A DNA stretch of 64,000 nucleotides from positions 1 through 64,000 of the forward strand of contig NZ_JAVHUY010000026.1 of NCBI RefSeq assembly GCF_031085175.1, written 5' to 3'. Below are positions 1 to 64,000 of this stretch, one piece after another. Origin of the DNA: Phytohabitans maris. Lineage in GTDB: Bacteria > Actinomycetota > Actinomycetes > Mycobacteriales > Micromonosporaceae. The notes under the pieces are model-generated. The model was not told where the DNA came from. It worked only from the letters and a program-made list of their open reading frames with translations, and did no database searches. Every line of letters begins with the position of its first letter. Within the stretch, counting starts at the first letter, position 1. The translations under genes were made by a program, and so were the position numbers.

Positions 1-4
1 CTAG

Positions 5-20
5 TAGTGCTTTGTTAGGT
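5..20 (+). repeat. left terminal inverted repeat of the IS
   Basis: These 16 bp match the reverse complement of 1523-1538 at every position. The palindromic CTAG flank makes the match appear to be 20 bp. Confidence 0.92.
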
Positions 21-68
21 CGGCGTGTCGTGGGGTCGTCGGGGTGGTGCGGGTAGTTTCATGCTTCG

Positions 69-1412
69 GTGACTCCGGATGAGCTTTCGGTTGTGCGGCA
101 ACGCCTGGAGGCGTTCGCGGCGGACGTGTTCACGCCCTTGGCCCGGTCTGACCAGCGGGTCAAGGGCGAGACGTATCTGCGGGGGCTGTTGCTGGACGGG
201 CGGCGTAAGTCGATGCAGCCGATGGCGGCCCGGCTCGGCGTGGATCATCAGGGGCTGCAGCAGTTCGTGACCACGTCGACGTGGGACACCATGGCGGTGC
301 GGGCGCGGCTGGCCGAGCGGGCGGTAGAGTTGATCGACCCGGTCGCGTGGGTGTTCGATGACACCGGGTTCCCGAAGGACGGCACCGGCTCGCCCGGGGT
401 GGCCCGGCAGTACTCCGGCACCCTGGGCAAGGTCGCCAACTGCCAGATCGGGGTCAGCGTCCACGCGGTCACCGATACGGCGTCGTGCCCGCTGGACTGG
501 CGGCTGTTCCTGCCGGAGTCCTGGGACGCCGCCAAGGCCGGACCGGCCGCGGTCAAGGCGGCCAAGGCCAAGCAGCGTAAGACGTTGACGAATGCACCGC
601 GGGCCACCGCGTCTGTCGAACCGGCCGAGGTCGATGTTGATGCGGTCGCCGCTGCCGCGACCGAGACCGCGCGGCGGCGGCGCCGCAAGGCCGCGATTCC
701 GGAGGATGAGGGCCACCGTCCGAAGTGGATACTGGCAATCGAGATGATCGACGGGCTCGCTGCACACGGATTGCGACCACCCCTGGTCACCGCCGACTCC
801 GGCTACGGCGACAGCGGCCCGTTCCGGGCCGCGCTCGACGAACGCGGCATCCTCTACAGCGTCCAGGTCAAAGGCGAAACCCTCGCCCACCGGTCCGACG
901 CGGAACCCGCGCCACCCACGTGGTCCGGGCACGGCCGCCCACCGACCCGCCCGGACTACCCCGACGACGCGGCCAGCATTGCCCGGCACGTGCTCGACGC
1001 CGGCCGCGATGCCGCGACCACGGTCACCTGGCGCGAAGGCAGCAAAGGCATCCTCAGCTCACAGTTCGTGTTCCTACGGGTCCGTCCGGCTGGGCACCGC
1101 ATCCCCCGCAACCCCGACGGCAGCCTGCCCGAGCGGTGGCTGATCGCGGAATGGCCCGACGACGAGGCCGAACCGGTCACCTACTGGCTATCCAGCCAAC
1201 CCGCCGACACCGACCCCGTCGACCTGATCCGCACCGCGAAGATCCGCTGGCGGATCGAACACGACTACCGCGAACTGAAAACCGGCCTCGGCCTGGACCA
1301 CTTCGAAGGCCGCTCCTTCACCGGCTGGCACCGCCACGTCACCCTGGTCACCGCCGCGCACCTGTTCATCACCCTGCTGCGACACGACCCAAAAGCGGCT
1401 GCGCCGGCCTGA
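69..1412 (+). CDS. IS701-family DDE transposase, probably 3'-frameshifted
   Basis: This protein cuts and joins the IS ends. The 447 codons begin at GTG 69; an ATG at 61 is in another frame and stops at once. DDE-type motifs are visible: a VFDDTGF block near residue 100, a TADSGYGDSGPF block in the middle and a DYRELKTGLGLDHFEGRS block carrying the Glu near the C-terminus. The frame stops at 1410-1412 just after DPKAAAPA. The neighbouring frame continues as GLTLYKVIRELQ and WTGACPTCHQ and stops inside the right terminal repeat at 1526-1528. A one-base loss near 1405-1410 would explain this. The enzyme may therefore lack its last 35-40 residues; whether it is active cannot be judged. Confidence 0.88.
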   Translation: MTPDELSVVRQRLEAFAADVFTPLARSDQRVKGETYLRGLLLDGRRKSMQPMAARLGVDHQGLQQFVTTSTWDTMAVRARLAERAVELIDPVAWVFDDTGFPKDGTGSPGVARQYSGTLGKVANCQIGVSVHAVTDTASCPLDWRLFLPESWDAAKAGPAAVKAAKAKQRKTLTNAPRATASVEPAEVDVDAVAAAATETARRRRRKAAIPEDEGHRPKWILAIEMIDGLAAHGLRPPLVTADSGYGDSGPFRAALDERGILYSVQVKGETLAHRSDAEPAPPTWSGHGRPPTRPDYPDDAASIARHVLDAGRDAATTVTWREGSKGILSSQFVFLRVRPAGHRIPRNPDGSLPERWLIAEWPDDEAEPVTYWLSSQPADTDPVDLIRTAKIRWRIEHDYRELKTGLGLDHFEGRSFTGWHRHVTLVTAAHLFITLLRHDPKAAAPA

Positions 1413-1522
1413 CCCTCTACAAGGTCATCCGCGAGCTGCAATACCTCCTCGCGACCTGGACCGGCGCCTGCCCCACATGCCACCAAACCGTGAAACCCTT
1501 ACACCACAACCAATCTCGAGTT

Positions 1523-1538
1523 ACCTAACAAAGCACTA
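1523..1538 (+). repeat. right terminal inverted repeat of the IS
   Basis: This is the exact inverted copy of 5-20. The TAA at 1526-1528 inside it would end the unshifted transposase frame. Confidence 0.92.
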
Positions 1539-1543
1539 CTAGG

Positions 1544-1732
1544 GCCTGTATCAAATTCCTTGCCGGGCTGCGCCGGGCCCAGGCGGCGCCATGCGGCGTC
1601 GGGCGTAAGCCCGCATACAACGCGGTCGCCCAGGTCGAGGAGAACGCGGGCGCGCTCGCCAAAGGCCCCCTGGCGCCAGACGCCGCGGCGGCGGTGACCG
1701 CCCTGCTCACCCACCCCCGCTCCCGCGGTTGA
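1544..1732 (+). pseudogene. 3' remnant of a gene interrupted by the IS
   Basis: Immediately right of the target duplication an open plus-strand frame runs to TGA at 1730-1732. It has the GC-rich third positions of a real gene, reads FLAGLRRAQAA near its start and ends in AVTALLTHPRSRG. The stop lies at the foot of a strong hairpin, as expected for a true gene end. A stretch reading VEENAGALAKGPL recalls the C-terminal helix of aldo/keto reductases, but this is only a resemblance. The 5' part would lie beyond the left edge of the window. Confidence 0.45.
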
Positions 1733-1790
1733 TCAGGGAGTTCGTGACGTGACGCGCCGGCGACACGCGCGACGAACTCCCTGATCAACC
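1727..1790. terminator. bidirectional hairpin terminator
   Basis: Arms of 19 bp (1727-1745 and 1772-1790) pair perfectly around a 26-nt loop. The hairpin sits between the convergent ends of the interrupted gene (plus) and the EF-G-like gene (minus). There is no T-tract, as is usual for actinomycete terminators. Confidence 0.8.
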
Positions 1791-1811
1791 CATCGAGGCG
1801 AGTCGGGCGGG

Positions 1812-3986
1812 TCAGGCGGAAGCGTGTTCTTTCTTGACCTGGTCGGCCAGGTGGGTGGGCATGGGTTCGTGCCTGGCGAAGGTCCTGGTGAAGGTGCCGG
1901 CGCCGCTGGTCATGGAGCGCAGCTCGACGGCGTAGCGGACCAGCTCCGTCGCGGGGACCTCGGCGCGGACCAGCGTGCGCTCGGTGCCGGTCTGGTCGGG
2001 CTCGGTGCCGAGCACCCGGCCGCGCCGACCCGACATGTCCGACATGACCGCACCGACGAACGAGTCCGGTACGCGGATCACGATCTCGTCGACCGGCTCC
2101 AGCAGGGTCAGGTGGCCCTTTTCGGCGGCGTCCTTGAGCGCCATCGCGCCCGCCGTCTGAAACGCCGCGTCCGAGGAGTCGACGCTGTGCGCCTTGCCGT
2201 CGAAGAGCGTGATGCGCAGGTCGACCACCGGGTAGCCGGCGACGATACCGCGTTCCATCTGGGCCTTGACGCCCTTTTCCACCGACGGGATGTAGTTGTG
2301 CGGGACCACGCCGCCCACGATCTTGTCGATGAACTCGAAGCCGCTGCCGCGGGGCAGGGGCTCGACCTTGATGTCGCAGACCGCGTACTGGCCGTGGCCG
2401 CCGGACTGCTTGACGTGCCGCCCGTGCCCGGACGACCCGGTCGCGAACGTCTCCCGCAGCGCCACCCGCACCGGCTCGGTCTCCAGCTCGACGCCGCCGG
2501 CGCGCAGGCGGTCCAGCACCACGTCGGCGTGGGCCTCGCCCATGCACCAGAGGACGAGCTGGTGGGTCTCCGGGTTGCGTTCCAGGCGCATGGTCGGGTC
2601 GCCGGCGACGAGCCGGCCCAGGTTTTTGGCGAGCGCGTCCTCGTCGGCCCGGCTCTTCGCCACGATCGCCACCGGCAGCAGCGGCTCGGGCATCTCCCAG
2701 GGCTCGACCAGCAGCGGCTGCTCCTTGAGCGAGATCGTGTCGCCGGTCTCCGCGCTGCCCGACTTGGTGATCGCGCAGATGTCGCCGGCGATCGCGGCGG
2801 GCACCTCGCGCAGCGTCGCGCCCAGCGGGGCGTAGATGTGCGCGATCCGCTCGTCCGCGTCGTGGTCGGGGTGGCCGCGCTCCTCCATGCCGTGCCCGGA
2901 CACGTGCACCGTGGCCTCCGGGCGGAGAGTGCCGGAGAAGACCCGCACCAGGGAGACCCGCCCGACGTGGCGGTCGATGGTGGTCTTGACCACCTCGGCG
3001 ACCAGCGGCCCCTCCGGGTCGCAGGTCAGCGGCGGCTGCGGCGACCCGTCGACGCCGGTGACCGCGGGCAGGTCGTGCTCCTGCGGCGTCGGGAACGCGG
3101 CGGTGAGCAGCTCCAGCAGCGCGTCGAGCCCCACCTGGGTCTGCGCGCAGACCGGTACGACCGGGTAGAAGTGGCCGCGGGCGACCGCCTTCTCCAGATC
3201 GGCGATGAGCACCTCGACCTCGATGTCCTCGCCGCCGAGGTAGCGCTCCATCAGCGTCTCGTCTTCGGACTCGGCGATGATGCCCTCGATCAGCTCGTTG
3301 CGCGCCTCCTCGATCGCGGGCAGGTGCTCCGGGTCGGGGTCGCGGACCTGCGGCGGGTAGCCGCCGGCCGGCTGTCCGGGCGAATAGTCGAAGACCCGCT
3401 TGGTGATCAGGCCCATCAGGCCGACGGTGGACTCGCCGTCGTCTCCCAGCATCGGCAGGTACAGCGGGAGTACGTTGTCGCCGAAGACCCGCTGGCACAG
3501 CGCCACCGTCTCGTCGAAGTCGGCCCGCTGGTGGTCGAGCCGGGTCACGGCGACCGCGCGGGGCATGCCGACGGAGGCGCACTCCTCCCACAGGGCGGCG
3601 GTGGCGGCGTCCATGCCGTCGACCGACGAGACCACGAAGAGGGCGGCGTCGGCGGCGCGCAGCCCGGCGCGCAGCTCACCGACGAAGTCCGCGTATCCGG
3701 GGGAGTCGAGCAGGTTGACCTTGACATCGTTGTGGATGAGCGGCGCGCACGCCAGGCTCACCGACCGCTGCTGCTTGACCGCGGCGGGATCGTGGTCGCA
3801 GACCGTGGTGCCCTCGGTGACGCTGCCCGCCCGGGGGATCGTGCCGGTCGCGGTGAGCAACGCCTCGACCAGAGTCGTCTTCCCGGCGCCGGAATGGCCG
3901 ACGAGCACCACGTTGCGTACCCTGCCGGGTGCGTCCACCACCGGCGCGGGGCCGGTGACTCCCTTCTCCTGACTCTTCTGCGCCAT
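1812..3986 (-). CDS. elongation factor G-like protein (EF-G2 type)
   Basis: The product is a 724-residue translational GTPase paralogue with the full EF-G domain order: G domain, domain II, then III-V. The P-loop GHSGAGKTT is at residues 30-38. The G3 motif is DSPGYADF (about 94-101), with Tyr where EF-G has the catalytic His. The G4 position reads TRLD (about 148-151) instead of NKxD. Both deviations suggest altered GTP hydrolysis and nucleotide recognition, consistent with the EF-G2/FusA2 group rather than the essential EF-G. ATG 3986 is chosen because GGGAGG lies just upstream; the frame stays open 28 codons further without a better site. It is divergent from pgsA. Confidence 0.9.
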   Translation of the reverse strand: MAQKSQEKGVTGPAPVVDAPGRVRNVVLVGHSGAGKTTLVEALLTATGTIPRAGSVTEGTTVCDHDPAAVKQQRSVSLACAPLIHNDVKVNLLDSPGYADFVGELRAGLRAADAALFVVSSVDGMDAATAALWEECASVGMPRAVAVTRLDHQRADFDETVALCQRVFGDNVLPLYLPMLGDDGESTVGLMGLITKRVFDYSPGQPAGGYPPQVRDPDPEHLPAIEEARNELIEGIIAESEDETLMERYLGGEDIEVEVLIADLEKAVARGHFYPVVPVCAQTQVGLDALLELLTAAFPTPQEHDLPAVTGVDGSPQPPLTCDPEGPLVAEVVKTTIDRHVGRVSLVRVFSGTLRPEATVHVSGHGMEERGHPDHDADERIAHIYAPLGATLREVPAAIAGDICAITKSGSAETGDTISLKEQPLLVEPWEMPEPLLPVAIVAKSRADEDALAKNLGRLVAGDPTMRLERNPETHQLVLWCMGEAHADVVLDRLRAGGVELETEPVRVALRETFATGSSGHGRHVKQSGGHGQYAVCDIKVEPLPRGSGFEFIDKIVGGVVPHNYIPSVEKGVKAQMERGIVAGYPVVDLRITLFDGKAHSVDSSDAAFQTAGAMALKDAAEKGHLTLLEPVDEIVIRVPDSFVGAVMSDMSGRRGRVLGTEPDQTGTERTLVRAEVPATELVRYAVELRSMTSGAGTFTRTFARHEPMPTHLADQVKKEHASA

Positions 3987-4200
3987 CGCCAGAACCTCCC
4001 TAAGCAGCGGGCGTGCCTTCGCGGGAGCGTGAGTGTCCGGCGCCAGGCGCCACGAAGCGGCGACCAACACCAGTGAGCCACATCACGTTCGCCCTTCGAT
4101 CCCACACCCGCAACACGCTGTACACAAGCCCGACGCACGAAGTCAGGTCCTTCGCCCTGTGAGGTCGGGCCGGCACGCGGGCCGTATCGTGAGAGCCGCC

Positions 4201-4821
4201 ATGGCGAAGATCTTCCGTGTGTCCGCTCGGACGGCCCTCAGCTCCGTCGTCGAGCCCATCGCCCGCGCCCTCCTCCGCGCGGGCATCACGCCGAACACCG
4301 TCACGGTGGCCGGCACGATCGGCGTGCTGGTCGGCGCCATCGGATTCGCGGCCCGCGGCCAGCTCCTGGTCGCCCTCGTGATCATTGTGGTGTTCGCACT
4401 CACCGACTTCCTCGACGGCACGATGGCGCGGATGAAGGGCGGGTCGACCCGCTTCGGCGCGTTCCTGGACTCCTCGATGGACCGGGTGGCCGACGCCGGC
4501 ATCTTCGGCTCGGTCGCGTACTACCTGGCCGGCCAGGACGACCGCTGGGGCATGGTCGCCGCGCTGCTCTGCCTGGCCGTCGGGCAGATCGTCTCGTACG
4601 TCAAGGCGCGCGCCGAGGGCCTCGGCATGACCTGCAACGTCGGCATCGCCGAGCGGCCCGAGCGGCTGCTCAGCGTCGGCGTGGGCGGGCTGCTCACGAT
4701 CATCGGGCTGGAGTGGGCGCTGCCGGCCGCGCTGTGGATCCTCGCGGCGCTCTCCGTGGTCACCGTAGGGCAGCGCATCGCACACGTGTACAAGCAAGCG
4801 CAGACCCAAACACCGGCATGA
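4201..4821 (+). CDS. pgsA: phosphatidylinositol phosphate synthase (CDP-alcohol phosphatidyltransferase)
   Basis: This membrane enzyme joins CDP-diacylglycerol to inositol phosphate, the first step toward phosphatidylinositol mannosides. The 206 residues carry the CDP-alcohol phosphatidyltransferase signature with Asp69, Asp72, Gly73, Ala76, Arg77, Gly86, Asp90 and Asp94, surrounded by several hydrophobic helices. The inositol-phosphate assignment rests on context: an acyltransferase and a PimA-type mannosyltransferase follow directly. The stop overlaps the next start as ATGA. An in-frame GTG at 4189 is an alternative start. Confidence 0.9.
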   Translation: MAKIFRVSARTALSSVVEPIARALLRAGITPNTVTVAGTIGVLVGAIGFAARGQLLVALVIIVVFALTDFLDGTMARMKGGSTRFGAFLDSSMDRVADAGIFGSVAYYLAGQDDRWGMVAALLCLAVGQIVSYVKARAEGLGMTCNVGIAERPERLLSVGVGGLLTIIGLEWALPAALWILAALSVVTVGQRIAHVYKQAQTQTPA

Positions 4822-5744
4822 GCGAGCGCAGCGAGCGAAACGGCTGGCTCAGCGCGGCCGAGCTCGGGTACGCCGCCGGCTGGCGGTTGGTCCGGGCCCT
4901 GCCCCGGCCGGTCGCGGCGGCGGCCTTCCGGGCGGGCGCCGACTGGGCGGCGCGCAAGCGGGGCAAGGGCGCCACCCGGCTGGCCGGCAACCTGCGCCGC
5001 GTCGTCGGCCCCGACTTGCCGGAGGGCGAGCTCGACGATCTGGTACGCCGCGGGCTGCGCTCGTACGCCCGGTACTGGATGGACGCGTTCCGGCTGCCCT
5101 CCCGCTCCACGGCGCAGATCCTCGACGACTTCGCCCTCGGCGGCGAGGACCGGCTCGGCGCCGACGTGGCCTCCGGGCGGGGCGCGGTGGTGGCGCTGCC
5201 GCACGCCGGCAACTGGGACGCCGCGGGCGCCTGGGTCGCCGCCAAGGGCTGGCCGATCGCCACGGTCGCCGAGCGGCTCAAGCCGGAGAGCCTCTACCAG
5301 CGCTTCCTCGCGTACCGCCGGGGTCTGGGCATGGAGATCATCCCCACCGACGGGGGTGACCGGCCCCCCTTCGATCTGCTGGTCGAACGCCTCGGCCAGG
5401 GTTTCGTCGTACCGCTGCTGGCCGACCGCGACCTGTCCGCGCGCGGCGTCGAGGTGACGTTCTTCGGCGGCCGGGCCCGGATGCCGGCCGGCCCCGCGCT
5501 GCTCGCCCTCCGCACCGGCGCCCCGCTCTACACCGTCACCATGTGGTACGACGCGGAGCGCGCCCACGGTGAGCTCTCCCAGCCCCTCCGACCCCCCACC
5601 GAAGGCCCGCTCGACCAGCGGGTCCGGGCGCTCACCCAGCAGGTGGCCGACGGGCTGGCCGCGGGTATCGCCCGGCATCCGGAAGACTGGCACATGCTGC
5701 AGCGGCTGTGGCTGGACAGCCCGGCGACAGCGCAGCGGGTCTAG
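4818..5744 (+). CDS. phosphatidylinositol mannoside acyltransferase (HtrB/LpxL type)
   Basis: The 308-residue protein resembles lysophospholipid acyltransferases of the HtrB/LpxL family and carries the catalytic HX4D motif as HAGNWD at residues 129-134. In mycobacteria the gene at this position (PatA) acylates the mannose of PIM1 at the cytoplasmic membrane face. ATG 4818 overlaps the pgsA stop. The first codons (MSERSER) come from the 5' part of the dispersed repeat that recurs at secF and urtD, so the repeat supplies both the upstream stop and this start. Confidence 0.86.
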   Translation: MSERSERNGWLSAAELGYAAGWRLVRALPRPVAAAAFRAGADWAARKRGKGATRLAGNLRRVVGPDLPEGELDDLVRRGLRSYARYWMDAFRLPSRSTAQILDDFALGGEDRLGADVASGRGAVVALPHAGNWDAAGAWVAAKGWPIATVAERLKPESLYQRFLAYRRGLGMEIIPTDGGDRPPFDLLVERLGQGFVVPLLADRDLSARGVEVTFFGGRARMPAGPALLALRTGAPLYTVTMWYDAERAHGELSQPLRPPTEGPLDQRVRALTQQVADGLAAGIARHPEDWHMLQRLWLDSPATAQRV

Positions 5745-5757
5745 GGGGAGGGGGCAC

Positions 5758-6894
5758 ATGCGCGTCGGCATCGTGTGCCCGTACTCCTTCGACGTCCCCG
5801 GCGGCGTGCAAAACCACGTCATGGACCTCGCCGAGGCGCTGATCGCGCTCGGGCACGAGGTGAGCGTGCTCGCGCCGGCCGACGAGGACGCCCCGCTCCC
5901 GCCGTACGTGGTGGCCGCCGGCCGCTCGGTCCCCTTCCCGTACAACGGCTCGGTGGCCCGGATCAGCTTCGGCCCGGTCTCGACCGCCCGGGTACGGCGG
6001 TGGCTGGCCCGCGGCGACTTCGACGTGCTGCACGTGCACGAGCCGTTCTCGCTGAGCCTGTCGATGCTCGCCGTGCTCTCCGCGCGCGGGCCGGTGGTGG
6101 CAACGTTCCACACCGCGATGACCCGGTCCCGGGCGATGGCCGCCGCGCAGGGCCTGCTCCAGCTCGTCCTGGAACGGATCACCGCGCGCATCGCGGTCAG
6201 CGCGCTCGCCCGCAAGGTGCAGGTCGAGCACGTCGGCGGCGGCGCGGTGGAGATCCCGAACGGGGTGGCGGTCGCCAAGTTCGCCGGCGCCGCGCCGCTG
6301 CCCGGGTGGCCGGGCGAGGGCGGGGCGGTCGGCTTCCTCGGCCGGTTCACCGAGCCGCGCAAGGGGTTCGGGCTGCTCCGCACCGCGTACGCCGACCTGG
6401 CCGCCACCCGCCCCGGGCTGCGCCTGCTGGTCGCCGGGCCGGGCGAGCGGGAGGAGCTGCTCGACGGGCTGCCGGCGGAGCTGCACGGCCGCGTCACGTA
6501 CCTGGGGAAGGTGTCCGAAGAGGACAAGGCGCGGATGCTGCGCAGCGTCGACGTGTACGTGGCGCCGAACACCGGCGGCGAGTCGTTCGGCATGATCCTG
6601 ACCGAGGCGATGGCGGCCGGCACCGCGATCGTCGCCAGCGACCTGGACGCGTTCCGCCGGGTGCTGGACGGCGGGCGGGCCGGCGTCCTCTTCCCGGTCG
6701 GCGACGCGGCCGCGCTCGGCGCCCGGGTCGGCGAGCTGCTGGACGACCCCGCACGCCGGTCCGCGCTGGCCGCGGCGGCGCGCGAGGTGGTCACCGAGTT
6801 CGACTGGCCGGTGATCGCGGAACGGGTGCTGGAGGTCTACGCGACCGCGATCGAGGCCACCGACGGAAGGGTGATCGACCAGGAAGTTCCCTGA
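5758..6894 (+). CDS. pimA: phosphatidylinositol alpha-mannosyltransferase (PimA, GT4)
   Basis: This GDP-mannose-dependent GT-B glycosyltransferase adds the first mannose to phosphatidylinositol. It has 378 residues. The N-terminus MRVGIVCPYSFDVPGGVQNH is the typical first Rossmann strand and acceptor-loop start. The GT4 nucleotide-sugar motif appears as ESFGMILTE, followed by EAMAAGTAIVASD. ATG 5758 is preceded by AGGGGGAGG. It lies 13 bp after the acyltransferase stop in the same operon. Confidence 0.9.
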   Translation: MRVGIVCPYSFDVPGGVQNHVMDLAEALIALGHEVSVLAPADEDAPLPPYVVAAGRSVPFPYNGSVARISFGPVSTARVRRWLARGDFDVLHVHEPFSLSLSMLAVLSARGPVVATFHTAMTRSRAMAAAQGLLQLVLERITARIAVSALARKVQVEHVGGGAVEIPNGVAVAKFAGAAPLPGWPGEGGAVGFLGRFTEPRKGFGLLRTAYADLAATRPGLRLLVAGPGEREELLDGLPAELHGRVTYLGKVSEEDKARMLRSVDVYVAPNTGGESFGMILTEAMAAGTAIVASDLDAFRRVLDGGRAGVLFPVGDAAALGARVGELLDDPARRSALAAAAREVVTEFDWPVIAERVLEVYATAIEATDGRVIDQEVP

Positions 6895-6980
6895 GTGGAA
6901 TTCGGGTCGAGCACCGTCGTGGGCGGCCGCGGCTCCCCACCAGAAGCAGGAAGGTCCCGCGACCCCTCTACCATGCGGTC

Positions 6981-7469
6981 ATGTGGTGGGTGGTCGGCGT
7001 CGTCACCGTCGTGGTGCTCGTGTCGACGTACCTGACCTGGACCGCCGCCCGCGTCGACCGGCTGCACGCCCGCGCGGCGGCAGCGGCGAAGGCGCTCGAC
7101 GCGCACCTGCTGCGGCGGGCGGCCGCGGCGGCGGTGCTCGCCGAGGAGCGCTCGGCGGTCGAGCTCTACGCGGCGGCCCGGATCGCGCTGGACAGCCCGC
7201 CGGAAGAGCGGGAGGCCGCGGAAAACGACCTCACCCGCCAGCTGCGGACCATCCCCCTCGACGAGGACGCCGAGGCACTGGTCGCGGCGAGCCGGCGGCT
7301 CGCGGTGGCCCGGCAGGTCCACACCGACCTGGTACGCGACGCGCTGTCGCTGCGCCGGAGGCGGGTGGTGCGGCTGTTGCGGATGACGCGGCGGCACCCC
7401 GAGCCGGAGTACTTCGACATCGACGACCCGATCCTCGCCCCCGCGGCGGTGCCGACCCCGCTGCCCTGA
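6981..7469 (+). CDS. conserved membrane-anchored protein of unknown function
   Basis: The product has 162 residues. An N-terminal hydrophobic helix (about residues 2-20) is followed by a long Ala/Arg/Glu-rich, probably helical cytoplasmic part and a Pro-rich tail. The layout recalls LemA-like proteins, but no LemA motif is certain. It lies downstream of pimA on the same strand, with 86 bp between. Function unknown. Confidence 0.7.
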   Translation: MWWVVGVVTVVVLVSTYLTWTAARVDRLHARAAAAAKALDAHLLRRAAAAAVLAEERSAVELYAAARIALDSPPEEREAAENDLTRQLRTIPLDEDAEALVAASRRLAVARQVHTDLVRDALSLRRRRVVRLLRMTRRHPEPEYFDIDDPILAPAAVPTPLP

Positions 7470-7519
7470 GCAGGCCACCTTGGGTGCGATTGGCTGTGGG
7501 AGGCCGCCCCGGCCGGCGA

Positions 7520-7533
7520 TAAACTGCAGGTCA
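7520..7533 (+). promoter_or_regulatory. probable leaderless promoter (-10) of pdxS
   Basis: A TAAACT hexamer at 7520-7525 lies exactly 7 nt before the pdxS ATG, placing the predicted transcript start on the start codon. No Shine-Dalgarno sequence precedes pdxS. The same spacing recurs before four other genes in the window. Confidence 0.5.
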
Positions 7534-8498
7534 TGGCCGAGATCACTCCTTCGTCGTCGCTTGCTGCCGGCACGTCGCCCGCCGGCGCGTCGCTTTCCGG
7601 GGGCACGTCGACCGCGCCCGCCACCGGCACCGCCCGCGTCAAGCGCGGCATGGCCGAGATGCTCAAGGGCGGCGTCATCATGGACGTGGTCACCCCCGAG
7701 CAAGCCAAGATCGCCGAAGACGCCGGCGCGGTCGCGGTCATGGCGCTGGAGCGGGTGCCCGCCGACATCCGGGCCCAGGGCGGCGTCTCCCGGATGAGCG
7801 ACCCCGACATGATCGACGGCATCATCGCCGCCGTCTCCATCCCGGTGATGGCCAAGGCGCGCATCGGGCACTTCGTCGAGGCCCAGGTGCTCCAGTCGCT
7901 CGGCGTCGACTACGTCGACGAGTCCGAGGTGCTCACCCCCGCCGACTACGCCAACCACATCGACAAGTGGGCGTTCACCGTGCCGTTCGTATGTGGAGCC
8001 ACCAACCTCGGCGAGGCGCTGCGCCGCATCACCGAGGGCGCCGCGATGATCCGTTCCAAGGGCGAGGCGGGCACCGGCGACGTCTCCAACGCCACCACCC
8101 ACATGCGCAAGATCCGGGCCGAGATCAAGCGCCTCACCTCGCTGCCGGAAGACGAGCTGTACGTGGCGGCCAAGGAGCTCCAGGCGCCGTACGACCTGGT
8201 CCGCGAGGTGGCCCAGGCGGGCAAGCTGCCGGTCGTGCTCTTCACCGCGGGCGGCATCGCCACCCCGGCCGACGCCGCGATGATGATGCAGCTCGGCGCC
8301 GAGGGCGTCTTCGTCGGCTCGGGCATCTTCAAATCCGGCAACCCGGCCCAGCGCGCGGCCGCGATCGTCAAGGCCACCACGTTCCACGACGACCCCGACG
8401 TGATCGCCAAGGTCTCGCGCGGCCTCGGCGAGGCGATGGTCGGCATCAACGTCGACGACATCCCGCAGCCGCACCGGCTGGCGGAGCGCGGCTGGTGA
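7533..8498 (+). CDS. pdxS: pyridoxal 5'-phosphate synthase, lyase subunit PdxS
   Basis: PdxS condenses ribose 5-phosphate, glyceraldehyde 3-phosphate and ammonia to PLP; the ammonia comes from PdxT. The 321 residues form the family's (beta/alpha)8 barrel. Visible landmarks are the Asp of GVIMDVV, the Lys of [14 protein letters not shown] and the phosphate-binding GEAGTGDV. The first ~30 residues are Ala/Ser/Thr-rich and longer than usual. The partner pdxT lies 0.6 kb downstream with a convergent gene between them. Confidence 0.96.
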
Positions 8499-8508
8499 GC
8501 GCCGCTCG

Positions 8509-8634
8509 CCTCAGCGCCCCCGCCAGCCTCACCGCTTCCGGCGGCCTCACTGCTTTCGCCGGCCTCACCGGCTCGGCTGGCCTCAGCGCTTCCGGCGGCC
8601 TTAGCGCCTCCGGCGGCCTTACCGCTTCCGGCGG
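8509..8634. repeat. seven tandem 18-bp units between convergent genes
   Basis: Units begin at 8509, 8527, 8545, 8563, 8581, 8599 and 8617. The consensus is close to CCTCACCGCTTCCGGCGG, with substitutions and no indels. The array starts 10 bp after pdxS ends, and its last unit encodes the C-terminus and stop of the convergent membrane protein. No start codon makes it a gene by itself. Confidence 0.85.
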
Positions 8635-9032
8635 TAGCGGCGCATGTGGAAGACCACGAGCCGCGCGGTGGTCGCGGCCGCGAGGGCCAGGCCGGCGAGG
8701 GTGAGCGCGACGGCCGCGCCGCCGTCCAGGTCCAGCTCCTCACCGAGCGGGATCAGCGCGTACAGGACCACGAGCCAGACCACCACGTCGGTCGGGACCC
8801 AGTCGCGCGGGTCGACCCAGCGCCGCAGGATCGCCAGCGCGGCCAGCAGCAGGAGGACGAAGACGCCGAGCGGCAGCCAGTTGGCCAGGGTGGCGTTGGC
8901 GTCGCCGAGCGCGACCGCCGGGACGACGCTGAGGCAGAGCAGCAGCAGGGCGCCGAGCCAGGTCAGCGGTGTGGCGAGGATCCGCATGACGATCGTGGCG
9001 TCGGAACGGGGTGGCACCGGGGGTGGGGTCAC
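8619..9032 (-). CDS. small integral membrane protein of unknown function
   Basis: About 137 residues with four likely transmembrane helices, starting [18 protein letters not shown] and ending in [17 protein letters not shown], then a basic tail (MRRYRRKR). The start is uncertain: GTG 9032 is used here, but GTG 9056 (inside the 17-bp repeats) and ATG 8987 are also in frame, and none has a clear Shine-Dalgarno sequence. It converges on pdxS and diverges from pdxT. Function unknown. Confidence 0.65.
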
Positions 9033-9033
9033 G

Positions 9034-9096
9034 CCGCACAGGATGTCACGCGGCACAGGATGTCACGCGGCACAGGATGTCACGCCCCACAGGATA
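9034..9096. repeat. 17-bp tandem direct repeats between divergent genes
   Basis: CACAGGATGTCACG recurs at 9037, 9054 and 9071 with a 17-bp period, and a partial fourth copy at 9088 runs into the pdxT ribosome-binding site AAGGAG. The array fills the gap between the membrane-protein gene and pdxT and could be an iterated protein-binding site. Confidence 0.8.
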
Positions 9097-9110
9097 AGGA
9101 GTTGGTCGAT

Positions 9111-9709
9111 ATGGCGCCGGTGATCGGCGTGTTCGCCCTGCAGGGCGACGTCCGCGAGCACCTGCGCGCTCTGCGCGAGTGCGGGGCGACCGCGACCGCC
9201 GTACGCCGCCCGTCCGAGCTGGACTCCGTCGATGCCCTGGTGATCCCGGGCGGCGAGTCGACGACGATGAGCAACCTCTCGATCGAGTTCGGCCTGCTGG
9301 AGCCGATCCGCAAGCGCATCGCCGGAGGCATGCCCACGTACGGCTCCTGCGCCGGCATGATCATGCTGGCCGGGCGGGTCCTCGACGGCCGCCCCGACCA
9401 GCAGTCGTTCGGCGGCATCGACATGACCGTGCGTCGCAACGCGTTCGGGCGGCAGGTCGACTCGTTCGAGGGGCCGGTCACGCTCAGCCCGTTCGAGGAG
9501 CCGTTCCACGCGGTCTTCATCCGCGCACCCTGGGTGGAGAGCGTCGGCGAGGGGGTGGAGGTGCTGGGGCGCGCCGCCGGTAGGATTGTCGCGGTTCGGC
9601 AGGGCAGTCTGCTCGCCACCGCCTTCCACCCGGAGTTGACCGGCGACCTCAGGGTCCACCGCCACTTCGTGGAAATGGTGCGCGCGGGGCTTAACGTGAC
9701 GGAGGGGTA

Positions 9710-9710
<1 letters not shown>
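9111..9710 (+). CDS. pdxT: pyridoxal 5'-phosphate synthase, glutaminase subunit PdxT
   Basis: PdxT hydrolyses glutamine and passes ammonia to PdxS. The 199 residues contain the class I amidotransferase features: GGESTT, the nucleophile Cys in YGSCAGM and the His-Glu pair in FHPEL. ATG 9111 follows AAGGAG at good spacing. The TAA stop shares one base with the yebC ATG. Confidence 0.96.
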
Positions 9711-10465
<755 letters not shown>

Positions 10466-10526
10466 GCCTATTCTTGGGGTCTACCGCCCAACTCGTCCGG
10501 CCCTAATTTGGCGAGAGGAGGTGACC

Positions 10527-10757
10527 ATGACCGATACGTCACTTGAGAAAGACACCGAGCCGGAGCTCGACGAGGAGCTCCTCGCCGAGGCGATGCGCGG
10601 CACGGGCACGATGTCCCGCAACGAGACCCTAAACATCGTGCTGCGCGAATACGTGATGGCCAAACGGCACGTGCGCCGCAAGGCACTCGAAGAGATACGG
10701 CGGATGTCGGCTGAAGGCGCGTTCGACTGGGACGCGATCGAGGAGGCCGACAAGTGA
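10527..10757 (+). CDS. vapB: VapB-type antitoxin
   Basis: 76 residues, acidic at the N-terminus and basic in the middle. The stretch MSRNETLNIVLREYV resembles the ribbon-helix-helix region of VapB antitoxins, with a C-terminal tail that would wrap the toxin. A perfect AGGAGGTGA precedes ATG 10527; GTG 10521 lies inside that site and is rejected. The stop overlaps the toxin's GTG start. Confidence 0.85.
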   Translation: MTDTSLEKDTEPELDEELLAEAMRGTGTMSRNETLNIVLREYVMAKRHVRRKALEEIRRMSAEGAFDWDAIEEADK

Positions 10758-11158
10758 AGTATCTCGCTGACACGAGCGCGCTTGTCCGTATCGAGCGGGA
10801 CAAGGCCGACACGCATTGGGACAAGTTGGTGGAGCGAGGGCTCGTCACCATCTGTGAGCCAGTGCTCGCCGAGACGCTGCTTATCGCGGATGCCAAGAAG
10901 TACCAGAGCGTCGAGGACAAACTACGGGACCACTACCCGTGGGCGACGATTCCGGACAACATCTGGGATCTTGTCGCCGCCATCCGCCGTGATCTTGCGC
11001 GGCGCAGCGCTCACAAGGGTATGTCGGTGGCCGACTACGTCGTGGCGGCGACGGCGATCCGGTTGAAGCTGATCCTGCTGCACGAGGATGGCGACTTCGA
11101 GACGATCGCTCGCTTCGTCCCTGAGCTGAGGCAGCAGCGGATCAGTACCTTGCCCTGA
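10754..11158 (+). CDS. vapC: VapC-type PIN-domain ribonuclease toxin
   Basis: VapC toxins are Mg-dependent ribonucleases that cut tRNA or rRNA. The 134 residues show the PIN-domain acidic set: Asp6 (LADTS), Glu40 (AETLL), Asp94 (SVADYV) and Asp112/114 (EDGDF). The GTG start overlaps the vapB stop by 4 bp, giving the usual antitoxin-first coupling. The DNA is slightly less GC-rich than its neighbours, consistent with acquisition. Confidence 0.9.
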   Translation: MKYLADTSALVRIERDKADTHWDKLVERGLVTICEPVLAETLLIADAKKYQSVEDKLRDHYPWATIPDNIWDLVAAIRRDLARRSAHKGMSVADYVVAATAIRLKLILLHEDGDFETIARFVPELRQQRISTLP

Positions 11159-11216
11159 TCGTCCTGGTTTTTGGGGAAACGAGGGCGGGCAAAAGGGTCA
11201 AACCGGCTAAGGTCGG

Positions 11217-12386
11217 ATGGTGTCGACTATCAGGCCGGCGCTGGCCGGATGCCTCGTGCTCGCCCTCCTCGCCGCATGCGGCGACGACAGTGACGATGCG
11301 GCCGACAGCGCCCGAGACGTCGCCCCCAGCGCCAGCTCAAGCCCAAGCCCAAGCCCGTCCGCCGGTCCCGGGATCGGGGGCAACGTCTACGCCGCCGCCG
11401 GGCCGGGCATGCTCAGCGAGGCCGTGCGCGGGCACCGCGAGCTGGTCTACGTGCCCAATACCGCCAGTGACGACGTCACCGTCATCGACCCCAAGACGTA
11501 CAAGGTGGTGGACCGGTTCTACGGCGGGCCGGAGCCGCAGCACGTGGTACCCGCCTACGACCTCGGCACCCTCTACGTCGCCTCCAGCCGGGTGCCGACC
11601 GGCGGGCTGGTGCCGATCGACCCGCGGACCGGTAAGTCGGGCAAGCTGATCAACGTGCAGGACGTGTACAACCTGTACTTCACGCCGGACGGCACGCAGG
11701 CGATCGTGGTCGCCGAGGCGTACAAGCGGCTGGACTTCTACGACCCCGCCACGTGGAAGCGGACCAAGTCGCTGAGCTTTCCCGAGTGCGCCGGCATCAA
11801 CCACCTGGACTACTCGGCGGACACCCGGACGATGCTGGTGAGCTGCGAGTTCGCCAACCGCATGATCGTGCTCGACGGGGTGTCGCACGAGAAGGTGCGG
11901 CAGTTCGACCTCGACGTGGTGCCGCACGGGATGCCGCAGGACACCCGGCTCACCCCGGACGGCAAGCACTTCCTCGTCGCCGACATGCACGCCGACGGGG
12001 TGTACGTCTTCGACGGCGCGGCCGCCAAACGCACCGGCTTCATCCCGACCGGCAAGGGCGCGCACGGCATCTACTTCAGCCGGGACGGCGCCCGCGCGTA
12101 CATCTCCAACCGGGGCGAGGGCTCCGTCACGCTGCTCGACACCGCCACGCTCAAGCCGGTCACCAAGTGGCGGATTCCGGGCGGAGGCAGTCCGGATATG
12201 GGTGGCGTCTCCGCCGACGGCACGGTGCTGTGGCTCTCCGGGCGCTACGACGACGAGGTCTACGCGCTGAGCACGAAGGACGGCCGGCTCCTCGCCCGCA
12301 TCCCGGTCGGCGCCGGCCCGCACGGCCTCACGATCTGGCCCCAGCCCGGCCGCTACTCGCTCGGCCACACCGGCAACATCCGCTGA
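11217..12386 (+). CDS. secreted lipoprotein with YVTN-type beta-propeller
   Basis: The product has 389 residues. The signal peptide ends in the lipobox LLAAC, so the mature protein is probably anchored to the outer face of the membrane by a diacylated Cys. A Ser/Pro linker follows, then about seven blades with repeated phrases such as VYVPNTASDDVTVIDPKT, YISNRGEGSVTLLDT and GPHGLTIWP. The substrate or partner is unknown. A TAAGGT hexamer at 11208-11213 lies 6 nt before GTG 11220, so translation may start leaderless at that second codon rather than at ATG 11217. Confidence 0.85.
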   Translation: MVSTIRPALAGCLVLALLAACGDDSDDAADSARDVAPSASSSPSPSPSAGPGIGGNVYAAAGPGMLSEAVRGHRELVYVPNTASDDVTVIDPKTYKVVDRFYGGPEPQHVVPAYDLGTLYVASSRVPTGGLVPIDPRTGKSGKLINVQDVYNLYFTPDGTQAIVVAEAYKRLDFYDPATWKRTKSLSFPECAGINHLDYSADTRTMLVSCEFANRMIVLDGVSHEKVRQFDLDVVPHGMPQDTRLTPDGKHFLVADMHADGVYVFDGAAAKRTGFIPTGKGAHGIYFSRDGARAYISNRGEGSVTLLDTATLKPVTKWRIPGGGSPDMGGVSADGTVLWLSGRYDDEVYALSTKDGRLLARIPVGAGPHGLTIWPQPGRYSLGHTGNIR

Positions 12387-12435
12387 CGGCGGCGGAGGCG
12401 GCGACCCCTAGATGATCTATTCCAAGGGTGGGCTC

Positions 12436-12496
12436 GCTCAGCGGTACTGGAAGTACGTTATGGCGGCCTCATAACGTACTTCCAGTACCGCTGAGC
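12436..12496. terminator. 27-bp perfect-stem terminator
   Basis: Arms 12436-12462 and 12470-12496 are perfectly complementary around a 7-nt loop. It lies 50 bp after the lipoprotein gene; the gene on its other side is convergent, so the hairpin can serve both. Confidence 0.85.
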
Positions 12497-12591
12497 AGAG
12501 ATTCGGTCCTTGGTCGACGGCCACGAGCCGACCGATCCCCGACGGCGATCGAGGGAGGGCGCACGGGACCTCGACCCCGAGGTCACCGCTT

Positions 12592-12767
12592 GAGATCGGG
12601 ACCGTCCCAGCAGATCGTGGTACGGATCGGCCCGCCTGAGGGCAACTGCGTACCACGATCTCGACGTCCGCCCGGTGCTGTCCTTGATCGATCGCGGCCC
12701 GGCCCGGGCCGGTCAACAGCCTGACGCTGCTGAGCGTGCCCAGCACACGGCCTTGATCGAATCAGCG
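12592..12767 (+). repeat. dispersed intergenic repeat, copy A (nested hairpin)
   Basis: About 175 bp closely resembling 34027-34197. The core is a hairpin with outer stem GATCGTGGTACG (12613-12624) against 12649-12660 and an inner GCCC/GGGC stem. The shared sequence ends in TTGATCGAATCAGCG. The remainder of 12387-12830 holds the terminator above and no gene that I can see. Confidence 0.8.
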
Positions 12768-12830
12768 TCAGTGGCGTTGGGTCCGGACCACGACGGGCAT
12801 CGCGGTAGCTCATACCTTGGAATAGATCGC

Positions 12831-13505
12831 CTAAGCGATCACGTACTCCACCTCGGGCCGGCCCGGTCCGCCGTACCGGGAGGCGCGTTCCACCCGGCCG
12901 GTCTCCGCGAGATGCTCCAGGTAGCGGCGGGCGGTGACCCGCGACGTGCCGGTCACGCCCGCCACCTCCGCCGCGGAGAGCGGCGTCACGGACGCGCGCA
13001 GCGCGGCCAGCACCCGGTCGAGCGTGCCGGCGTCCAGCCCCTTCGGCAGCGACGCCGCCGGGCCGCCGCGCAGCGCGGCGAAGACCCGGTCGACCTCGTG
13101 CTGCGCGGCCACCTCACCCGCCGCCTGCACGTGGGCGCGGTAGCGGGCGTACGCGGCCAGCTTGTCCCGGAACGCCGCGAACGTGAACGGCTTCAGCAGG
13201 TAGTGCGTCACGCCCAGCGCCACCGCGGCCCGGACCATCGCGATGTCGCGCGCGGAGGTCACCGCCAGGACGTCGGTCGCGCTCCCCGCCGCGCGCAGCG
13301 CCCGGCAGACCTCCAGGCCGTGCCGGTCCGGCAGGTTCAGATCCAGGAGTACGAGGTCGACCGGCTCGGCCCGCAGCACGGCGAGCGCCTCCCGGGCGGA
13401 GTGGGCCACGCCGACCACCGTGAAGCCCGCCACCCGCTCGGTGTACTCCCGGTGCGCGTCGGCGATCAGCGGCTCGTCCTCCACGACGAGGACCCGGATG
13501 GTCAC
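12831..13505 (-). CDS. response regulator of the DcuR/CitB type
   Basis: The 224 residues comprise a receiver domain (Asp9, Asp10, phospho-acceptor Asp55 in LLDLNLPD, and the conserved Lys of LLKPFTF) and a C-terminal helix-turn-helix reading TPLSAAEVAGVTGTSRVTAR, as in CitB/DcuR regulators of di- and tricarboxylate use. The GTG start overlaps the kinase stop by 4 bp. The neighbouring symporter is the likely target. Confidence 0.9.
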   Translation of the reverse strand: MTIRVLVVEDEPLIADAHREYTERVAGFTVVGVAHSAREALAVLRAEPVDLVLLDLNLPDRHGLEVCRALRAAGSATDVLAVTSARDIAMVRAAVALGVTHYLLKPFTFAAFRDKLAAYARYRAHVQAAGEVAAQHEVDRVFAALRGGPAASLPKGLDAGTLDRVLAALRASVTPLSAAEVAGVTGTSRVTARRYLEHLAETGRVERASRYGGPGRPEVEYVIA

Positions 13506-15061
13506 GGCACCGGGAGCCGCACGGTGAAGACCGTGGGGCCGCTCGTCGAGACCTCGTACCCGCCGCCGTAGCGCTCGACGACCTGGCCGACCAGGGCGAG
13601 CCCCAGCCCGCGCCCCTCCCGCTTGGTCGACCAGCCGCGCCGGAAGGCGTCCGCCACCTGCTCGGCCGGCAGCCCGGGTCCGGTGTCGGTGACCCGCACG
13701 AGTACCCGCTCGGCGGTCGCCTGGACGAGCACGGTGACCCGGCGCGGCGGCTCGGTGCCGGCCACCGCCTCGAGCGCGTTGTCGACCAGGTTGCCGACCA
13801 CGGTCAGCAGGTCGCGGGCGGGCAGCGGCTCACCGTCCAGTCTGGACTCCGCGTCCACCACCAGCTCGACGCCGCGCTCGCTGGCCTGCGCCGACTTGCC
13901 CAGCAGCAGGGCGGCCAGCGCCGGCTCGGTCACCGCGCCCACCACCCGGTCGGTGAGCTGCTGGGCGAGGGCCAGCTCCTCGGTCGCCAGCCGTACCGCG
14001 TCGTCCGCGCGCCCCAGCTCGACCAGCGTGAGTACCGTGTGCAGCCGGTTGGCGGCCTCGTGGGCCTGGGCGCGCAGCGCCTCGGTCAGGCCGCGTACCG
14101 AGTCCAGCTCGCCGGTCAGCGCGCGCAGCTCGGTGTGGTCGCGCAGCGTGAGCACCGTGCCGAGCGGCCGCCCCTCGAAGCGGGTCACCTGTTGGTTGGC
14201 GACCAGCACCCGGTCGCCGGCCAGCAGCGGCTCGTCGGCGGCGGGGCGGCCGGAGGCGAGCAGGTCGCCGACGGCGGGCGGCAGGTCGAGCTCGCCGACG
14301 CGGCGGTCGGCCACCCCCTCGGGCAGGCCGAGCAGTCGCCGCCCCTCGTCGTTGACCAGCGCCACCCGCCCGCCCCGGTCCACCACCACGAGCCCTTCCC
14401 GGACGGAGTGGAGGACGGCGTCGTAGTACTCGTACATCCTGGTCATCTCGGCCGGTCCGAGGCCGTGCGTCTGGCGGCGGAGGCGGCGGCTGAGCAGCCA
14501 CGCCCCGACCCCGGCGAGAGCGAGCGCCGCCACGGTGGCCGAGCCCACCGCGGGCGCCTGGCGCAGCAGCTTGCGGTTGATCGCCTCGGTGGTGATGCCG
14601 ACGGAGACGAGGCCGACGACCGCGCCGCCGTCGCCGTGGACCGGGACCACCGCGCGCACCGACTCACCGAGCGTGCCGGTGTACACCTCGACGACGTGGC
14701 CGCCGGCGAGCGCGCCGTCGACCGTGCCGATGAACGGCTTGCCGATCAGGTCGCGGTTGGGGTGGGTGAACCGGGTGCGGTCGGGCGCCATCACCACGAC
14801 GAAGTCGGTGCCGGTCGCGGTCCGGGTGCTCTCCGCGTACGGCTGGAGGCGGCGGGTCGGGTCGGGGGAGGCGAGCGCCTCGGCGACGAACGGGGCGCGG
14901 GCCACGGTCTGCGCCACGGAGGTCACCTCCTCGGCCGCCGCGTCGCGGGCGTCGTCCCGCGCGAGCAGGACGGCACCGGCCGTACCGCCCGCCACGAGGA
15001 GCGTCACGACCAGCACCTGGAGGGCGAAGAGCTGCCCCGCGATGCTCCATCTGCGTGTCAT
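13502..15061 (-). CDS. sensor histidine kinase of the CitA/DcuS type
   Basis: The 519-residue protein has a transmembrane helix at about 10-32, an extracytoplasmic PAS-like sensor with VVMAPDRTRFTHPNRDLIGK, a second helix, a cytoplasmic PAS domain, the H-box HEAANRLH typical of CitA/DcuS kinases and an ATPase domain ending in GRGLGLALVGQVVERYGG. It probably senses an external carboxylate and phosphorylates the adjacent regulator. ATG 15061 is chosen because it gives a proper N-terminal membrane anchor; the frame stays open far upstream, antisense to dctA. Confidence 0.9.
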   Translation of the reverse strand: MTRRWSIAGQLFALQVLVVTLLVAGGTAGAVLLARDDARDAAAEEVTSVAQTVARAPFVAEALASPDPTRRLQPYAESTRTATGTDFVVVMAPDRTRFTHPNRDLIGKPFIGTVDGALAGGHVVEVYTGTLGESVRAVVPVHGDGGAVVGLVSVGITTEAINRKLLRQAPAVGSATVAALALAGVGAWLLSRRLRRQTHGLGPAEMTRMYEYYDAVLHSVREGLVVVDRGGRVALVNDEGRRLLGLPEGVADRRVGELDLPPAVGDLLASGRPAADEPLLAGDRVLVANQQVTRFEGRPLGTVLTLRDHTELRALTGELDSVRGLTEALRAQAHEAANRLHTVLTLVELGRADDAVRLATEELALAQQLTDRVVGAVTEPALAALLLGKSAQASERGVELVVDAESRLDGEPLPARDLLTVVGNLVDNALEAVAGTEPPRRVTVLVQATAERVLVRVTDTGPGLPAEQVADAFRRGWSTKREGRGLGLALVGQVVERYGGGYEVSTSGPTVFTVRLPVP

Positions 15062-15163
15062 CGAGATCTGCGTGTCATCGAGCTGTTTCCGTCCCAGGTC
15101 CCGCCGGTGAACAGAATGAACGTAACGGTGTTTTCCGGTGAGACCCAGACCACAGTCTCCGCC
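15051..15163. promoter_or_regulatory. divergent control region with 17-bp-spaced direct repeats
   Basis: CTGCGTGTCATCGAG occurs at 15051-15065 and again at 15068-15082, one repeat overlapping the kinase start. The region separates the two-component genes from the symporter gene and could bind the response regulator. No clear -10/-35 pair is seen. Confidence 0.4.
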
Positions 15164-16528
15164 ATGGACACCCAGACCCCCGTCCCGCGGGTACGGCGGG
15201 ACCGTACGCACTTCCTCTACATCGCCGTGGTCGTCGCCGTCGTGGCCGGCGTGACCCTCGGCCTGCTGGTGCCGGACGTGGCCAAGGAGCTCAAGCCGAT
15301 CGGCACCGGCTTCGTGGCGCTGATCAAGATGATGATCAGCCCGGTCATCTTCTGCACGATCGTGCTGGGCGTCGGCTCGGTACGCCAGGCGGCCAAGGTG
15401 GGCCGGGTGGGCGGGCTCGCGCTCGGCTACTTCCTGGTCATGTCCACTGTGGCGCTGGCGATCGGCCTGGTCGTCGGCAACGTCGTCCACCCCGGTTCGG
15501 GCCTCGACCTGACCGGTACCGCCGCCGAGGCCGGCCAGGACGCGGCCAGCGACGCGCCGGACGAGGGGCTGGCCGACTTCCTGCTCGGCATCGTCCCCAC
15601 CTCGCTGGTCTCCGCGCTGACCGAGGGGGAGGTGCTGCAGACGCTGCTGGTGGCGCTGCTCGTCGGCTTCGCGGTACAGGCGATGGGCACGCGCGGCGAA
15701 CCGGTGCTCCGCGCCGTCGGCGTGATCCAGCGGCTGGTCTTCCGCATCCTCACGATGATCATGTGGCTCGCCCCGGTCGGCGCGTTCGGCGCGATGGCCG
15801 CCGTGGTCGGCGCGACCGGCGTGGACGCGCTCAAGAGCCTCGCCCAGATCATGCTCGGCTTCTACGCCACCTGCGCGATCTTCGTCTTCGTCATCCTCGC
15901 GGCGCTGCTGTGGGTGGTCGCCCGGATCAACATCTTCGCGCTGCTGCGGTACCTGGGCCGCGAGTTCCTGCTGATCCTCTCCACCTCGTCGTCCGAGTCG
16001 GCGCTGCCCCGGCTGATCGCCAAGATGGAGCACTTCGGGGTCAGCAAGCCGGTCGTCGGGATCACGGTGCCGACCGGGTACTCGTTCAACCTGGACGGCA
16101 CCGCGATCTACCTGACGATGGCCTCGCTCTTCGTGGCCGAGGCCATGGGCGACCCGCTGTCGGTGGGCGAGCAGATCTCCCTGCTGCTCTTCATGATCAT
16201 CGCGTCGAAGGGCGCGGCCGGCATCACCGGCGCCGGCCTGGCCACGCTCGCCGGCGGCCTGCAGAGCCACCGCCCGGACCTGGTCGACGGGGTCGGCCTG
16301 ATCGTCGGCATCGACCGCTTCATGTCGGAGGCGCGCGCCCTCACGAACTTCGCCGGCAACGCGGTCGCGACCGTCCTCATCGGAACGTGGACCGGCGAGT
16401 TCGACCGCGCCCGCGCCCCGTCGGTGCTCGCCGGCGACGCCCCCTTCGACGAGACCACCATGCTCGACGACGACCCCGCCGACCCGGTGCCGGTCTCGCC
16501 CGCACCGGCCCCCGTGGGGACCCACTAA
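15164..16528 (+). CDS. dctA: cation:dicarboxylate symporter (DctA family)
   Basis: A 454-residue membrane transporter that would import C4-dicarboxylates such as succinate, fumarate or malate with protons or sodium. Family motifs are present: LLILSTSSSESALPRL (the serine-rich re-entrant loop), TGYSFNLDGTAIY and the NFAGNAVA stretch near the end. The C-terminal tail is acidic and Pro-rich. ATG 15164 is preferred; an in-frame ATG 15116 would add 16 residues. It faces the CitA/DcuS-type kinase pair. Confidence 0.9.
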   Translation: MDTQTPVPRVRRDRTHFLYIAVVVAVVAGVTLGLLVPDVAKELKPIGTGFVALIKMMISPVIFCTIVLGVGSVRQAAKVGRVGGLALGYFLVMSTVALAIGLVVGNVVHPGSGLDLTGTAAEAGQDAASDAPDEGLADFLLGIVPTSLVSALTEGEVLQTLLVALLVGFAVQAMGTRGEPVLRAVGVIQRLVFRILTMIMWLAPVGAFGAMAAVVGATGVDALKSLAQIMLGFYATCAIFVFVILAALLWVVARINIFALLRYLGREFLLILSTSSSESALPRLIAKMEHFGVSKPVVGITVPTGYSFNLDGTAIYLTMASLFVAEAMGDPLSVGEQISLLLFMIIASKGAAGITGAGLATLAGGLQSHRPDLVDGVGLIVGIDRFMSEARALTNFAGNAVATVLIGTWTGEFDRARAPSVLAGDAPFDETTMLDDDPADPVPVSPAPAPVGTH

Positions 16529-16530
16529 AG

Positions 16531-16584
16531 GTGATCGAAGCTCCCCTGAAGCCGTTAGAACGACTTGAGGGGAGCTTCGATCAC
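16531..16584. terminator. palindromic terminator, GATCGAAGCTCCCCT family
   Basis: Arms of 21 nt (16531-16551 and 16564-16584) pair with one mismatch. The stem sequence recurs almost unchanged at 40928-40979 and 57563-57616. It follows the dctA stop by 2 bp. Confidence 0.85.
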
Positions 16585-16621
16585 GGGTGGAGACCGGCGC
16601 GGCGGGCATAGCCTGGAACGC

Positions 16622-17656
16622 ATGGATCTCGTCGAGGCGCAGCGGCTGTGGGACGCGGAGCCGGGCTGGCTCAACACCGCGAGCTACGGGCTCCCGCCCC
16701 GACCCGCCTGGGACGCGTTGCAGCGGGCGCTGGGCGACTGGCGCGCCGGGCGTACCTCATGGGAAGGCTGGGGCGACGCGACCGGACTGGCCCGCGAAGC
16801 CGTCGCCCGGATCATGGCCGTGCCCGCCACCGACGTGGCCGCGGGCGCGACGGTGTCGCAGGTGCTCGCGCCGGTCGCCGCCGCGCTGCCGGCCGGCGCG
16901 CGGGTGGTGGTGCCGGAGATCGAGTTCACCTCGAACCTCTTCCCGTGGCTGGCCCAGGAGGCGCGGGGCGTGCGGGTGCGCACCGTGCCGGCCGACAAGC
17001 TCGCCGCCGCGGTCGACGCGGACACCGACCTGGTCGCGTTCAGCCTGGTGCAGTCATCGGACGGCACGGTCGCCGCGTACCGCGAGATCGTGGCCGCCGC
17101 CCGCGCGCACGGCGCCCTGGTCGTGGTCGACGCGACGCAGGCCTGCGGGTGGCTGCCCTTCGACGCGGGGCTGGCCGACGCGGTCGCCGTCTCGACGTAC
17201 AAGTGGCTGATGGGGCCGCGCGGCCTGACCTTCGCCTACCTGGCGCCCGCGCTGCGCGAGCGGCTGACGCCGGCGGCGGCCGGGTGGTTCGCGGGGGAGG
17301 ACGTGCACGACGCGTACTACGGGCCGCCGCTGCGGCTGGCCGGCGACGCGCGGCGGTTCGACATCTCGCCGGCGTGGTTCAGCTGCGTGGGGGTGGTGCC
17401 GGCGCTCGACCTGATCGAGCGGATCGGGGTCGCCCGGATCGGCGCGCACGACATCGCGCTGGCCGACCGCTTCCTGGCCGGGCTCGGCCGCCCGCCGGGC
17501 GGCAGCGCGATCGTCACGGTCGACGTGCCGGGGGCCGAGGAGCGGCTGCGCCGGGCCGGCGTCCGCGCGGCGGTGCGGGCCGGTCGCGTGCGGGCCTCCT
17601 TCCACGTGTACTCCACGGAGGCCGACGTCGACATGGCCCTCGACGCGCTGCTGTGA
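16622..17656 (+). CDS. class V aminotransferase-like PLP enzyme
   Basis: The 344-residue protein resembles NifS/CsdA-type fold-I PLP enzymes. It has the Asp of VVVDATQACGW that would bind the PLP ring nitrogen and the Schiff-base Lys in STYKWLMGPRG. It is shorter than cysteine desulfurases, and no Cys-containing sulfur loop is seen, so a transaminase or isopenicillin-epimerase-like role is more likely; the substrate is unknown. A TAGCCT hexamer ends 7 nt before ATG 16622 and no Shine-Dalgarno site is present, so the mRNA is probably leaderless. Confidence 0.85.
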   Translation: MDLVEAQRLWDAEPGWLNTASYGLPPRPAWDALQRALGDWRAGRTSWEGWGDATGLAREAVARIMAVPATDVAAGATVSQVLAPVAAALPAGARVVVPEIEFTSNLFPWLAQEARGVRVRTVPADKLAAAVDADTDLVAFSLVQSSDGTVAAYREIVAAARAHGALVVVDATQACGWLPFDAGLADAVAVSTYKWLMGPRGLTFAYLAPALRERLTPAAAGWFAGEDVHDAYYGPPLRLAGDARRFDISPAWFSCVGVVPALDLIERIGVARIGAHDIALADRFLAGLGRPPGGSAIVTVDVPGAEERLRRAGVRAAVRAGRVRASFHVYSTEADVDMALDALL

Positions 17657-17669
17657 CGGTGCGCACTTT

Positions 17670-17692
17670 AAATACGAGACGGTTCCGTATCG
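17670..17692. promoter_or_regulatory. TetR-type operator, copy 1
   Basis: The 23-bp sequence contains ATACGAGAC and GTTCCGTAT, which form an imperfect palindrome around one base. It is repeated with one central change at 17723-17745. The two sites lie between the aminotransferase stop and the MFS start. Confidence 0.75.
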
Positions 17693-17722
17693 CTAGCGAC
17701 CGGCGTAGCGTCGTCCGCGGAT

Positions 17723-17745
17723 AAATACGAGACCGTTCCGTATCG
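17723..17745. promoter_or_regulatory. TetR-type operator, copy 2
   Basis: Identical to 17670-17692 except for one G/C change at the centre, with starts 53 bp apart. It lies 16 bp before the MFS start, so bound repressor would block transcription or its early steps. The likely ligand-responsive repressor is the TetR encoded downstream. Confidence 0.75.
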
Positions 17746-17761
17746 GGGGGGAGCACGCCTA

Positions 17762-19333
17762 GTGCAACCGCAAGTCAACACCGGACACCCGAGGCGCTGG
17801 GCCATCCTGGGGGTCCTCGTCATCAGCCTCCTCGTGGTGGTCCTCGACAACACCGTGCTCAACGTCGCGCTGCGTACGCTGGCCGACCCGGTGCACGGCC
17901 TGGGGGCCAGCCAGGGTGAGCTGGAGTGGTCCATCAACTCGTACACGCTGGTCTTCGCCGGCATGCTCTTCACCGCCGGCGTGCTCGGCGACCGGTTCGG
18001 CCGCAAGCGGATGCTCACCGCCGGCCTCGCGCTCTTCGGGCTGGCCTCGCTGCTGTCCGCGTACGCCCAGTCGGCCGACCAGCTGATCTGGGCCCGCGCG
18101 CTGATGGGGCTCGGCGGCGCCGCGATCATGCCGGTGACGCTCTCGATCATCTCGAACGTCTTCGACCCGCGCGAGCGCGCCCGCGCCATCGCCATCTGGT
18201 CCGGCTCGGTCGGCCTCGGCATCGCGATCGGCCCGATCCTCGGCGGTGCGCTGCTGGAGAGCTTCTGGTGGGGCTCGGTCTTCCTGATCAACGTGCCGGT
18301 CGTCGCGGCCGGCCTGATCGCGGTCACCGTGATGGTGCCCGAGTCGCGCGACCCGCGCCCCGGCCGGATCGACATCGTCGGCGTCCTGCTCTCCGTCGTG
18401 GGCCTCGTCGCCCTGTCGTACGGGATCATCGACGGCGGTGAGCACGGCTTCGGCCGGCCCGTCGTGTGGGCGGCCATCGTCGGCGGCCTGGTGGTGCTCG
18501 CGGCCTTCGTGGCGTACGAGCGGCGCATCGAGTTCCCGTCCCTGGACGTGCGCCTCTTCAAGGTGCCGCGGTTCGCGGCCCCGGTGGCGCTGATCGGCCT
18601 GGTTTTCTTCGCCGCCATGGGCGTGTTCTTCTTCAGCGCCTTCTACCTGCAACTGGTGCGGGGCTTCAGCCCGCTGGAAACCGGCCTGATGATGCTGCCG
18701 TTCGCGGTGGCGCAGATGGCGTTCGCGCCGCGCAGCGCGGCCATGGTCCGCAGGTACGGCGGCAAGGCCGTCTCCGCGGTCGGCCTCGGCCTCACCGCGG
18801 TCGGGATCGGCGGTTTCGCCTTCCTCGGCGTCGACACGCCGATCGTGGTCGCGATGGCGTTCTTCTTCGTCCAGGGCGTCGGGATGGCCAACATCATGCC
18901 GCCGGCGATGGAGTCGATCATGTCGTCGCTGCCGCGGGAGAAGGCCGGCGTCGGTTCGGCCGTCTCCAACACGATCCGCCAGGTCGCCGGCGCGCTCGGC
19001 GTCGCGGTGCTCGGCTCGGTGCTCGCCGGCGTGTACCGCGGCCAGGTCGACGGCGCCGCCCAGGCGCTGCCCGGCCCGGCCCGCGACGCGGTGGAGGAGT
19101 CGATCTCCGGTGCGTACGGCGTGGCCGACCGCCTCGGCCCGGCCGGCGGCACGGTGATCAACGCGGCCAACGACGCCTTCGTGACCGCCATGCACTGGAC
19201 CGCCGGGATCGGCGCGGTCGTCGCCGCGCTCGGCGTGCTGATGGTGGTGCGGTGGATGCCGGGCAAGGCGGCGCCGGAGCCGCAGGCGGCCGACGCGCCC
19301 GCCACGGCGCCGGAACTGGCAGCGGCGTCCTAG
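17762..19333 (+). CDS. MFS drug/proton antiporter, 14-helix DHA2 type
   Basis: The 523-residue exporter carries the DHA2 landmarks: LVVVLDNTVLNVAL in helix 1, the loop motif GVLGDRFGRKRM and the antiporter motif C ending GIAIGPILGG. The length and number of helices fit 14 spans. The substrate is probably a toxic amphipathic compound; it cannot be deduced. GTG 17762 is the start, and two TetR-type operators lie just upstream. The regulator gene follows after 19 bp. Confidence 0.93.
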   Translation: MQPQVNTGHPRRWAILGVLVISLLVVVLDNTVLNVALRTLADPVHGLGASQGELEWSINSYTLVFAGMLFTAGVLGDRFGRKRMLTAGLALFGLASLLSAYAQSADQLIWARALMGLGGAAIMPVTLSIISNVFDPRERARAIAIWSGSVGLGIAIGPILGGALLESFWWGSVFLINVPVVAAGLIAVTVMVPESRDPRPGRIDIVGVLLSVVGLVALSYGIIDGGEHGFGRPVVWAAIVGGLVVLAAFVAYERRIEFPSLDVRLFKVPRFAAPVALIGLVFFAAMGVFFFSAFYLQLVRGFSPLETGLMMLPFAVAQMAFAPRSAAMVRRYGGKAVSAVGLGLTAVGIGGFAFLGVDTPIVVAMAFFFVQGVGMANIMPPAMESIMSSLPREKAGVGSAVSNTIRQVAGALGVAVLGSVLAGVYRGQVDGAAQALPGPARDAVEESISGAYGVADRLGPAGGTVINAANDAFVTAMHWTAGIGAVVAALGVLMVVRWMPGKAAPEPQAADAPATAPELAAAS

Positions 19334-19352
19334 ATCGGCGAGGATGCATGCT

Positions 19353-19955
19353 ATGAGCTCCGCCGTCGAGAGTGCTCCGCGGTCGCCCGGTCGACCGCGG
19401 AGCACCCGCGCAGATGAGGCGATCATCGAGGCGGTGCTCGATCTGCTCGCCGAGGGCAGCACGATCGAGTCGCTGTCCATCGAGGCGATCGCGGCCAAGG
19501 CCGGCGTGGGCAAGGCCACCATCTACCGGCGGTGGTCGGGCAAGCAGGCGCTGCTGGTCGACGCCCTCCGCAGGCTCAAGGGCAAGCCGCCGACGCCGAA
19601 GGGCGAGTCGGTCCGCGACGACCTGGTGCTGCTGATGCGCGGCGTCGGGCGCAACGCCGACCCGCGGGCTTCCAAGATCATGCCGTGTCTGGTGCCGGAG
19701 GTGCACCGTAGCCCCGAGCAGTGGGCCGTCTACCAGGAGATCGTGCAGCCCCGGCGGGAGCTGACCCGCGAGGTGCTGCGCCGCGGCGTACGCACCGGCG
19801 AGCTCCGCGCCGACCTCGACGTCGAGCTGGCCGTGGTGATGCTCACCGGGCCCCTGCTGACGCAGCGCGTCCTGCAGCGGCAGCCTTACGTCGACGACGA
19901 GGCGCTGCCCGAGCGGGTGGTCGACGCGCTGCTCGCCGGCATGACCCCGCGCTGA
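19353..19955 (+). CDS. TetR-family repressor
   Basis: 200 residues with an N-terminal helix-turn-helix ([20 protein letters not shown]) and a divergent ligand-binding C-terminal domain. ATG 19353 is preferred over ATG 19344 because GAGGA sits at 8-nt spacing. It follows the MFS gene and probably represses it through the paired operators upstream of that gene, forming a self-regulated efflux operon. Confidence 0.9.
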
Positions 19956-20047
19956 CCGTACGTGTGTCGGTGCGCCGCGCGGGCCACCCGACCCGCTAGG
20001 GTGTCGAACACACGTACGTGGTGTCTGGGTCGGGAGGGGGTCGTCGC

Positions 20048-20572
20048 GTGCGCGTGCTCGGCGTCGACCCGGGGCTGACCCGGTGCGGGGTGGGCGTGGT
20101 GGAGGGCGTGCCCGGCCGGCCGTGCACCCTGGTCGCGTACTACGTGGTCTACACCGATCCCGCCGACGACCTGGCCCTGCGCCTGCTCCACCTCGACCGC
20201 TCGCTCACCGACCTCGTCGCCGAGCACCAGCCGCGCAGCGTCGCGGTCGAGCGGGTGTTCAGCCAGCACAACGTGCGCACCGTGATGGGCACCGCACAGG
20301 CCAGCGCGGTCGCGGTGCTCGCCGGCGCGCGGGCCGGGCTGCCGGTCAGCACGTACACGCCGAGCGAGGTCAAGGCGGCCATCACCGGTTCGGGCCAGGC
20401 CGACAAGGCGCAGGTCACGTCGATGGTGACCCGCCTGCTCAAGCTGGACGCGCCGCCCCGCCCGGCGGACGCCGCCGACGCCCTCGCCCTGGCCATCTGC
20501 CACATCTGGCGCGGCGGCACCCGTTCCAAGCTGGCGGCCGCCGCGTCCCGTCAGCGGGGAGGAGCGAGATGA
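20048..20572 (+). CDS. ruvC: Holliday-junction resolvase RuvC
   Basis: RuvC cuts Holliday junctions brought to it by RuvAB. The 174 residues carry the catalytic acidic set, with Asp in [12 protein letters not shown], Glu in VAVERVF and Asp in the [11 protein letters not shown] stretch. GTG 20048 is preceded by GGGAGGGGG; the frame is open 10 codons further but without a site. It overlaps ruvA by 4 bp. Confidence 0.96.
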
Positions 20573-21171
20573 TCGCGAGCGTGCGGGGCAGGGTCGCGGC
20601 GGTGTCGCCGGACGGAGCCGTCATCGAGGTGGGCGGGGTCGGCCTCGCCGTGCAGTGCGCGCCCGGCACGCTCGCCGGGCTGCGCCTGGGCGCCGAGGCC
20701 CGGCTCGCCACCAGCCTGGTGGTCCGGGAAGACTCGCTGACCCTGTACGGCTTCGCCGACGACGAGGAGAAACAGCTCTTCGAGCTGCTGCAGACCGCCA
20801 GCGGCGTCGGGCCCCGGCTCGCGCAGGCGGTGCTGGCCGTGCACTCGCCGGAGACGGTGCGGCGGGCGATCGCCACCGCCGACACCGCGACGCTCACCCG
20901 GGTGCCGGGCATCGGCAAGAAGGGCGCCGAGCGCCTCGTGCTGGAGCTGCGTGACCGCATCGGCCCGGTCGCGGTGGGCACCGACGAGACCGCCGGGGTA
21001 CTGGTCGGCGCCTGGCAGGAGCAGGTGCGGCAGGGCCTGGTCGGGCTCGGCTGGACCGCGTCCCAGGCCGAGCAGGCGGTGGCCGCGGTCGCGGAGACCG
21101 TCGACGGCACCACGCCGCCCGTGCCGGTACTGCTCAAGCAGGCCATCCGCCTGCTCGGTAAGACGCGATGA
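20569..21171 (+). CDS. ruvA: Holliday-junction branch-migration protein RuvA
   Basis: RuvA tetramers hold the four-way junction for RuvB. The 200 residues show the OB-fold N-terminus ([12 protein letters not shown]), the helix-hairpin-helix pair ([17 protein letters not shown] and [19 protein letters not shown]) and domain III, which contacts RuvB. Start and stop overlap ruvC and ruvB as ATGA. Confidence 0.96.
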
Positions 21172-22223
21172 CGGATCCCGGGATCGTCTCGGCGTACGCG
21201 AGCGAGGCGGAGCGCGACGCCGAGGTCAGCGTCCGCCCGAAGCGCCTGGCCGACTTCATCGCCCAGCACCGGGTACGCGACCAGCTCGACCTGCTGCTAC
21301 GCGGCGCGATGGGGCGCGGCGCCCCGCCCGACCACATCCTCCTCTCCGGCCCGCCCGGCTTGGGCAAGACGACCCTGGCCAACATCGTGGCGGCGGAGCT
21401 CGGGGTGGGGATCCGGGTGACGAGCGGGCCGGCGATCGAGCGTTCCGGTGACCTGGCGGCGATCGTGACCAGCCTCGCCGAGGGGGACGTGCTCTTCATC
21501 GACGAGATCCACCGGATCGCGAAGCCGGCCGAGGAGTTGCTCTACAGCGCGATGGAGGACTTCCGGGTCGACGTGGTGGTGGGCAAGGGGCCGGGGGCCA
21601 CCGCGATCCCGCTCGACGTCGAGCCGTTCACGCTGGTCGGGGCGACCACCCGGTCGGGGCTGCTGACCGGGCCGATGCGCGACCGGTTCGGGTTCACCGC
21701 GCACCTCGACTTCTACTCGTCGGACGACCTGCGGACGCTGCTGCACCGGTCGGCGCGGATCCTGGGCGTCCCGATCACCGAAGAGGGCGCGGCGGAGATC
21801 GCCGGCCGGTCGCGGGGCACCCCGCGGATCGCCAACCGGCTGCTGCGCCGGGTGCGGGACTTCGCCGAGGTCCGGGCCGACGGCGTGGTCAGCCTGGAGA
21901 CCGCCAAGGCCGCTCTCCAGGTGTACGACGTCGACGGCCTCGGCCTCGACCGGCTCGACCGGGCGGTGCTGACCGCGCTGGTGGAGTCGTTCCGGGGTGG
22001 GCCGGTGGGGCTCTCCACGCTGGCCGTCGCGGTGGGGGAGCAGCCCGACACGGTGGAGGAGGTGTGCGAGCCGTTCCTGGTGCGGGCCGGGCTCCTGGCG
22101 CGTACGCCCCGTGGCCGGGTCGCTACCGAGGCGGCCTGGCAGCATCTCGGGCGTACGCCGCCAAATGGTACGTTCGGGCCGGGGGCCAGCCCGGCGCCCG
22201 ACCTGTTCTCGACCGAGCCATAG
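21168..22223 (+). CDS. ruvB: Holliday-junction helicase RuvB
   Basis: This hexameric AAA+ motor drives branch migration. The 351 residues contain Walker [10 protein letters not shown], Walker B FIDEIHR, sensor [10 protein letters not shown] and the arginine-finger region GPMRDRFGF, ending in a winged-helix domain. It is translationally coupled to ruvA. Confidence 0.97.
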
Positions 22224-22383
22224 TCGTTCCTGGATATCCCGTGATCTGAACGTGATCTGTGCCAAGTTCGGTGTTCACAGGGACAGGGACTAGACTTCGC
22301 CGCGGTCCGTACAGGACGTGAGATCATGCCTGCGCTCCGGTGCCCCCGCGCCGGGTGCGGGTCCACTTGGAAGGTCATCTATC

Positions 22384-22731
22384 GTGCCTTTGGCAGCAAA
22401 CTCCGGCGGCGCCGGCAGCTTCATGCCGATTCTCATGATCGTCCTGCTGTTCGGCGTCATGTACTTCATGATGATCCGTCCCCAGCAGAAGCGCCGTCGC
22501 GAGGCGGAGCAGATGCAGGCGACCCTCGGCCCCGGCGCGGAGGTGGTGACGATCGGCGGCCTCTACGGCCACGTGGTGAGCGTCGACGACGAGACGGTCA
22601 CGCTCGAGGTCGCGCCCGGTGTGCAAAACCGCTACGCCCGCCCCGCCATCGCCCGCGTCGTGAGCGGCGCCGAGCCGCAGGACGTCCCGGCGGCCGAAAA
22701 GGTCGTCGACGAGGCCGACGCCAAGGACTGA
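22384..22731 (+). CDS. yajC: preprotein translocase accessory subunit YajC
   Basis: A 115-residue single-span membrane protein that associates with SecDF. The helix PILMIVLLFGVMYFMMI is followed by RPQQKRRREAEQMQ and the family motif VVTIGGLYGHV. GTG 22384 is chosen for the GGAAGG upstream and for the correct N-terminal membrane anchor. It begins the yajC-secD-secF cluster. Confidence 0.93.
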   Translation: MPLAANSGGAGSFMPILMIVLLFGVMYFMMIRPQQKRRREAEQMQATLGPGAEVVTIGGLYGHVVSVDDETVTLEVAPGVQNRYARPAIARVVSGAEPQDVPAAEKVVDEADAKD

Positions 22732-22835
22732 TCCGCTGAGCGGGCGGCGCCCCCACTCCACCCGCTCGACCCTGCCCAGACGCCGCCGGCTCGCCGGCCG
22801 GTCCACATCGATACCGCACAGGAGACCCGACAGCC

Positions 22836-24719
22836 GTGGCACCACCTCAGGGACAGATGCGCCCAGGGCGGCAGCTGGCCGTGCTCGCCCTGCTCTTCGT
22901 CGTCCTCTACCTCCTGGTCTTCCTCGGCGGTAGCGGCAGCTTCATGGACCGGCTCGAGCCCAAGCTCGGCCTCGACCTCATCGGCGGCAGCCGGGTGAGC
23001 TACACGGCCACCACGGCGAACGGGCAGGCGCCCCAGGCCGACCAGCTCGAAGAGGCCCGCCAGATCATCGAGAGCCGGGCGAACGCGTACGGCGTCTCCG
23101 AGGCCGAGGTGGTGACCGAGGGCGACCGAAACATCGTGGTCTCGCTGGCCGGCGAGAGCGACGACGCGCTGGCCAACCTCGGGCAGGCGGCCGAGCTGCG
23201 GTTCCGCAAGGTCATCAAGGTCACGGTCGACAACGCCGCGGCGGCGGTGGCGCCCTCGGCGAGCGCGACGCCGTCCGGCACCGCGGCACCCACGCCCTCC
23301 GCGGCCGGTACCCCGACCCCGAGCGCCTCGGCGAGCGGCGGCCAGGGCGGTGGCGCCCCGGCCCCGTCGGCGTCCCCCTCGGCGACTCCGACGCCCGCGC
23401 CCAGCCCGACCGGCACCGGCACGGCCGAGGCCGACCAGAGCGGCACCAGGACGCCCGAGCAGCTGCTGGCCGACGCGAAGCGCAAGGTCGGCGACGCCGC
23501 CTGGGCCGCGGCGGCCGCGCTGCAGAGCCCGCCGGACCTGAGCACCGACCCGGCGGCCGCCGCGCAGTTCGAGAAGTTCAGCACGCTGGACGGGCCCGAG
23601 GTGGCGGTCCTCGACCCGAACATGCAGTACAACGTGCCGACGATCGGCTGCGCCCAGCTCAACGCCCGCCCGCCGGGCTCGATCCAGGACCCGGCCAAGC
23701 AGGCGGTCTCCTGCGAGGCCTCGCAAAAGCTCTTCCTCGACGTGGCCAAGGTGCTCGGCACGGACGTGTCGGACGCCAACGGCGTGCTCGACCAGCAGGG
23801 CGGCGACTGGGTCGTCTCGCTCGACTTCACCGGCGACGGCCAGAAGAAGTGGACCGCGCTGACCCGCGAGGCGTACGAGAACACCAGCGGCGCCTGTGAC
23901 GCCTCGGCCCTCGGCGACCAGGGCAAGTGCCGCGTCGCCGTGGTGCTCGACAACGAGGTGATCTCCTCGCCCGAGATCCAGGGCGTGCTCACCGGCGACT
24001 CGCAGATCACCGGTAGCTTCAACTCCAAGACCGCCAACGAGCTGGCCGGCAAGCTCCGCTACGGCGCGCTGCCGCTGACCTTCACGCAGAACGAGGTGCA
24101 GAACGTCTCGGCGACGCTCGGCACCGAGCACCTGAAGGCCGGTCTGCTGGCGGCGGGCATCGGCATGCTGCTGGTCGTCATCTACTCGTTCTTCTACTAC
24201 CGCCTGCTCGGCACCGTGATCTTCCTGAGCCTGGTCCTCTCCGGCCTGCTGGTGTTCGGCGCGCTGATCGTGCTCGGCCGGCAGATCGGCTACACGCTCA
24301 ACCTCGCCGGCATCGCGGGCTTCATCGTGTCGCTCGGTGTGGCGGCGGACTCGTTCGTCATCTACTTCGAGCGCCTCAAGGACGAGATACGCGAGGGTCG
24401 AAGTCCGCGCAGCGCGGTGCCGCGGGCGTGGGCCCGGGCCCGCCGCACGATCATCTCGGCGAACGCGATCACGCTGATGGCGGCCGTGGTCCTCTACATC
24501 GTGTCGGTCGGCACGGTGAAGGGCTTCGCGTTCGCGCTCGGGCTCGCGACCGTGCTCGACCTCGTGGTCGTCTTCCTCTTCCGGCATCCGATCATGACGA
24601 TGTTCGCGCGCACCCGCGCGTTCCTCTCGCCCCGGGTCAGCGGCCTCGGCCGGGTCCTGGAAAAGGAGCCCGGAGAGCAGCCGGCCAAGCCCCGCAACCC
24701 GCGCGTGAAGGAGGCGTAG
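22836..24719 (+). CDS. secD: protein-export membrane protein SecD
   Basis: SecD uses the proton-motive force to help complete secretion. The 627 residues show helix 1, the D1 motif (LGLDLIGGSRV), a large extracytoplasmic domain, and the C-terminal RND-type five-helix bundle with LAGIAGFIVSLGVAADSFVI. About 60 residues of Ala/Ser/Pro/Thr-rich sequence (roughly residues 140-205) interrupt the extracytoplasmic domain, longer than in well-known SecD proteins. The start is GTG 22836. Confidence 0.95.
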   Translation: MAPPQGQMRPGRQLAVLALLFVVLYLLVFLGGSGSFMDRLEPKLGLDLIGGSRVSYTATTANGQAPQADQLEEARQIIESRANAYGVSEAEVVTEGDRNIVVSLAGESDDALANLGQAAELRFRKVIKVTVDNAAAAVAPSASATPSGTAAPTPSAAGTPTPSASASGGQGGGAPAPSASPSATPTPAPSPTGTGTAEADQSGTRTPEQLLADAKRKVGDAAWAAAAALQSPPDLSTDPAAAAQFEKFSTLDGPEVAVLDPNMQYNVPTIGCAQLNARPPGSIQDPAKQAVSCEASQKLFLDVAKVLGTDVSDANGVLDQQGGDWVVSLDFTGDGQKKWTALTREAYENTSGACDASALGDQGKCRVAVVLDNEVISSPEIQGVLTGDSQITGSFNSKTANELAGKLRYGALPLTFTQNEVQNVSATLGTEHLKAGLLAAGIGMLLVVIYSFFYYRLLGTVIFLSLVLSGLLVFGALIVLGRQIGYTLNLAGIAGFIVSLGVAADSFVIYFERLKDEIREGRSPRSAVPRAWARARRTIISANAITLMAAVVLYIVSVGTVKGFAFALGLATVLDLVVVFLFRHPIMTMFARTRAFLSPRVSGLGRVLEKEPGEQPAKPRNPRVKEA

Positions 24720-24722
24720 CCG

Positions 24723-24962
24723 ATGAGCGAGCGCAGCGAGCGAATCATCAGGCGGAGCGCTCATGGAGTCTCGTGCCCGCCCGGAGCGAAGCGAGGACGG
24801 GCATGAGCGAGCGTAGCGAGCGAATCATGAAACTCAGTGCGCTTGGAGTCTCGTGCCCGCCCGGAGCGAAGCGAGGACGGGCATGAGCGAGCGTAGCGAG
24901 CGAATCATGAAACTCAGTGCGCTTGGAGTCTCGTGCCCGCCCGGAGCGAAGCGAGGACGGGC
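24723..24962 (+). repeat. three tandem 80-bp units carrying RBS, ATG and coupled stop
   Basis: Units start at 24723, 24803 and 24883; units 2 and 3 are identical and unit 1 differs at a few bases. Each opens ATGAGCGAGCG and ends with GCGAGGACGGGC, a ribosome-binding site for the ATG that follows. Each ATG opens a 27-residue frame (MSERSER to AKRGRA) whose TGA overlaps the next ATG as ATGA. The array therefore reads as a chain of coupled micro-frames leading into secF. Related single copies lie at 4818 (5' part only) and 39414. Confidence 0.92.
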
Positions 24963-26150
24963 ATGAGCGGCCTCGCTACCCGGCTCTACAAGGGCCAGGC
25001 CGACCTCAACATCGTCGGCAAGCGCAAGATCTGGTTCACCGTCGCGGCGGTGGCGGTGCTGATCGCCGTGGTCAGCTTCTTCGCGCGCGGCTTCACGCTG
25101 GGCATCGAGTTCTCCGGCGGCAACGAGTTTCAGGTGCCGGCCTCGGTGGGCACGCTGCAGCACGCGGAAGAGACCGTCGAGGAGGCGCTCGCCGAGGCGC
25201 CCAACCCCGGCGGCGACCCGCTCCGGGTGGCCTCCACCCAGCAGGTCGGTGGCGGTGAGGGCACCTACCTGATCCGCACCTCGGAGATGGAGCCGGAGCA
25301 GTCCGAGGCGGTCAAGCAGCATCTCGTCGAGGCGTTCGGCATCCCGGCCGGCGAGATCAGCAACAGCCGGGTGAGCGGCGCGTGGGGCGCCCAGGTGACC
25401 GAGCGGGCGCTGCTCGGCCTGGTCATCTTCGTCGCCGTCGTGATGCTGTACCTGATCGTCCGGTTCGAGTGGCGGATGGCGGCGGCCGCGGTCTCGTCGC
25501 TGCTGTTCGACCTGCTGCTCACCGCCGGCGTGTACTCGCTGGTCGGCTTCGAGATCACCCCGTCGACGATCATCGGGTTCCTCACCATCCTCGGCTTCGC
25601 CCTCTACGACGTGGTCGTGGTCTTCGACAAGGTGCAGGAAAACACCCGCGGCATCACGGCGAGCAGCAGCCAGACGTACGCGGAGGCGGCCAACCTCGCG
25701 GTCAACCAGACGCTGATGCGGTCGATCAACACCGGCCTCGTCGCGCTGCTGCCCGTCGGTGGCCTGCTCTTCATCGGGGCCGGCCTTCTTGGCGCGGGTA
25801 CGCTCCGCGACCTCGGCCTCGTGCTCTTCGTCGGTATGGGCATCGCGGTGTACTCGTCGATCTTCTTCGCGACGCCGGTGCTGACCACGCTCAAGGGCTA
25901 CGAGCCGAAGTACCAGGCGCACACCCAGCGGGTGCTGGCCCGGCGCGCGGCGATCGCCCGCGGCGACGTCACGCCCAAGACGGCGCGTTCGCCGAAGCAG
26001 TCGGCGCCGGCCCAGCCGCGCGACGACGCCGAGGTGGCCGCGCTGGCCGGTGCCGCGCCGAAGGTGGGTGCCCGCCCGACCGCCAAGCGCCCGTCCGGCA
26101 ACCGGGGCGGCCGCTCCGGCAGCCGCCCGCGCGGCGGAAAGCGTCACTGA
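24963..26150 (+). CDS. secF: protein-export membrane protein SecF
   Basis: The 395-residue partner of SecD. Helix 1 (IWFTVAAVAVLIAVVSFFARG), the FSGGNEF motif and the RND-type bundle with GFLTILGFALYDVVVVFDKVQEN are present. The C-terminal tail is long, basic and Gly/Arg-rich. ATG 24963 and its ribosome-binding site are supplied by the third 80-bp repeat, so expression may depend on that repeat. The stop is followed by a short hairpin. Confidence 0.95.
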   Translation: MSGLATRLYKGQADLNIVGKRKIWFTVAAVAVLIAVVSFFARGFTLGIEFSGGNEFQVPASVGTLQHAEETVEEALAEAPNPGGDPLRVASTQQVGGGEGTYLIRTSEMEPEQSEAVKQHLVEAFGIPAGEISNSRVSGAWGAQVTERALLGLVIFVAVVMLYLIVRFEWRMAAAAVSSLLFDLLLTAGVYSLVGFEITPSTIIGFLTILGFALYDVVVVFDKVQENTRGITASSSQTYAEAANLAVNQTLMRSINTGLVALLPVGGLLFIGAGLLGAGTLRDLGLVLFVGMGIAVYSSIFFATPVLTTLKGYEPKYQAHTQRVLARRAAIARGDVTPKTARSPKQSAPAQPRDDAEVAALAGAAPKVGARPTAKRPSGNRGGRSGSRPRGGKRH

Positions 26151-26162
26151 GTTCGTCCGTGA

Positions 26163-26198
26163 TCAGGGCGTCCCCAAGCGACTTGCGGGGCGCCCTGA
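26163..26198. terminator. short hairpin after secF
   Basis: TCAGGGCG-TCCCC (26163-26175) pairs with GGGGCGCCCTGA (26187-26198) with one bulge. It sits 12 bp after the secF stop and may terminate or attenuate before apt. Confidence 0.55.
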
Positions 26199-26239
26199 AC
26201 CATGAGTGGCCCTGAACCACGAGCGAAGGAGTACACCGG

Positions 26240-26767
26240 GTGGCTGACCTCGCGGAGATCGTGGCGGGCCACATCCTGGACGTGCCGGACTTTCCCAGTC
26301 CGGGCATCCTCTTCAAGGACCTGACCCCGCTGTTCGCGGACGGGCCGGCGTTCCGCGAGGTGATCGACGGGATCGTGGCCCACCACGGGGCCGGTTCCTT
26401 CGACGTGGTGGCCGGTATCGAGGCGCGCGGGTTCGTGGTCGCCGCCGCCATCGCGTACGCCACCGGCCTCGGCGTCGTGCCGATCCGCAAGGCCGGCAAG
26501 CTGCCCCGCGCCACCCACAGCGCCTCGTACGAGCTCGAGTACGGCGAGGCCGCGCTGGAGGTGCACACGGATGCGTTCATGGCGGGGGAGCGGGTGCTGG
26601 TCGTCGACGACGTACTGGCCACCGGCGGCACCGCCGCCACCACGCTCGACCTGGTGGAGCGCGCCGGGGGAACAGTCGCCGGGTTCACCGTGTTGTTGGA
26701 GTTGTCGTTCCTACCGGGTCGGGAGCGGTTGGCGCCGCGCGAGGTTCATGCCGTCCTGACCGTCTAG
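26240..26767 (+). CDS. apt: adenine phosphoribosyltransferase
   Basis: The enzyme salvages adenine to AMP using PRPP. The 175 residues include PGILFKDLTPLF, typical of Apt, and the PRPP motif VLVVDDVLATGGTAATT. GTG 26240 is the start, after GAAGGAG. It lies between secF and rel as in most actinobacteria. Confidence 0.95.
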   Translation: MADLAEIVAGHILDVPDFPSPGILFKDLTPLFADGPAFREVIDGIVAHHGAGSFDVVAGIEARGFVVAAAIAYATGLGVVPIRKAGKLPRATHSASYELEYGEAALEVHTDAFMAGERVLVVDDVLATGGTAATTLDLVERAGGTVAGFTVLLELSFLPGRERLAPREVHAVLTV

Positions 26768-26923
26768 AAGCACTCTGGCCTGGTGGGCCGAAAGGGTCGT
26801 TTACCAGGGCGGACGGGTAGGATTGCCTTCCGCGACCGGCCAGGAACGGTCCGGCGTGGGTAGCGCATGTTGGTGCCGGCCGGATACGGTCGGTGTCATT
26901 CCCCGGTGAGGGTGAGGAGGCCG

Positions 26924-29413
26924 GTGTCTCAGGACGTCGCCCATTCAGTGGAGGGCAGCGTGCATCCGACTGGCGAGGCGCAGCCCGGTCAGGAGGAGGC
27001 GACGGCGGCTGCCAATGGCACACCCGCCGAGGCCGTCGACGGCGGCACGGAGGGCGCCGGCATTGTCGTGCCTTTTCCCCCGGTGGAGACCGCCACCCAT
27101 GACGACCACGTCCACGACGACGAGTCGGCCGAGCCGGCTGCGACGTCGGGCTGGGCCGGCGCGCCGACCGGGCGCCGGGTGCGGGCGCGGCTGGCCCGGT
27201 TCAACGCGCCCTGGCAGACCCCGCAGGTGAGCGAGGTGCTGGAGCCGCTGATCGCCACCCACCGCGCGTGCCACCCCAAGGCGGACTCGCGGCTGCTGCA
27301 GCGCGCCTTCGACGTGGCCGCCCAGTGGCACTCCGGGCAGTACCGGAAGTCCGGCGACCCGTACATCACGCATCCGCTCGCCGTGGCGACCATCCTGGCC
27401 AACCTGGGCATGGACACCACGACGCTGGTCGCCGCCCTGCTGCACGACACGATCGAAGACACCGACTACACCCTCGACGAGATGCGCACCGATTTCGGCG
27501 GCGAGGTGGCGCTGCTGGTCGACGGCGTGACCAAGCTCGACAAGGTCAAGCTCGGCGACGCGGCCAAGGCCGAGACCATCCGCAAGATGGTGGTCGCGAT
27601 GGCCAAAGACCCGCGGGTACTGGTCATCAAGCTCGCCGACCGCCTGCACAACATGCGCACCCTGACCTTCCTGCCCCGGCCCAAGCAGGAGCAGAAGGCC
27701 AAGGAGACGCTGGAGATCCTCGCTCCGCTCGCCCACCGCCTGGGTATGAACACGATCAAGTGGGAGCTGGAGGACCTCGCGTTCGGCACGCTGTTCCCCA
27801 AGCGGTTCGAGGAGATCAACCGGCTGATCGGCGAGCACCAGCCGCAGCGCGACACGCTGCTGCGCCAGGTGACGCAGAAGGTGCAGCTGGATCTGAAGGC
27901 CGCGAAGATCAAGGCCGAGGTGACCGGCCGCCCCAAGCACCTGTACTCGATCTACCAGAAGATGATCGTGCGGGGTCGCGACTTCAACGACATCTACGAT
28001 CTGATCGGCGTGCGGATCCTGGTCGACACGGTGCGCGACTGTTACGCGGCGTTGGGTGTCATCCACGCCAACTGGCAGCCGGTGCCGGGCCGGTTCAAGG
28101 ACTACATCGCGATGCCGAAGTTCAACATGTACCAGTCGCTGCACACCACGGTGATCGGCCCGACCGGCAAGCCGGTGGAGATGCAGATCCGCACGCTGGG
28201 CATGCACCGCACGGCGGAGTTCGGCATCGCCGCGCACTGGAAGTACAAGGAGCAGAAGGGCGCCACGATCGTCGGGCCGCCGGCCCACATCGACGAGATG
28301 ACGTGGCTGCGGCAGCTGCTCGACTGGCAGCGGGAGGCGAGCGACCCGAGCGAGTTCCTGGACGCGCTCCGGTTCGACCTCTCCAGCCAGGAGGTGTACG
28401 TCTTCACGCCCAAGGGCGACGTGATCCCCCTGCCCACGGGCTCGACGCCGGTCGACTTCGCGTACGCGGTGCACACCGAGGTCGGGCACAAGTGCATCGG
28501 CGCGCGGGTCAACGGCAAGCTGGTACCGCTGGAGTCGACGCTCTCCAACGGTGACGTGATCGAGATCTTCACGTCCAAGTCGGAGACGGCCGGCCCGTCG
28601 CAGGACTGGCTGGGCTTCGTCAAGAGCCCCCGGGCGCGCACCAAGATCCGGCAGTACTTCAACAAGGAGCGGCGCGAGGAGGCGATCGAGGCCGGCAAGG
28701 AGTCGATCGTCAAGGCGATGCGCCGCCAGGGGCTGCCGCTGACCCGGATGCTCACCACCGAAGCGCTGATGGCGATCGCCCGCGACCTGCACCTGGCCGA
28801 CGTGGCGAGCCTGTACGCGGCGGTGGGGGAGAGCCAGGTCTCCGCCCAGTCCGTCGTGCAGCGGCTCGTCCAGGGCTACGGCGGCGAGGAAGGCGCGGTC
28901 GAAGACATCGCCGAGACCGCGGTCGCCACCAGGCCGCCGAGGGCCCGCCAGGCCGTACACGACCCGGGCGTGGTGGTCCGCGGGGTCAGCGACGTCTGGA
29001 TCAAGCTGGCGCGCTGCTGCACGCCGGTACCGGGCGACGCGGTGTTCGGCTTCGTGACCCGGTCCGGTGGCATCAGCGTCCACCGCGACGACTGCGCCAA
29101 CGCCGAAGACCTCAAGGCCCAGCCCGACCGCATAGTCGAGGTGACCTGGAAGCCGACGTCGGCCTCCACGTTCCTGGTGGCGATCCAGGTGGAGGCGCTC
29201 GACCGGCACAAGCTCCTCGCCGACGTCACCCGGGTCCTGTCGGACGAGCGGGTCAACATCCTCTCCGCCACGGTCACCACGACCCGCGACCGGGTGGCGG
29301 TCAGCCGCTTCTCGTTCGAGATGGCCGACCCCAAGCACCTGGGCCACCTGCTGGCGGCGGTGCGCAAGGTCGACGGCGTCTTCGACGCTTACCGTGTCAC
29401 TTCTGGAGCTTGA
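26924..29413 (+). CDS. rel: bifunctional (p)ppGpp synthetase/hydrolase (Rel)
   Basis: This controls the stringent response. The product has about 829 residues. A ~90-residue variable N-terminus precedes the HD hydrolase domain ([11 protein letters not shown], His174-Asp175) and the synthetase domain ([15 protein letters not shown] and [11 protein letters not shown]). The TGS domain ([21 protein letters not shown]), a Cys-rich motif ([11 protein letters not shown]) and an ACT domain follow. Both active sites look intact. GTG 26924 has AGGAGG rather close (3 nt); GTG 26960 is an alternative. Confidence 0.94.
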
Positions 29414-29429
29414 GGCTTTGAGGTAGGGC

Positions 29430-29497
29430 TTTGGGGCCGGGACGACCCACTCTGGGCGGTCAGGCTTGATCCCGGCGTGGGTCGCCCCGGCCCCAAA
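29430..29497. other. long hairpin 1 with conserved 20-nt loop core
   Basis: Arms 29430-29449 and 29478-29497 pair over 20 bp with a single A/C mismatch, which would be a G-U pair in the minus-strand transcript. The 28-nt loop contains GGGCGGTCAGGCTTGATCCC. An inverted homologue with a different stem lies at 29679-29752. It occupies the convergent gap after rel and may terminate it. Confidence 0.8.
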
Positions 29498-29678
29498 CCC
29501 CGCCGCTCACCCTCCGCGGGCACCGCGCCGCGGCCGAACCACTCCTGCACGGCTTTAGTAGCTCTGCCCAGCGGAGCGACTCGACTTGGGGGCCGCTCCC
29601 GGGTCGCGTCGTCGTTTCGCTGGGCGGGACTCGCTGAGCTGGAAAGCAGGCACAGACACGACTGGGGTGGACCACGTC

Positions 29679-29752
29679 GGGTTCGGGGGCAGGGTGACCC
29701 GCGCAGGGATCAAGCCTGACCGCCCGGAGCGGGTCGCCCTGCCCCCGAACCC
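29679..29752. other. long hairpin 2, inverted relative of hairpin 1
   Basis: Arms 29679-29702 and 29729-29752 pair over 24 bp with one G-T wobble. The loop contains GGGATCAAGCCTGACCGCCC, the exact reverse complement of the core of hairpin 1's loop. The stems of the two hairpins differ in sequence, yet both remain paired. The 180 bp between them hold no gene that I can see. Confidence 0.8.
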
Positions 29753-29765
29753 CAACAGTGACCAG

Positions 29766-30587
29766 CTACGACACAGTCAAAGTGTTGATGTTGATGTCGT
29801 TCTTGGGGTGGCCACCCCCAGGCGAAGGATCGAAAGCGCCGTCGTGGCCCTTTTCGGTGGCCTTCTTGATCACGTCGAGGCTGGCCTGGTCGACCTTGCC
29901 GATGACGGTGTAGTCGGGCTGGAGCTCGACGTCCTGGTAGATGAAGAAGAACTGGCTGCCGTTGGAGTCCGGGCCGCTGTTGGCCAGGGCCACCACGCCC
30001 GCCGGGTAGGCCGGGCGCTCGTTGGCCGGCAGGTACTCGTTGGCGTAGCGGTAGGCGGGGCCGCCGGTGCCGTCGCTCTCCCGGTACCCCTTGCCCTTGG
30101 CGCTCGGGTCGCCGCACTGCAGCATGCCGGGGAACATGCGGTGGCACTTGGTGCCGTCGAAGAACTTCTTGCTCGCCAGGAACGAGAAGCTCTCCGCCGC
30201 GCACGGGGACTTTGACAGGTCGAGGTTGACGTTGACCTTGCCGAAGTTGGTGTCGACGGTCATCGTCTTGGTGCCGGTGTTGGGCGGGGTGGTGGTCGGC
30301 GGTACGCCCACGTCCTTGGTGGTCGCGGTGCGCTCCTCCTTGGGCACCTCGTTCCACACGCAGCTCACCGGGCCGGCGGTGGAGTCGGCCGCGGTGTCGG
30401 TGGAGTCGTCGTCACCCGCGGCGTTGACCAGCAGCACCACGCCGACCGCGAGCACCAGCACCGCGACCCCCGCGCCGATGCTCACCTGCCACTGGCGGCG
30501 CTTTCTGGCCGCCGCCGCGCGCTCGGCCATCTCCCTTTCGAGCCGGGCTCGCGCCGCGGCGCGCTGGCGCTCCCTTGTGGACGTCAC
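29766..30587 (-). CDS. membrane-anchored cyclophilin-type peptidyl-prolyl isomerase
   Basis: 273 residues: a short basic cytoplasmic N-terminus, one transmembrane helix (VSIGAGVAVLVLAVGVVLLV), an acidic Ser/Thr linker and an extracytoplasmic cyclophilin domain with FDGTKCHRMFPGMLQCGDP and NSNGSQFFF-like core (SGPDSNGSQFFFIYQD). It probably assists folding of exported proteins. GTG 30587 is preceded by GGAGGAAG. It is a tandem paralogue of the next gene; the pair sits between rel and hisS, as is common in actinobacteria. Confidence 0.9.
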   Translation of the reverse strand: MTSTRERQRAAARARLEREMAERAAAARKRRQWQVSIGAGVAVLVLAVGVVLLVNAAGDDDSTDTAADSTAGPVSCVWNEVPKEERTATTKDVGVPPTTTPPNTGTKTMTVDTNFGKVNVNLDLSKSPCAAESFSFLASKKFFDGTKCHRMFPGMLQCGDPSAKGKGYRESDGTGGPAYRYANEYLPANERPAYPAGVVALANSGPDSNGSQFFFIYQDVELQPDYTVIGKVDQASLDVIKKATEKGHDGAFDPSPGGGHPKNDININTLTVS

Positions 30588-30626
30588 GCTCTTCCTCCTG
30601 GGGTGTGGTGCTCCTACCTAAGCTTC

Positions 30627-31538
30627 TCAGGACTGGCTGGCCGACGCCGCGGGGGTCGGCGTGGCCTCCGGGCTGCCGGAGGGGGCGCCGGTGGCGGGGG
30701 CGGAGGCCTCGGGCGTCACCGGGTCCATCTCGCCCACGGTCAGGCTCTGGATCGTGATGTCCTTCTCCGGCTTGACGTTCGCACCCGAACCGTTGTCGAC
30801 CGTCTTGATCTTTCCGATGTTTTCCACCACGTCCAGGCCGGAGGTCACGCGGCCGACGATCGGGTACGCCGGGGTGTCGGCCGGGCTGAAGTCCTTGAAG
30901 AAGATCAGGAACTGGCTGCCGTTGGTGCCCGGCGGGTTGCCGATCAGTGCCACCGTGCCCTTGGGGTAGATCGGCGGCTGCTCGGTGCCGGGGCTCGGCG
31001 TGGCCTCGGGGGCCGACGGCACGTTTTCGTTGTAGAAGGAGTACGTGGGGCCGCCCGTGCCGGTGCCGCCCGGGTCGCCGCAGCGCAGCGCGCCGTCCGC
31101 GGTGATCTCGGTGCACTTGGTGTTGTCGTAGAAGCCGTTGCCGGCCAGGTGGGCGAAGCTCGCGCTCGCGCATGGCGCGCTGGCCACGTCGAGCGAGACC
31201 GTGATCGGGGCGCCCTGGTCGGTGGTGATGGTCATCGGCCGCGTGCCGGTGGTCGGCAGGTCCTTGGTGGGCGGCTGGCCGACGTCTTTGAGGTTGGGGT
31301 TGTTGGCGGCGTCCGCGGTGGTCCAGGCACAGACGTCGGCGGCGGCCGTGTCGGTCGGCTCGGAGTCGAAGCCACCGAGCACCCACACGGTGCCGACCAC
31401 GATCAGCGCGAGCGCGACGGCCGCGCCGACGCCGGCCTGGACGCGCCGCTTGCGGCGGGTCTGCGCCGCCTTGCGCGCCATCTGCCGGTCGTACTTGGCC
31501 CGGGCCAGCTTGCGCTGCCGAGTCCTGCTGGAAGCCAC
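30627..31538 (-). CDS. second membrane-anchored cyclophilin-type isomerase
   Basis: 303 residues with the same plan as its downstream neighbour: a basic N-terminus, a transmembrane helix (AGVGAAVALALIVVGTVWVL), a cyclophilin domain (PGTNGSQFLIFFKD) and a Pro/Ala/Ser-rich C-terminal tail. Several cyclophilin active-site positions differ from the consensus (FYDNTKCTEIT in place of FHRxIP), so catalysis may be weak. GTG 31538 has GAGGAAGGGGAG upstream. Confidence 0.88.
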   Translation of the reverse strand: MASSRTRQRKLARAKYDRQMARKAAQTRRKRRVQAGVGAAVALALIVVGTVWVLGGFDSEPTDTAAADVCAWTTADAANNPNLKDVGQPPTKDLPTTGTRPMTITTDQGAPITVSLDVASAPCASASFAHLAGNGFYDNTKCTEITADGALRCGDPGGTGTGGPTYSFYNENVPSAPEATPSPGTEQPPIYPKGTVALIGNPPGTNGSQFLIFFKDFSPADTPAYPIVGRVTSGLDVVENIGKIKTVDNGSGANVKPEKDITIQSLTVGEMDPVTPEASAPATGAPSGSPEATPTPAASASQS

Positions 31539-31708
31539 CCGCGCTCCCCTTCCTCGCTCCACTCCACCAGCGCCGCGACAGCCGCGACACGCCGTACGCA
31601 CGAAACTGTGTAGCGCGCGCCACACAACGCCCGCCAGAGTGTACGGGTATCACCTGGGAAAGTGTTGGGTGAGGTCGCCCGTTCCCAATCGGTCACCATC
31701 AACACCGA

Positions 31709-31721
31709 TAGGCTTGAGCTC
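31709..31721 (+). promoter_or_regulatory. probable leaderless -10 element of the MBL-fold gene
   Basis: TAGGCT at 31709-31714 ends 7 nt before ATG 31722. No Shine-Dalgarno site lies in those 7 nt. Confidence 0.5.
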
Positions 31722-32405
31722 ATGTTGGTGAAGGGGTTCCCGGCTGACGCGTTCGGCACCAACTGTTACGTGGTCGCAACCGGGCCGGGTGAGCAGTGTG
31801 TGGTGGTCGATCCCGGTATCGGGGTGATCGACCGGCTCGACGCGCTGATCGAGGAGCATCGGCTGCACCCGGCGGCGGTGCTGCTGACCCACGGGCACCT
31901 CGACCACACGTTCTCGGTGACCCCGGTGTGCGGGGCGCGCGGCGTGACGGCGTACATCCATCCGGACGACCGCGAGCTGCTCAAAGACCCGACCAAGGCG
32001 ATCAACTCGGTCGACCCGCGCCAGCTGCTCGGCGGCTTGGAGTGGAGCGAGCCGGACGACGTGGCCGAGCTTGTCGACGGTGCCGTGGTGAGCCTCGCCG
32101 GGCTGGAGTTCACGGTCGACCACGCGCCGGGGCACACCCGCGGGTCGGTGCTCTTCCGCGTGCCCGGGCCGGAGTCGGCCGAGCTCTGCCTCTCTGGCGA
32201 CGTGCTCTTCGCCGGTTCGGTCGGCCGCGTCGACCTGCCCGGCGGCAGCATGGACGCGATGGTCGCCAGCCTGCGCGACAAGATCCTGCCGCTCGCCGAC
32301 GAGACCGTCGTGCTGCCCGGCCACGGCCCGGCCACGACGATCGGGCGCGAGCGCGTCACCAACCCGTACCTCCTACAAGTCGCCGAGGCTGGAACAGTTT
32401 CATGA
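31722..32405 (+). CDS. MBL-fold metallo-hydrolase (glyoxalase II-like)
   Basis: The 227-residue protein has the metallo-beta-lactamase motif THGHLDHTFS, a second metal His in APGHTRGSV, a bridging Asp in LSGDVLFAG and the last His in LPGHGPATT. These fit the glyoxalase II-like branch; the natural thioester substrate is unknown. Its TGA overlaps the hisS ATG. Confidence 0.92.
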   Translation: MLVKGFPADAFGTNCYVVATGPGEQCVVVDPGIGVIDRLDALIEEHRLHPAAVLLTHGHLDHTFSVTPVCGARGVTAYIHPDDRELLKDPTKAINSVDPRQLLGGLEWSEPDDVAELVDGAVVSLAGLEFTVDHAPGHTRGSVLFRVPGPESAELCLSGDVLFAGSVGRVDLPGGSMDAMVASLRDKILPLADETVVLPGHGPATTIGRERVTNPYLLQVAEAGTVS

Positions 32406-33733
32406 CCCGACCCACGCCGATCTCCGGCTTCCCCGAGTGGCTCCCGCCGCAGCGGATGATCGAGCAGTACGTGATCGACCACATCCGCCGCACCTTCGAG
32501 CTGTACGGGTTCGCGCCGCTGGAGACGCGTGCGGTCGAGCCGCTCGACCAGCTGCTGCGCAAGGGTGAGACCTCCAAAGAGGTGTACGTCCTGCGCCGGC
32601 TCCAGGCGGGCGAGGGCGAGACCGACGAGGACGCGCTGGGGCTGCACTTCGACCTGACCGTGCCGTTCGCCCGGTTCGTCCTGGAGAACGCCGGGAAGCT
32701 CACCTTCCCCTTCCGCCGCTACCAGATCCAGAAGGTGTGGCGGGGCGAGCGGCCGCAGGAGGGGCGCTACCGCGAGTTCCTCCAGGCCGACATCGACATC
32801 GTCGACCGCGACACCCTGCCGCCGCACTACGAGGCCGAGATCCCGCTGGTCATCGGCGACGCGCTCGGTTCGCTCCCGATCCCACCGATCCGGATCCAGG
32901 TCAACAACCGCAAGGTCTGCGAGGGCTTCTACCGGGGGCTCGGGCTGACCGACCCGGAGGCGGCGCTGCGCGCGGTCGACAAGCTGGACAAGATCGGTCC
33001 GGAAAAGGTCGCCGCGCTGCTGATGGAGACCGCCGGCGCCGACGACCAGCAGGCCGCCGCCTGCCTGCGGCTGGCCGAGATCTCCGCGCCGGACGCGTCG
33101 TTCGCCGACCGGGTACGGGCGCTGGGCGTGACGCACCCGCTGCTCGACGAGGGCATCGACGAGCTGGTGCGGGTGGTCGAGACCGCCGCCGAGCACGCCC
33201 CCGGCCTCTGCGTCGCCGACCTCAGGATCGCGCGCGGCCTCGACTACTACACCGGCACCGTCTACGAGACCCAGATGATCGGGTACGAGAGGTTCGGCTC
33301 GATCTGCTCCGGCGGCCGGTACGACAACCTGGCCAGCGCCGGCAACGACCGCTTCCCGGGCGTGGGCATCTCGATCGGCGTGACCCGGCTCCTCGGGCTG
33401 CTCTTCGGCGCGGGCGCGCTCACCGCGAGCCGCGCCGTACCGACGGCCGTGCTCGTCGCGCTCCCCACCGAGGAGCGGCGGGCCGAGTGCGACCGGGTCG
33501 CCGCGGCGCTGCGCGGGCGGGGGATCGCGACCGAGGTGGCGCCGAGCGCGGCCAAGTACGGCAAGCAGATCCGTTTCGCCGAGCGGCGCGGCATCCCGTT
33601 CGTCTGGTTTCCGGGCGCGGAGGGCGGGGGCGACACGGTCAAGGACATCCGCTCCGGCGACCAGGTCGACGCCGACGCCGCGACGTGGAGCCCGCCCGCC
33701 GGCGACCTCCGCGCCGCCGTGGCCGGCGCCTAG
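32402..33733 (+). CDS. hisS: histidyl-tRNA synthetase
   Basis: This class II synthetase charges tRNA-His. The 443 residues contain motif 2 (RRYQIQKVWRGERPQEGRYREF), the histidine-specific ARGLDYYTGTVYE and GGRYDNL, motif 3 (GVGISIGVTRL) and a C-terminal anticodon-binding domain. It is co-transcribed with the MBL-fold gene through an ATGA overlap. Beyond it the conserved gene order breaks off until aspS, 22 kb away. Confidence 0.96.
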   Translation: MTRPTPISGFPEWLPPQRMIEQYVIDHIRRTFELYGFAPLETRAVEPLDQLLRKGETSKEVYVLRRLQAGEGETDEDALGLHFDLTVPFARFVLENAGKLTFPFRRYQIQKVWRGERPQEGRYREFLQADIDIVDRDTLPPHYEAEIPLVIGDALGSLPIPPIRIQVNNRKVCEGFYRGLGLTDPEAALRAVDKLDKIGPEKVAALLMETAGADDQQAAACLRLAEISAPDASFADRVRALGVTHPLLDEGIDELVRVVETAAEHAPGLCVADLRIARGLDYYTGTVYETQMIGYERFGSICSGGRYDNLASAGNDRFPGVGISIGVTRLLGLLFGAGALTASRAVPTAVLVALPTEERRAECDRVAAALRGRGIATEVAPSAAKYGKQIRFAERRGIPFVWFPGAEGGGDTVKDIRSGDQVDADAATWSPPAGDLRAAVAGA

Positions 33734-33861
33734 CGGATCATTTCCGCTACCGCGACGTCCGCGGTGGCCCGACCCAACGCCACTCAGCCTGAGTCGATCA
33801 CGGGGTCAGCCCGTCCTGGGCGGGACGGCTTGACACCCCAGAACCGGTCGACGCGTCGGCG

Positions 33862-33909
33862 ATCGTGGTATTTCAGTGCCCCTCCGAGGGCACCTGGATA
33901 CCACGATCT
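33862..33909. repeat. nested hairpin related to the dispersed repeat
   Basis: The outer stem GATCGTGGTAT (33862-33872) pairs with 33899-33909, and the inner stem is GTGCCC/GGGCAC. It shares the outer stem with 12613-12660 and 34046-34093, but its inner stem differs and is still paired. The rest of 33734-34318 shows the copy at 34027 and no gene. Confidence 0.75.
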
Positions 33910-34026
33910 CAACAACCGCCCGTGGCCCGTATAGGAGGCGCCCTGCGCACCGAACGACCCCCGATTTCGGGCCATCGATCATCGGCTACACCCGAGCTGA
34001 CCGCCCTTTGCCATGATCGGCGCTGC

Positions 34027-34197
34027 GAGATCGGCCCAAGCCGCGGATCGTGGTACGGATCCGCCCGCCCGAGGGCGGCTGCGTACCACGATCTCGACCG
34101 CCCGCCCGGTGATGATCGCGGACCGGTCCGCGTGGGCCGGGCGATGGCCTGATGCTCCTGAGTGTGCCCAGGTCACAGGGCCTTGATCGAATCAGCG
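34027..34197 (+). repeat. dispersed intergenic repeat, copy B (nested hairpin)
   Basis: Homologous to 12592-12767 over about 170 bp. The outer stem GATCGTGGTACG (34046-34057) pairs with 34082-34093, and the inner stem is CCGCCC/GGGCGG. It ends in CTTGATCGAATCAGCG, as copy A does. Confidence 0.8.
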
Positions 34198-34318
34198 TTG
34201 GGGCTGGGTCGTTGCTCCCGCGGCCTCACCCTCCGCGGTTCGACGTTTTGCCGACCGCGATGACGATGTCGGTGTCGGAGGCGGGGCGCGGCGGCCGCCA
34301 CGAGTGCGGCAGCACCCG

Positions 34319-34771
34319 CTAACCGGGTGGGTGCTCCAGCGCCCCGGCCAGCAGTCGCAGCAGGTCGGCCAGGCGGGCGCTCTCCTCGTACCCGATGGGA
34401 AGCTGGTCCCAAACGGCGCGGACGTCGCGGGTGACGCGCTCGTGGGTCGTGCGGCCGCGCGGGGTGATGTAGGCGCGGATGCGCCGCCGGTCCATGGGGT
34501 CGATGCGCCGGTAGACCAGGTTTTCGTCGACGAGGTGGTCGACCAGCTTGGTGAGCGTGCCCGGCGGCAGGAACGCGAGGTCGGAGATCTCGGTCATCGG
34601 GTGGCCGGCGCCGTCGGCGAGGATCGACAGGACCCGCCACTCGTCGGGTGTGCGGCCGTGCGCGTCGAGCACGTCGCGCAGCCGCCGGGAGAGCAGCCGC
34701 TCCGCGCGCGTGACGAGGAGAACGACATCTTCCGACGCGAGAGCTTGTGGCCGCACCGGCAGACCTGGCAT
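34319..34771 (-). CDS. MarR-family transcriptional regulator
   Basis: 150 residues with a MarR winged helix: the recognition stretch ISDLAFLPPGTLTKLVDHL and the wing RRIDPMDRRRIRAYITPRG. It is divergent from the AmiC-like gene (75 bp between starts) and may control it and the urea-transport genes beyond. The ligand is unknown. Confidence 0.88.
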   Translation of the reverse strand: MPGLPVRPQALASEDVVLLVTRAERLLSRRLRDVLDAHGRTPDEWRVLSILADGAGHPMTEISDLAFLPPGTLTKLVDHLVDENLVYRRIDPMDRRRIRAYITPRGRTTHERVTRDVRAVWDQLPIGYEESARLADLLRLLAGALEHPPG

Positions 34772-34846
34772 CGGCTCATGCTACAGATCGGCCGCAGGTC
34801 CCGGCAGGCTCTGGTTTCGCGGCCATGCGGCGGGAATCATGCGGTC

Positions 34847-35914
34847 ATGTCGATTGTCGACCACGCGGCGCTCAACGTCGCGCTGGTCTACCCGATGCGC
34901 GGGCCGGCCGGGATCTTCGGGCCGACCTGCGAGCTCTGCGCGCGGCTGGCCGCCGAGGAGATCAACGAGGCGGGCGGGGTGCTCGGCCGCGAGCTGCGGC
35001 TGGTGCCGGTCGACGGCGGCGCGCCGCCCGAGCGGGTCGCCGACGAGGTCGAGGCGCTGGTGCGGATGGGGGCGGTCGACGGGGTCACCGGCTGGCACAT
35101 CTCGTCGGTGCGGCAGGCGGTGGCGCCGCGGATCGCGCACCGGGTGCCCTATGTGTACACCGCGCTGTACGAGGGCGGCGAGCGCACCGAGGGCGTCTTC
35201 ATGACCAGCGAGACCCCCGCCGACCAGCTGTTGCCGGCGATGCGCCTGCTCGCCCGGGAGCGCCGGGTGCGCCGGTGGTACGTGGTGGGCAACGACTACG
35301 TGTGGCCGCGCCGCACCGCCCGCAAGGCCCGGCGGTACGCGCTGGACTGCGGCGGGCGGGTGGCCGGCGAGACGTACCTGCCGCTCGGCACCCACGACTA
35401 CCGCGACGTGCTGCGCCGGATCGAGCAGACCGGCGCGGACGCGGTGGTGATGCTGCTGGTGGGGAGCGACGCGGTCCGCTTCAACCGGGCGTTCGCGCGG
35501 TCCAATCTGGACGCCCGCTGCCTGCGCCTGTCCACGCTCATGGACGAGAACATGCTGCTGGCCAGCGGGGCCCGGGCGACCGCCGGGCTGTACAGCACGG
35601 CCGGGTTCTTCGCCGGCCTGGTCACCCGGGAAAACCTCGACTTCCACGGCCGGTACGCGCGGCGGTTCGGGGTGGAGGCGCCGCCGCTGGGCAGCCTGGG
35701 GGAGTCCTGCTACGAGGGGGTACGGCTGCTCGCCGCGCTGATCTCGCGGGCCGGCACGGTGGACGTACGGGCGATCGGGGCGAGCGCCGAGTCCGTGTCG
35801 TACGAGGGGCCGCGCGGTCGACTGTGGATGCGCGACCGCCACCTGCGCCAGCGGATCTACCTCGCCGAGGCGGACGCGCTCGACTTCAACGTCGTGGCCG
35901 AGCTGACCCCTTGA
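34847..35914 (+). CDS. cytoplasmic AmiC/UrtA-like ligand-binding protein
   Basis: A 355-residue periplasmic-binding-fold protein of the amide/urea group (Peripla_BP_5-like), with ALNVALVYPMRGPAGIFGPT and ARLAAEEINEAGGVLGRELR. No signal peptide or lipobox precedes it, so it should stay in the cytoplasm, as Pseudomonas AmiC does, where such a protein acts as an amide sensor. It precedes urtA by 230 bp and could sense intracellular urea or an amide. No AmiR-like partner is seen; the MarR gene is divergent. The start at ATG 34847 is the best fit to the fold. Confidence 0.8.
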   Translation: MSIVDHAALNVALVYPMRGPAGIFGPTCELCARLAAEEINEAGGVLGRELRLVPVDGGAPPERVADEVEALVRMGAVDGVTGWHISSVRQAVAPRIAHRVPYVYTALYEGGERTEGVFMTSETPADQLLPAMRLLARERRVRRWYVVGNDYVWPRRTARKARRYALDCGGRVAGETYLPLGTHDYRDVLRRIEQTGADAVVMLLVGSDAVRFNRAFARSNLDARCLRLSTLMDENMLLASGARATAGLYSTAGFFAGLVTRENLDFHGRYARRFGVEAPPLGSLGESCYEGVRLLAALISRAGTVDVRAIGASAESVSYEGPRGRLWMRDRHLRQRIYLAEADALDFNVVAELTP

Positions 35915-36023
35915 CACTGTGGACGCCCGTCGAGATACTTCCTGTGGGAAGTAACGCGAATAGTTAATTGCCTGTGCAGAGGTCGGGGAGACCTTTGTGC
36001 GGGCATTTCTTTATGCAGGGGAA

Positions 36024-36039
36024 GTGCTATTTCGGAAAC
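36024..36039 (+). promoter_or_regulatory. weak GlnR-like half-site pair upstream of urtA
   Basis: GTGCT-N6-GAAAC fits the second GlnR half-site but only part of the first. The 233-bp gap 35915-36147 is locally AT-rich and also holds a perfect ACTTCC/GGAAGT palindrome (35937-35952). A GlnR role is only a possibility. Confidence 0.25.
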
Positions 36040-36147
36040 AGGCTCTTAAGGGCCGGGAAATACCTCCGCAACGATTCGAGCAGACGCTGACCCTGCCATT
36101 CCGGCCCCCGGTGTCGTGGCGCCGAATCCCCTGGTGCGGAGGTTCTG

Positions 36148-37389
36148 ATGTTGGATATTCGCGGGCGCTGGAAAGGCGTCCTGTTGCCCCTCGCGGCGAT
36201 ACTCGCGCTGAGCGCGTGCGGCAGCAAGACGGGTGAGAACGAGTCCACCGGCGGCGCGGTGGCGGACACGTCCGGCGACACCGTCAAGGTCGGCCTGCTC
36301 AACTCCCTGTCCGGCACGATGGCGATCAGCGAGGTCACCGTCCGCGACTCCATCAGGCTCGCGGTCGAGGAGATCAACGCCGCCGGCGGCGTGCTCGGCA
36401 AGAAGATCGAGCCGATCAGCGAGGACGGCGCCTCGGACTGGCCGACGTTCGCCGAGAAGGCCGAGAAGCTCATCCGGGAGGACAAGGTCGCCGCGGTCTT
36501 CGGCTGCTGGACCTCGGCCAGCCGCAAGGCGGTCAAGCCGGTCTTCGAGGAGAACAAGGCGCTGCTGTTCTACCCCGTGCAGTACGAGGGGCTGGAGCAG
36601 TCGCCGTACATCTTCTACACCGGCGCCACCACCAACCAGCAGATCGTGCCGGGGCTGGACTACCTCAAGTCGCAGGGCAAGACCTCGGTCTACCTGGTGG
36701 GCAGCGACTACGTCTTCCCGCGTACCGCCAACAAGATCATCAAGGCATATGCGGCGGCGAACGGGATGACCGTCCTCGGCGAGGACTACGCGCCGCTCGG
36801 CTCGACCGAGTTCGGCACGATCGTCAACAAGGTCAAGGCGTCCAAGGCTTCGGCAGTGTTCAATACGTTGAACGGTGACAGCAACGTGGCCTTCTTCAAG
36901 GAGTACAAGTCGGCCGGGCTCACCGCCGCCACGATGCCGGTGGTCTCCGTGTCGATCGCCGAGGAAGAGGTCAAGAGCATCGGCACGCAGTACCTCGACG
37001 GCCAGCTCACCGCCTGGAACTACTACCAGACCACGCCCGGCGCGGCCAACGACAAGTTCGTGAAGGCGTACAAGGCGAAGTACGGGCAGGACAAGCCGAC
37101 CAGCGACCCGATGGAGGCCGCGTACGTCTCGGTCTACCTGTGGAAGGCGATGGTCGAGAAGGCCGGCAAGTTCGACGTCGCGGCCGTCAAGTCCGCCTCC
37201 GACGGGGTCACGTTCGAGGCGCCCGAGGGGCTGGTCACGATCGACGGCGCGACGCAGCACATCTACAAGACCGCGCGGATCGGCAAGGTCGGCCCCGACG
37301 GCCTGATCACCGAGGTGTGGAACTCCGGCCAGCCGGTCAAGCCGGACCCGTACCTCAAGGGCTACCCGTGGGCCACCGGCCTGAGCTGA
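36148..37389 (+). CDS. urtA: urea ABC transporter substrate-binding lipoprotein UrtA
   Basis: A 413-residue lipoprotein (lipobox ALSAC). The mature part matches the UrtA/FmdD group: [51 protein letters not shown] and the strongly conserved [20 protein letters not shown]. It captures urea (or short amides) outside the cell for the UrtBC permease. ATG 36148 follows GGAGG. It is the first gene of urtABCDE. Confidence 0.94.
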
Positions 37390-37438
37390 CGTCGGGTGCC
37401 CGCCTTCGGGCGGGCACCTCCCACCGCGGAGGTCCGCC

Positions 37439-38326
37439 ATGACCGTCATCGTCAGCCAACTCTTCACCGGCGTCAGCATCGGCGCGGTACTGCTGCTCAT
37501 CGCGCTCGGCCTGTCGCTCACCTTCGGCCAGATGGGCGTCATCAACATGGCGCACGGCGAGTTCATCATGGCCGGTGCCTACACCGTGTACGTGCTGCAG
37601 AAGGTGATCACCGGCGCCGGCTGGTCGCTGCTCGTGGCGCTGCCGCTGGCGTTCGCGGTGGCCGGCGCGATGGGCGTGCTGCTGGAGTTCCTGCTCATCC
37701 GCCGCCTCTACGCGCGGCCGCTGGACACCCTCCTGGTCACCTGGGGCGTCTCGCTGATCCTCCAGCAGTTGGCCCGGGACATCTTCGGCGCGCCCAACGT
37801 GCAGACCCGCGCGCCGGACGCCCTGACCGGCAACATCAAGATCACAGACGATCTGGTACTGAGCAACAACCGCCTCTTCATCCTCGCGCTCGCCCTGCTG
37901 GCCGTGGTGGCGCTGACGCTGGTGCTGCGCTTCTCCTCGCTCGGCCGGCGGATCCGCGCCGTGGTGCAGAACCGCGACCTCGCCGCGGTCTCCGGCATCC
38001 CGACCGGGCGGGTCGACCGGCTCACGTTCCTCATCGGCTCGGGGCTGGCCGGGGTGGCCGGCGTCGCGCTCACCCTGCTCGGCCCGATCGGCCCGACGAT
38101 GGGCACCAACGTCATCATCGACGCGTTCCTCGTCGTGGTGGCCGGCGGCATCGGGCACCTCAAGGGCAGCGTGATCGTGGCGTTCGCGCTGGGCACGCTC
38201 CAGTCCCTCGTCGAGTACTCCACGACGGTCAGTGTCGCCAAGGTGGGCGTCTTCGTGGCGATCGTGGCCTTCCTCCAGTGGCGGCCGCAGGGGCTGTTCA
38301 CGTTGCGGACCCGGAGCCTGGCATGA
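37439..38326 (+). CDS. urtB: urea ABC transporter permease UrtB
   Basis: A 295-residue LivH-type permease with about eight helices, including LTFGQMGVINMAHGEFIMAG and LRFSSLGRRIRAVVQNRDLA. It forms the membrane channel together with UrtC. ATG 37439 follows GGAGG. The stop overlaps urtC. Confidence 0.94.
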   Translation: MTVIVSQLFTGVSIGAVLLLIALGLSLTFGQMGVINMAHGEFIMAGAYTVYVLQKVITGAGWSLLVALPLAFAVAGAMGVLLEFLLIRRLYARPLDTLLVTWGVSLILQQLARDIFGAPNVQTRAPDALTGNIKITDDLVLSNNRLFILALALLAVVALTLVLRFSSLGRRIRAVVQNRDLAAVSGIPTGRVDRLTFLIGSGLAGVAGVALTLLGPIGPTMGTNVIIDAFLVVVAGGIGHLKGSVIVAFALGTLQSLVEYSTTVSVAKVGVFVAIVAFLQWRPQGLFTLRTRSLA

Positions 38327-39417
38327 GATCTCTTTCCTGGCGTGCCGGTGCCGGCTTCGCGGTCGGCGCCGTGCTCCTCTTCGGTGTCGCGCCGTTCGCC
38401 CTGTCCGACTTCCGGCTCAGCCTGCTCGCCAAGTACCTGTGCCTGGCGATGGTCGCGGTCGGCATCGGGCTGGCCTGGGGGCGGGGCGGGCTGCTCACGC
38501 TCGGCCAGGGCGTCTTCTTCGGGCTGGGCGGCTACGCGATGGCCATGCACATGAAGCTCGCCGACGCGGGTCCCGGCGAGATGCCCGACTTCATGCAGCT
38601 GTACGGCCAGCTCGACGCGCTGCCCTGGTGGTGGCGGCCGTTCGCCAACCCGGCCTTCGCGCTGCCGGCCACCGTGCTGCTGCCGATGCTCGTCGCGTTC
38701 CTGCTCGGGTCGCTGGTCTTCCGGCGGCGGGTGCGGGGCGCGTACTTCGCGATCCTCAGCCAGGCGCTCGCCGCCGCGATGGCGATCCTCCTCATCGGAC
38801 AGCAGGGCACCACCGGCGGCACCAACGGGCTCACCGACTTCCAGGGCTTCTTCGGGTACGACCTGGACGACCCGGTCAACCAGCGGATGGTGTACTTCAT
38901 CGTCGCCGGTGTGCTGCTCCTGCTGCTGGCCATCGCGCGGCAGCTGATGCGGTCGCGGTACGGCGAGCTGCTCGTGGCGGTGCGCGACAGCGAGGAGCGG
39001 GTCCGCTTCCTCGGGTACAACCCGGCGAACGTCAAGCTCGTCGCGTACGTGACCGCCGCCGGCATGGCCGGGCTCGCCGGCGCGCTGTTCGTACCGGCGG
39101 TCGGCATCATCAACCCGGCGCTGATCGGGATCGTGCCGTCGATCGAGTTCGTGATCGGGGTCGCGGTCGGCGGGCGGGCCTCGCTGCTCGGCCCGGTGCT
39201 CGGCGCGGTCGCGGTGGCGTGGGCGAAGACCACCCTCTCCGAGGAGTTCCCGGCCGCCTGGACGTACCTGCAGGGGTTGTTGTTCGTGCTGGTCGTGGCG
39301 TTCCTGCCGGGCGGCCTGGCGTCCGTCGTGCGCCTGCTCCGGCGGCGGCGTCGACCGCCACCCGACCCGGCTCCGGTCTCACCGGCACCGGTCGTGGCGC
39401 AGGAGGTGACGGCATGA
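38323..39417 (+). CDS. urtC: urea ABC transporter permease UrtC
   Basis: A 364-residue LivM-type permease, with LLTLGQGVFFGLGGYAMAMH typical of UrtC and a Pro-rich C-terminal tail. It starts by ATGA overlap with urtB. Its stop codon TGA is contributed by the first bases of the dispersed repeat at 39414. Confidence 0.94.
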   Translation: MRSLSWRAGAGFAVGAVLLFGVAPFALSDFRLSLLAKYLCLAMVAVGIGLAWGRGGLLTLGQGVFFGLGGYAMAMHMKLADAGPGEMPDFMQLYGQLDALPWWWRPFANPAFALPATVLLPMLVAFLLGSLVFRRRVRGAYFAILSQALAAAMAILLIGQQGTTGGTNGLTDFQGFFGYDLDDPVNQRMVYFIVAGVLLLLLAIARQLMRSRYGELLVAVRDSEERVRFLGYNPANVKLVAYVTAAGMAGLAGALFVPAVGIINPALIGIVPSIEFVIGVAVGGRASLLGPVLGAVAVAWAKTTLSEEFPAAWTYLQGLLFVLVVAFLPGGLASVVRLLRRRRRPPPDPAPVSPAPVVAQEVTA

Positions 39418-39484
39418 GCGAGCGAATCATCGGGTGCGGTGCGTTTGGAGCCTCGTGCCCGCCCGCGGCGAAGCGAGGACGGGC
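39414..39484 (+). repeat. single 71-bp copy of the RBS/start repeat
   Basis: The same element as at 24723-24962, but lacking 9 bp near its 5' end. It begins ATGAGCGAGCG at the urtC stop and ends GCGAGGACGGGC, directly before the urtD ATG. Its own ATG opens a 24-residue frame whose TGA overlaps the urtD start. Confidence 0.9.
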
Positions 39485-40216
39485 ATGAGCGGGACCGGGC
39501 TGGTGGTGCGCGACCTGCGGGTGGTCTTCGACGGCTTCGCGGCCGTGGACGGGGTCGACCTGGAGGTGGCGCCGGGCGACATCCGGTTTCTCATCGGGCC
39601 GAACGGCGCCGGCAAGACCACGCTCGTCGACGCGGTGACCGGGCTGGTCAAGGCCACCGGCTCGGCGCGCTTCGGCGACGAGGAGCTGCTGGGGCGGCCG
39701 GTGCACCGGATCGCGCGGATGGGCGTGGGGCGCACGTTTCAGACCGCGACGGTGTTCGAGGAGCTGACCGTGCTGCAAAACCTCGACATCGCGGCCGGTG
39801 CGGGGCGTGGCGCGCTGACGCTGTTGCGGCGCCGCCGGTCGGTGCCGGCCGCTGTCTCCGCGGCGCTGGAGACGATCGGGCTGGCCGCCCTGCGCGACCT
39901 GCCCGCGGGCTCGCTCGCGCACGGGCAGAAGCAGTGGCTGGAGATCGGCATGCTGCTCGTCCAGGACGTCAAGCTGCTGCTGCTCGACGAGCCGGTCGCC
40001 GGCATGAGCCACGACGAGCGGGACGCCACCGGCGAGCTGCTGCGGGTGGTGAGCGCCGACCGCACGGTGGTGGTGATCGAGCACGACATGGACTTCATGC
40101 GCAACTTCGCCAACACGGTGACGGTGCTGCACGCCGGCAAGGTGCTCAGCCAGGGCACGGTCGCGCAGGTGCAGGCGGATCCGGCGGTACAGCAGGTGTA
40201 TCTGGGGGTTGGCTGA
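39485..40216 (+). CDS. urtD: urea ABC transporter ATPase UrtD
   Basis: A 243-residue LivG-type ATPase. Walker A is GPNGAGKTT (residues 38-46), and the signature is the UrtD variant LAHGQKQWLEIGM in place of LSGGQ. Walker B is LLLLDEPVAGMSHDE and the switch His lies in VIEHDMDFM. The start and ribosome-binding site are part of the repeat at 39414. The stop shares one base with the urtE ATG. Confidence 0.94.
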   Translation: MSGTGLVVRDLRVVFDGFAAVDGVDLEVAPGDIRFLIGPNGAGKTTLVDAVTGLVKATGSARFGDEELLGRPVHRIARMGVGRTFQTATVFEELTVLQNLDIAAGAGRGALTLLRRRRSVPAAVSAALETIGLAALRDLPAGSLAHGQKQWLEIGMLLVQDVKLLLLDEPVAGMSHDERDATGELLRVVSADRTVVVIEHDMDFMRNFANTVTVLHAGKVLSQGTVAQVQADPAVQQVYLGVG

Positions 40217-40908
40217 TGCTGGAACTCGACGGCCTCCACGTCGGCTACGGCCGCAGCCTCGTGCTGCACGGCGTGTCGCTCTCCGTACCCGACGACGGCG
40301 TGGCCGCGGTCATGGGGCACAACGGCGCCGGCAAGAGCACGCTGCTGCGGGCGGCGATCGGGCTCCTCAAGCCGCGCGGCGGGCGGGTGCTCCTCGGCGG
40401 CGAGGACGTGACCCGGCTGGCGCCGCACGAGCGGGTGGCGCGCGGCATGGCGTACGTGCCGCAGGGGCAGCAGTCCTTCCCACACCTCACCACCGCGGAA
40501 AACCTCCAGCTCATCGCCGACTCCCGCCCCGACGGCAAGGCGGCGACGGCCGACGCGCTGGACCTCTTCCCGGCGCTGCGCGGCCTGATGGGGCGGCGGG
40601 CCGGCCTGCTCTCCGGCGGGCAGCGGCAGCAGCTGGCGATCGCGCGGGCGCTGATCACGTCACCGCGGCTGCTGCTGCTCGACGAGCCGACCGAGGGCAT
40701 CCAGCCGTCCGTGGTCGCCGAGATCCAGGAGACCATCCTGTCGCTCACCCGGCGGGGCGGGCTGTCGGTACTGCTGGTGGAGCAACACGTCGGGTTCGCG
40801 CTGCGGGCGGCGGAGCGGTACTACGTACTGGAGTCGGGGCGGGTGACCTCGTCCGGCGCGGGCGGGCAGGAGGCGGAGCGGGACGTGCGCCAGGCCCTCG
40901 CCGTCTAG
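40216..40908 (+). CDS. urtE: urea ABC transporter ATPase UrtE
   Basis: A 230-residue LivF-type ATPase with Walker A GHNGAGKST, the signature LLSGGQRQQLAIARAL, and the UrtE-typical Walker B and D-loop LLLLDEPTEGIQPSVVAEI. It completes urtABCDE and is followed by a strong terminator. Confidence 0.94.
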   Translation: MLELDGLHVGYGRSLVLHGVSLSVPDDGVAAVMGHNGAGKSTLLRAAIGLLKPRGGRVLLGGEDVTRLAPHERVARGMAYVPQGQQSFPHLTTAENLQLIADSRPDGKAATADALDLFPALRGLMGRRAGLLSGGQRQQLAIARALITSPRLLLLDEPTEGIQPSVVAEIQETILSLTRRGGLSVLLVEQHVGFALRAAERYYVLESGRVTSSGAGGQEAERDVRQALAV

Positions 40909-40927
40909 CCCGCTCTCCCCACGGCTG

Positions 40928-40979
40928 TGATCGAAGCTCCCCTCAAGTCGTTCTAGCGACTTGAGGGGAGCTTCGATCA
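40928..40979. terminator. 23-bp perfect terminator hairpin, GATCGAAGCTCCCCT family
   Basis: Arms 40928-40950 and 40957-40979 pair perfectly around a 6-nt loop. It closes the urt operon and the convergent thioesterase gene. It belongs to the same family as 16531 and 57563. Confidence 0.9.
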
Positions 40980-41019
40980 GGCGGGCCGGGGCACATCGTG
41001 CCTGAAGAAGCGCGGTCCT

Positions 41020-41559
41020 TTATGGAATGTCGAAGAGCAGGCAGCTCGACGTGGCGTGCGCGGCGAGGCGCCCCTTGCCGTCGGTGAGCCGCGCCTCGGC
41101 CAGGGCGGTGCGCCGCCCGCGGGAGACCACCGTGCCCTCGCAGCGCAGCAGGCCGGAGTCGGTGGTGACCGGCCGGAGGAACTTCACGTTGAGGTCGAGC
41201 GTGGTGTAGCCGACGCCGGCCGGCAGCGTCGAGTGCACCGCGCACCCGGCGGCGGTGTCGAGCAGCGTGGAGATGACGCCGCCGTGCACCGAGCCGAGCG
41301 GGTTGTAGTGGAACTCCGCCGCGGTCATCTCCACGGCCACCCGCCCCTCGTCCGCCTCCAGGCGCGCCGCGCCGATCAGCTCCATGACCGGTGGCACGGG
41401 AAGCTCACCGGAGATCATCGCGCGCAGCAGGTCCAGCCCGGACCGCCGGCCGATCAGCGCCGCGTTGCCCGACGGGTCCGCCCACTCGAACGTCCGGCTC
41501 CTCTTCTTCAGGGCCCCGGCGCCGTCGCTCCCACCCAGCGCGGCCTGAGTCTGTGTCAT
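41020..41559 (-). CDS. PaaI-type hotdog-fold acyl-CoA thioesterase
   Basis: 179 residues with the hotdog core HYNPLGSVHGGVISTLLDTA, the usual thioesterase motif with the catalytic Asp, and LNVKFLRPVTTDSG. It probably hydrolyses an aryl- or acyl-CoA; the substrate is unknown. It is divergent from the HxlR gene with 56 bp between starts, so that regulator may control it. Confidence 0.88.
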   Translation of the reverse strand: MTQTQAALGGSDGAGALKKRSRTFEWADPSGNAALIGRRSGLDLLRAMISGELPVPPVMELIGAARLEADEGRVAVEMTAAEFHYNPLGSVHGGVISTLLDTAAGCAVHSTLPAGVGYTTLDLNVKFLRPVTTDSGLLRCEGTVVSRGRRTALAEARLTDGKGRLAAHATSSCLLFDIP

Positions 41560-41615
41560 GGACGCAGACTGTCACCCGTTTGCTGGGTCTGTCAACGAGA
41601 CTTAGGCTCGCCCTT

Positions 41616-42086
41616 GTGAGACCTCAGGCACTCGACTGGTCGGTGGAGAACTGCACGATCGCCCGCGCCATGGCCATCCTGGGCGAGCGGTGGACGGTCG
41701 TGGTGCTGCGCGACATCTTCGCCGGCATCCGCCGCTTCGACGACATGCGCCAGCGCAGCGGCATCCCCCGCCAGGTGCTGGCCAACCGCCTGGCGATGCT
41801 GGTCGACAACGGCGTGCTGCGCCGCGTGCCGTACCGCGAGCCCGGTGCCCGCCCCCGCCACGAGTACCGCCTGACGGAGAAGGGCTTCGACCTCTACCCG
41901 GTGCTCGCCGCCGTCGCCGAGTGGGGCAACCGCCACCTCGCCGACCCCGAGGGCCCACCGGTGTCGATCGTCCACCGCGACTGCGGCGCCGAGGTACGTC
42001 CGGTGCTGCGCTGCGCCGCCGGCCACGACGCCCTCGAGCCCCGCGAGGTGGCCACCGCCCCCGGCCCCGGTGCCCGCCGCCGCTGA
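41616..42086 (+). CDS. HxlR-family transcriptional regulator
   Basis: 156 residues with the HxlR signature: ENCTIARAMAILGERWTVVVLRD, the recognition helix GIPRQVLANRLAMLVDNGVL and the wing GARPRHEYRLTEKG. A TAGGCT hexamer (41603-41608) ends 7 nt before GTG 41616 and no Shine-Dalgarno site is present, so the mRNA is probably leaderless. It is divergent from the thioesterase. Confidence 0.9.
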   Translation: MRPQALDWSVENCTIARAMAILGERWTVVVLRDIFAGIRRFDDMRQRSGIPRQVLANRLAMLVDNGVLRRVPYREPGARPRHEYRLTEKGFDLYPVLAAVAEWGNRHLADPEGPPVSIVHRDCGAEVRPVLRCAAGHDALEPREVATAPGPGARRR

Positions 42087-42170
42087 CCCCCGCCCCGAGC
42101 CATCGGCCCGGCCGTGCCCGGCTCGCGCTCCCCATCTCCGAGGCGGGCCGGGGGCTTTCGACCAGAGTCC

Positions 42171-43979
42171 TCAGGAGGCGGGGACCTCGGCGGCGGGCTG
42201 GCTGAGGGTCGGGTCGGGCAGGACGGCCGGGGACTGCTCGTCGGCGGGTGGGGCGGGGTTGGGGGACGACGGCGAGGTCATCGGGGACGGGTCGGGCTCG
42301 GCGGACGGGGTGGTCGGGGTGCAGGACGCGGGCAGTTCGCCGTCGCCGCGCTGGGTGGCCGCCGTCGGGGTCAGGACCTCGACCTGGACCCAGACCGGGC
42401 CGGCGCCGTGCGGGACGGACGACGGTACGGCCAGGGCACCGCCGCCGGGCGCGGCGAAGTCGGTGCTGGAGGTGCCGCTCGCCCCGTCCGACCAGGTGAC
42501 CCGGTAGGTGACCGTCGTCGGCGCGGAGACCGTGACCAGCGCGGACGCCGAGTACGTGCACGCGGTCGGGTCGATCGAGACGGCGACCGTCAGGCCGGTG
42601 ACCTCCGCGGGCGGGGGCGGGGGCGTGGTGCCGCCGGTCTCGCCGCCGCCACCGCCGCTCGGCTCGGTCCCCGGGCCGGTGCCGGGGACGGTGGCGCCGC
42701 CGGCCGGCCGGGTGGTGCCCGACACGGGGTCGGTCACCATCCCGCCGCCCGGGTTGGTGCGCTCGGCGTCCAGTGGGGACAGTGGGTCCCGCGGGGAGGA
42801 GGGGTAGAGCAGCACCCCGGGCATGCCGAGCGCCCGCGCGCCACCCGGCGGGGCGGCGGAGGGGTCGGCGCCGGGAGGTGCGGGGCGTACCGCCGCGTCG
42901 GCACGACCGGCCAGGCCGGGACTGTTGGGACCGCCGGCCGCGCTGGCGAGGGTGGCCGCCACCGGTACGAGCAGGGCGGCGCCCGCCGTGAGGATGGTGA
43001 CCCGGCGCCGGCGGGGCGGGCGGGCCCGGCGACCGTCCGGTGCGGCCGGGGGAGCGGCCGAGTCCGGCGGTCCGGCCACGGCGGCACCGGGCAGGACCGC
43101 CACGCTGTGCTGGCCGATGTACGCGCGCCGGGACGTGAGCGGCACCCGGTACACGGTGCGGGTCCTCGGCCGTGCCGCCGCGAGCAGTGCCGCGCGGGCG
43201 GCGGCCGAGTCCATGCGGTCGGCCACGTCCTTGGCCAGCAGGCCGTCGATGACCGCGGCGAGCGCCATGCCCCGTACCGGCCGGGGGTGCGGGTCGCAGA
43301 CGGTGGCGATGAGGCAGGCCATCGCGTCTTCACGGGCGAACGGGCCGTACCCCTCCACCGCGTAGAACAGCGTGGCGCCCAGCCCGAACAGGTCGGCCGG
43401 CACCCCGCCCTCGTCGCCGTGCAGCCGCTCCGGCGCCACGTAGCCCGGGCTGCCCATCACCGCCGAACCGCGCAGCGGGACCGGCGCGCCGGCCACCGTG
43501 GCGATGGAGAAGTCGGTGAGCAGCGGGCGGTCGTTGGATATCAGCACGTTGGACGGCTTGACGTCCCGGTGCACGACCCCGGCCCCGTGCGCCGCGTCCA
43601 GCGCGTCGAGCAGCCCCAGCCCCAGCCGGGCGGCCGCCACGCTGTCCAGCGGACCCTCCTGCGCCACCACCTCGCGCAGCGAACGACCCTCGACCAGCCG
43701 CATGATCACCCATGGCTGGTCGGCGTCGTCCACCGCGTCGTAGATCGCGACGACGTTCGGATGGACGAGGCGGCCGGCGCTCAGCGCCTCCACCATCGCC
43801 CGATATTTGACCTCTTCACGCTCCTCCGGAGTCATGGGCTGGGTGAAGCGGATCTCTTTGACCGCCACCCAACGGGCGAGGCGCTCGTCGAACGCGCGCC
43901 ACACCACTCCCATCCCACCGGAGCCCAGTACCGAGTCGAGCCGGTACCGTCCCCCAACGACGTGCCCCGACGACGCCAC
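42171..43979 (-). CDS. membrane-spanning Ser/Thr protein kinase (PknB-like)
   Basis: 602 residues. The Hanks-type kinase domain has a Gly loop (GSGGMGVVWRA), the Lys in VAVKEI (residue 41), the catalytic HRDVKPSN and TDFSIA, where Ser replaces the Gly of DFG. A transmembrane helix (VTILTAGAALLVPVAATLA) leads to a Pro/Gly-rich extracytoplasmic part with a small Ig-like module and no PASTA repeats. GTG 43979 is chosen because GGGAGGA precedes it; the frame is open 14 codons further. Its target is unknown. Confidence 0.9.
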   Translation of the reverse strand: MASSGHVVGGRYRLDSVLGSGGMGVVWRAFDERLARWVAVKEIRFTQPMTPEEREEVKYRAMVEALSAGRLVHPNVVAIYDAVDDADQPWVIMRLVEGRSLREVVAQEGPLDSVAAARLGLGLLDALDAAHGAGVVHRDVKPSNVLISNDRPLLTDFSIATVAGAPVPLRGSAVMGSPGYVAPERLHGDEGGVPADLFGLGATLFYAVEGYGPFAREDAMACLIATVCDPHPRPVRGMALAAVIDGLLAKDVADRMDSAAARAALLAAARPRTRTVYRVPLTSRRAYIGQHSVAVLPGAAVAGPPDSAAPPAAPDGRRARPPRRRRVTILTAGAALLVPVAATLASAAGGPNSPGLAGRADAAVRPAPPGADPSAAPPGGARALGMPGVLLYPSSPRDPLSPLDAERTNPGGGMVTDPVSGTTRPAGGATVPGTGPGTEPSGGGGGETGGTTPPPPPAEVTGLTVAVSIDPTACTYSASALVTVSAPTTVTYRVTWSDGASGTSSTDFAAPGGGALAVPSSVPHGAGPVWVQVEVLTPTAATQRGDGELPASCTPTTPSAEPDPSPMTSPSSPNPAPPADEQSPAVLPDPTLSQPAAEVPAS

Positions 43980-44089
43980 GCCTGATCCTCCCGTGCTACC
44001 GCAGCATGAACACTTCAGCACCTGTTAGGGAGGCGAGCCATCCCAGATCCGTACGGCCGGGCATCGGCCGATGCTCCGATTACCGCGGC

Positions 44090-44869
44090 TCAGATGGGCT
44101 GTTTTTCCTGGTGACGGCGGTGGTACGTGCGGACCAGGTCTTCCACCCGGGCCCGCATGGCGAGAAAATCGGGGAGTCGTTTAGCCGACAGTTCACGTTC
44201 GGCCGGGAGGTTGACGGGGAGGTCGGCGGCCACCCGGCCCGGGTCGCTGGCGAGTACGACGACGCGTTGGCCCAGGAAGACGGCCTCTTCCACGTCGTGG
44301 GTGACCATCAGGACGGTGGTGCCGGTGTCCTGCCACACCCGCCGGATGAGCAGCTGCATGTCCTCCTTGGTCTGAACGTCGAGCGCCCCGAACGGCTCGT
44401 CCAGCAGCAGCACCGCCGGCTCGCAGGCGAGGGCGCGGGCGATCGCCACCCGCTGCCGCTGGCCGCCGGAGAGCTGCTTGGGCAGCGCGTGGCGGTAGGC
44501 GGTGAGGCCGGTCTCGGCGAGGTACCAGGCGACCCGCCGGTCCCGCTCGGCCCGGGGCAGGGGGAGCAGCTCCAGGCCGAACGCGACGTTGCGCTCGACC
44601 GTCCGCCACGGGTAGACCGCGCCCTCCTGGAAGACCAGCCCGCGGTCGGGCCCGGGACCGGTGACCGGCCGCCCGTCCAGGCGTACCTCGCCGGCGGTGG
44701 GGCGGACCAGGCCGGCGACCAGCGAGAGCAGCGTCGACTTGCCCGAGCCGCTGGCGCCGACCACGCAGACGAACTGCCCGTCCGGGACGGACAGGTCCAC
44801 CCCTTCCAGCGCCTTCACCGGGCCGCCGCGCCGGGTGAACTCCTTGCCGAGGGACGCCAGCTCCAGCAT
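44090..44869 (-). CDS. ABC transporter ATPase, TauB/SsuB type (probable guanidine importer)
   Basis: 259 residues with Walker A GASGSGKST, the signature QLSGGQRQRVAIARALA, Walker B VLLLDEPFGALD and switch VTHDVEEAV. It is the last gene of a four-gene operon behind a guanidine-I riboswitch. TauABC-type systems in that setting are known to be associated with guanidine, hence the inferred substrate. ATG 44869 shares one base with the permease stop and has AGGTGGG upstream. Confidence 0.92.
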   Translation of the reverse strand: MLELASLGKEFTRRGGPVKALEGVDLSVPDGQFVCVVGASGSGKSTLLSLVAGLVRPTAGEVRLDGRPVTGPGPDRGLVFQEGAVYPWRTVERNVAFGLELLPLPRAERDRRVAWYLAETGLTAYRHALPKQLSGGQRQRVAIARALACEPAVLLLDEPFGALDVQTKEDMQLLIRRVWQDTGTTVLMVTHDVEEAVFLGQRVVVLASDPGRVAADLPVNLPAERELSAKRLPDFLAMRARVEDLVRTYHRRHQEKQPI

Positions 44870-45708
44870 CAGACCCACCTCCCCACCCGGTCGCGGGTGA
44901 TCCGCAACAGCAGGTCGATGGTCAGGCCGATCAGGGCGATGACCACGAGTACGGCGAAGATGCGGTCGATCTGGTTGAAGCGCTGGGCCCGCACGATCCG
45001 GTAGCCGAGCCCGGACTCGGAGGCGATCAGCTCGGCGACCACGACGAAGCTCCACGAGGCGGCCGCGTTCACCCGGATCGAGTCGATCATGCCGGGCAGG
45101 GCGTACGGGACGATCACCTTGCGCAGCACCTCGCCCCGGCGGGCGCCGAGCGTGTACGACACGTCGATGAGGCTGAGCGGCACCCGCCGTACCGCGTCGG
45201 CGGTCATCAGGGTGTTGAAGAAGAACGCGGCGAGGAAGAGCAGCGCCACCTTGGACGGCTCGCCCAGCCCCAGCCAGATGATCAGCAGCGGGATGAACGC
45301 GCTCGCCGGCAGGTAGCGCAGCAGTCCCACGAGCGGCTCCAGCAGCGCCTGCCCGGCCGGGAAGCTGCCCATGAGGATGCCGAGCGGCACCGATACGAGC
45401 ACGGCCAGCCCGAAGCCCTGCAGCACCCGCGCGACCGTCGACCAGGCGTCGGTGAGCAGCTGCCCCGAGCGGGCCATCTCGATCCCCGCCTCGACGGCCT
45501 CGAAAGGCCCCGGCAGGTAGTCGGGCCGCCCGTCGACGACCACGCTGAGCACCTGCCAGGCGGCCAGCGGCACGGCCACCGAGAGCGCCATCAGCGTCCA
45601 CCGGACGCCGGGCGGGACGGCTGTGCGGATGCCCCACAGGCCGCGCACCCGTGGCGGGCGGCGGCGCGGGAGCGAGCGCGGCGGTGCCTTCTCAGCCACG
45701 ACGGTCAC
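44869..45708 (-). CDS. ABC transporter permease, TauC/SsuC type (probable guanidine importer)
   Basis: 279 residues with about six helices and the EAA-type loop ASYTLGARRGEVLRK-like segment (VSYTLGARRGEVLRKVIVPY), which contacts the ATPase. The N-terminal 30 residues are basic and cytoplasmic. GTG 45708 overlaps the binding-protein stop by 4 bp. Confidence 0.92.
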   Translation of the reverse strand: MTVVAEKAPPRSLPRRRPPRVRGLWGIRTAVPPGVRWTLMALSVAVPLAAWQVLSVVVDGRPDYLPGPFEAVEAGIEMARSGQLLTDAWSTVARVLQGFGLAVLVSVPLGILMGSFPAGQALLEPLVGLLRYLPASAFIPLLIIWLGLGEPSKVALLFLAAFFFNTLMTADAVRRVPLSLIDVSYTLGARRGEVLRKVIVPYALPGMIDSIRVNAAASWSFVVVAELIASESGLGYRIVRAQRFNQIDRIFAVLVVIALIGLTIDLLLRITRDRVGRWV

Positions 45709-46697
45709 GGTGAGACCGCTTTGACGAACGTGGCGTCGAAGAGCCCGTCGAGCGGCGGCGCCTCGTCCACGAGCTTGGCGTCGACCAGGAACTTCGCGAT
45801 CGACCGGGCCTGGAAGTCGAGGTTGGCCGCTGTCTCGCCGGGGGTGAAGGCGGCCAGGTTCTGCTCGTGCGTGAAGATCGTCGTACCCGCGTCGTAGGTC
45901 TTGTAGTCGGCGTCGCTGACGCCGCCCTTCTTGGCCATGATCGCGATGGCCGCGTCCTTGTTGGCCGCGATCCAGGCCAGCGTGTCGAACCAGGTGTCGA
46001 CCAGCGCCTGCACCTGTTTCGGGTGGTCCTTGACGAAGCCGGCGTCGAAGACCAGGTGGTCGGGGATCGCGCCGGGGAAGTCGGCGGAGGTGGCGACCGC
46101 CTTGCTGCCGGCGAGCCCGAGCGCGGTCGTGGTGAACGGGGCGAAGGCGCCGACCGCGTCGACCTGTCCGGCCACGAACGCCGCCGCGGCCGCGTCGGTC
46201 AGCAGCGGCTTGACCGTGATGTCCCCTTCGGAGAGTCCGGCCTTGCGCAGCGCGAGCAGCAGCAGGTAGTGGTCGACGGTGCCCTGCTCGACCGCCACCG
46301 TCCGGCCCTTGAGGTCGGCGACGGTGTCGATGCCGGATCGGGCGATGATCTGGTCGTTGCCGGTGGAGTTGTCGTTGACCAGCACGATCGTCTGCTGGGC
46401 GCCGCCGCTGACCGAGGAGAGCGTGTCGTTGAGGGTCTGGCTGTTGGCGTCGAGGTTGCCGGTGGAGAGGGCGGTGAGGCTGTCGGTGTAGCTGTCGAAG
46501 TAGGTGAGGTCGACGGTCACCCCGTTCTCGGCGAACAGCCCCTGCTCCTGCGCGACCTGCCAGGGAAACCAGCCGGGCCAGGCGCTGAAGCCGAGCCGCA
46601 CGGTGGTGCCGGACGAGTCGGCGGAGTCGGTGGAGTCGGACGATCCGCAGGCGGTCAACAGGACGAGCGCCGCGGCGGCGGCGAGAACTCTCTTCAT
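45705..46697 (-). CDS. ABC transporter substrate-binding lipoprotein, TauA/NMT1 type
   Basis: 330 residues. The lipobox LLTAC is followed by a Ser/Asp linker and a TauA/NMT1-fold domain starting VRLGFSAWPGWFPWQVAQE. In the riboswitch context guanidine is the likeliest ligand, though nitrate, sulfonates or related cations cannot be excluded from sequence alone. ATG 46697 lies 4 bp inside the hydrolase gene end. Confidence 0.92.
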   Translation of the reverse strand: MKRVLAAAAALVLLTACGSSDSTDSADSSGTTVRLGFSAWPGWFPWQVAQEQGLFAENGVTVDLTYFDSYTDSLTALSTGNLDANSQTLNDTLSSVSGGAQQTIVLVNDNSTGNDQIIARSGIDTVADLKGRTVAVEQGTVDHYLLLLALRKAGLSEGDITVKPLLTDAAAAAFVAGQVDAVGAFAPFTTTALGLAGSKAVATSADFPGAIPDHLVFDAGFVKDHPKQVQALVDTWFDTLAWIAANKDAAIAIMAKKGGVSDADYKTYDAGTTIFTHEQNLAAFTPGETAANLDFQARSIAKFLVDAKLVDEAPPLDGLFDATFVKAVSP

Positions 46698-47809
46698 GGC
46701 GTGCTCCTAAGGGGGAGGTGACCGGCCCGCACCAGGCAGCCGAGCGTGTCGCAGATGACGCGGGTCGCGATGAGGGAGGTGATCTCGGCGTTGTCGTAGG
46801 GCGGGGAGCACTCCACGACCTCGATGCCGGCCAGCGGCCGCTCGGCGACGAGCTGGATGAACTTGAGCACCTCGCGGGGGAGGAAGCCGCCCGGCTCGGG
46901 CCAGCCGGTGCCGGGTACGAACGCGGCGTCCAGGCAGTCGACGTCGAACGAGAGCCACACCGCGTCGGCCCCGTCCCAGGCCACCTCGAGCGCCCTGGCG
47001 GCGGCCGCCTCGATGCCCATCTCGACGCAGTCGGTGACGGTCATGATGGTGGTGCCCCGCTCGCGCCCGACCTTGACGCCGGGGCGGGGCGCCTGCCAGC
47101 CGCCGATGCCGATCTGCACGAGGTTTTTCGGCGGTACGTTGGGGATGTCGGTGGCGTGAAACCAGGGCGTGGTGTGCATCCGCTCGTCGAGGTCGGTCTC
47201 CTGCGTGTCGACGTGCCGGTCGAAGTGGATGATGCCGAGGTTGCCGTCGAGGTGCTCGGCCACCCCGCGCACCGTGGGGTAGCCGATCGAGTGGTCGCCG
47301 CCGAGCACGACCGGAAACGCGCCCGAGGCGTACACGTGGCCGACCGCCTTGGAGATCTGGTCGAACGTCTTCTCGATGTTCGCCGGGATGGTGAAGACGT
47401 CGCCGAGGTCGGCGATGGTGATCGACTCGCGCAGGTCGACGCCGAGCTCGAAGGAGTACGGGCCGTAGAGGGCGGAGATCTTGCGGATGCCCTGGGGGCC
47501 GAAGCGGGTGCCCGAACGGTACGTGGTGCCGCCGTCGAAGGGGGCGCCGAGCACCGCCACGTCGTACTCCCCGCAGCGGCGCACGTCCTCCAGGTACGGC
47601 GCCTTGAGGAACGTGTTGATGCCGGCGAAGTGCGGCAGCTCGCCGCGGCTGAACGTGGGGATGCGACGGTCCACGATGGAGTCCGCGCCGGGCAGGCCGA
47701 GCTCGAGGCCGCGGGCGACCTCCTCCTCCCACCGGGTGGTGGGCAGCTCTGCCTCGCGTTCCACGGCGTAGCGCGCTTCGGGGCCGTAGTGGTCGTGCGG
47801 ATGGGCCAC
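46694..47809 (-). CDS. gdmH: ureohydrolase, probable Ni-dependent guanidine hydrolase (GdmH type)
   Basis: 371 residues of the arginase/agmatinase superfamily. Metal-binding positions are His173 (GGDHS), Asp197, His199 and Asp201 (FDRHVD, with Arg where agmatinases have Ala) and Asp289/Asp291 (SFDVDCLD). The ~60-residue N-terminal extension and MHTTPWFHAT after the metal site match my memory of cyanobacterial GdmH, which turns guanidine into urea and ammonia. The guanidine-I riboswitch upstream supports this over agmatinase. GTG 47809 is chosen because GGAGG lies 5 nt upstream; the frame's open extension runs through the riboswitch and cannot be coding. Confidence 0.85.
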   Translation of the reverse strand: MAHPHDHYGPEARYAVEREAELPTTRWEEEVARGLELGLPGADSIVDRRIPTFSRGELPHFAGINTFLKAPYLEDVRRCGEYDVAVLGAPFDGGTTYRSGTRFGPQGIRKISALYGPYSFELGVDLRESITIADLGDVFTIPANIEKTFDQISKAVGHVYASGAFPVVLGGDHSIGYPTVRGVAEHLDGNLGIIHFDRHVDTQETDLDERMHTTPWFHATDIPNVPPKNLVQIGIGGWQAPRPGVKVGRERGTTIMTVTDCVEMGIEAAAARALEVAWDGADAVWLSFDVDCLDAAFVPGTGWPEPGGFLPREVLKFIQLVAERPLAGIEVVECSPPYDNAEITSLIATRVICDTLGCLVRAGHLPLRSTP

Positions 47810-47914
47810 GGGCACCTCCGGGAGAGGGGCCTGGCTGGGAGCCCGGCCGCCTCCGCGTCCGTCGTGCGCCAACCGATGGCGGCGCGGACGCGGCTGCAAC
47901 CAGCACAGCCAGGA

Positions 47915-48036
47915 CTTGGCTGTCTCCCGGGCTTTTGTCCCGCCGTGGAACGCGCGCGGCGCGGCCATCGCGTCGCGGCGCCTGCGTCTCTCGGACCAGC
48001 CCCGCCCGCGGCAACGGGCGGCGGAACCCTAGGCGC
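47915..48036 (-). ncRNA. guanidine-I (ykkC) riboswitch
   Basis: The minus strand shows the ykkC hallmarks in order: CTAGGGTTCCG (48032-48022), a CCGCCCG/CGGGCGG hairpin, CTGGTCCGAGAG (47999-47988), a variable GC-rich stem and then ACGGCGGGACAAAAGC followed by CCGGGAGA (47946-47923). Ligand binding is known to turn on guanidine-handling genes. Downstream, CGCGTCCG and CGGACGCG (about 47891-47853) can form a strong hairpin, and CCTC/GGAGG pairing near 47815-47826 could hide the ribosome-binding site; which of these acts as the switch is not clear. Confidence 0.93.
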
Positions 48037-48078
48037 GCCTCACCGGTGGTGAGTCAGAACGCAGTAGAACCGCCGCCC

Positions 48079-48116
48079 GTTGCTTGGGCTTTGCCCGTTT
48101 GTTGCGAGCGTGTGTC
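48079..48116 (-). promoter_or_regulatory. GlnR-like array of four half-sites before the riboswitch
   Basis: Read on the minus strand: GACAC-N6-GCAAC-N6-GCAAA-N6-GCAAC. The general GlnR rule is GnnAC-N6-GnnAC; three of the four half-sites fit and the 11-bp phasing is exact. A possible -10 (TACTGC, 48066-48061) follows. Nitrogen control by GlnR is inferred. Confidence 0.45.
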
Positions 48117-48151
48117 TTTACAGATCGTCGGCCATCAGTGCGTGCCGGGGC

Positions 48152-48589
48152 TCAGGAGGCGACGGCCGGCTCGGGCACACCGTCGCGGGCGCGCCGGCGG
48201 GCGAGTGCGGCGTCCAGCGACCAGCGGCCCGGTCCCAGGGCCGCGATCAGCAGGAACGACCAGCAGAACAGCGCCGCCGTCTCGCCGCCGTTGTTGAGCG
48301 GGAGCAGCCCGTCGGGCTGGTGGACGACGAAGTAGGCGTACGCCATCGAGCCGGAGCAGACGACCGCCGCGACCCGGGTGGTGAGCCCGGCCAGCACGAG
48401 CAGGCCGCCGGCGAACTGGATCACCGCGGCGTACCACCCGGGCCAGGTGCCGATCGCGATCGCTTCGCCGGAGCCACGGTTGCCGCCGAAGGCGCCGAAG
48501 AGGGACGCCGCGCCGTGGAAGGCGAACAGCAGCCCGAGCACGAGCCGGAAGAGGTTGGTGACGAGGTCGGGGATGCGTGCAGGGTTCAT
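48152..48589 (-). CDS. DoxX-family membrane protein
   Basis: 145 residues with four helices: LFRLVLGLLFAFHGAASLFG, then WYAAVIQFAGGLLVLAGL, AYAYFVVHQ and LFCWSFLLIAAL. DoxX proteins are small redox-linked membrane proteins of mostly unknown role. ATG 48589 follows AGGAG. It lies 81 bp downstream of ureD and 110 bp upstream of the riboswitch operon; it may simply share the urease transcript. Confidence 0.85.
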   Translation of the reverse strand: MNPARIPDLVTNLFRLVLGLLFAFHGAASLFGAFGGNRGSGEAIAIGTWPGWYAAVIQFAGGLLVLAGLTTRVAAVVCSGSMAYAYFVVHQPDGLLPLNNGGETAALFCWSFLLIAALGPGRWSLDAALARRRARDGVPEPAVAS

Positions 48590-48670
48590 ACGGAGAGCTC
48601 CTGTAGAGACTGGCCCCACGGCGAGCGAATCGTATCGCGTTCAATCAATGGTTGTCTATGCGAGCCCGAT

Positions 48671-49441
48671 TCATGTGAATGCGCGGTCGAGTGCCGCGCG
48701 CACCTCGCGCAAATCACCACCCACGGCCGCGGCGAGCGCCGCCGGCCCGCCGGCGAGCGGCATCCGGGCCGCGCCGGGCCCGAGGACCGCCGCCTCCGGC
48801 GGCTTTTCCGTCCACAGAGGATCCACCACCAGCAGCGTCCCGGTCGCCCGGCCGCCGCCCAGGACCGCGGGTCCGGCCCATCCGCAAGCGCGCGGTCCGA
48901 CCGCGAGATCCTGTCGCGCGAGGGTACGGCCGCCGAGGCGCACGGTGCTGTGCAGTGACGCGTCTCCGGGGTCCTCCCCGTGGCGCCCGCACACGACCTC
49001 CTCCCGCCAGGTGAGGGAGGCGTCGCTTTCGAGGTCTACAAGGGACCGGGAGACGTGGTCACAGCCCCTGGCGGCGATGAGCGGTTCGGGCAGCCAGCGC
49101 AGCGAGCCGCCGGCCGCCACGGTCGCGTGGATGTCGAGTGTGGACTGTGTGTCGGCCGGGCTCCGCGGGCCGGCTCGCTCCGGCCACCGCGGTCCGGGCA
49201 GGGCGAGCGAGGCCGCGACGGTACGCACGCACAGGCGCGCGCCCGGCCCGACGGTCACCTCGATCCGCAGCCGGTCGCCGCCGAGCGGGCCGGCGGCCCC
49301 GCCGACCAGGTGCACCTCGACCTCACCCGCCGCGTGGCGGGGACCCGTACGGCGTACCAGAAGGGGTGGCTCCGACCGGAGGGTGACCAGCCGCGTGCGC
49401 CCGGCCTCCGCGACCGCGGTGATCCGGGCGGTGGCCTTCAT
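48671..49441 (-). CDS. ureD: urease accessory protein UreD
   Basis: 256 residues. UreD joins UreF and UreG on apo-urease to deliver nickel. Recognisable segments are [26 protein letters not shown]-like text early on ([19 protein letters not shown]), a central [17 protein letters not shown] and [18 protein letters not shown] 49441 begins right at the ureG stop. Confidence 0.92.
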
Positions 49442-50091
49442 CCCTTGACGAGGCCGCGCACCCAGTCGGCGACCGGTGTCGCGGCGGGGTCCTCTACCAG
49501 GGAGAGGAAGACGGTCGGCAGGTCGCCGCGGCGGGCGGCCGCGTCCCGGGCCATGACGGAGAGGTCGGCGCCGACCAGCGGGGCGAGGTCGGTCTTGTTG
49601 ACCACGAGCAGGTCGGCGGTGGTGACGCCGGGGCCGCCCTTGCGCGGCACCTTGTCGCCGCCGGCCACGTCGACCACGAAGATCTGATGGTCGACCAGGC
49701 CCTTGCTGAACGTGGCGGTGAGGTTGTCGCCGCCGCTCTCCACGAGGACGAGGTCGAGTGGGCCGAGGTCGTGCTCGAGGTCTTCACAGGCGTCGAGGTT
49801 GGCGGAGATGTCGTCGCGGATCGCGGTGTGCGGGCAGCAGCCGGTCTCGACCGCGCGGATCCGGTCGGCCGGCAGTACGCCGTTGCGGAGCAGGAAGTCG
49901 GCGTCCTCGGTGGTGTAGATGTCGTTGGTGACGACCGCGAGCCGCAGGTCGGCCGCGAGGGTACGGCAGAGCGCGGCGACCAGCGCGGTCTTGCCCGAGC
50001 CGACCGGGCCGCCGATGCCGATCCGCAGCGCGCGGGCGCCCGCGGTCAACGGGGCGTGCGGGTCGGGGTGAGTGTGTGCTTCAGGATGCAA
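49438..50091 (-). CDS. ureG: urease accessory GTPase UreG
   Basis: UreG is the SIMIBI GTPase that hands Ni to urease. The 217 residues carry the P-loop [12 protein letters not shown], the metal-binding CPH of [24 protein letters not shown] and the NKTD motif. The His-rich N-terminus ([13 protein letters not shown]) may hold nickel. The start is TTG 50091: GGGAGGTG lies 7 nt upstream, inside the ureF end, and no ATG or GTG fits. Confidence 0.95.
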
Positions 50092-50713
50092 AGAGACGCA
50101 CCTCCCAGCTTGCGTGTGCTTCGGCTCCGATGTCCAGCAGCGGCGCGGAACAGGCGGGCAGCTCGTCCACTGTGGCCACTCGCGCCGCTCTCCTCGCCAC
50201 GGCGTCGCAGTCTCTCGCGAGGCGGGCGACGAGCGCGTGCGTGGCGTACGGGTCGAGCCCCAGCAGCCGTACGGCGGCGCTGGCCGGCCCGGTGACCGTG
50301 CCGTACGCGGCGGTGAGCGCGGCCTCCTCGGGCGCGAGCCCGGCGGCCGCCGCCACCACGCCGAGCGCGACCGGGTGGTGCAGCTCGCGCTCCACTGTGG
50401 AAAGCGTCCACAGTGTACGGCCGGCGCGCAGCAGGGCCCGCCCCTGCGCCCTGGACGCCTTGCGCAGCGCGGGAGAGGGCGTGCGGGCGTCCATCTCGGA
50501 GTCGAGTGTGCTCGTGTCGCCGCCGCGGCACGCCGCCGCCGCGAAGGCCGCGGCCACCAGGCCCGCCGTCGCCAGGCGGCCGTCGAGGAAGGCGGCCAGG
50601 GTCTCCAGGTCGCGCACCCGCCCGGCGGTGACCGCCGCCTCCAGGCCGCCGGAGTGGGCGTGGCCGCCGGCCGGGAAGCGCCCGTCGGCGAGCAGGAGCA
50701 GGGTGGTGGACAT
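50081..50713 (-). CDS. ureF: urease accessory protein UreF
   Basis: An all-helical 210-residue protein that couples UreG GTP hydrolysis to urease activation. It starts with [21 protein letters not shown], the UreF signature. ATG 50713 lies 5 bp after the ureC stop without a clear ribosome-binding site, so translation is probably coupled. It overlaps ureG by 11 bp. Confidence 0.93.
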
Positions 50714-50718
50714 CGTCG

Positions 50719-52425
50719 TCAGAAGAGGAAGTAGCGCTGGGCCATCGGCAGCTCGGCGACCGGCGCCGGCTCGACCACCTCGCCGTCGATCCGCACCGTG
50801 AACGTGTCCGGCTCGACCTCGATGCGCGGGGTGGCGTCGTTGAGCGGGAGGTCGGCCTTGCCGCGCCCGCGTACGCCGGCGACCGGCTGGAGCCTGCGGG
50901 CCACGGCGAGCCGCGCGGCCAGCCCGTCCTCGATCGCGGCCGGCGCCACGAAGGCGAGGCTGGTGGCGGCCGGCACCGCGCCGTACGCGCCGAACATCGG
51001 GCGGGGGAGCACCGGCTGCGGGGTGGGGATCGAGGCGTTCGCGTCGCCCATCTGCGCCCACGCGATCATGCCACCCTTGATCACCAGGTGTGGCCGCACG
51101 CCGAAGAACGCCGGGTCCCACAGCACCAGGTCGGCCAGCTTGCCCGCCTCGACGCTCCCCACGTCGCCCTCGATGCCGTGCGCGACGGCGGGGCAGATCG
51201 TGTACTTCGCGACGTACCGGCGGGCCCGGTGGTTGTCGGCGGCCCCGTCGCCGGGCAGCGCGCCCCGGCGCTCCTTCATCACGTGCGCGGTCTGCCAGGT
51301 GCGGAGCACGACCTCGCCGACCCGCCCCATCGCCTGCGCGTCCGAGCCGATCATCGAGATCGCGCCCAGGTCGTGCAGCACGTCCTCGGCGGCCATCGTG
51401 CTCGGCCGGATGCGGCTCTCCGCGAACGCCAGGTCTTCCGGCACCGCCGGGTTGAGGTGGTGGCAGACCATCAGCATGTCGAGGTGCTCGTCGAGCGTGT
51501 TGCGCGTGTACGGCCGGGTGGGGTTGGTCGACGACGGCAGCACGTTGGGGTGGGACGCGACCGTGATGATGTCCGGCGCGTGGCCGCCGCCCGCCCCCTC
51601 GGTGTGGTACGCGTGGATGGAGCGCCCGCCGATCGCCCGCAGGGTGTCCTCGACGAAGCCCGCCTCGTTCAGGGTGTCGGTGTGGATGTTGACCTGTACC
51701 CCGGCGGCGTCGGCGACGGTGAGGCAGGCGTCGATCGCGGCGGGCGTGGTGCCCCAGTCTTCGTGCAGCTTGAAGCCGCCCGCGCCGCCGCGCAGCTGCT
51801 CCCACATCGACTCCGCGCTGACCGTGTTGCCCTTGCCGAGCAGCAGCACGTTGACCGGCCAGGGGTCGATCGCCTCGAACATGCGGGCCAGGTGCCACGC
51901 GTTCGGCGTGACGGTGGTGGCCTTGGTCCCCTCGGCCGGGCCGGTGCCGCCGCCGATCACCGTGGTGATGCCGCTGGCGACCGCCTCTTCGAGGATCTGC
52001 GGGCAGATGAAGTGGACGTGCGAGTCGATCGCGCCGGCCGTGAGGATCTTGCCGTTGCCGGCGATCACCTCGGTGCCCGGGCCGATCACCAGGTCGGGGT
52101 GGACACCGTCCATCGTGTCCGGGTTGCCGGCCTTGCCGAGCGCGACGATCCGCCCGTCGCGGATCCCGACGTCGGCCTTCACCACGCCCCAGTGGTCGAG
52201 CACGACCGCGCCGGTGATCACCGTGTCCGGGGTGCCCTCGGCGCGGGTGGCCCGGGACTGCCCCATCGACTCGCGGATCACCTTGCCGCCGCCGAAGACC
52301 GCCTCGTCGCCGCCGGCGCAGCGGTCCTCCTCGACCTCGATCAGCAGGTTGGTGTCGGCGAGCCGGATCCGGTCGCCGGTGGTGGGGCCGTAGAGGGCCG
52401 CGTAGCGCCGCCGCTCGATCCTCAT
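50719..52425 (-). CDS. ureC: urease alpha subunit UreC
   Basis: The catalytic Ni-Ni subunit hydrolyses urea to ammonia and carbamate. The 568 residues show the metal site HVHF (with [11 protein letters not shown]), the Lys to be carbamylated in [25 protein letters not shown], the flap [13 protein letters not shown] and the fifth ligand Asp in GSDAQAMGR. All catalytic residues appear intact. The ATG overlaps the ureB stop. Confidence 0.97.
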
Positions 52426-52718
52426 CCGTCCCGCCTCACCAGGCCGGGCACGACCCGCCGGCCGGCCAGGGGTACCAGGTCGACGTCGCGCGGCACGCCG
52501 GGCTCGAACCGGACGGACGTGCCGGCCGGGACCGCCAGCCGGTGCCCCTGGGCGGCCGCCCGGTCGAAGTCGAGGGCCGGGTTGGCGTCCGCGAAGTGGT
52601 AGTGCGAGCCCACCTGCACCGGCCGGTCGCCGGTGTTGGTCACGGCCAGCGTCAGCACCGGCCGCCCGACGTTGATCTCGACCTCCCCGTCGCCGGGGAT
52701 GACCTCACCGGGGATCAC
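52422..52718 (-). CDS. ureB: urease beta subunit UreB
   Basis: 98 residues: [19 protein letters not shown], then [19 protein letters not shown] and the [20 protein letters not shown] end. It packs against UreC. GTG 52718 is chosen because AAGGAGG precedes it and the family begins here; the open upstream part is not coding. Confidence 0.95.
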
Positions 52719-52785
52719 GGGTGCCTCCTTACCGGCCGCCCGCCGCGGCGCACGCGAAACCGGCCCTGCCCGGTCGCGGGGTGCG

Positions 52786-53088
52786 TCACGGGATCGGCTC
52801 GTGGACGGTGACGAGCTTGGTGCCATCCGGGAACGTCGCCTCGACCTGCACCTCAGCCAGCATCTCCGGCACGCCGTCGAGCACGTCGTCCCGGGTGAGC
52901 ACCTGCCGGCCCGCCTCCATCAGCTCGCCGACGGTCCGGCCGTCCCGGGCCGCCTCCAGGAGGAACGCGGTGATCACCGCGGTCGCCTCCGGGTGGTTGA
53001 GCCGCAGGCCGCGCTCGCGGCGCCGCCAGGCAACGTCGGCGGCCACATGGATCAGCAGCCGGTCCTGCTCGTGCCGGGTCAGGTACAA
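52786..53088 (-). CDS. ureA: urease gamma subunit UreA
   Basis: 100 residues matching UreA from [19 protein letters not shown] to VTVHEPIP. The ribosome-binding site decides the start: a perfect GGAGGTGA lies 4 nt before TTG 53088, and UreA proteins begin at this residue. It is the first gene of ureABCFGD. A GAAAC-N6-GAAAC motif lies 35 bp upstream. Confidence 0.95.
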
Positions 53089-53122
53089 GGCGTCACCTCC
53101 AGCGGGATGCTGACACCTCAAC

Positions 53123-53138
53123 GTTTCCGGCACGTTTC
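53123..53138 (-). promoter_or_regulatory. GlnR-like site upstream of the urease operon
   Basis: On the minus strand GAAAC-N6-GAAAC, with both halves fitting GnnAC and the required 6-bp gap. It ends 34 bp before the ureA start, a place suited to repression. Urease genes are known GlnR targets in some actinomycetes; binding here is inferred. Confidence 0.5.
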
Positions 53139-53292
53139 GGTTGTGCGGACCGGTGGGCCGGCCGGGCGCGGTGCGGGCCCGGCACCCGGCGCCGCGCCGC
53201 GGTGGCCCTCGCCGGCGGCGTGCCGCGGGCTCTCGCCGGCGGCGTGCCGTGGCGGCCCTTTGGCGCGGCGGTGGGTGACCGGGGGGGCCGGG

Positions 53293-53892
53293 TCAGCTGC
53301 GCAGGACCCGGCCCTGCGCGTCGGTGCCGCCGCGGGCCAGCAGCACGATGCCGTCGACGAGCGGCCAGATCGTCCCCAGCGGCATGAAGAACCACAGGAG
53401 GAAACCGCCGATGAACGAGAACAGCGTGCCGATGCAGCAGAGCGTCAGCGCCGGTACCCAGACCGCGGCGAGCTGGCCGAGGGCGAGTCCCACGTGCCCG
53501 GTGTAGAACCGCCCGACCGCGAAGCCGCCCAGGAAGATCTGCAGCAGGCCGGCCACGGTGCGGGACTTGTCCGACAGCGGCAGGCCGGTCAGCGGGTCCA
53601 GTCCGAACGGCGCGGCCGGCGGCGACACGGCGGGGGAGTACGGCACCGCCGGCGACTGCGGGTACGCCGAGAGCGGGTAGCCGGCGGGCCCCGGGAAGGG
53701 CGAGCCGAAGACCGGCCCCTGGTTTTGCCCCGGCTGCGTCTGTCCCGGCCGCGGCGGGAAGGGACCGGACAACGGCTCGTTCTGCCTTCCGGGGCCCGGC
53801 GGCTCGGTTCCGGCGGGTGGCTCGTTTCCGGGGCCGGATGGCTCGTTTCCGGCGGGTGGCTCAAATGATGGATCGGTCACGGGAATCGACAT
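53293..53892 (-). CDS. TM2-domain membrane protein
   Basis: 199 residues. The first ~105 are Pro/Gly-rich and repetitive (NEPPAGTEPPGPG); the rest is a TM2 domain with KSRTVAGLLQIFLGGFAVGRFYTGHVGLALGQL and a second helix pair ending PLVDGIVLLA. The role is unknown; TM2 proteins often sit beside secretion or cell-envelope genes. ATG 53892 is used. Confidence 0.85.
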   Translation of the reverse strand: MSIPVTDPSFEPPAGNEPSGPGNEPPAGTEPPGPGRQNEPLSGPFPPRPGQTQPGQNQGPVFGSPFPGPAGYPLSAYPQSPAVPYSPAVSPPAAPFGLDPLTGLPLSDKSRTVAGLLQIFLGGFAVGRFYTGHVGLALGQLAAVWVPALTLCCIGTLFSFIGGFLLWFFMPLGTIWPLVDGIVLLARGGTDAQGRVLRS

Positions 53893-54003
53893 TACGGCGA
53901 CCCGTCGTACATTTGGTTGTCGAAATGGTGACACGATTTCCAGTACACCCGGAATGGGCTGTCTATTCGTCGAGAATTGCCGCGCGAAAAGGGTGGCCCG
54001 CGG

Positions 54004-54678
54004 TCAGCCGGCCGGCGTGAGCGACGCGTCCGCGAGTACCACCACGCCCTCCGGCGACTCGCACTGGACCTGGATGGTGAGCTCCTCCACCCCGTCGACC
54101 GCGGCAGTGAGCCGGCCGGGCGTGGCCATCGTCGCGGTGAACTGGGTGCCCGCCGTGCGCCGGGTCAGCGTGTCGTCCCGCTCCTTAACCCCGGAGACCG
54201 CGGTCACGTACGTGCGCGAGTCCGGCTGGCCGGTGTAGTACGGCCGGACCGTGGCGGCGAGGTCGAGGTAGCGGCCGCGCAGCAGGTAGGTGACCGTGCG
54301 TACCTTGTCGTCCGACTGGTTGGTGGGGCACTGCACCACGATCGGATGGTCGTAGCCGGCCTGCCCCTTCAACGCCCTCGGCAGGGTCACCAGGTTGCCC
54401 CCGCCGGACTGGGGCGGCAGGTCGGCGAGGTAGGTGGCGGCCGGGCCGGCGGGCGTCGGGGCCGCGGTGGTGGGCGCCGGTGCCGGCTGACCCGTCGACG
54501 GGCCCGGGGCCGCGCCGTCCGGTCGCCGCGGCTGCGCCGGCCCCTGGGTATCCCGCGGCCACCGCCACGCGCCGATCGCCACCGCCGTCGTCACGACCAG
54601 CGTCACCACGCCGAGCCAGATGCCTATCTTTTCCGCCCGGCGCATTCCGCGGCGGGCGACGGGTTCGTCGTATAGCAC
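54004..54678 (-). CDS. membrane-anchored exported protein of unknown function
   Basis: 224 residues: one N-terminal helix (GIWLGVVTLVVTTAVAIGAW), a Pro/Ala/Thr-rich linker (about residues 45-80), then an all-beta-like domain with two Cys that could be disulfide-linked (VVQCPTNQSDD and IQVQCESPEG). The second half is faintly NPCBM-like. GTG 54678 or ATG 54645 may be the start. It is divergent from a gene of similar plan. Confidence 0.75.
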   Translation of the reverse strand: MLYDEPVARRGMRRAEKIGIWLGVVTLVVTTAVAIGAWRWPRDTQGPAQPRRPDGAAPGPSTGQPAPAPTTAAPTPAGPAATYLADLPPQSGGGNLVTLPRALKGQAGYDHPIVVQCPTNQSDDKVRTVTYLLRGRYLDLAATVRPYYTGQPDSRTYVTAVSGVKERDDTLTRRTAGTQFTATMATPGRLTAAVDGVEELTIQVQCESPEGVVVLADASLTPAG

Positions 54679-54799
54679 GGTTCATCATTATGGTGAGCGG
54701 TCGAAAAATGGGGTCACCCGATCGTGGACGGAAAAGCGACAGTGGGAATGGTGGGCCTCTGCGATAAATGCAATCCCGATAATCGAGGAGGTGTGCGCG

Positions 54800-55654
54800 G
54801 TGACCGCGCCCGACCCGCAGTACCCCGTTCCCCGGCCGCCGGCCGGCCCCGCCTACCCGCCGTTCTCCGCGCCTCCCGACCAGATGTCGGCGCCGCCCCT
54901 CTCCGCGCCGCCCGCCCCGTACCCGGTCTCGCCGGCCGCGCCCGCCCCCGCCAAGCGTTCCCGGGGCGCGCTGCTCGCCGTCGGCGTGTCGACGCTCGCG
55001 CTGCTGGTCGCGGTGGTGTCGCTGGCGGTCGCCTGGCGGGCGGTCGACCAGGCCGGTGACGCGAAGCGGTTCGCCCTGGCCGGCGCCGCGGACGTGCCCG
55101 CGCCGGTGACCCAGGCCCCGGCGCCGCCGGCCACGACCGGGGCGCCACCGCCGACCGAGGCCCCCGCCACCGACGCCCCGATCGCCCCCGATCCGACCAG
55201 CACCGCTGAGCCGGCACCGCTGGACGAGCGCACGGTCTACACCGTGGAGTACGAGAAGCAGGTCCTGACCCTCAAGGCCGGCTGCAACGACTCGATGTAC
55301 ATCGACCTGGACGAGCCCCGGGCGAACGTCGAGTACAACGACTACGACCTCGGCTTCACCCGCCGCTGCCAGGGCGGGACGTCCAATCTCGGCCTGGGTG
55401 AGGGAGTGGAAGGCAGCGAGTCGGGCAACCCGCAGATGACGCCGCACGACTGCGCCGAGCGGATCCGCACCGCGCCGATCGGCACCGACGCGGCGGTCCC
55501 GGTGCGCAAAGGCGTCGTGCTCTGCCTGACGACGTCGCTGGCCAGCGCCCGGGCCAAGGGCGACAGCCAGCGCATGGTGCGCCTCGAGATCACCGGCGCG
55601 GCCGACGACGGCACGGTCACGTTGCAGGGCACCGCCTGGAACATCCCGCGCTGA
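54800..55654 (+). CDS. membrane-anchored exported protein of unknown function
   Basis: 284 residues: a Pro-rich cytoplasmic N-terminus, one helix (ALLAVGVSTLALLVAVVSLAVAW), a Pro/Thr/Ala linker and a C-terminal extracytoplasmic domain with four or so Cys. The plan mirrors the divergent neighbour, so the two may act together or be paralogues. GTG 54800 follows GAGGAGG. Confidence 0.78.
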   Translation: MTAPDPQYPVPRPPAGPAYPPFSAPPDQMSAPPLSAPPAPYPVSPAAPAPAKRSRGALLAVGVSTLALLVAVVSLAVAWRAVDQAGDAKRFALAGAADVPAPVTQAPAPPATTGAPPPTEAPATDAPIAPDPTSTAEPAPLDERTVYTVEYEKQVLTLKAGCNDSMYIDLDEPRANVEYNDYDLGFTRRCQGGTSNLGLGEGVEGSESGNPQMTPHDCAERIRTAPIGTDAAVPVRKGVVLCLTTSLASARAKGDSQRMVRLEITGAADDGTVTLQGTAWNIPR

Positions 55655-55732
55655 CGGGCGGGTGGCGTCGGGTCACTGCGGGTATCCCTGACAGAATGTG
55701 CGGCGGACACCCGTCACGAAGGAGATGCACCC

Positions 55733-57556
55733 GTGATCCGTACCCATGACGCCGGGAGCCTGCGCGCCGCGGACGCCGGCACGACGGTGACGCTCGCCGG
55801 CTGGGTGGCCCGCCGGCGCGACCACGGGGGTGTCATCTTCGTCGACCTGCGCGACGCGTCGGGCGTGGTGCAGGTGGTGTTCCGGGAAGAAATGGAGCTC
55901 GCGCACGCGCTGCGCAACGAGTTCTGCGTGAAGGTGACCGGCGTGGTCGAGCGCCGCCCGGAGGGCAACGACAACCCGGAGCTCCCCACCGGCCAGGTCG
56001 AGGTCAACGTCTCGGTGCTGGAGATCCTCTCCGAGGCGGCGCCGCTGCCGCTGCCGGTCGACGACCACGTCGACGCCGGTGACGACATCCGGCTCAAGTA
56101 CCGCTACCTCGACCTGCGCCGCAGCGGCCCGGCGCGGGCGATCCGGCTCCGCTCGCGGGCCAGCCAGATCGCCCGCACCGTGCTGCACGACCGCGAGTTC
56201 GTGGAGATCGAGACCCCGACGCTCACCCGCTCCACGCCGGAGGGGGCCCGCGACTTCCTGGTGCCGGTGCGGCTCCAGCCCGGCACCTGGTACGCGCTGC
56301 CCCAGTCGCCCCAGCTCTTCAAGCAGCTGCTGATGGTCGGCGGGATGGAGCGGTACTACCAGATCGCCCGCTGCTACCGCGACGAAGACTTCCGGGCCGA
56401 CCGGCAGCCGGAGTTCACGCAGCTCGACATCGAGATGTCGTTCGTGACCCAGGACGACGTGATCGAGCTCGGCGAGGCGATCGTCGGCGCGCTCTGGCGC
56501 GAGCTGGCCGGCCACGAGATCACCGGGCCGATCCCGCGGATCACCTGGCTCGACGCGATGGCGCGGTACGGCTCGGACAAGCCCGACCTGCGGTACGGCG
56601 TGGAGCTGACCGAGCTGACCGGATACCTGCGCGGCACCGAGTTCCGGGTCTTCGCCGGCGCGATCGACGCGGGCGGGTACGTCGGCGCGGTCGTCATGCC
56701 CGGCGGCGCCGCCCAGACCCGCAAGGAGCTCGACGGCTGGCAGGACTGGGCCAAGGCGCGCGGCGCCCGCGGCCTGGCGTACGTGGTGCTCGACGCCGAG
56801 ACCGGCGAGCCGCGCGGCCCGGTCGCCAAAAACCTCAGCGAGGCCCACCTGGCCGGCCTGGCCGACGCGGTGGGCGCCAAGCCGGGCGACGCGATCTTCT
56901 TCGCCGCCGCCACGGACCGCCGCGAGGCCCAGGAGATGCTCGGCGCCGCCCGCGTCGAGATCGCCCGCCGGGCCGGGCTGGTCGACGAGGACGCGTGGGC
57001 GTTCTGCTGGGTGGTGGACGCCCCGATGTTCGAGCCGGCCGACCCCACCGGCTGGACGGCCGTGCACCACCCGTTCACCTCGCCGAACTCCGAGTGGTTG
57101 GACAGCTTCGAACAGGCGCCCGACCGGGCGCTGGCGTACGCGTACGACATCGTCTGCAACGGCAACGAGATCGGCGGCGGCTCCGTCCGTATCCACCGGG
57201 CCGACGTGCAGCGCCGCGTCTTCGACCTGCTCGGCATCACGCCGGAGGAGGCGAGCGACAAGTTCGGCTTCCTGCTGGAGGCGTTCAAGTACGGCCCGCC
57301 GCCGCACGCCGGCATCGCGTTCGGCTGGGATCGGGTCTGCATGCTGCTGGCCGGCGCCGACTCGATCCGCGAGGTGATCGCGTTCCCCAAGACCCGGGGT
57401 GGCTACGACCCGCTGACCAGCGCACCCACCCCGATCACGCCGCAGCAGCGGGCCGAGGCCGGCGTCGACGCCAAGCCGAAGGCCCCGACCCAGGCCGCCG
57501 CCGCCGAAAAGCCCGGCACCGCCGGCGTCGCCGCCCCCGTGGAGCACAGCAACTAG
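55733..57556 (+). CDS. aspS: aspartyl-tRNA synthetase
   Basis: A bacterial-type class II AspRS. The 607 residues comprise an OB anticodon-binding domain ([21 protein letters not shown]), the catalytic core with motif 2 ([23 protein letters not shown]-type), the bacterial insertion domain and motif 3 ([15 protein letters not shown]). An Ala/Pro-rich tail of about 30 residues follows. GTG 55733 has GAAGGAG upstream. Whether it also charges tRNA-Asn cannot be told from the window. Confidence 0.96.
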
Positions 57557-57562
57557 CCGCCC

Positions 57563-57616
57563 GTGATCAAAGCTCCCCTCACGTCGCTAGAACGACTTCA
57601 AGGGAGCTTTGATCAC
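57563..57616. terminator. palindromic terminator, GATCAAAGCTCCCCT variant
   Basis: The outer 15-16 bp (57563-57577 with 57602-57616) pair fully. The G-to-A change relative to the other family members is matched on both arms. It lies 7 bp after aspS. Confidence 0.85.
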
Positions 57617-57752
57617 CGAGCAGAGGGCTGGCCGCGTCGCGCCGGCGGGTGTGAGCAGAGTCACCGCGTCCCGTGACCATCTTCACGGAGCGCGGCCAAG
57701 GTCCCGCCAGAGATGTCCACGGTGGACGCTTGGCGGGAAGTGGCGCTGGGTA

Positions 57753-57780
57753 CTTGAGGCGTGCACCAAGCCCCCTCAAG
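57753..57780 (+). promoter_or_regulatory. hairpin abutting the ribosome-binding site of the next gene
   Basis: CTTGAGG (57753-57759) pairs with CCTCAAG (57774-57780), whose last bases run into AAGGAGG, the ribosome-binding site of ATG 57789. Another hairpin (CCCGCCA/TGGCGGG) lies at 57703-57737. A control role is possible but unproven. Confidence 0.35.
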
Positions 57781-57788
57781 GAGGATTC

Positions 57789-57998
57789 ATGTTCGCCATC
57801 GCTGCTGCCGCGGTGTTCGGCTTCGCGTTGCTGCTCGACCTGCTCGACTCCGACCTGGGTGCGCCGGATCTCTTCAACTGGCAGACTCTGGTCCTGATCG
57901 GCCTGTTCCTGCTGGCCCTGTACTTCGCCGGCGTCGGCCGCGCCGCCGCGGGCGGCGGCGGTCGGTGGTACCGGGGACGGCGTCCGGGCCGAGGTTGA
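57789..57998 (+). CDS. small membrane protein of unknown function
   Basis: 69 residues with two hydrophobic helices ([18 protein letters not shown] and [17 protein letters not shown]) joined by a short Asp-rich loop, and a Gly/Arg tail. AAGGAGG precedes ATG 57789. It lies between aspS and rarA. Function unknown. Confidence 0.75.
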
Positions 57999-58024
57999 CG
58001 ATCGGCCGGTACTGTCTGTGGGTG

Positions 58025-59404
58025 ATGGAGACCGACGGCCTGTTCCCCCTCGCGGCCACCGGCGTGCGTGACGCACCGGTGGGGGGTGGCGCCACGGGTG
58101 GTTTCACTCCGCCCGGGGCCGACTCCCCGCTGCCGGTGCGGATGCGGCCGGCGTCGCTCGACGAGCTGGTCGGTCAGGATCACCTGCTGGCGCCCGGCGC
58201 GCCCCTGCGGCAGCTGGTCGGCGGTTCGACGCCGATGTCGGTGATCCTGTGGGGGCCGCCGGGCAGCGGCAAGACCACGATCGCGCACCTGGTGGCGGCC
58301 GCCACCGATCGACGGTTCGTGGCGATGTCGGCACTCTCCGCCGGCGTCAAGGACGTGCGCGCCGTGATCGACACCGCCCGGCGCGAGCGGCGGGCCGGCG
58401 GGCCGCCCACCGTCCTCTTCATCGACGAGGTGCACCGCTTCAGCAAGACCCAGCAGGACTCGCTGCTCGCGGCGGTGGAGGACCGCACGGTCACGCTGCT
58501 CGCGGCCACCACGGAAAACCCGTATTTTTCCGTCATCTCGCCGCTCCTGTCCCGGTGTGTGCTGCTCACCCTCCAGCCGCTCGATGACGATGCCGTGCGC
58601 GGGCTCATCCAGCGCGCGACCACCGACGAGCGCGGGCTGGGTGGGGCGGTCACCCTTGATCGGGACGCCGAAGACCATCTGGTACGGCTGGCCGGTGGCG
58701 ATGTGCGTAAGGCCCTGACCGCCCTGGAGGCGGCCGCCTCCTCCGCCTCGGCGCGCGGAGCTTCGGTGATCGACCTGGCCACGGCCGAGCAGGCGGTCGA
58801 CGTCGCCGCGGTCCGCTACGACCGGGACGGCGACGCGCACTACGACGTGACCAGCGCGTTCATCAAGAGCATGCGCGGCTCCGACGCCGACGCGGCGCTG
58901 CACTGGCTGGCCCGCATGCTGGTGGCCGGGGAAGACGCCCGGTTCATCGCCCGGCGCATGGTGATCTTCGCGAGTGAGGACGTGGGCCTGGCCGACCCGA
59001 CCGCGCTCCAGGTGGCGACCGCGGCCGCACACGCCGTCGAGTACGTGGGGCTGCCCGAGGCCCAGCTCAACCTGGCCCACGCCGTGATCCACCTCGCCAC
59101 CGCGCCGAAGTCCAACTCGGCCACCATGGCGATCGGCAAGGCGATGGCCGACGTACGCGCGGGACGCGGCGGTGCCGTCCCCCGCCATTTGCGCGACGCG
59201 CACTACCCCGGCTCGCGAGGGCTGGGCCACGGCACCGGCTACCGGTACCCGCACGACGACCCGCGCGGCGTGGTCACCCAGCAGTACGCGCCGGACGACC
59301 TGGCGAACACCGACTACTACCGGCCCAGCGAGCACGGTGCGGAGCGCGCGGTGGCGGCCCGCCTCCCCGCGCTCCGCCGGATCGTGCGAGGTGACGATGC
59401 GTAG
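58025..59404 (+). CDS. rarA: replication-associated recombination ATPase RarA (MgsA)
   Basis: A clamp-loader-like AAA+ ATPase acting at stalled forks. The 459 residues contain Walker [10 protein letters not shown] (77-85), Walker [16 protein letters not shown], sensor [14 protein letters not shown] and the MgsA C-terminal tetramerisation domain ([21 protein letters not shown]). ATG 58025 or the adjacent GTG 58022 is the start; a TACTGT hexamer ends 6 nt before the GTG. Confidence 0.94.
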
Positions 59405-59473
59405 GGAGGCTCCTGTCACAGCTCGGTGGGGTACGGGCCCGCGGCCCGTGCGCGTTGCGCGGCTTGACCGGCG

Positions 59474-59625
59474 GGCTGGTGTGCGGTCCGGTCTGGGTGC
59501 GGGGCCCGTGCGTGGTGCTCTGCCCGCCTGGCCGGCTGGTGTGCGGTCCGGTCTGGGTGCGGGGCCCGTGCGTGGTGCTCTGCCCGCCTGGCCGGCTGGT
59601 GTGCGGCCCGGTCTGGGCGCGCGGC
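59474..59625. repeat. 60-bp tandem repeat, about 2.5 units
   Basis: GGCTGGTGTGCGG begins units at 59474, 59534 and 59594; the first two are identical and the third decays after about 30 bp. From about 59720 to 59797 a G-rich motif, GGCTCGGGGGCGTGGG, recurs four times. This covers the 393-bp gap between rarA and the next gene. Confidence 0.85.
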
Positions 59626-59797
59626 CGGCGTCGCGCCTGGGTGCCCGGCCTGGTCCGGGTCTTAGCGCGCGGCTCGCCTGGCGCGTGGGTGCTCCGCTCG
59701 GGGCTGTGGGTGTGCGGCTCAAGGGCGCCGGGGCGCGGCTCGGGGGCGTGGGTGTGCGGCTCGGGGGCGTGGGCGCATGGCTCGGGGGCGTGGGCGC

Positions 59798-62700
59798 ATG
59801 GTGAAGCGCTGGGGCCGCGGAAAGAGCGAGGAGCCCGTCGATGAGCCGGTGGCCGGCGAGGAGACCGGCTGGCTCGACGACCTGCGCACCGCCAAGCAGG
59901 AAGGCGCCGCCATCGGCCCGGGTGCCGCCGGCGCCTCCGCCTACGCGAAGCTTCCCACCGGCGACGACGAGGAGGCCGACGAGGACGGCTGGCCGACCGC
60001 GCCACCGCGCCGCGCCGAGGAGCAGGCCGGCCCCGCCGTGCCGCTGCCGAGCGCCCAGCGTGGCCAGCCCGCGCCGTTCGGCCCCGACGGCCCTGGCCCC
60101 GGTGTGCCGCCGCGCGCCGCCGACCGTCCCCCGATGCGGCGGCCGGGCGGCCCGGGTGGGCGCGAGGCCCCGCCGCCCGCCGGCCCTCCGGTGATGGCCG
60201 GGCCGGTCCCGCCTGGCGAGCCGCCCCGTTCCCGCCACACCGACCCCGGGCGCCCGCCCGGCTACGGCGAGCCGCCACCCGGCCGTCACGGTGACCCGCC
60301 CGCTGGCCCCCGCCGGGGCGACGGCGGTGTGCGCGGTCGCTTCGACGAGCCCCCGAACGGCCCGCGCGCCGGCGGCCCACCCCGGCGCGGCGACGCGGGC
60401 GGCTTCGAGCAGGTCGTGCCGGTGGCCGCTCCCGACGGCGGGCGGTTCGACGGCGTGACCCCACCCGGCCGGTTCGACGGCGCGGACGCCCCGGGCCGGC
60501 ACGGCGACACCGGCGACGTCACCGGACCGCCCCGCGCGGGCCGGCACGGCGACACGGGCGACGTCATGGCTTCCGGCCGGCGCGGCGCCGGCAGGCACGG
60601 TGACACCGGTGACGTGATGGACGGCGGTCGTCGCGGTGGCACCGGTGACGTGCCGGGCCCGGGCCGTCGCGCCGGCACCGGCGACGCGATGGGCGCCGCC
60701 CGGCATGGCGACACCGGCGACGTGATGGACGGCGGTCGTCGCGGTGGCACCGGTGACGTAATGGGCCCGGGTCGCCGCGGCAGCACCGGTGACGTGATGG
60801 ACGGCGGCATGGGCCCGGGTCGTCGCGGCGGCACGGGCGATGTCATGGACGGCGGTCGCCACGGTGAGCCGGCGGGGCGCCGTGGCGGAGCCGGTCGTCA
60901 CGGCGACACCGGCGACATCGCCGCGTCGGGCCGCCATGGTGACACCGGCGACGTCATGGCTTCCGGCCGGCGCGGCGGCGGTCGCCACGGTGACACCGGC
61001 GACGTACTGAGCCCGGGACGGCACGGCGGCCCGAGCGACGGACGGCACGGCAGCACGGGCGACGTCACCGGCGGGGGGCGGCACGGTGCGGTCCCCGCGC
61101 CCGGACGGCCGGGTGACAGCGGCGGCTTCGCGGCCGTTCCGCCCGCCGCGCGGCACGGCGAGCCCGAGCCACGACGCCCCGACGGCGGAGCGCGCGACCG
61201 CTTCGACCCGGGCGCCGCTCCGCCCGGACAGGGGTTTCCGCCCCGCCCCGGCGACGGCCCGCGGCGGGGCGAGGTCCCGCCACCCCGGCACGGCGAACCC
61301 GGCCGCCCGGGCGAGGCCCCACCGCCCCGCCACGGCGACGCGGCCGCGCCCTACGGCGAACCCGCACCGTCCCGCCGCGGCGAGCCGCGCCACGGTGCCG
61401 GCGGCGCGCCCGGACGGTTCGAGCAGGCGGCACCCGGGCGCTTCGAGGAGCCGCCGCCGGGTCGCTTCGCGGACGGTCCCCGGCACGGCGAGGCGATACC
61501 GGTCCGGCAGGGCCCCGGCATGTCCCTGCCCAGGGACCCCGACACCGGTGGCTTCCAGGCGATGGCCGCGGCGGCGCCGGCCCGGCCCTCGGCGTTCCAG
61601 CAGGGGCGCCCGGCGGGGAGCGACGTACCCGCGTCCGGCAACGCGCCCGACGTACCCGCGCCCACACCCGACCTCCCGCGCGGCGGCGCACCTGGCCACC
61701 GCGACGACCCGGCGGGCGACAGCGGCCCGGCCGAGGGCCCGCGGGTGCCGCTGCCCGGTACCCGCGCGTCCCGCCACGCCGGCGCGCAGTCCGCGGCACC
61801 GGCCGGCGCCGCTCCGGACGCCCCCGCCGAACCGCTCACGCCGCCGCGCGGCCGTACCCGTGGCGGGCAGCGCTCGGCGGCACGGGGCGAGCGGGCCGGT
61901 GGGGCGCGTTCCCGCTGGGTCGACCAGGACGCGGCCGGTGGCGGCCCGCGCCTGCCCGACCAGGCGGCCGGCCCCGAGGGCTGGGTCGAGCCGGACGGGC
62001 GGGCCGCGCAGTCCGCGCCGCCGAGCCCGCGGCCGCCGATGCCGGACATGCCGCCGCCGGGGTACACCGACGGGCCGGACGGATCGCGCCGCCGCGCCGC
62101 CCAGGACGGGCCGGCCGACGGGGTCGCTGGGCGCCGCCGCGGCGGGACCGGCTACGACACCGGCGACGTCGCGGGCCCGGAGGGTGGGCGCCGCCGTGGT
62201 GCGGCCGACTACGAGCCCGGTGACGGGACTGACGGCGGGCGCCGCCGGGGTCGCGGTCAGGGCGGACCCGCCGGGTACGACGCCGGAGACGCCGCCGAAC
62301 CCGAGGCTGGTCGCCGCCGGGTGGGCACCCCGGGCATGGGCGGGCAGCGCGCACCGGTGGACGACGACGACCTGGAAGGCTTCGCCGGGCCCGGTGGCCG
62401 GCCGCGGGGCAACCGCGGTGTCGGGCGCCCGCGCGCGCCGATGGGCCAGGGCGCACCCGACCCGCGTCGCGCTGGGCCACCCGGCCCGGACGGCACACCG
62501 GCCGGGCGCGCCACGCCGGTGGCTCCACCCGTGGTTCCGGGGCGGCAGGGAGCGACACCGCCGGGCAGCCCGCGCGGCCGCGGCGGTGCCCGGCCCGGTG
62601 GCGGACGCCCGCCGATGGACCAGGCGGGACCGGGCGGACGGTTCGGTCCGGAGGCGCAGTCGGGTCCGCGCGCACCCTTCGGGCCGGACGGGCCGCAGGG

Positions 62701-64000
62701 CCGGCCGGACGGACCGGGGACGGCGGACGGTCCGGGCACGCCCGCGGGACCGCGGGTCCCCGGCGGGCCGGGACGTCCCGGTGGGCCACGAGCCGGTGCG
62801 GCGGGCGGCCCCGGAGCGGGCGGCGGACCGGGCGTGCCCGGAGCGGGTGGACCAGGCGGCCCCGGTGGACCGGGAGCGCTGGGCGGATCGGGCGGCCCCG
62901 CTGGACCGGGAGTGTCTGGCGGTCCCGGCATGGCGGCCGGACCCGGTGTTCCGGGCGGGCCGCGGGTGCCGGGTGGCCCACGCGCCGGCCGAGCCGGTGG
63001 GCGCGCGGGCCAGGGAGTGGCTGACGGCCCCGGAATGCCGGCGGGACCGGGCATGGCGGCGGGACCGGGCATGGCGGCGGGACCGGGGGTGCCCGGCGGG
63101 ACCGGCCTGGCCGGCGGACCCCGCACGCCCGGTGGGCCGGAGACGGCGGCCGGGCCGGCGGGCCGAGCGAGGACGCCCGGCGGCCCCGGAATCGCCGGCG
63201 GGCCCGAGACGCCGGCGGTCCCTGGCGGGCCGGGCGGGCCGGGAATGGCGGCCGGGCCGGGGATGGCGGCCGGGCCGGCGGGCCGGGCGCGGACACCCGG
63301 TGCTGGACCACACCCCACCGGCCGGGCCGGGACACCGGACCTCCCACGCCCGGGCGGCCACCCCACCGGACCGGACGACCTGCGCCCCGGTGGTCGCGGC
63401 GGAGGGCTGGACGATCCGCGTGCGGGCGGCGGTCGTGGCGGAGGGCTGGACGATCCGCGTGCGGGCGGTCGTGGCGGGCCACCGGACGACCCGCGCCCGG
63501 GGATGCGTGGCGGAGGGCTGGACGACCTGCGGCCCGGGCGGGGCGGAGGGCCCGACGGGCCGGACGGGCGCCCGGGAGACGGCCCCAGCCGGCCGGTGGG
63601 CCTGCGCGGTCCCGGCCCGGCTGGCGCGGGACCCAACGGGGCGGGCATGGCGAGCGTCCCCAGCGGCCCCGGAGGCGGCCTGGGCGGGCGCGGGCCGGGT
63701 GGCATGGGACCTGACGGGCCGGGACCGGCGCGGGCGGCCGCGGCCGCACCCGTCGTGCCGCCTGGCGTGGCAGCGGGGCCGGGTACGGCGCCTGGGCGGG
63801 CAGCGCCCGGTGGTGCGCCGGTCGGGCCGGGCGCGGGTCCGCGGACCGGGCGAGCGTCCGCCGCGGCGGCTCCCGTCGAGGGGCGGGTCGGGCCACCGGG
63901 CGGCCCCGGCATCGCGCCGGGAAGCCCCGGGAGTGTCGGGGCGGCGGGGAGTCCGGTGGGGTTCCCGGGGAGTCCCGTCGCGCCACCGGGGAGCCCGGTC
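59798..64000 (+). CDS. giant Gly/Pro/Arg-rich, probably disordered protein (3' end outside window)
   Basis: I read this frame codon by codon from ATG 59798 to the last base of the window without a stop: 1401 codons. The N-terminus MVKRWGRGKSEEP then TGWLDDLRTAKQ looks like a normal folded or binding segment. Then come Arg/Pro/Gly-rich sequence, about fourteen copies of a TGDV motif in GRHGDTGDVM-like phrases (60494-61080), RRRG-rich sequence and a long GPG-rich part (about 62700-63320). Transmembrane spans are not seen. An in-frame ATG 59777 is an alternative; neither start has a clear ribosome-binding site. Similar disordered proteins are often mislabelled IF-2-like. Function unknown. Confidence 0.75.
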   Translation, partial: MVKRWGRGKSEEPVDEPVAGEETGWLDDLRTAKQEGAAIGPGAAGASAYAKLPTGDDEEADEDGWPTAPPRRAEEQAGPAVPLPSAQRGQPAPFGPDGPGPGVPPRAADRPPMRRPGGPGGREAPPPAGPPVMAGPVPPGEPPRSRHTDPGRPPGYGEPPPGRHGDPPAGPRRGDGGVRGRFDEPPNGPRAGGPPRRGDAGGFEQVVPVAAPDGGRFDGVTPPGRFDGADAPGRHGDTGDVTGPPRAGRHGDTGDVMASGRRGAGRHGDTGDVMDGGRRGGTGDVPGPGRRAGTGDAMGAARHGDTGDVMDGGRRGGTGDVMGPGRRGSTGDVMDGGMGPGRRGGTGDVMDGGRHGEPAGRRGGAGRHGDTGDIAASGRHGDTGDVMASGRRGGGRHGDTGDVLSPGRHGGPSDGRHGSTGDVTGGGRHGAVPAPGRPGDSGGFAAVPPAARHGEPEPRRPDGGARDRFDPGAAPPGQGFPPRPGDGPRRGEVPPPRHGEPGRPGEAPPPRHGDAAAPYGEPAPSRRGEPRHGAGGAPGRFEQAAPGRFEEPPPGRFADGPRHGEAIPVRQGPGMSLPRDPDTGGFQAMAAAAPARPSAFQQGRPAGSDVPASGNAPDVPAPTPDLPRGGAPGHRDDPAGDSGPAEGPRVPLPGTRASRHAGAQSAAPAGAAPDAPAEPLTPPRGRTRGGQRSAARGERAGGARSRWVDQDAAGGGPRLPDQAAGPEGWVEPDGRAAQSAPPSPRPPMPDMPPPGYTDGPDGSRRRAAQDGPADGVAGRRRGGTGYDTGDVAGPEGGRRRGAADYEPGDGTDGGRRRGRGQGGPAGYDAGDAAEPEAGRRRVGTPGMGGQRAPVDDDDLEGFAGPGGRPRGNRGVGRPRAPMGQGAPDPRRAGPPGPDGTPAGRATPVAPPVVPGRQGATPPGSPRGRGGARPGGGRPPMDQAGPGGRFGPEAQSGPRAPFGPDGPQGRPDGPGTADGPGTPAGPRVPGGPGRPGGPRAGAAGGPGAGGGPGVPGAGGPGGPGGPGALGGSGGPAGPGVSGGPGMAAGPGVPGGPRVPGGPRAGRAGGRAGQGVADGPGMPAGPGMAAGPGMAAGPGVPGGTGLAGGPRTPGGPETAAGPAGRARTPGGPGIAGGPETPAVPGGPGGPGMAAGPGMAAGPAGRARTPGAGPHPTGRAGTPDLPRPGGHPTGPDDLRPGGRGGGLDDPRAGGGRGGGLDDPRAGGRGGPPDDPRPGMRGGGLDDLRPGRGGGPDGPDGRPGDGPSRPVGLRGPGPAGAGPNGAGMASVPSGPGGGLGGRGPGGMGPDGPGPARAAAAAPVVPPGVAAGPGTAPGRAAPGGAPVGPGAGPRTGRASAAAAPVEGRVGPPGGPGIAPGSPGSVGAAGSPVGFPGSPVAPPGSPV

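Follow-up and report, generated by a model that had tools for sequence, protein, structure and literature searches.

The minus-strand locus described here, from Phytohabitans maris, probably represents a riboswitch-controlled operon of a nickel-type guanidinase and a guanidine ABC importer, adjoined by a urease that would split the urea formed; we put the probability of this sequence-based reading at about 0.93. It lies in the window, the stretch of 64,000 nucleotides analysed (positions 1 to 64,000 of contig NZ_JAVHUY010000026.1), and its features are collected in Table 1. We propose that guanidine inside the cell is detected by a guanidine-I riboswitch, which would switch on a single operon, presumably read as one transcript, that encodes both guanidinase and importer. 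Guanidine would then enter the cell by ATP-driven uptake and be split, presumably by a nickel-dependent reaction, into urea and ammonium, and the urease encoded just upstream would split the urea, giving three ammonia per guanidine and a likely role in nitrogen scavenging. Such a pathway has been described experimentally in Nitrospira and Synechocystis (PMC11410670, PMC12186494). The sequence itself shows the aptamer, the enzyme's place among the guanidinases, the family to which the importer belongs, and both structural and accessory genes for urease. The route from guanidine to urea and ammonia, and on to ammonia, had been put forward in a first-pass annotation of this DNA, and has strong support from the covariance model, from the tree and the specificity residues, and from an 84.8% identity to a characterised guanidinase.

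Table 1. Features of the guanidine and urea locus in the window
Feature	Position	Strand	Evidence
guanidine-I (ykkC) riboswitch aptamer	47922..48043	-	RF00442 60.7 bits, full model
candidate expression platform	47810..47921	-	leader sequence, pairing counts
gdmH, guanidine hydrolase (guanidinase), 371 aa, GTG start at 47809	46694..47809	-	730 bits to PDB 9fek
substrate-binding lipoprotein (SBP) of ABC importer, SsuA/TauA type	45705..46697	-	TIGR01728, LTAC lipobox
ABC importer permease	44869..45708	-	PF00528 98 bits
ABC importer ATPase (TauB/SsuB type)	44090..44869	-	PF00005 114 bits
DoxX-family membrane protein, between ureD and aptamer	48152..48619	-	PF07681 46.8 bits
ureD, urease accessory	48671..49441	-	PF01774 98.9 bits
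ureG, nickel GTPase of urease maturation	49438..50091	-	TIGR00101 271 bits, cut-off 204
ureF, urease accessory, start approximate	50081..50720	-	PF01730 96.4 bits, C-terminal part of ORF 50081-51898
ureC, urease alpha subunit	50719..52425	-	NF009685 1137 bits, cut-off 907
ureB, urease beta subunit	52422..52826	-	NF009682 146 bits, cut-off 129
ureA, urease gamma subunit	52786..53133	-	NF009712 162.5 bits, cut-off 123
urea ABC importer urtABCDE	36148..40964	+	A, B, D confirmed; C, E by position only

Organization of the locus

The hydrolase gene and the importer genes are joined by stop/start overlaps (ATGA between gdmH and the SBP gene, GTGA between the SBP and permease genes, and TGATG), and the importer is complete with SBP, permease and ATPase, as the first-pass annotation had it. 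The urease genes ureA, B, C, F, G and D (53133-48671) are found 0.6 kb upstream on the same strand, with one DoxX gene intervening. The sole promoter-like site on the minus strand of 47700-48700 is located at 48658-48629, ahead of the DoxX gene, and none could be found in this region directly before the aptamer. On the plus strand, UrtA, UrtB and UrtD match TIGR03407, TIGR03409 and TIGR03411 above cut-off, and the ORFs taken as UrtC and UrtE gave no NCBIfam match at 1e-40. Both the urease and the urea transporter had been named as neighbours before, and both could be identified here. An Rfam match to 5_ureB_sRNA inside ureC looks like an antisense reading of conserved urease coding sequence and was not counted.

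Identity of the hydrolase

By sequence, the gdmH product is a guanidinase. It matches the Pfam Arginase family (PF00491, 268 bits), and its best match among solved structures is the guanidinase of N. inopinata (PDB 9fek, 730 bits; 84.8% identity over 361 positions), with 572 bits to 7esr/7oi1 and 68.0% identity to Synechocystis GdmH. The two other arginase-family proteins of the same genome reach only 38.8% and 36.1% identity, and the agmatinases and other ureohydrolases in the PDB score at most 185 bits, compared to 730 for 9fek. All six metal-ligand positions are present, and HDHDDD, which we take to be the metal-ligand motifs of ureohydrolases, is found in 107 of 107 aligned rows, including the window protein, 9fek and 7esr. 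The protein also has all four guanidine-specificity residues (T96, H212, W303 and E333), of which the Trp is absent from both paralogues; at these positions Thr, His and Trp are described as required, and Glu is also named (PMC11410670).

In a tree of 32 of the 107 aligned rows, the protein groups with 9fek among 18 rows that form a clade with 99/99 support. The two paralogues fall outside it; they are the only non-GdmH rows and have very long branches, and no characterised agmatinase is among the rows. The first-pass annotation had called the protein a GdmH-type ureohydrolase and proposed placing its 371 residues in a tree as a check; the assignment is borne out by the identities, the T/H/W/E residues and the six metal ligands, and the placement agrees with it. 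The best NCBIfam matches are agmatinase models, albeit below cut-off, and we reject a reading as agmatinase on the basis of the residues, the tree and the identities.

Guanidine-I aptamer and leader

The leader had previously been recognised as a guanidine-I element at 48036-47915, of which the identity could be confirmed and the coordinates had to be moved by 7 bases upstream at both ends. The Rfam model proposed for this check gives a significant full-length match at 48043-47922 on the minus strand (RF00442, model positions 1-107, 60.7 bits; E 2e-10 when 501 bases are searched), which is the only RF00442 match at E<=1 in the whole 9.87 Mb genome (E 9.3e-10). The score is 2.3 bits short of the Rfam gathering score of 63, a threshold that reflects the curators' detection limit rather than a structural feature, and a default scan of the window omits the aptamer. 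In an alignment of the window with 23 relatives (24 of 26 pattern hits used), 11 of the 27 predicted pairs show pair-keeping changes on both sides; invariance of the core blocks in this alignment is uninformative, since the pattern by which the rows were picked contains the same blocks. We reject chance occurrence of the riboswitch blocks in view of the full-length covariance match together with the compensatory changes in relatives.

The distribution of the aptamer was determined in 50 carrier genomes, i.e. the window's genome and the genomes of 49 of the 80 named loci (18 Nitrospira and 13 MAG loci were omitted). RF00442 matches at E<=0.01 were obtained in 41 of these genomes, in 35 of them above the gathering score, and 40 of the 41 are located just before gdmH or, in genome G441, before its importer genes; that of G416 lies elsewhere. 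No match was found in 9 of the 50 with search filters that lose weak matches, and the switch is therefore not universal.

The remainder of the leader may serve as an expression platform. Directly 3' of the aptamer, a CAGCC is complementary to a GGCTG; the latter could alternatively pair with a further CAGCC. Among 39 aptamers, whose position before gdmH was not checked in every case, the first stem pairs within 30 bases in 28 (4.5 expected) and the alternative second stem occurs in only 11 (2.0 expected), both expectations being based on plain shuffling that ignores relatedness. In addition, UCUCCCGG, which overlaps the Shine-Dalgarno sequence (GGAGG, 47819-47815), is complementary to CCGGGAGA at the aptamer 3' end. 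This pairing amounts to 8 pairs in the window and at least 6 in 14 of 26 loci, with a mean of 5.5 compared to 4.3 in shuffled sequence, and hints at a translational switch in which the aptamer 3' end pairs beside the Shine-Dalgarno sequence. Folding of the whole leader showed no unusual stability (z -1.37).

Importer and substrate

The SsuA/TauA-type SBP, the permease and the ATPase share their operon with the guanidine genes. The SBP belongs to the SsuA family (TIGR01728, 226 bits, cut-off 163.5). Against TIGR03427, presumably the family associated with guanidine carboxylase (formerly 'urea' carboxylase), it scores 151 bits, below the cut-off of 334, and we therefore infer guanidine as the substrate from the operon. 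The best NCBIfam match of the ATPase is a taurine ATPase model, below cut-off. All three importer genes were found within the fetched gdmH flank in 38 of 62 non-Nitrospira loci.

Two other roles for the operon have to be weighed. The hydrolase might act chiefly on a substituted guanidine (methylguanidine, dimethylguanidine or agmatine), like DmgH, which also clusters with urease: Aminobacter DmgH is a nickel ureohydrolase with urease genes downstream (PMC11399263), and the sub-threshold agmatinase models would fit such a substrate. This is very improbable in view of the close identity to a characterised guanidinase, the full T/H/W/E signature, the far weaker scores of metformin hydrolase subunits (135 and 119 bits compared to 730 for 9fek) and the guanidine-type aptamer in the leader. 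Guanidine is also toxic, and guanidine riboswitches often control exporters (PMC12186494), in line with an operon chiefly for detoxification rather than nitrogen supply; yet toxicity would be aggravated by the ATP-driven importer that the operon also encodes, and urease and a urea importer adjoin it, so that we consider this role, too, highly unlikely. Nitrogen supply from guanidine is the preferred reading, and the locus would add actinomycetes as likely users of guanidine nitrogen; the guanidinase clade is shared among these bacteria, including named strains.

Clustering with urease

The first-pass annotation saw the notable point in having hydrolase, importer and urease together in one actinomycete locus, a point that carries less weight than stated there. 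Urease genes occur in the fetched flank of 17 of 62 non-Nitrospira loci, and all three components together in 5 of the 62; the arrangement seen here recurs in, for example, Dactylosporangium; the flanks span at most 10 kb and are often shorter, and these neighbour counts are lower bounds. A joining unique to this locus is ruled out by these counts, and the kind of operon is already known, as riboswitch-gdmH-ABC operons have been published for Synechocystis (PMC8390497, PMC12186494). The flanks fetched for the 18 Nitrospira loci contain no urease gene.

Mere chance is a most improbable cause of the adjacency. It would agree with the lack of urease genes from the fetched flanks of 45 of 62 non-Nitrospira loci, of which several sit on short contigs, but 12 of the 50 carrier genomes encode UreG no more than 10 kb from gdmH, whereas an assumed rate of 0.3-1% per genome gives a probability below 1e-13 (relatedness ignored). 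Gene orders also vary between loci, suggesting that gdmH-urease clusters have been assembled repeatedly. In a class-wide draw, UreG was found in 22 of 23 GdmH carriers compared to 123 of 371 other genomes, a co-occurrence confounded by descent; the lone carrier without UreG has Ser in place of the specificity Trp.

Nickel loading

A more interesting feature, unremarked in the first-pass annotation, is the lack of HypA/HypB-type chaperones. The operon holds no hypA/hypB-like (ghaAB) genes of the Synechocystis type, and neither HypA nor HypB could be found above cut-off in the window's genome (97% complete). Maturation of the guanidinase therefore probably involves the urease accessory proteins or needs no chaperone of its own. 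Among the 50 carrier genomes, HypB above cut-off was detected in 9 and not in the other 41, the window's genome included, compared to a UreG-like GTPase in 49; HypA was above cut-off in 24. In the 22 carriers of the class draw, HypB was above cut-off in 12 (including 4 of 8 near-clade carriers) and HypA in 15. No HypA/HypB-like ORF was found in 98 gdmH neighbourhoods with home-made profiles (HypA from 8 of 10 fetched HypA loci, HypB from 2) that had no positive control. An alphaproteobacterial plasmid locus with an ABC-gdmH arrangement likewise carries no annotated HypA/HypB.

It is possible, though rather unlikely, that nickel insertion into the guanidinase is a second task of the urease GTPase UreG, together with UreF/UreD. 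The lack of HypA and HypB above cut-off in the window's genome and the prevalence of UreG over HypB among carriers would fit, as would the proximity of UreG and gdmH and the chaperone-free gdmH neighbourhoods; every above-cut-off HypA or HypB match lies on a contig other than that of gdmH or more than 4 Mb away, where most carrier genomes are drafts and a separate contig is no proof of distance. How guanidinases without GhaA/GhaB obtain nickel, and how the N. inopinata enzyme is loaded, is called unclear in PMC11410670, and a related metformin hydrolase needs chaperone genes in the cell (PMC11271267). Against this, metabolism alone accounts for the urease clustering, since urea is the product of guanidinase, and the HypA and HypB counts imply that hydrogenase-type chaperones are encoded somewhere in the genomes of many carriers. 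The Nitrospira loci lack flanking urease, the N. inopinata enzyme produced in E. coli is active without co-expressed chaperones, though under-loaded (PMC11410670), co-expressed chaperones brought metformin hydrolase no gain in one study, and other CobW-family GTPases remain candidates. Extended to the guanidinase clade, with UreG and UreF/UreD as one nickel-insertion machine for two successive pathway enzymes, the proposal is slightly more doubtful still. If true, it would explain the carriers without HypA/HypB, the near-universal UreG and the recurrent gdmH-urease clustering. The locus thus offers a place to test nickel loading in this clade, whether by UreG/UreF/UreD serving both enzymes or without need of a chaperone.

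Comparison with known systems

Among solved structures, the hydrolase best matches that of N. inopinata, a member of the same clade with 84.8% identity, for which a guanidine-I leader and no nickel chaperone are reported (PMC11410670). There an APC-type permease gene precedes the guanidinase gene (PMC11410670), in contrast to the ABC importer found here, and none of the 18 fetched Nitrospira loci is flanked by urease. Guanidine carboxylase operons, described with riboswitch, importer, carboxylase, CgdAB and allophanate hydrolase, resemble this locus in being controlled by a guanidine-I element and in encoding an ABC importer (PMC12186494), but use ATP-dependent carboxylation instead of the direct hydrolysis predicted here. 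The Aminobacter DmgH cluster likewise combines a nickel ureohydrolase with urease genes, but its enzyme is heteromeric, with its own hypA/hypB and another substrate (PMC11399263), and metformin hydrolase relatives score only 135 and 119 bits compared to 730 for 9fek. The sll1077 operon of Synechocystis sp. PCC 6803 comprises a guanidine-I element, gdmH, hypA/hypB-like genes and the genes for an SsuA-family SBP, a permease and an ATPase (PMC8390497, PMC12186494). It resembles the present locus in combining riboswitch, hydrolase (68.0% identical) and ABC importer in a single operon, and differs in its HypA/HypB-type genes, of which there are none here. The urease genes of Synechocystis are described at sites not regulated by a guanidine riboswitch (PMC11410670), whereas in the present locus they adjoin the operon.

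The guanidinase and its operon

Sequence comparison gives good support for the operon being a guanidine utilisation operon of known kind. Among solved structures, the product of its first gene, gdmH (a predicted guanidine hydrolase, or guanidinase), is closest to the guanidinase of Nitrospira inopinata (9fek, 730 bits, 84.8% identity), then to Synechocystis GdmH (7esr/7oi1, 572 bits, 68.0% identity), and the next family scores 185 bits. Thr105, His222 and Trp313 are required in the N. inopinata enzyme, with Glu344 also named (PMC11410670). T96, H212, W303 and E333 occupy the corresponding alignment columns. All six metal-ligand positions are also present in the alignment, located by ligand motifs that we take to mark them. 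The tree groups the protein with 9fek in a clade of 18 rows (99/99) that come from actinomycetes, Chloroflexota and Nitrospira; the root is uninformative because the two paralogue rows lie on very long branches and characterised agmatinases were left out. Clade, residues and identity together bear out the GdmH-type assignment of the first-pass annotation. The genome encodes two further clear members of the arginase family, which share 38.8% and 36.1% identity with this protein and both lack the Trp. A 59% identical relative, L133, comes from a 2.2 Mb genome (G203) that gave no UreG match. Ser replaces the specificity Trp in L133, which may therefore be a related enzyme with a different substrate rather than a guanidinase.

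The GTG start of gdmH is preceded by GGAGG. The proposed coupling of hydrolase and importer by overlaps was found at all three junctions, i.e. ATGA between gdmH and the binding-protein gene, GTGA before the permease gene, and TGATG before the ATPase gene. The binding protein, a lipoprotein, scores over the NCBIfam cut-off for the SsuA family; the best matches of permease and ATPase, all below the cut-offs, are to Sao, taurine, nitrate and sulfonate types. The urease and urea transporter named as neighbours are indeed there: ureA, B, C, F, G and D and a DoxX-family gene lie upstream on the same strand, and the urea-importer components UrtA, UrtB and UrtD, over their cut-offs, are encoded on the opposite strand.

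Features of the guanidine utilisation locus
Feature	Position	Strand	Remark
gdmH	47809-46694	-	371 residues
Guanidine-I leader	48043-47922	-	full-model match
DoxX-family gene	48152-48619	-	between ureD and aptamer
5_ureB_sRNA match (Rfam)	51986-52271	+	50.6 bits; strand opposite ureC

Two Dactylosporangium loci (L029, L030) gave no DoxX match; their ureD starts about 0.7 kb before the aptamer. The 5_ureB_sRNA match is probably conserved urease coding sequence in antisense instead of an sRNA.

The guanidine-I aptamer

The guanidine-I leader suggested upstream of gdmH was recovered with the full Rfam covariance model RF00442 (60.7 bits, E 2e-10). Since the gathering score of 63 exceeds this value, a default scan of the window skips the leader; its score is probably lowered by the length and variability of the stems and by some non-standard pairs in the final one. 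It is the only RF00442 match at E<=1 across the 9.87 Mb genome. When aligned with 23 relatives, 11 of the 27 predicted pairs have changed on both sides with pairing kept, and the leader element is therefore a real structured RNA. Invariance of the core blocks adds no evidence, as the aligned rows were chosen by a pattern containing them.

Matches to RF00442 occur in 41 of 50 carrier genomes (the window genome and those of 49 of 80 named loci). In 40 of them the match belongs to the gdmH operon; in the other one, G416, it lies elsewhere. In six loci (L040, L042, L059, L074, L078, L084), from two Lentzea, two Pseudonocardia, Mangrovihabitans and an actinomycete MAG, RF00442 is not matched at gdmH at E<=0.01, nor does any Rfam family reach gathering, a threshold that would overlook weak aptamers such as the window's own. 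Five of these loci come from the nine genomes that lack a match, and the sixth, L059, from G416. In three loci of about 63% identical relatives from same-order genomes (L128, L129, L132), a guanidine-I motif lies beside gdmH on the opposite strand, seemingly leading a divergent gene and not gdmH.

Guanidine-I switches are described as acting on transcription (PMC12186494), which is allowed only with guanidine (PMC11410670). Five bases 3' of the window aptamer can pair with GGCTG, which has an alternative partner downstream. The first pairing is predicted for 28 of 39 aptamers (4.5 by shuffling), the alternative for 11 of 39 (2.0 by shuffling). In the window, an 8-base pairing of the aptamer 3' end next to the Shine-Dalgarno could form as well, a feature only weakly shared among loci. 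Control may be exerted on transcription or on translation.

Distribution of the locus

The 80 named loci fetched are the best 80 of at least 561 relatives, and 62 are non-Nitrospira. Among these 62, the gdmH flank contains the three importer genes in 38, urease genes in 17, and both in five: two Dactylosporangium, one MAG each from Acidimicrobiales and Dehalococcoidia, and Rhizocola, in which the contig ends after ureD alone. None of the 18 Nitrospira loci in this set has urease genes in the fetched flank, whether with or without the importer. Gene order varies, with urease upstream, downstream, divergent or on the opposite strand behind gdmH, or with the importer first; a Rubrobacter plasmid encodes a 68% identical hydrolase with urease genes about 3 kb away. 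The joining of hydrolase, importer and urease in an actinomycete, which the first-pass annotation had singled out as notable, therefore stands, but not as something singular: these neighbours and the aptamer recur across relatives, so that the locus is one of many, and the gdmH-urease arrangement recurs in actinomycetes and one Chloroflexota MAG. The parts searched of PMC12186494, PMC11410670, PMC11399263, PMC8390497, PMC12342949 (excluding its UreG passages), PMC12625717 and PMC11271267 describe neither the actinomycete gdmH-importer-urease arrangement nor UreG acting on a guanidinase; prior mention of either is possible, the main GdmH paper lying outside this search.

Nickel loading

UreG, the urease nickel GTPase, is a candidate for delivering nickel to the guanidinase. 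Neither of the hydrogenase-type nickel chaperones HypA (best score 15.7 bits, cut-off 28.9) and HypB was found over cut-off in the window genome. Of the 50 carriers, 49 have a UreG-like match that scores 53-80 bits against the HypB model (62.5 for the window's own UreG), the sole exception (G432) having HypB. In 12 of the 50, no more than 10 kb separates UreG from gdmH. HypA passes in 24 and HypB in 9 of these carriers, always on a different contig from gdmH or more than 4 Mb away. In 98 gdmH neighbourhoods, home-made profiles, used without trial on the known ghaAB (the hypA/hypB-like genes of the Synechocystis gdmH operon), gave no HypA matches, and HypB matches only to ureG-containing ORFs. 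In a class-wide draw the hydrolase occurs in 23 of 394 genomes, with UreG in 22 of the 23 versus 123 of the 371 others (Fisher p 1.5e-9, ignoring descent); the one carrier without it is G203, with Ser at the specificity Trp.

Against this reading, UreG is expected anyway wherever urea gets used, the counts ignore descent, and many carriers have hydrogenase-type chaperones elsewhere. Of the 22 class-wide carriers besides the window, 12 have HypB over cut-off, four of the eight near-clade carriers (91-93% identical) among them, and 15 have HypA. Again these genes do not stand beside gdmH (different contig, or no closer than 0.4 Mb). Evidence from the related metformin hydrolase is mixed: HypA/HypB co-expression was needed in one study (PMC11399263), and had no effect in another, in which the chaperone genes were yet necessary in the cell (PMC11271267). 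For these reasons UreG delivery is only a candidate explanation.

In Synechocystis, two nickel-delivery proteins are encoded with GdmH and are needed for its activity (PMC12186494; PMC8390497; PMC11271267). The present locus would best serve for testing how guanidinases without such chaperones get their nickel.
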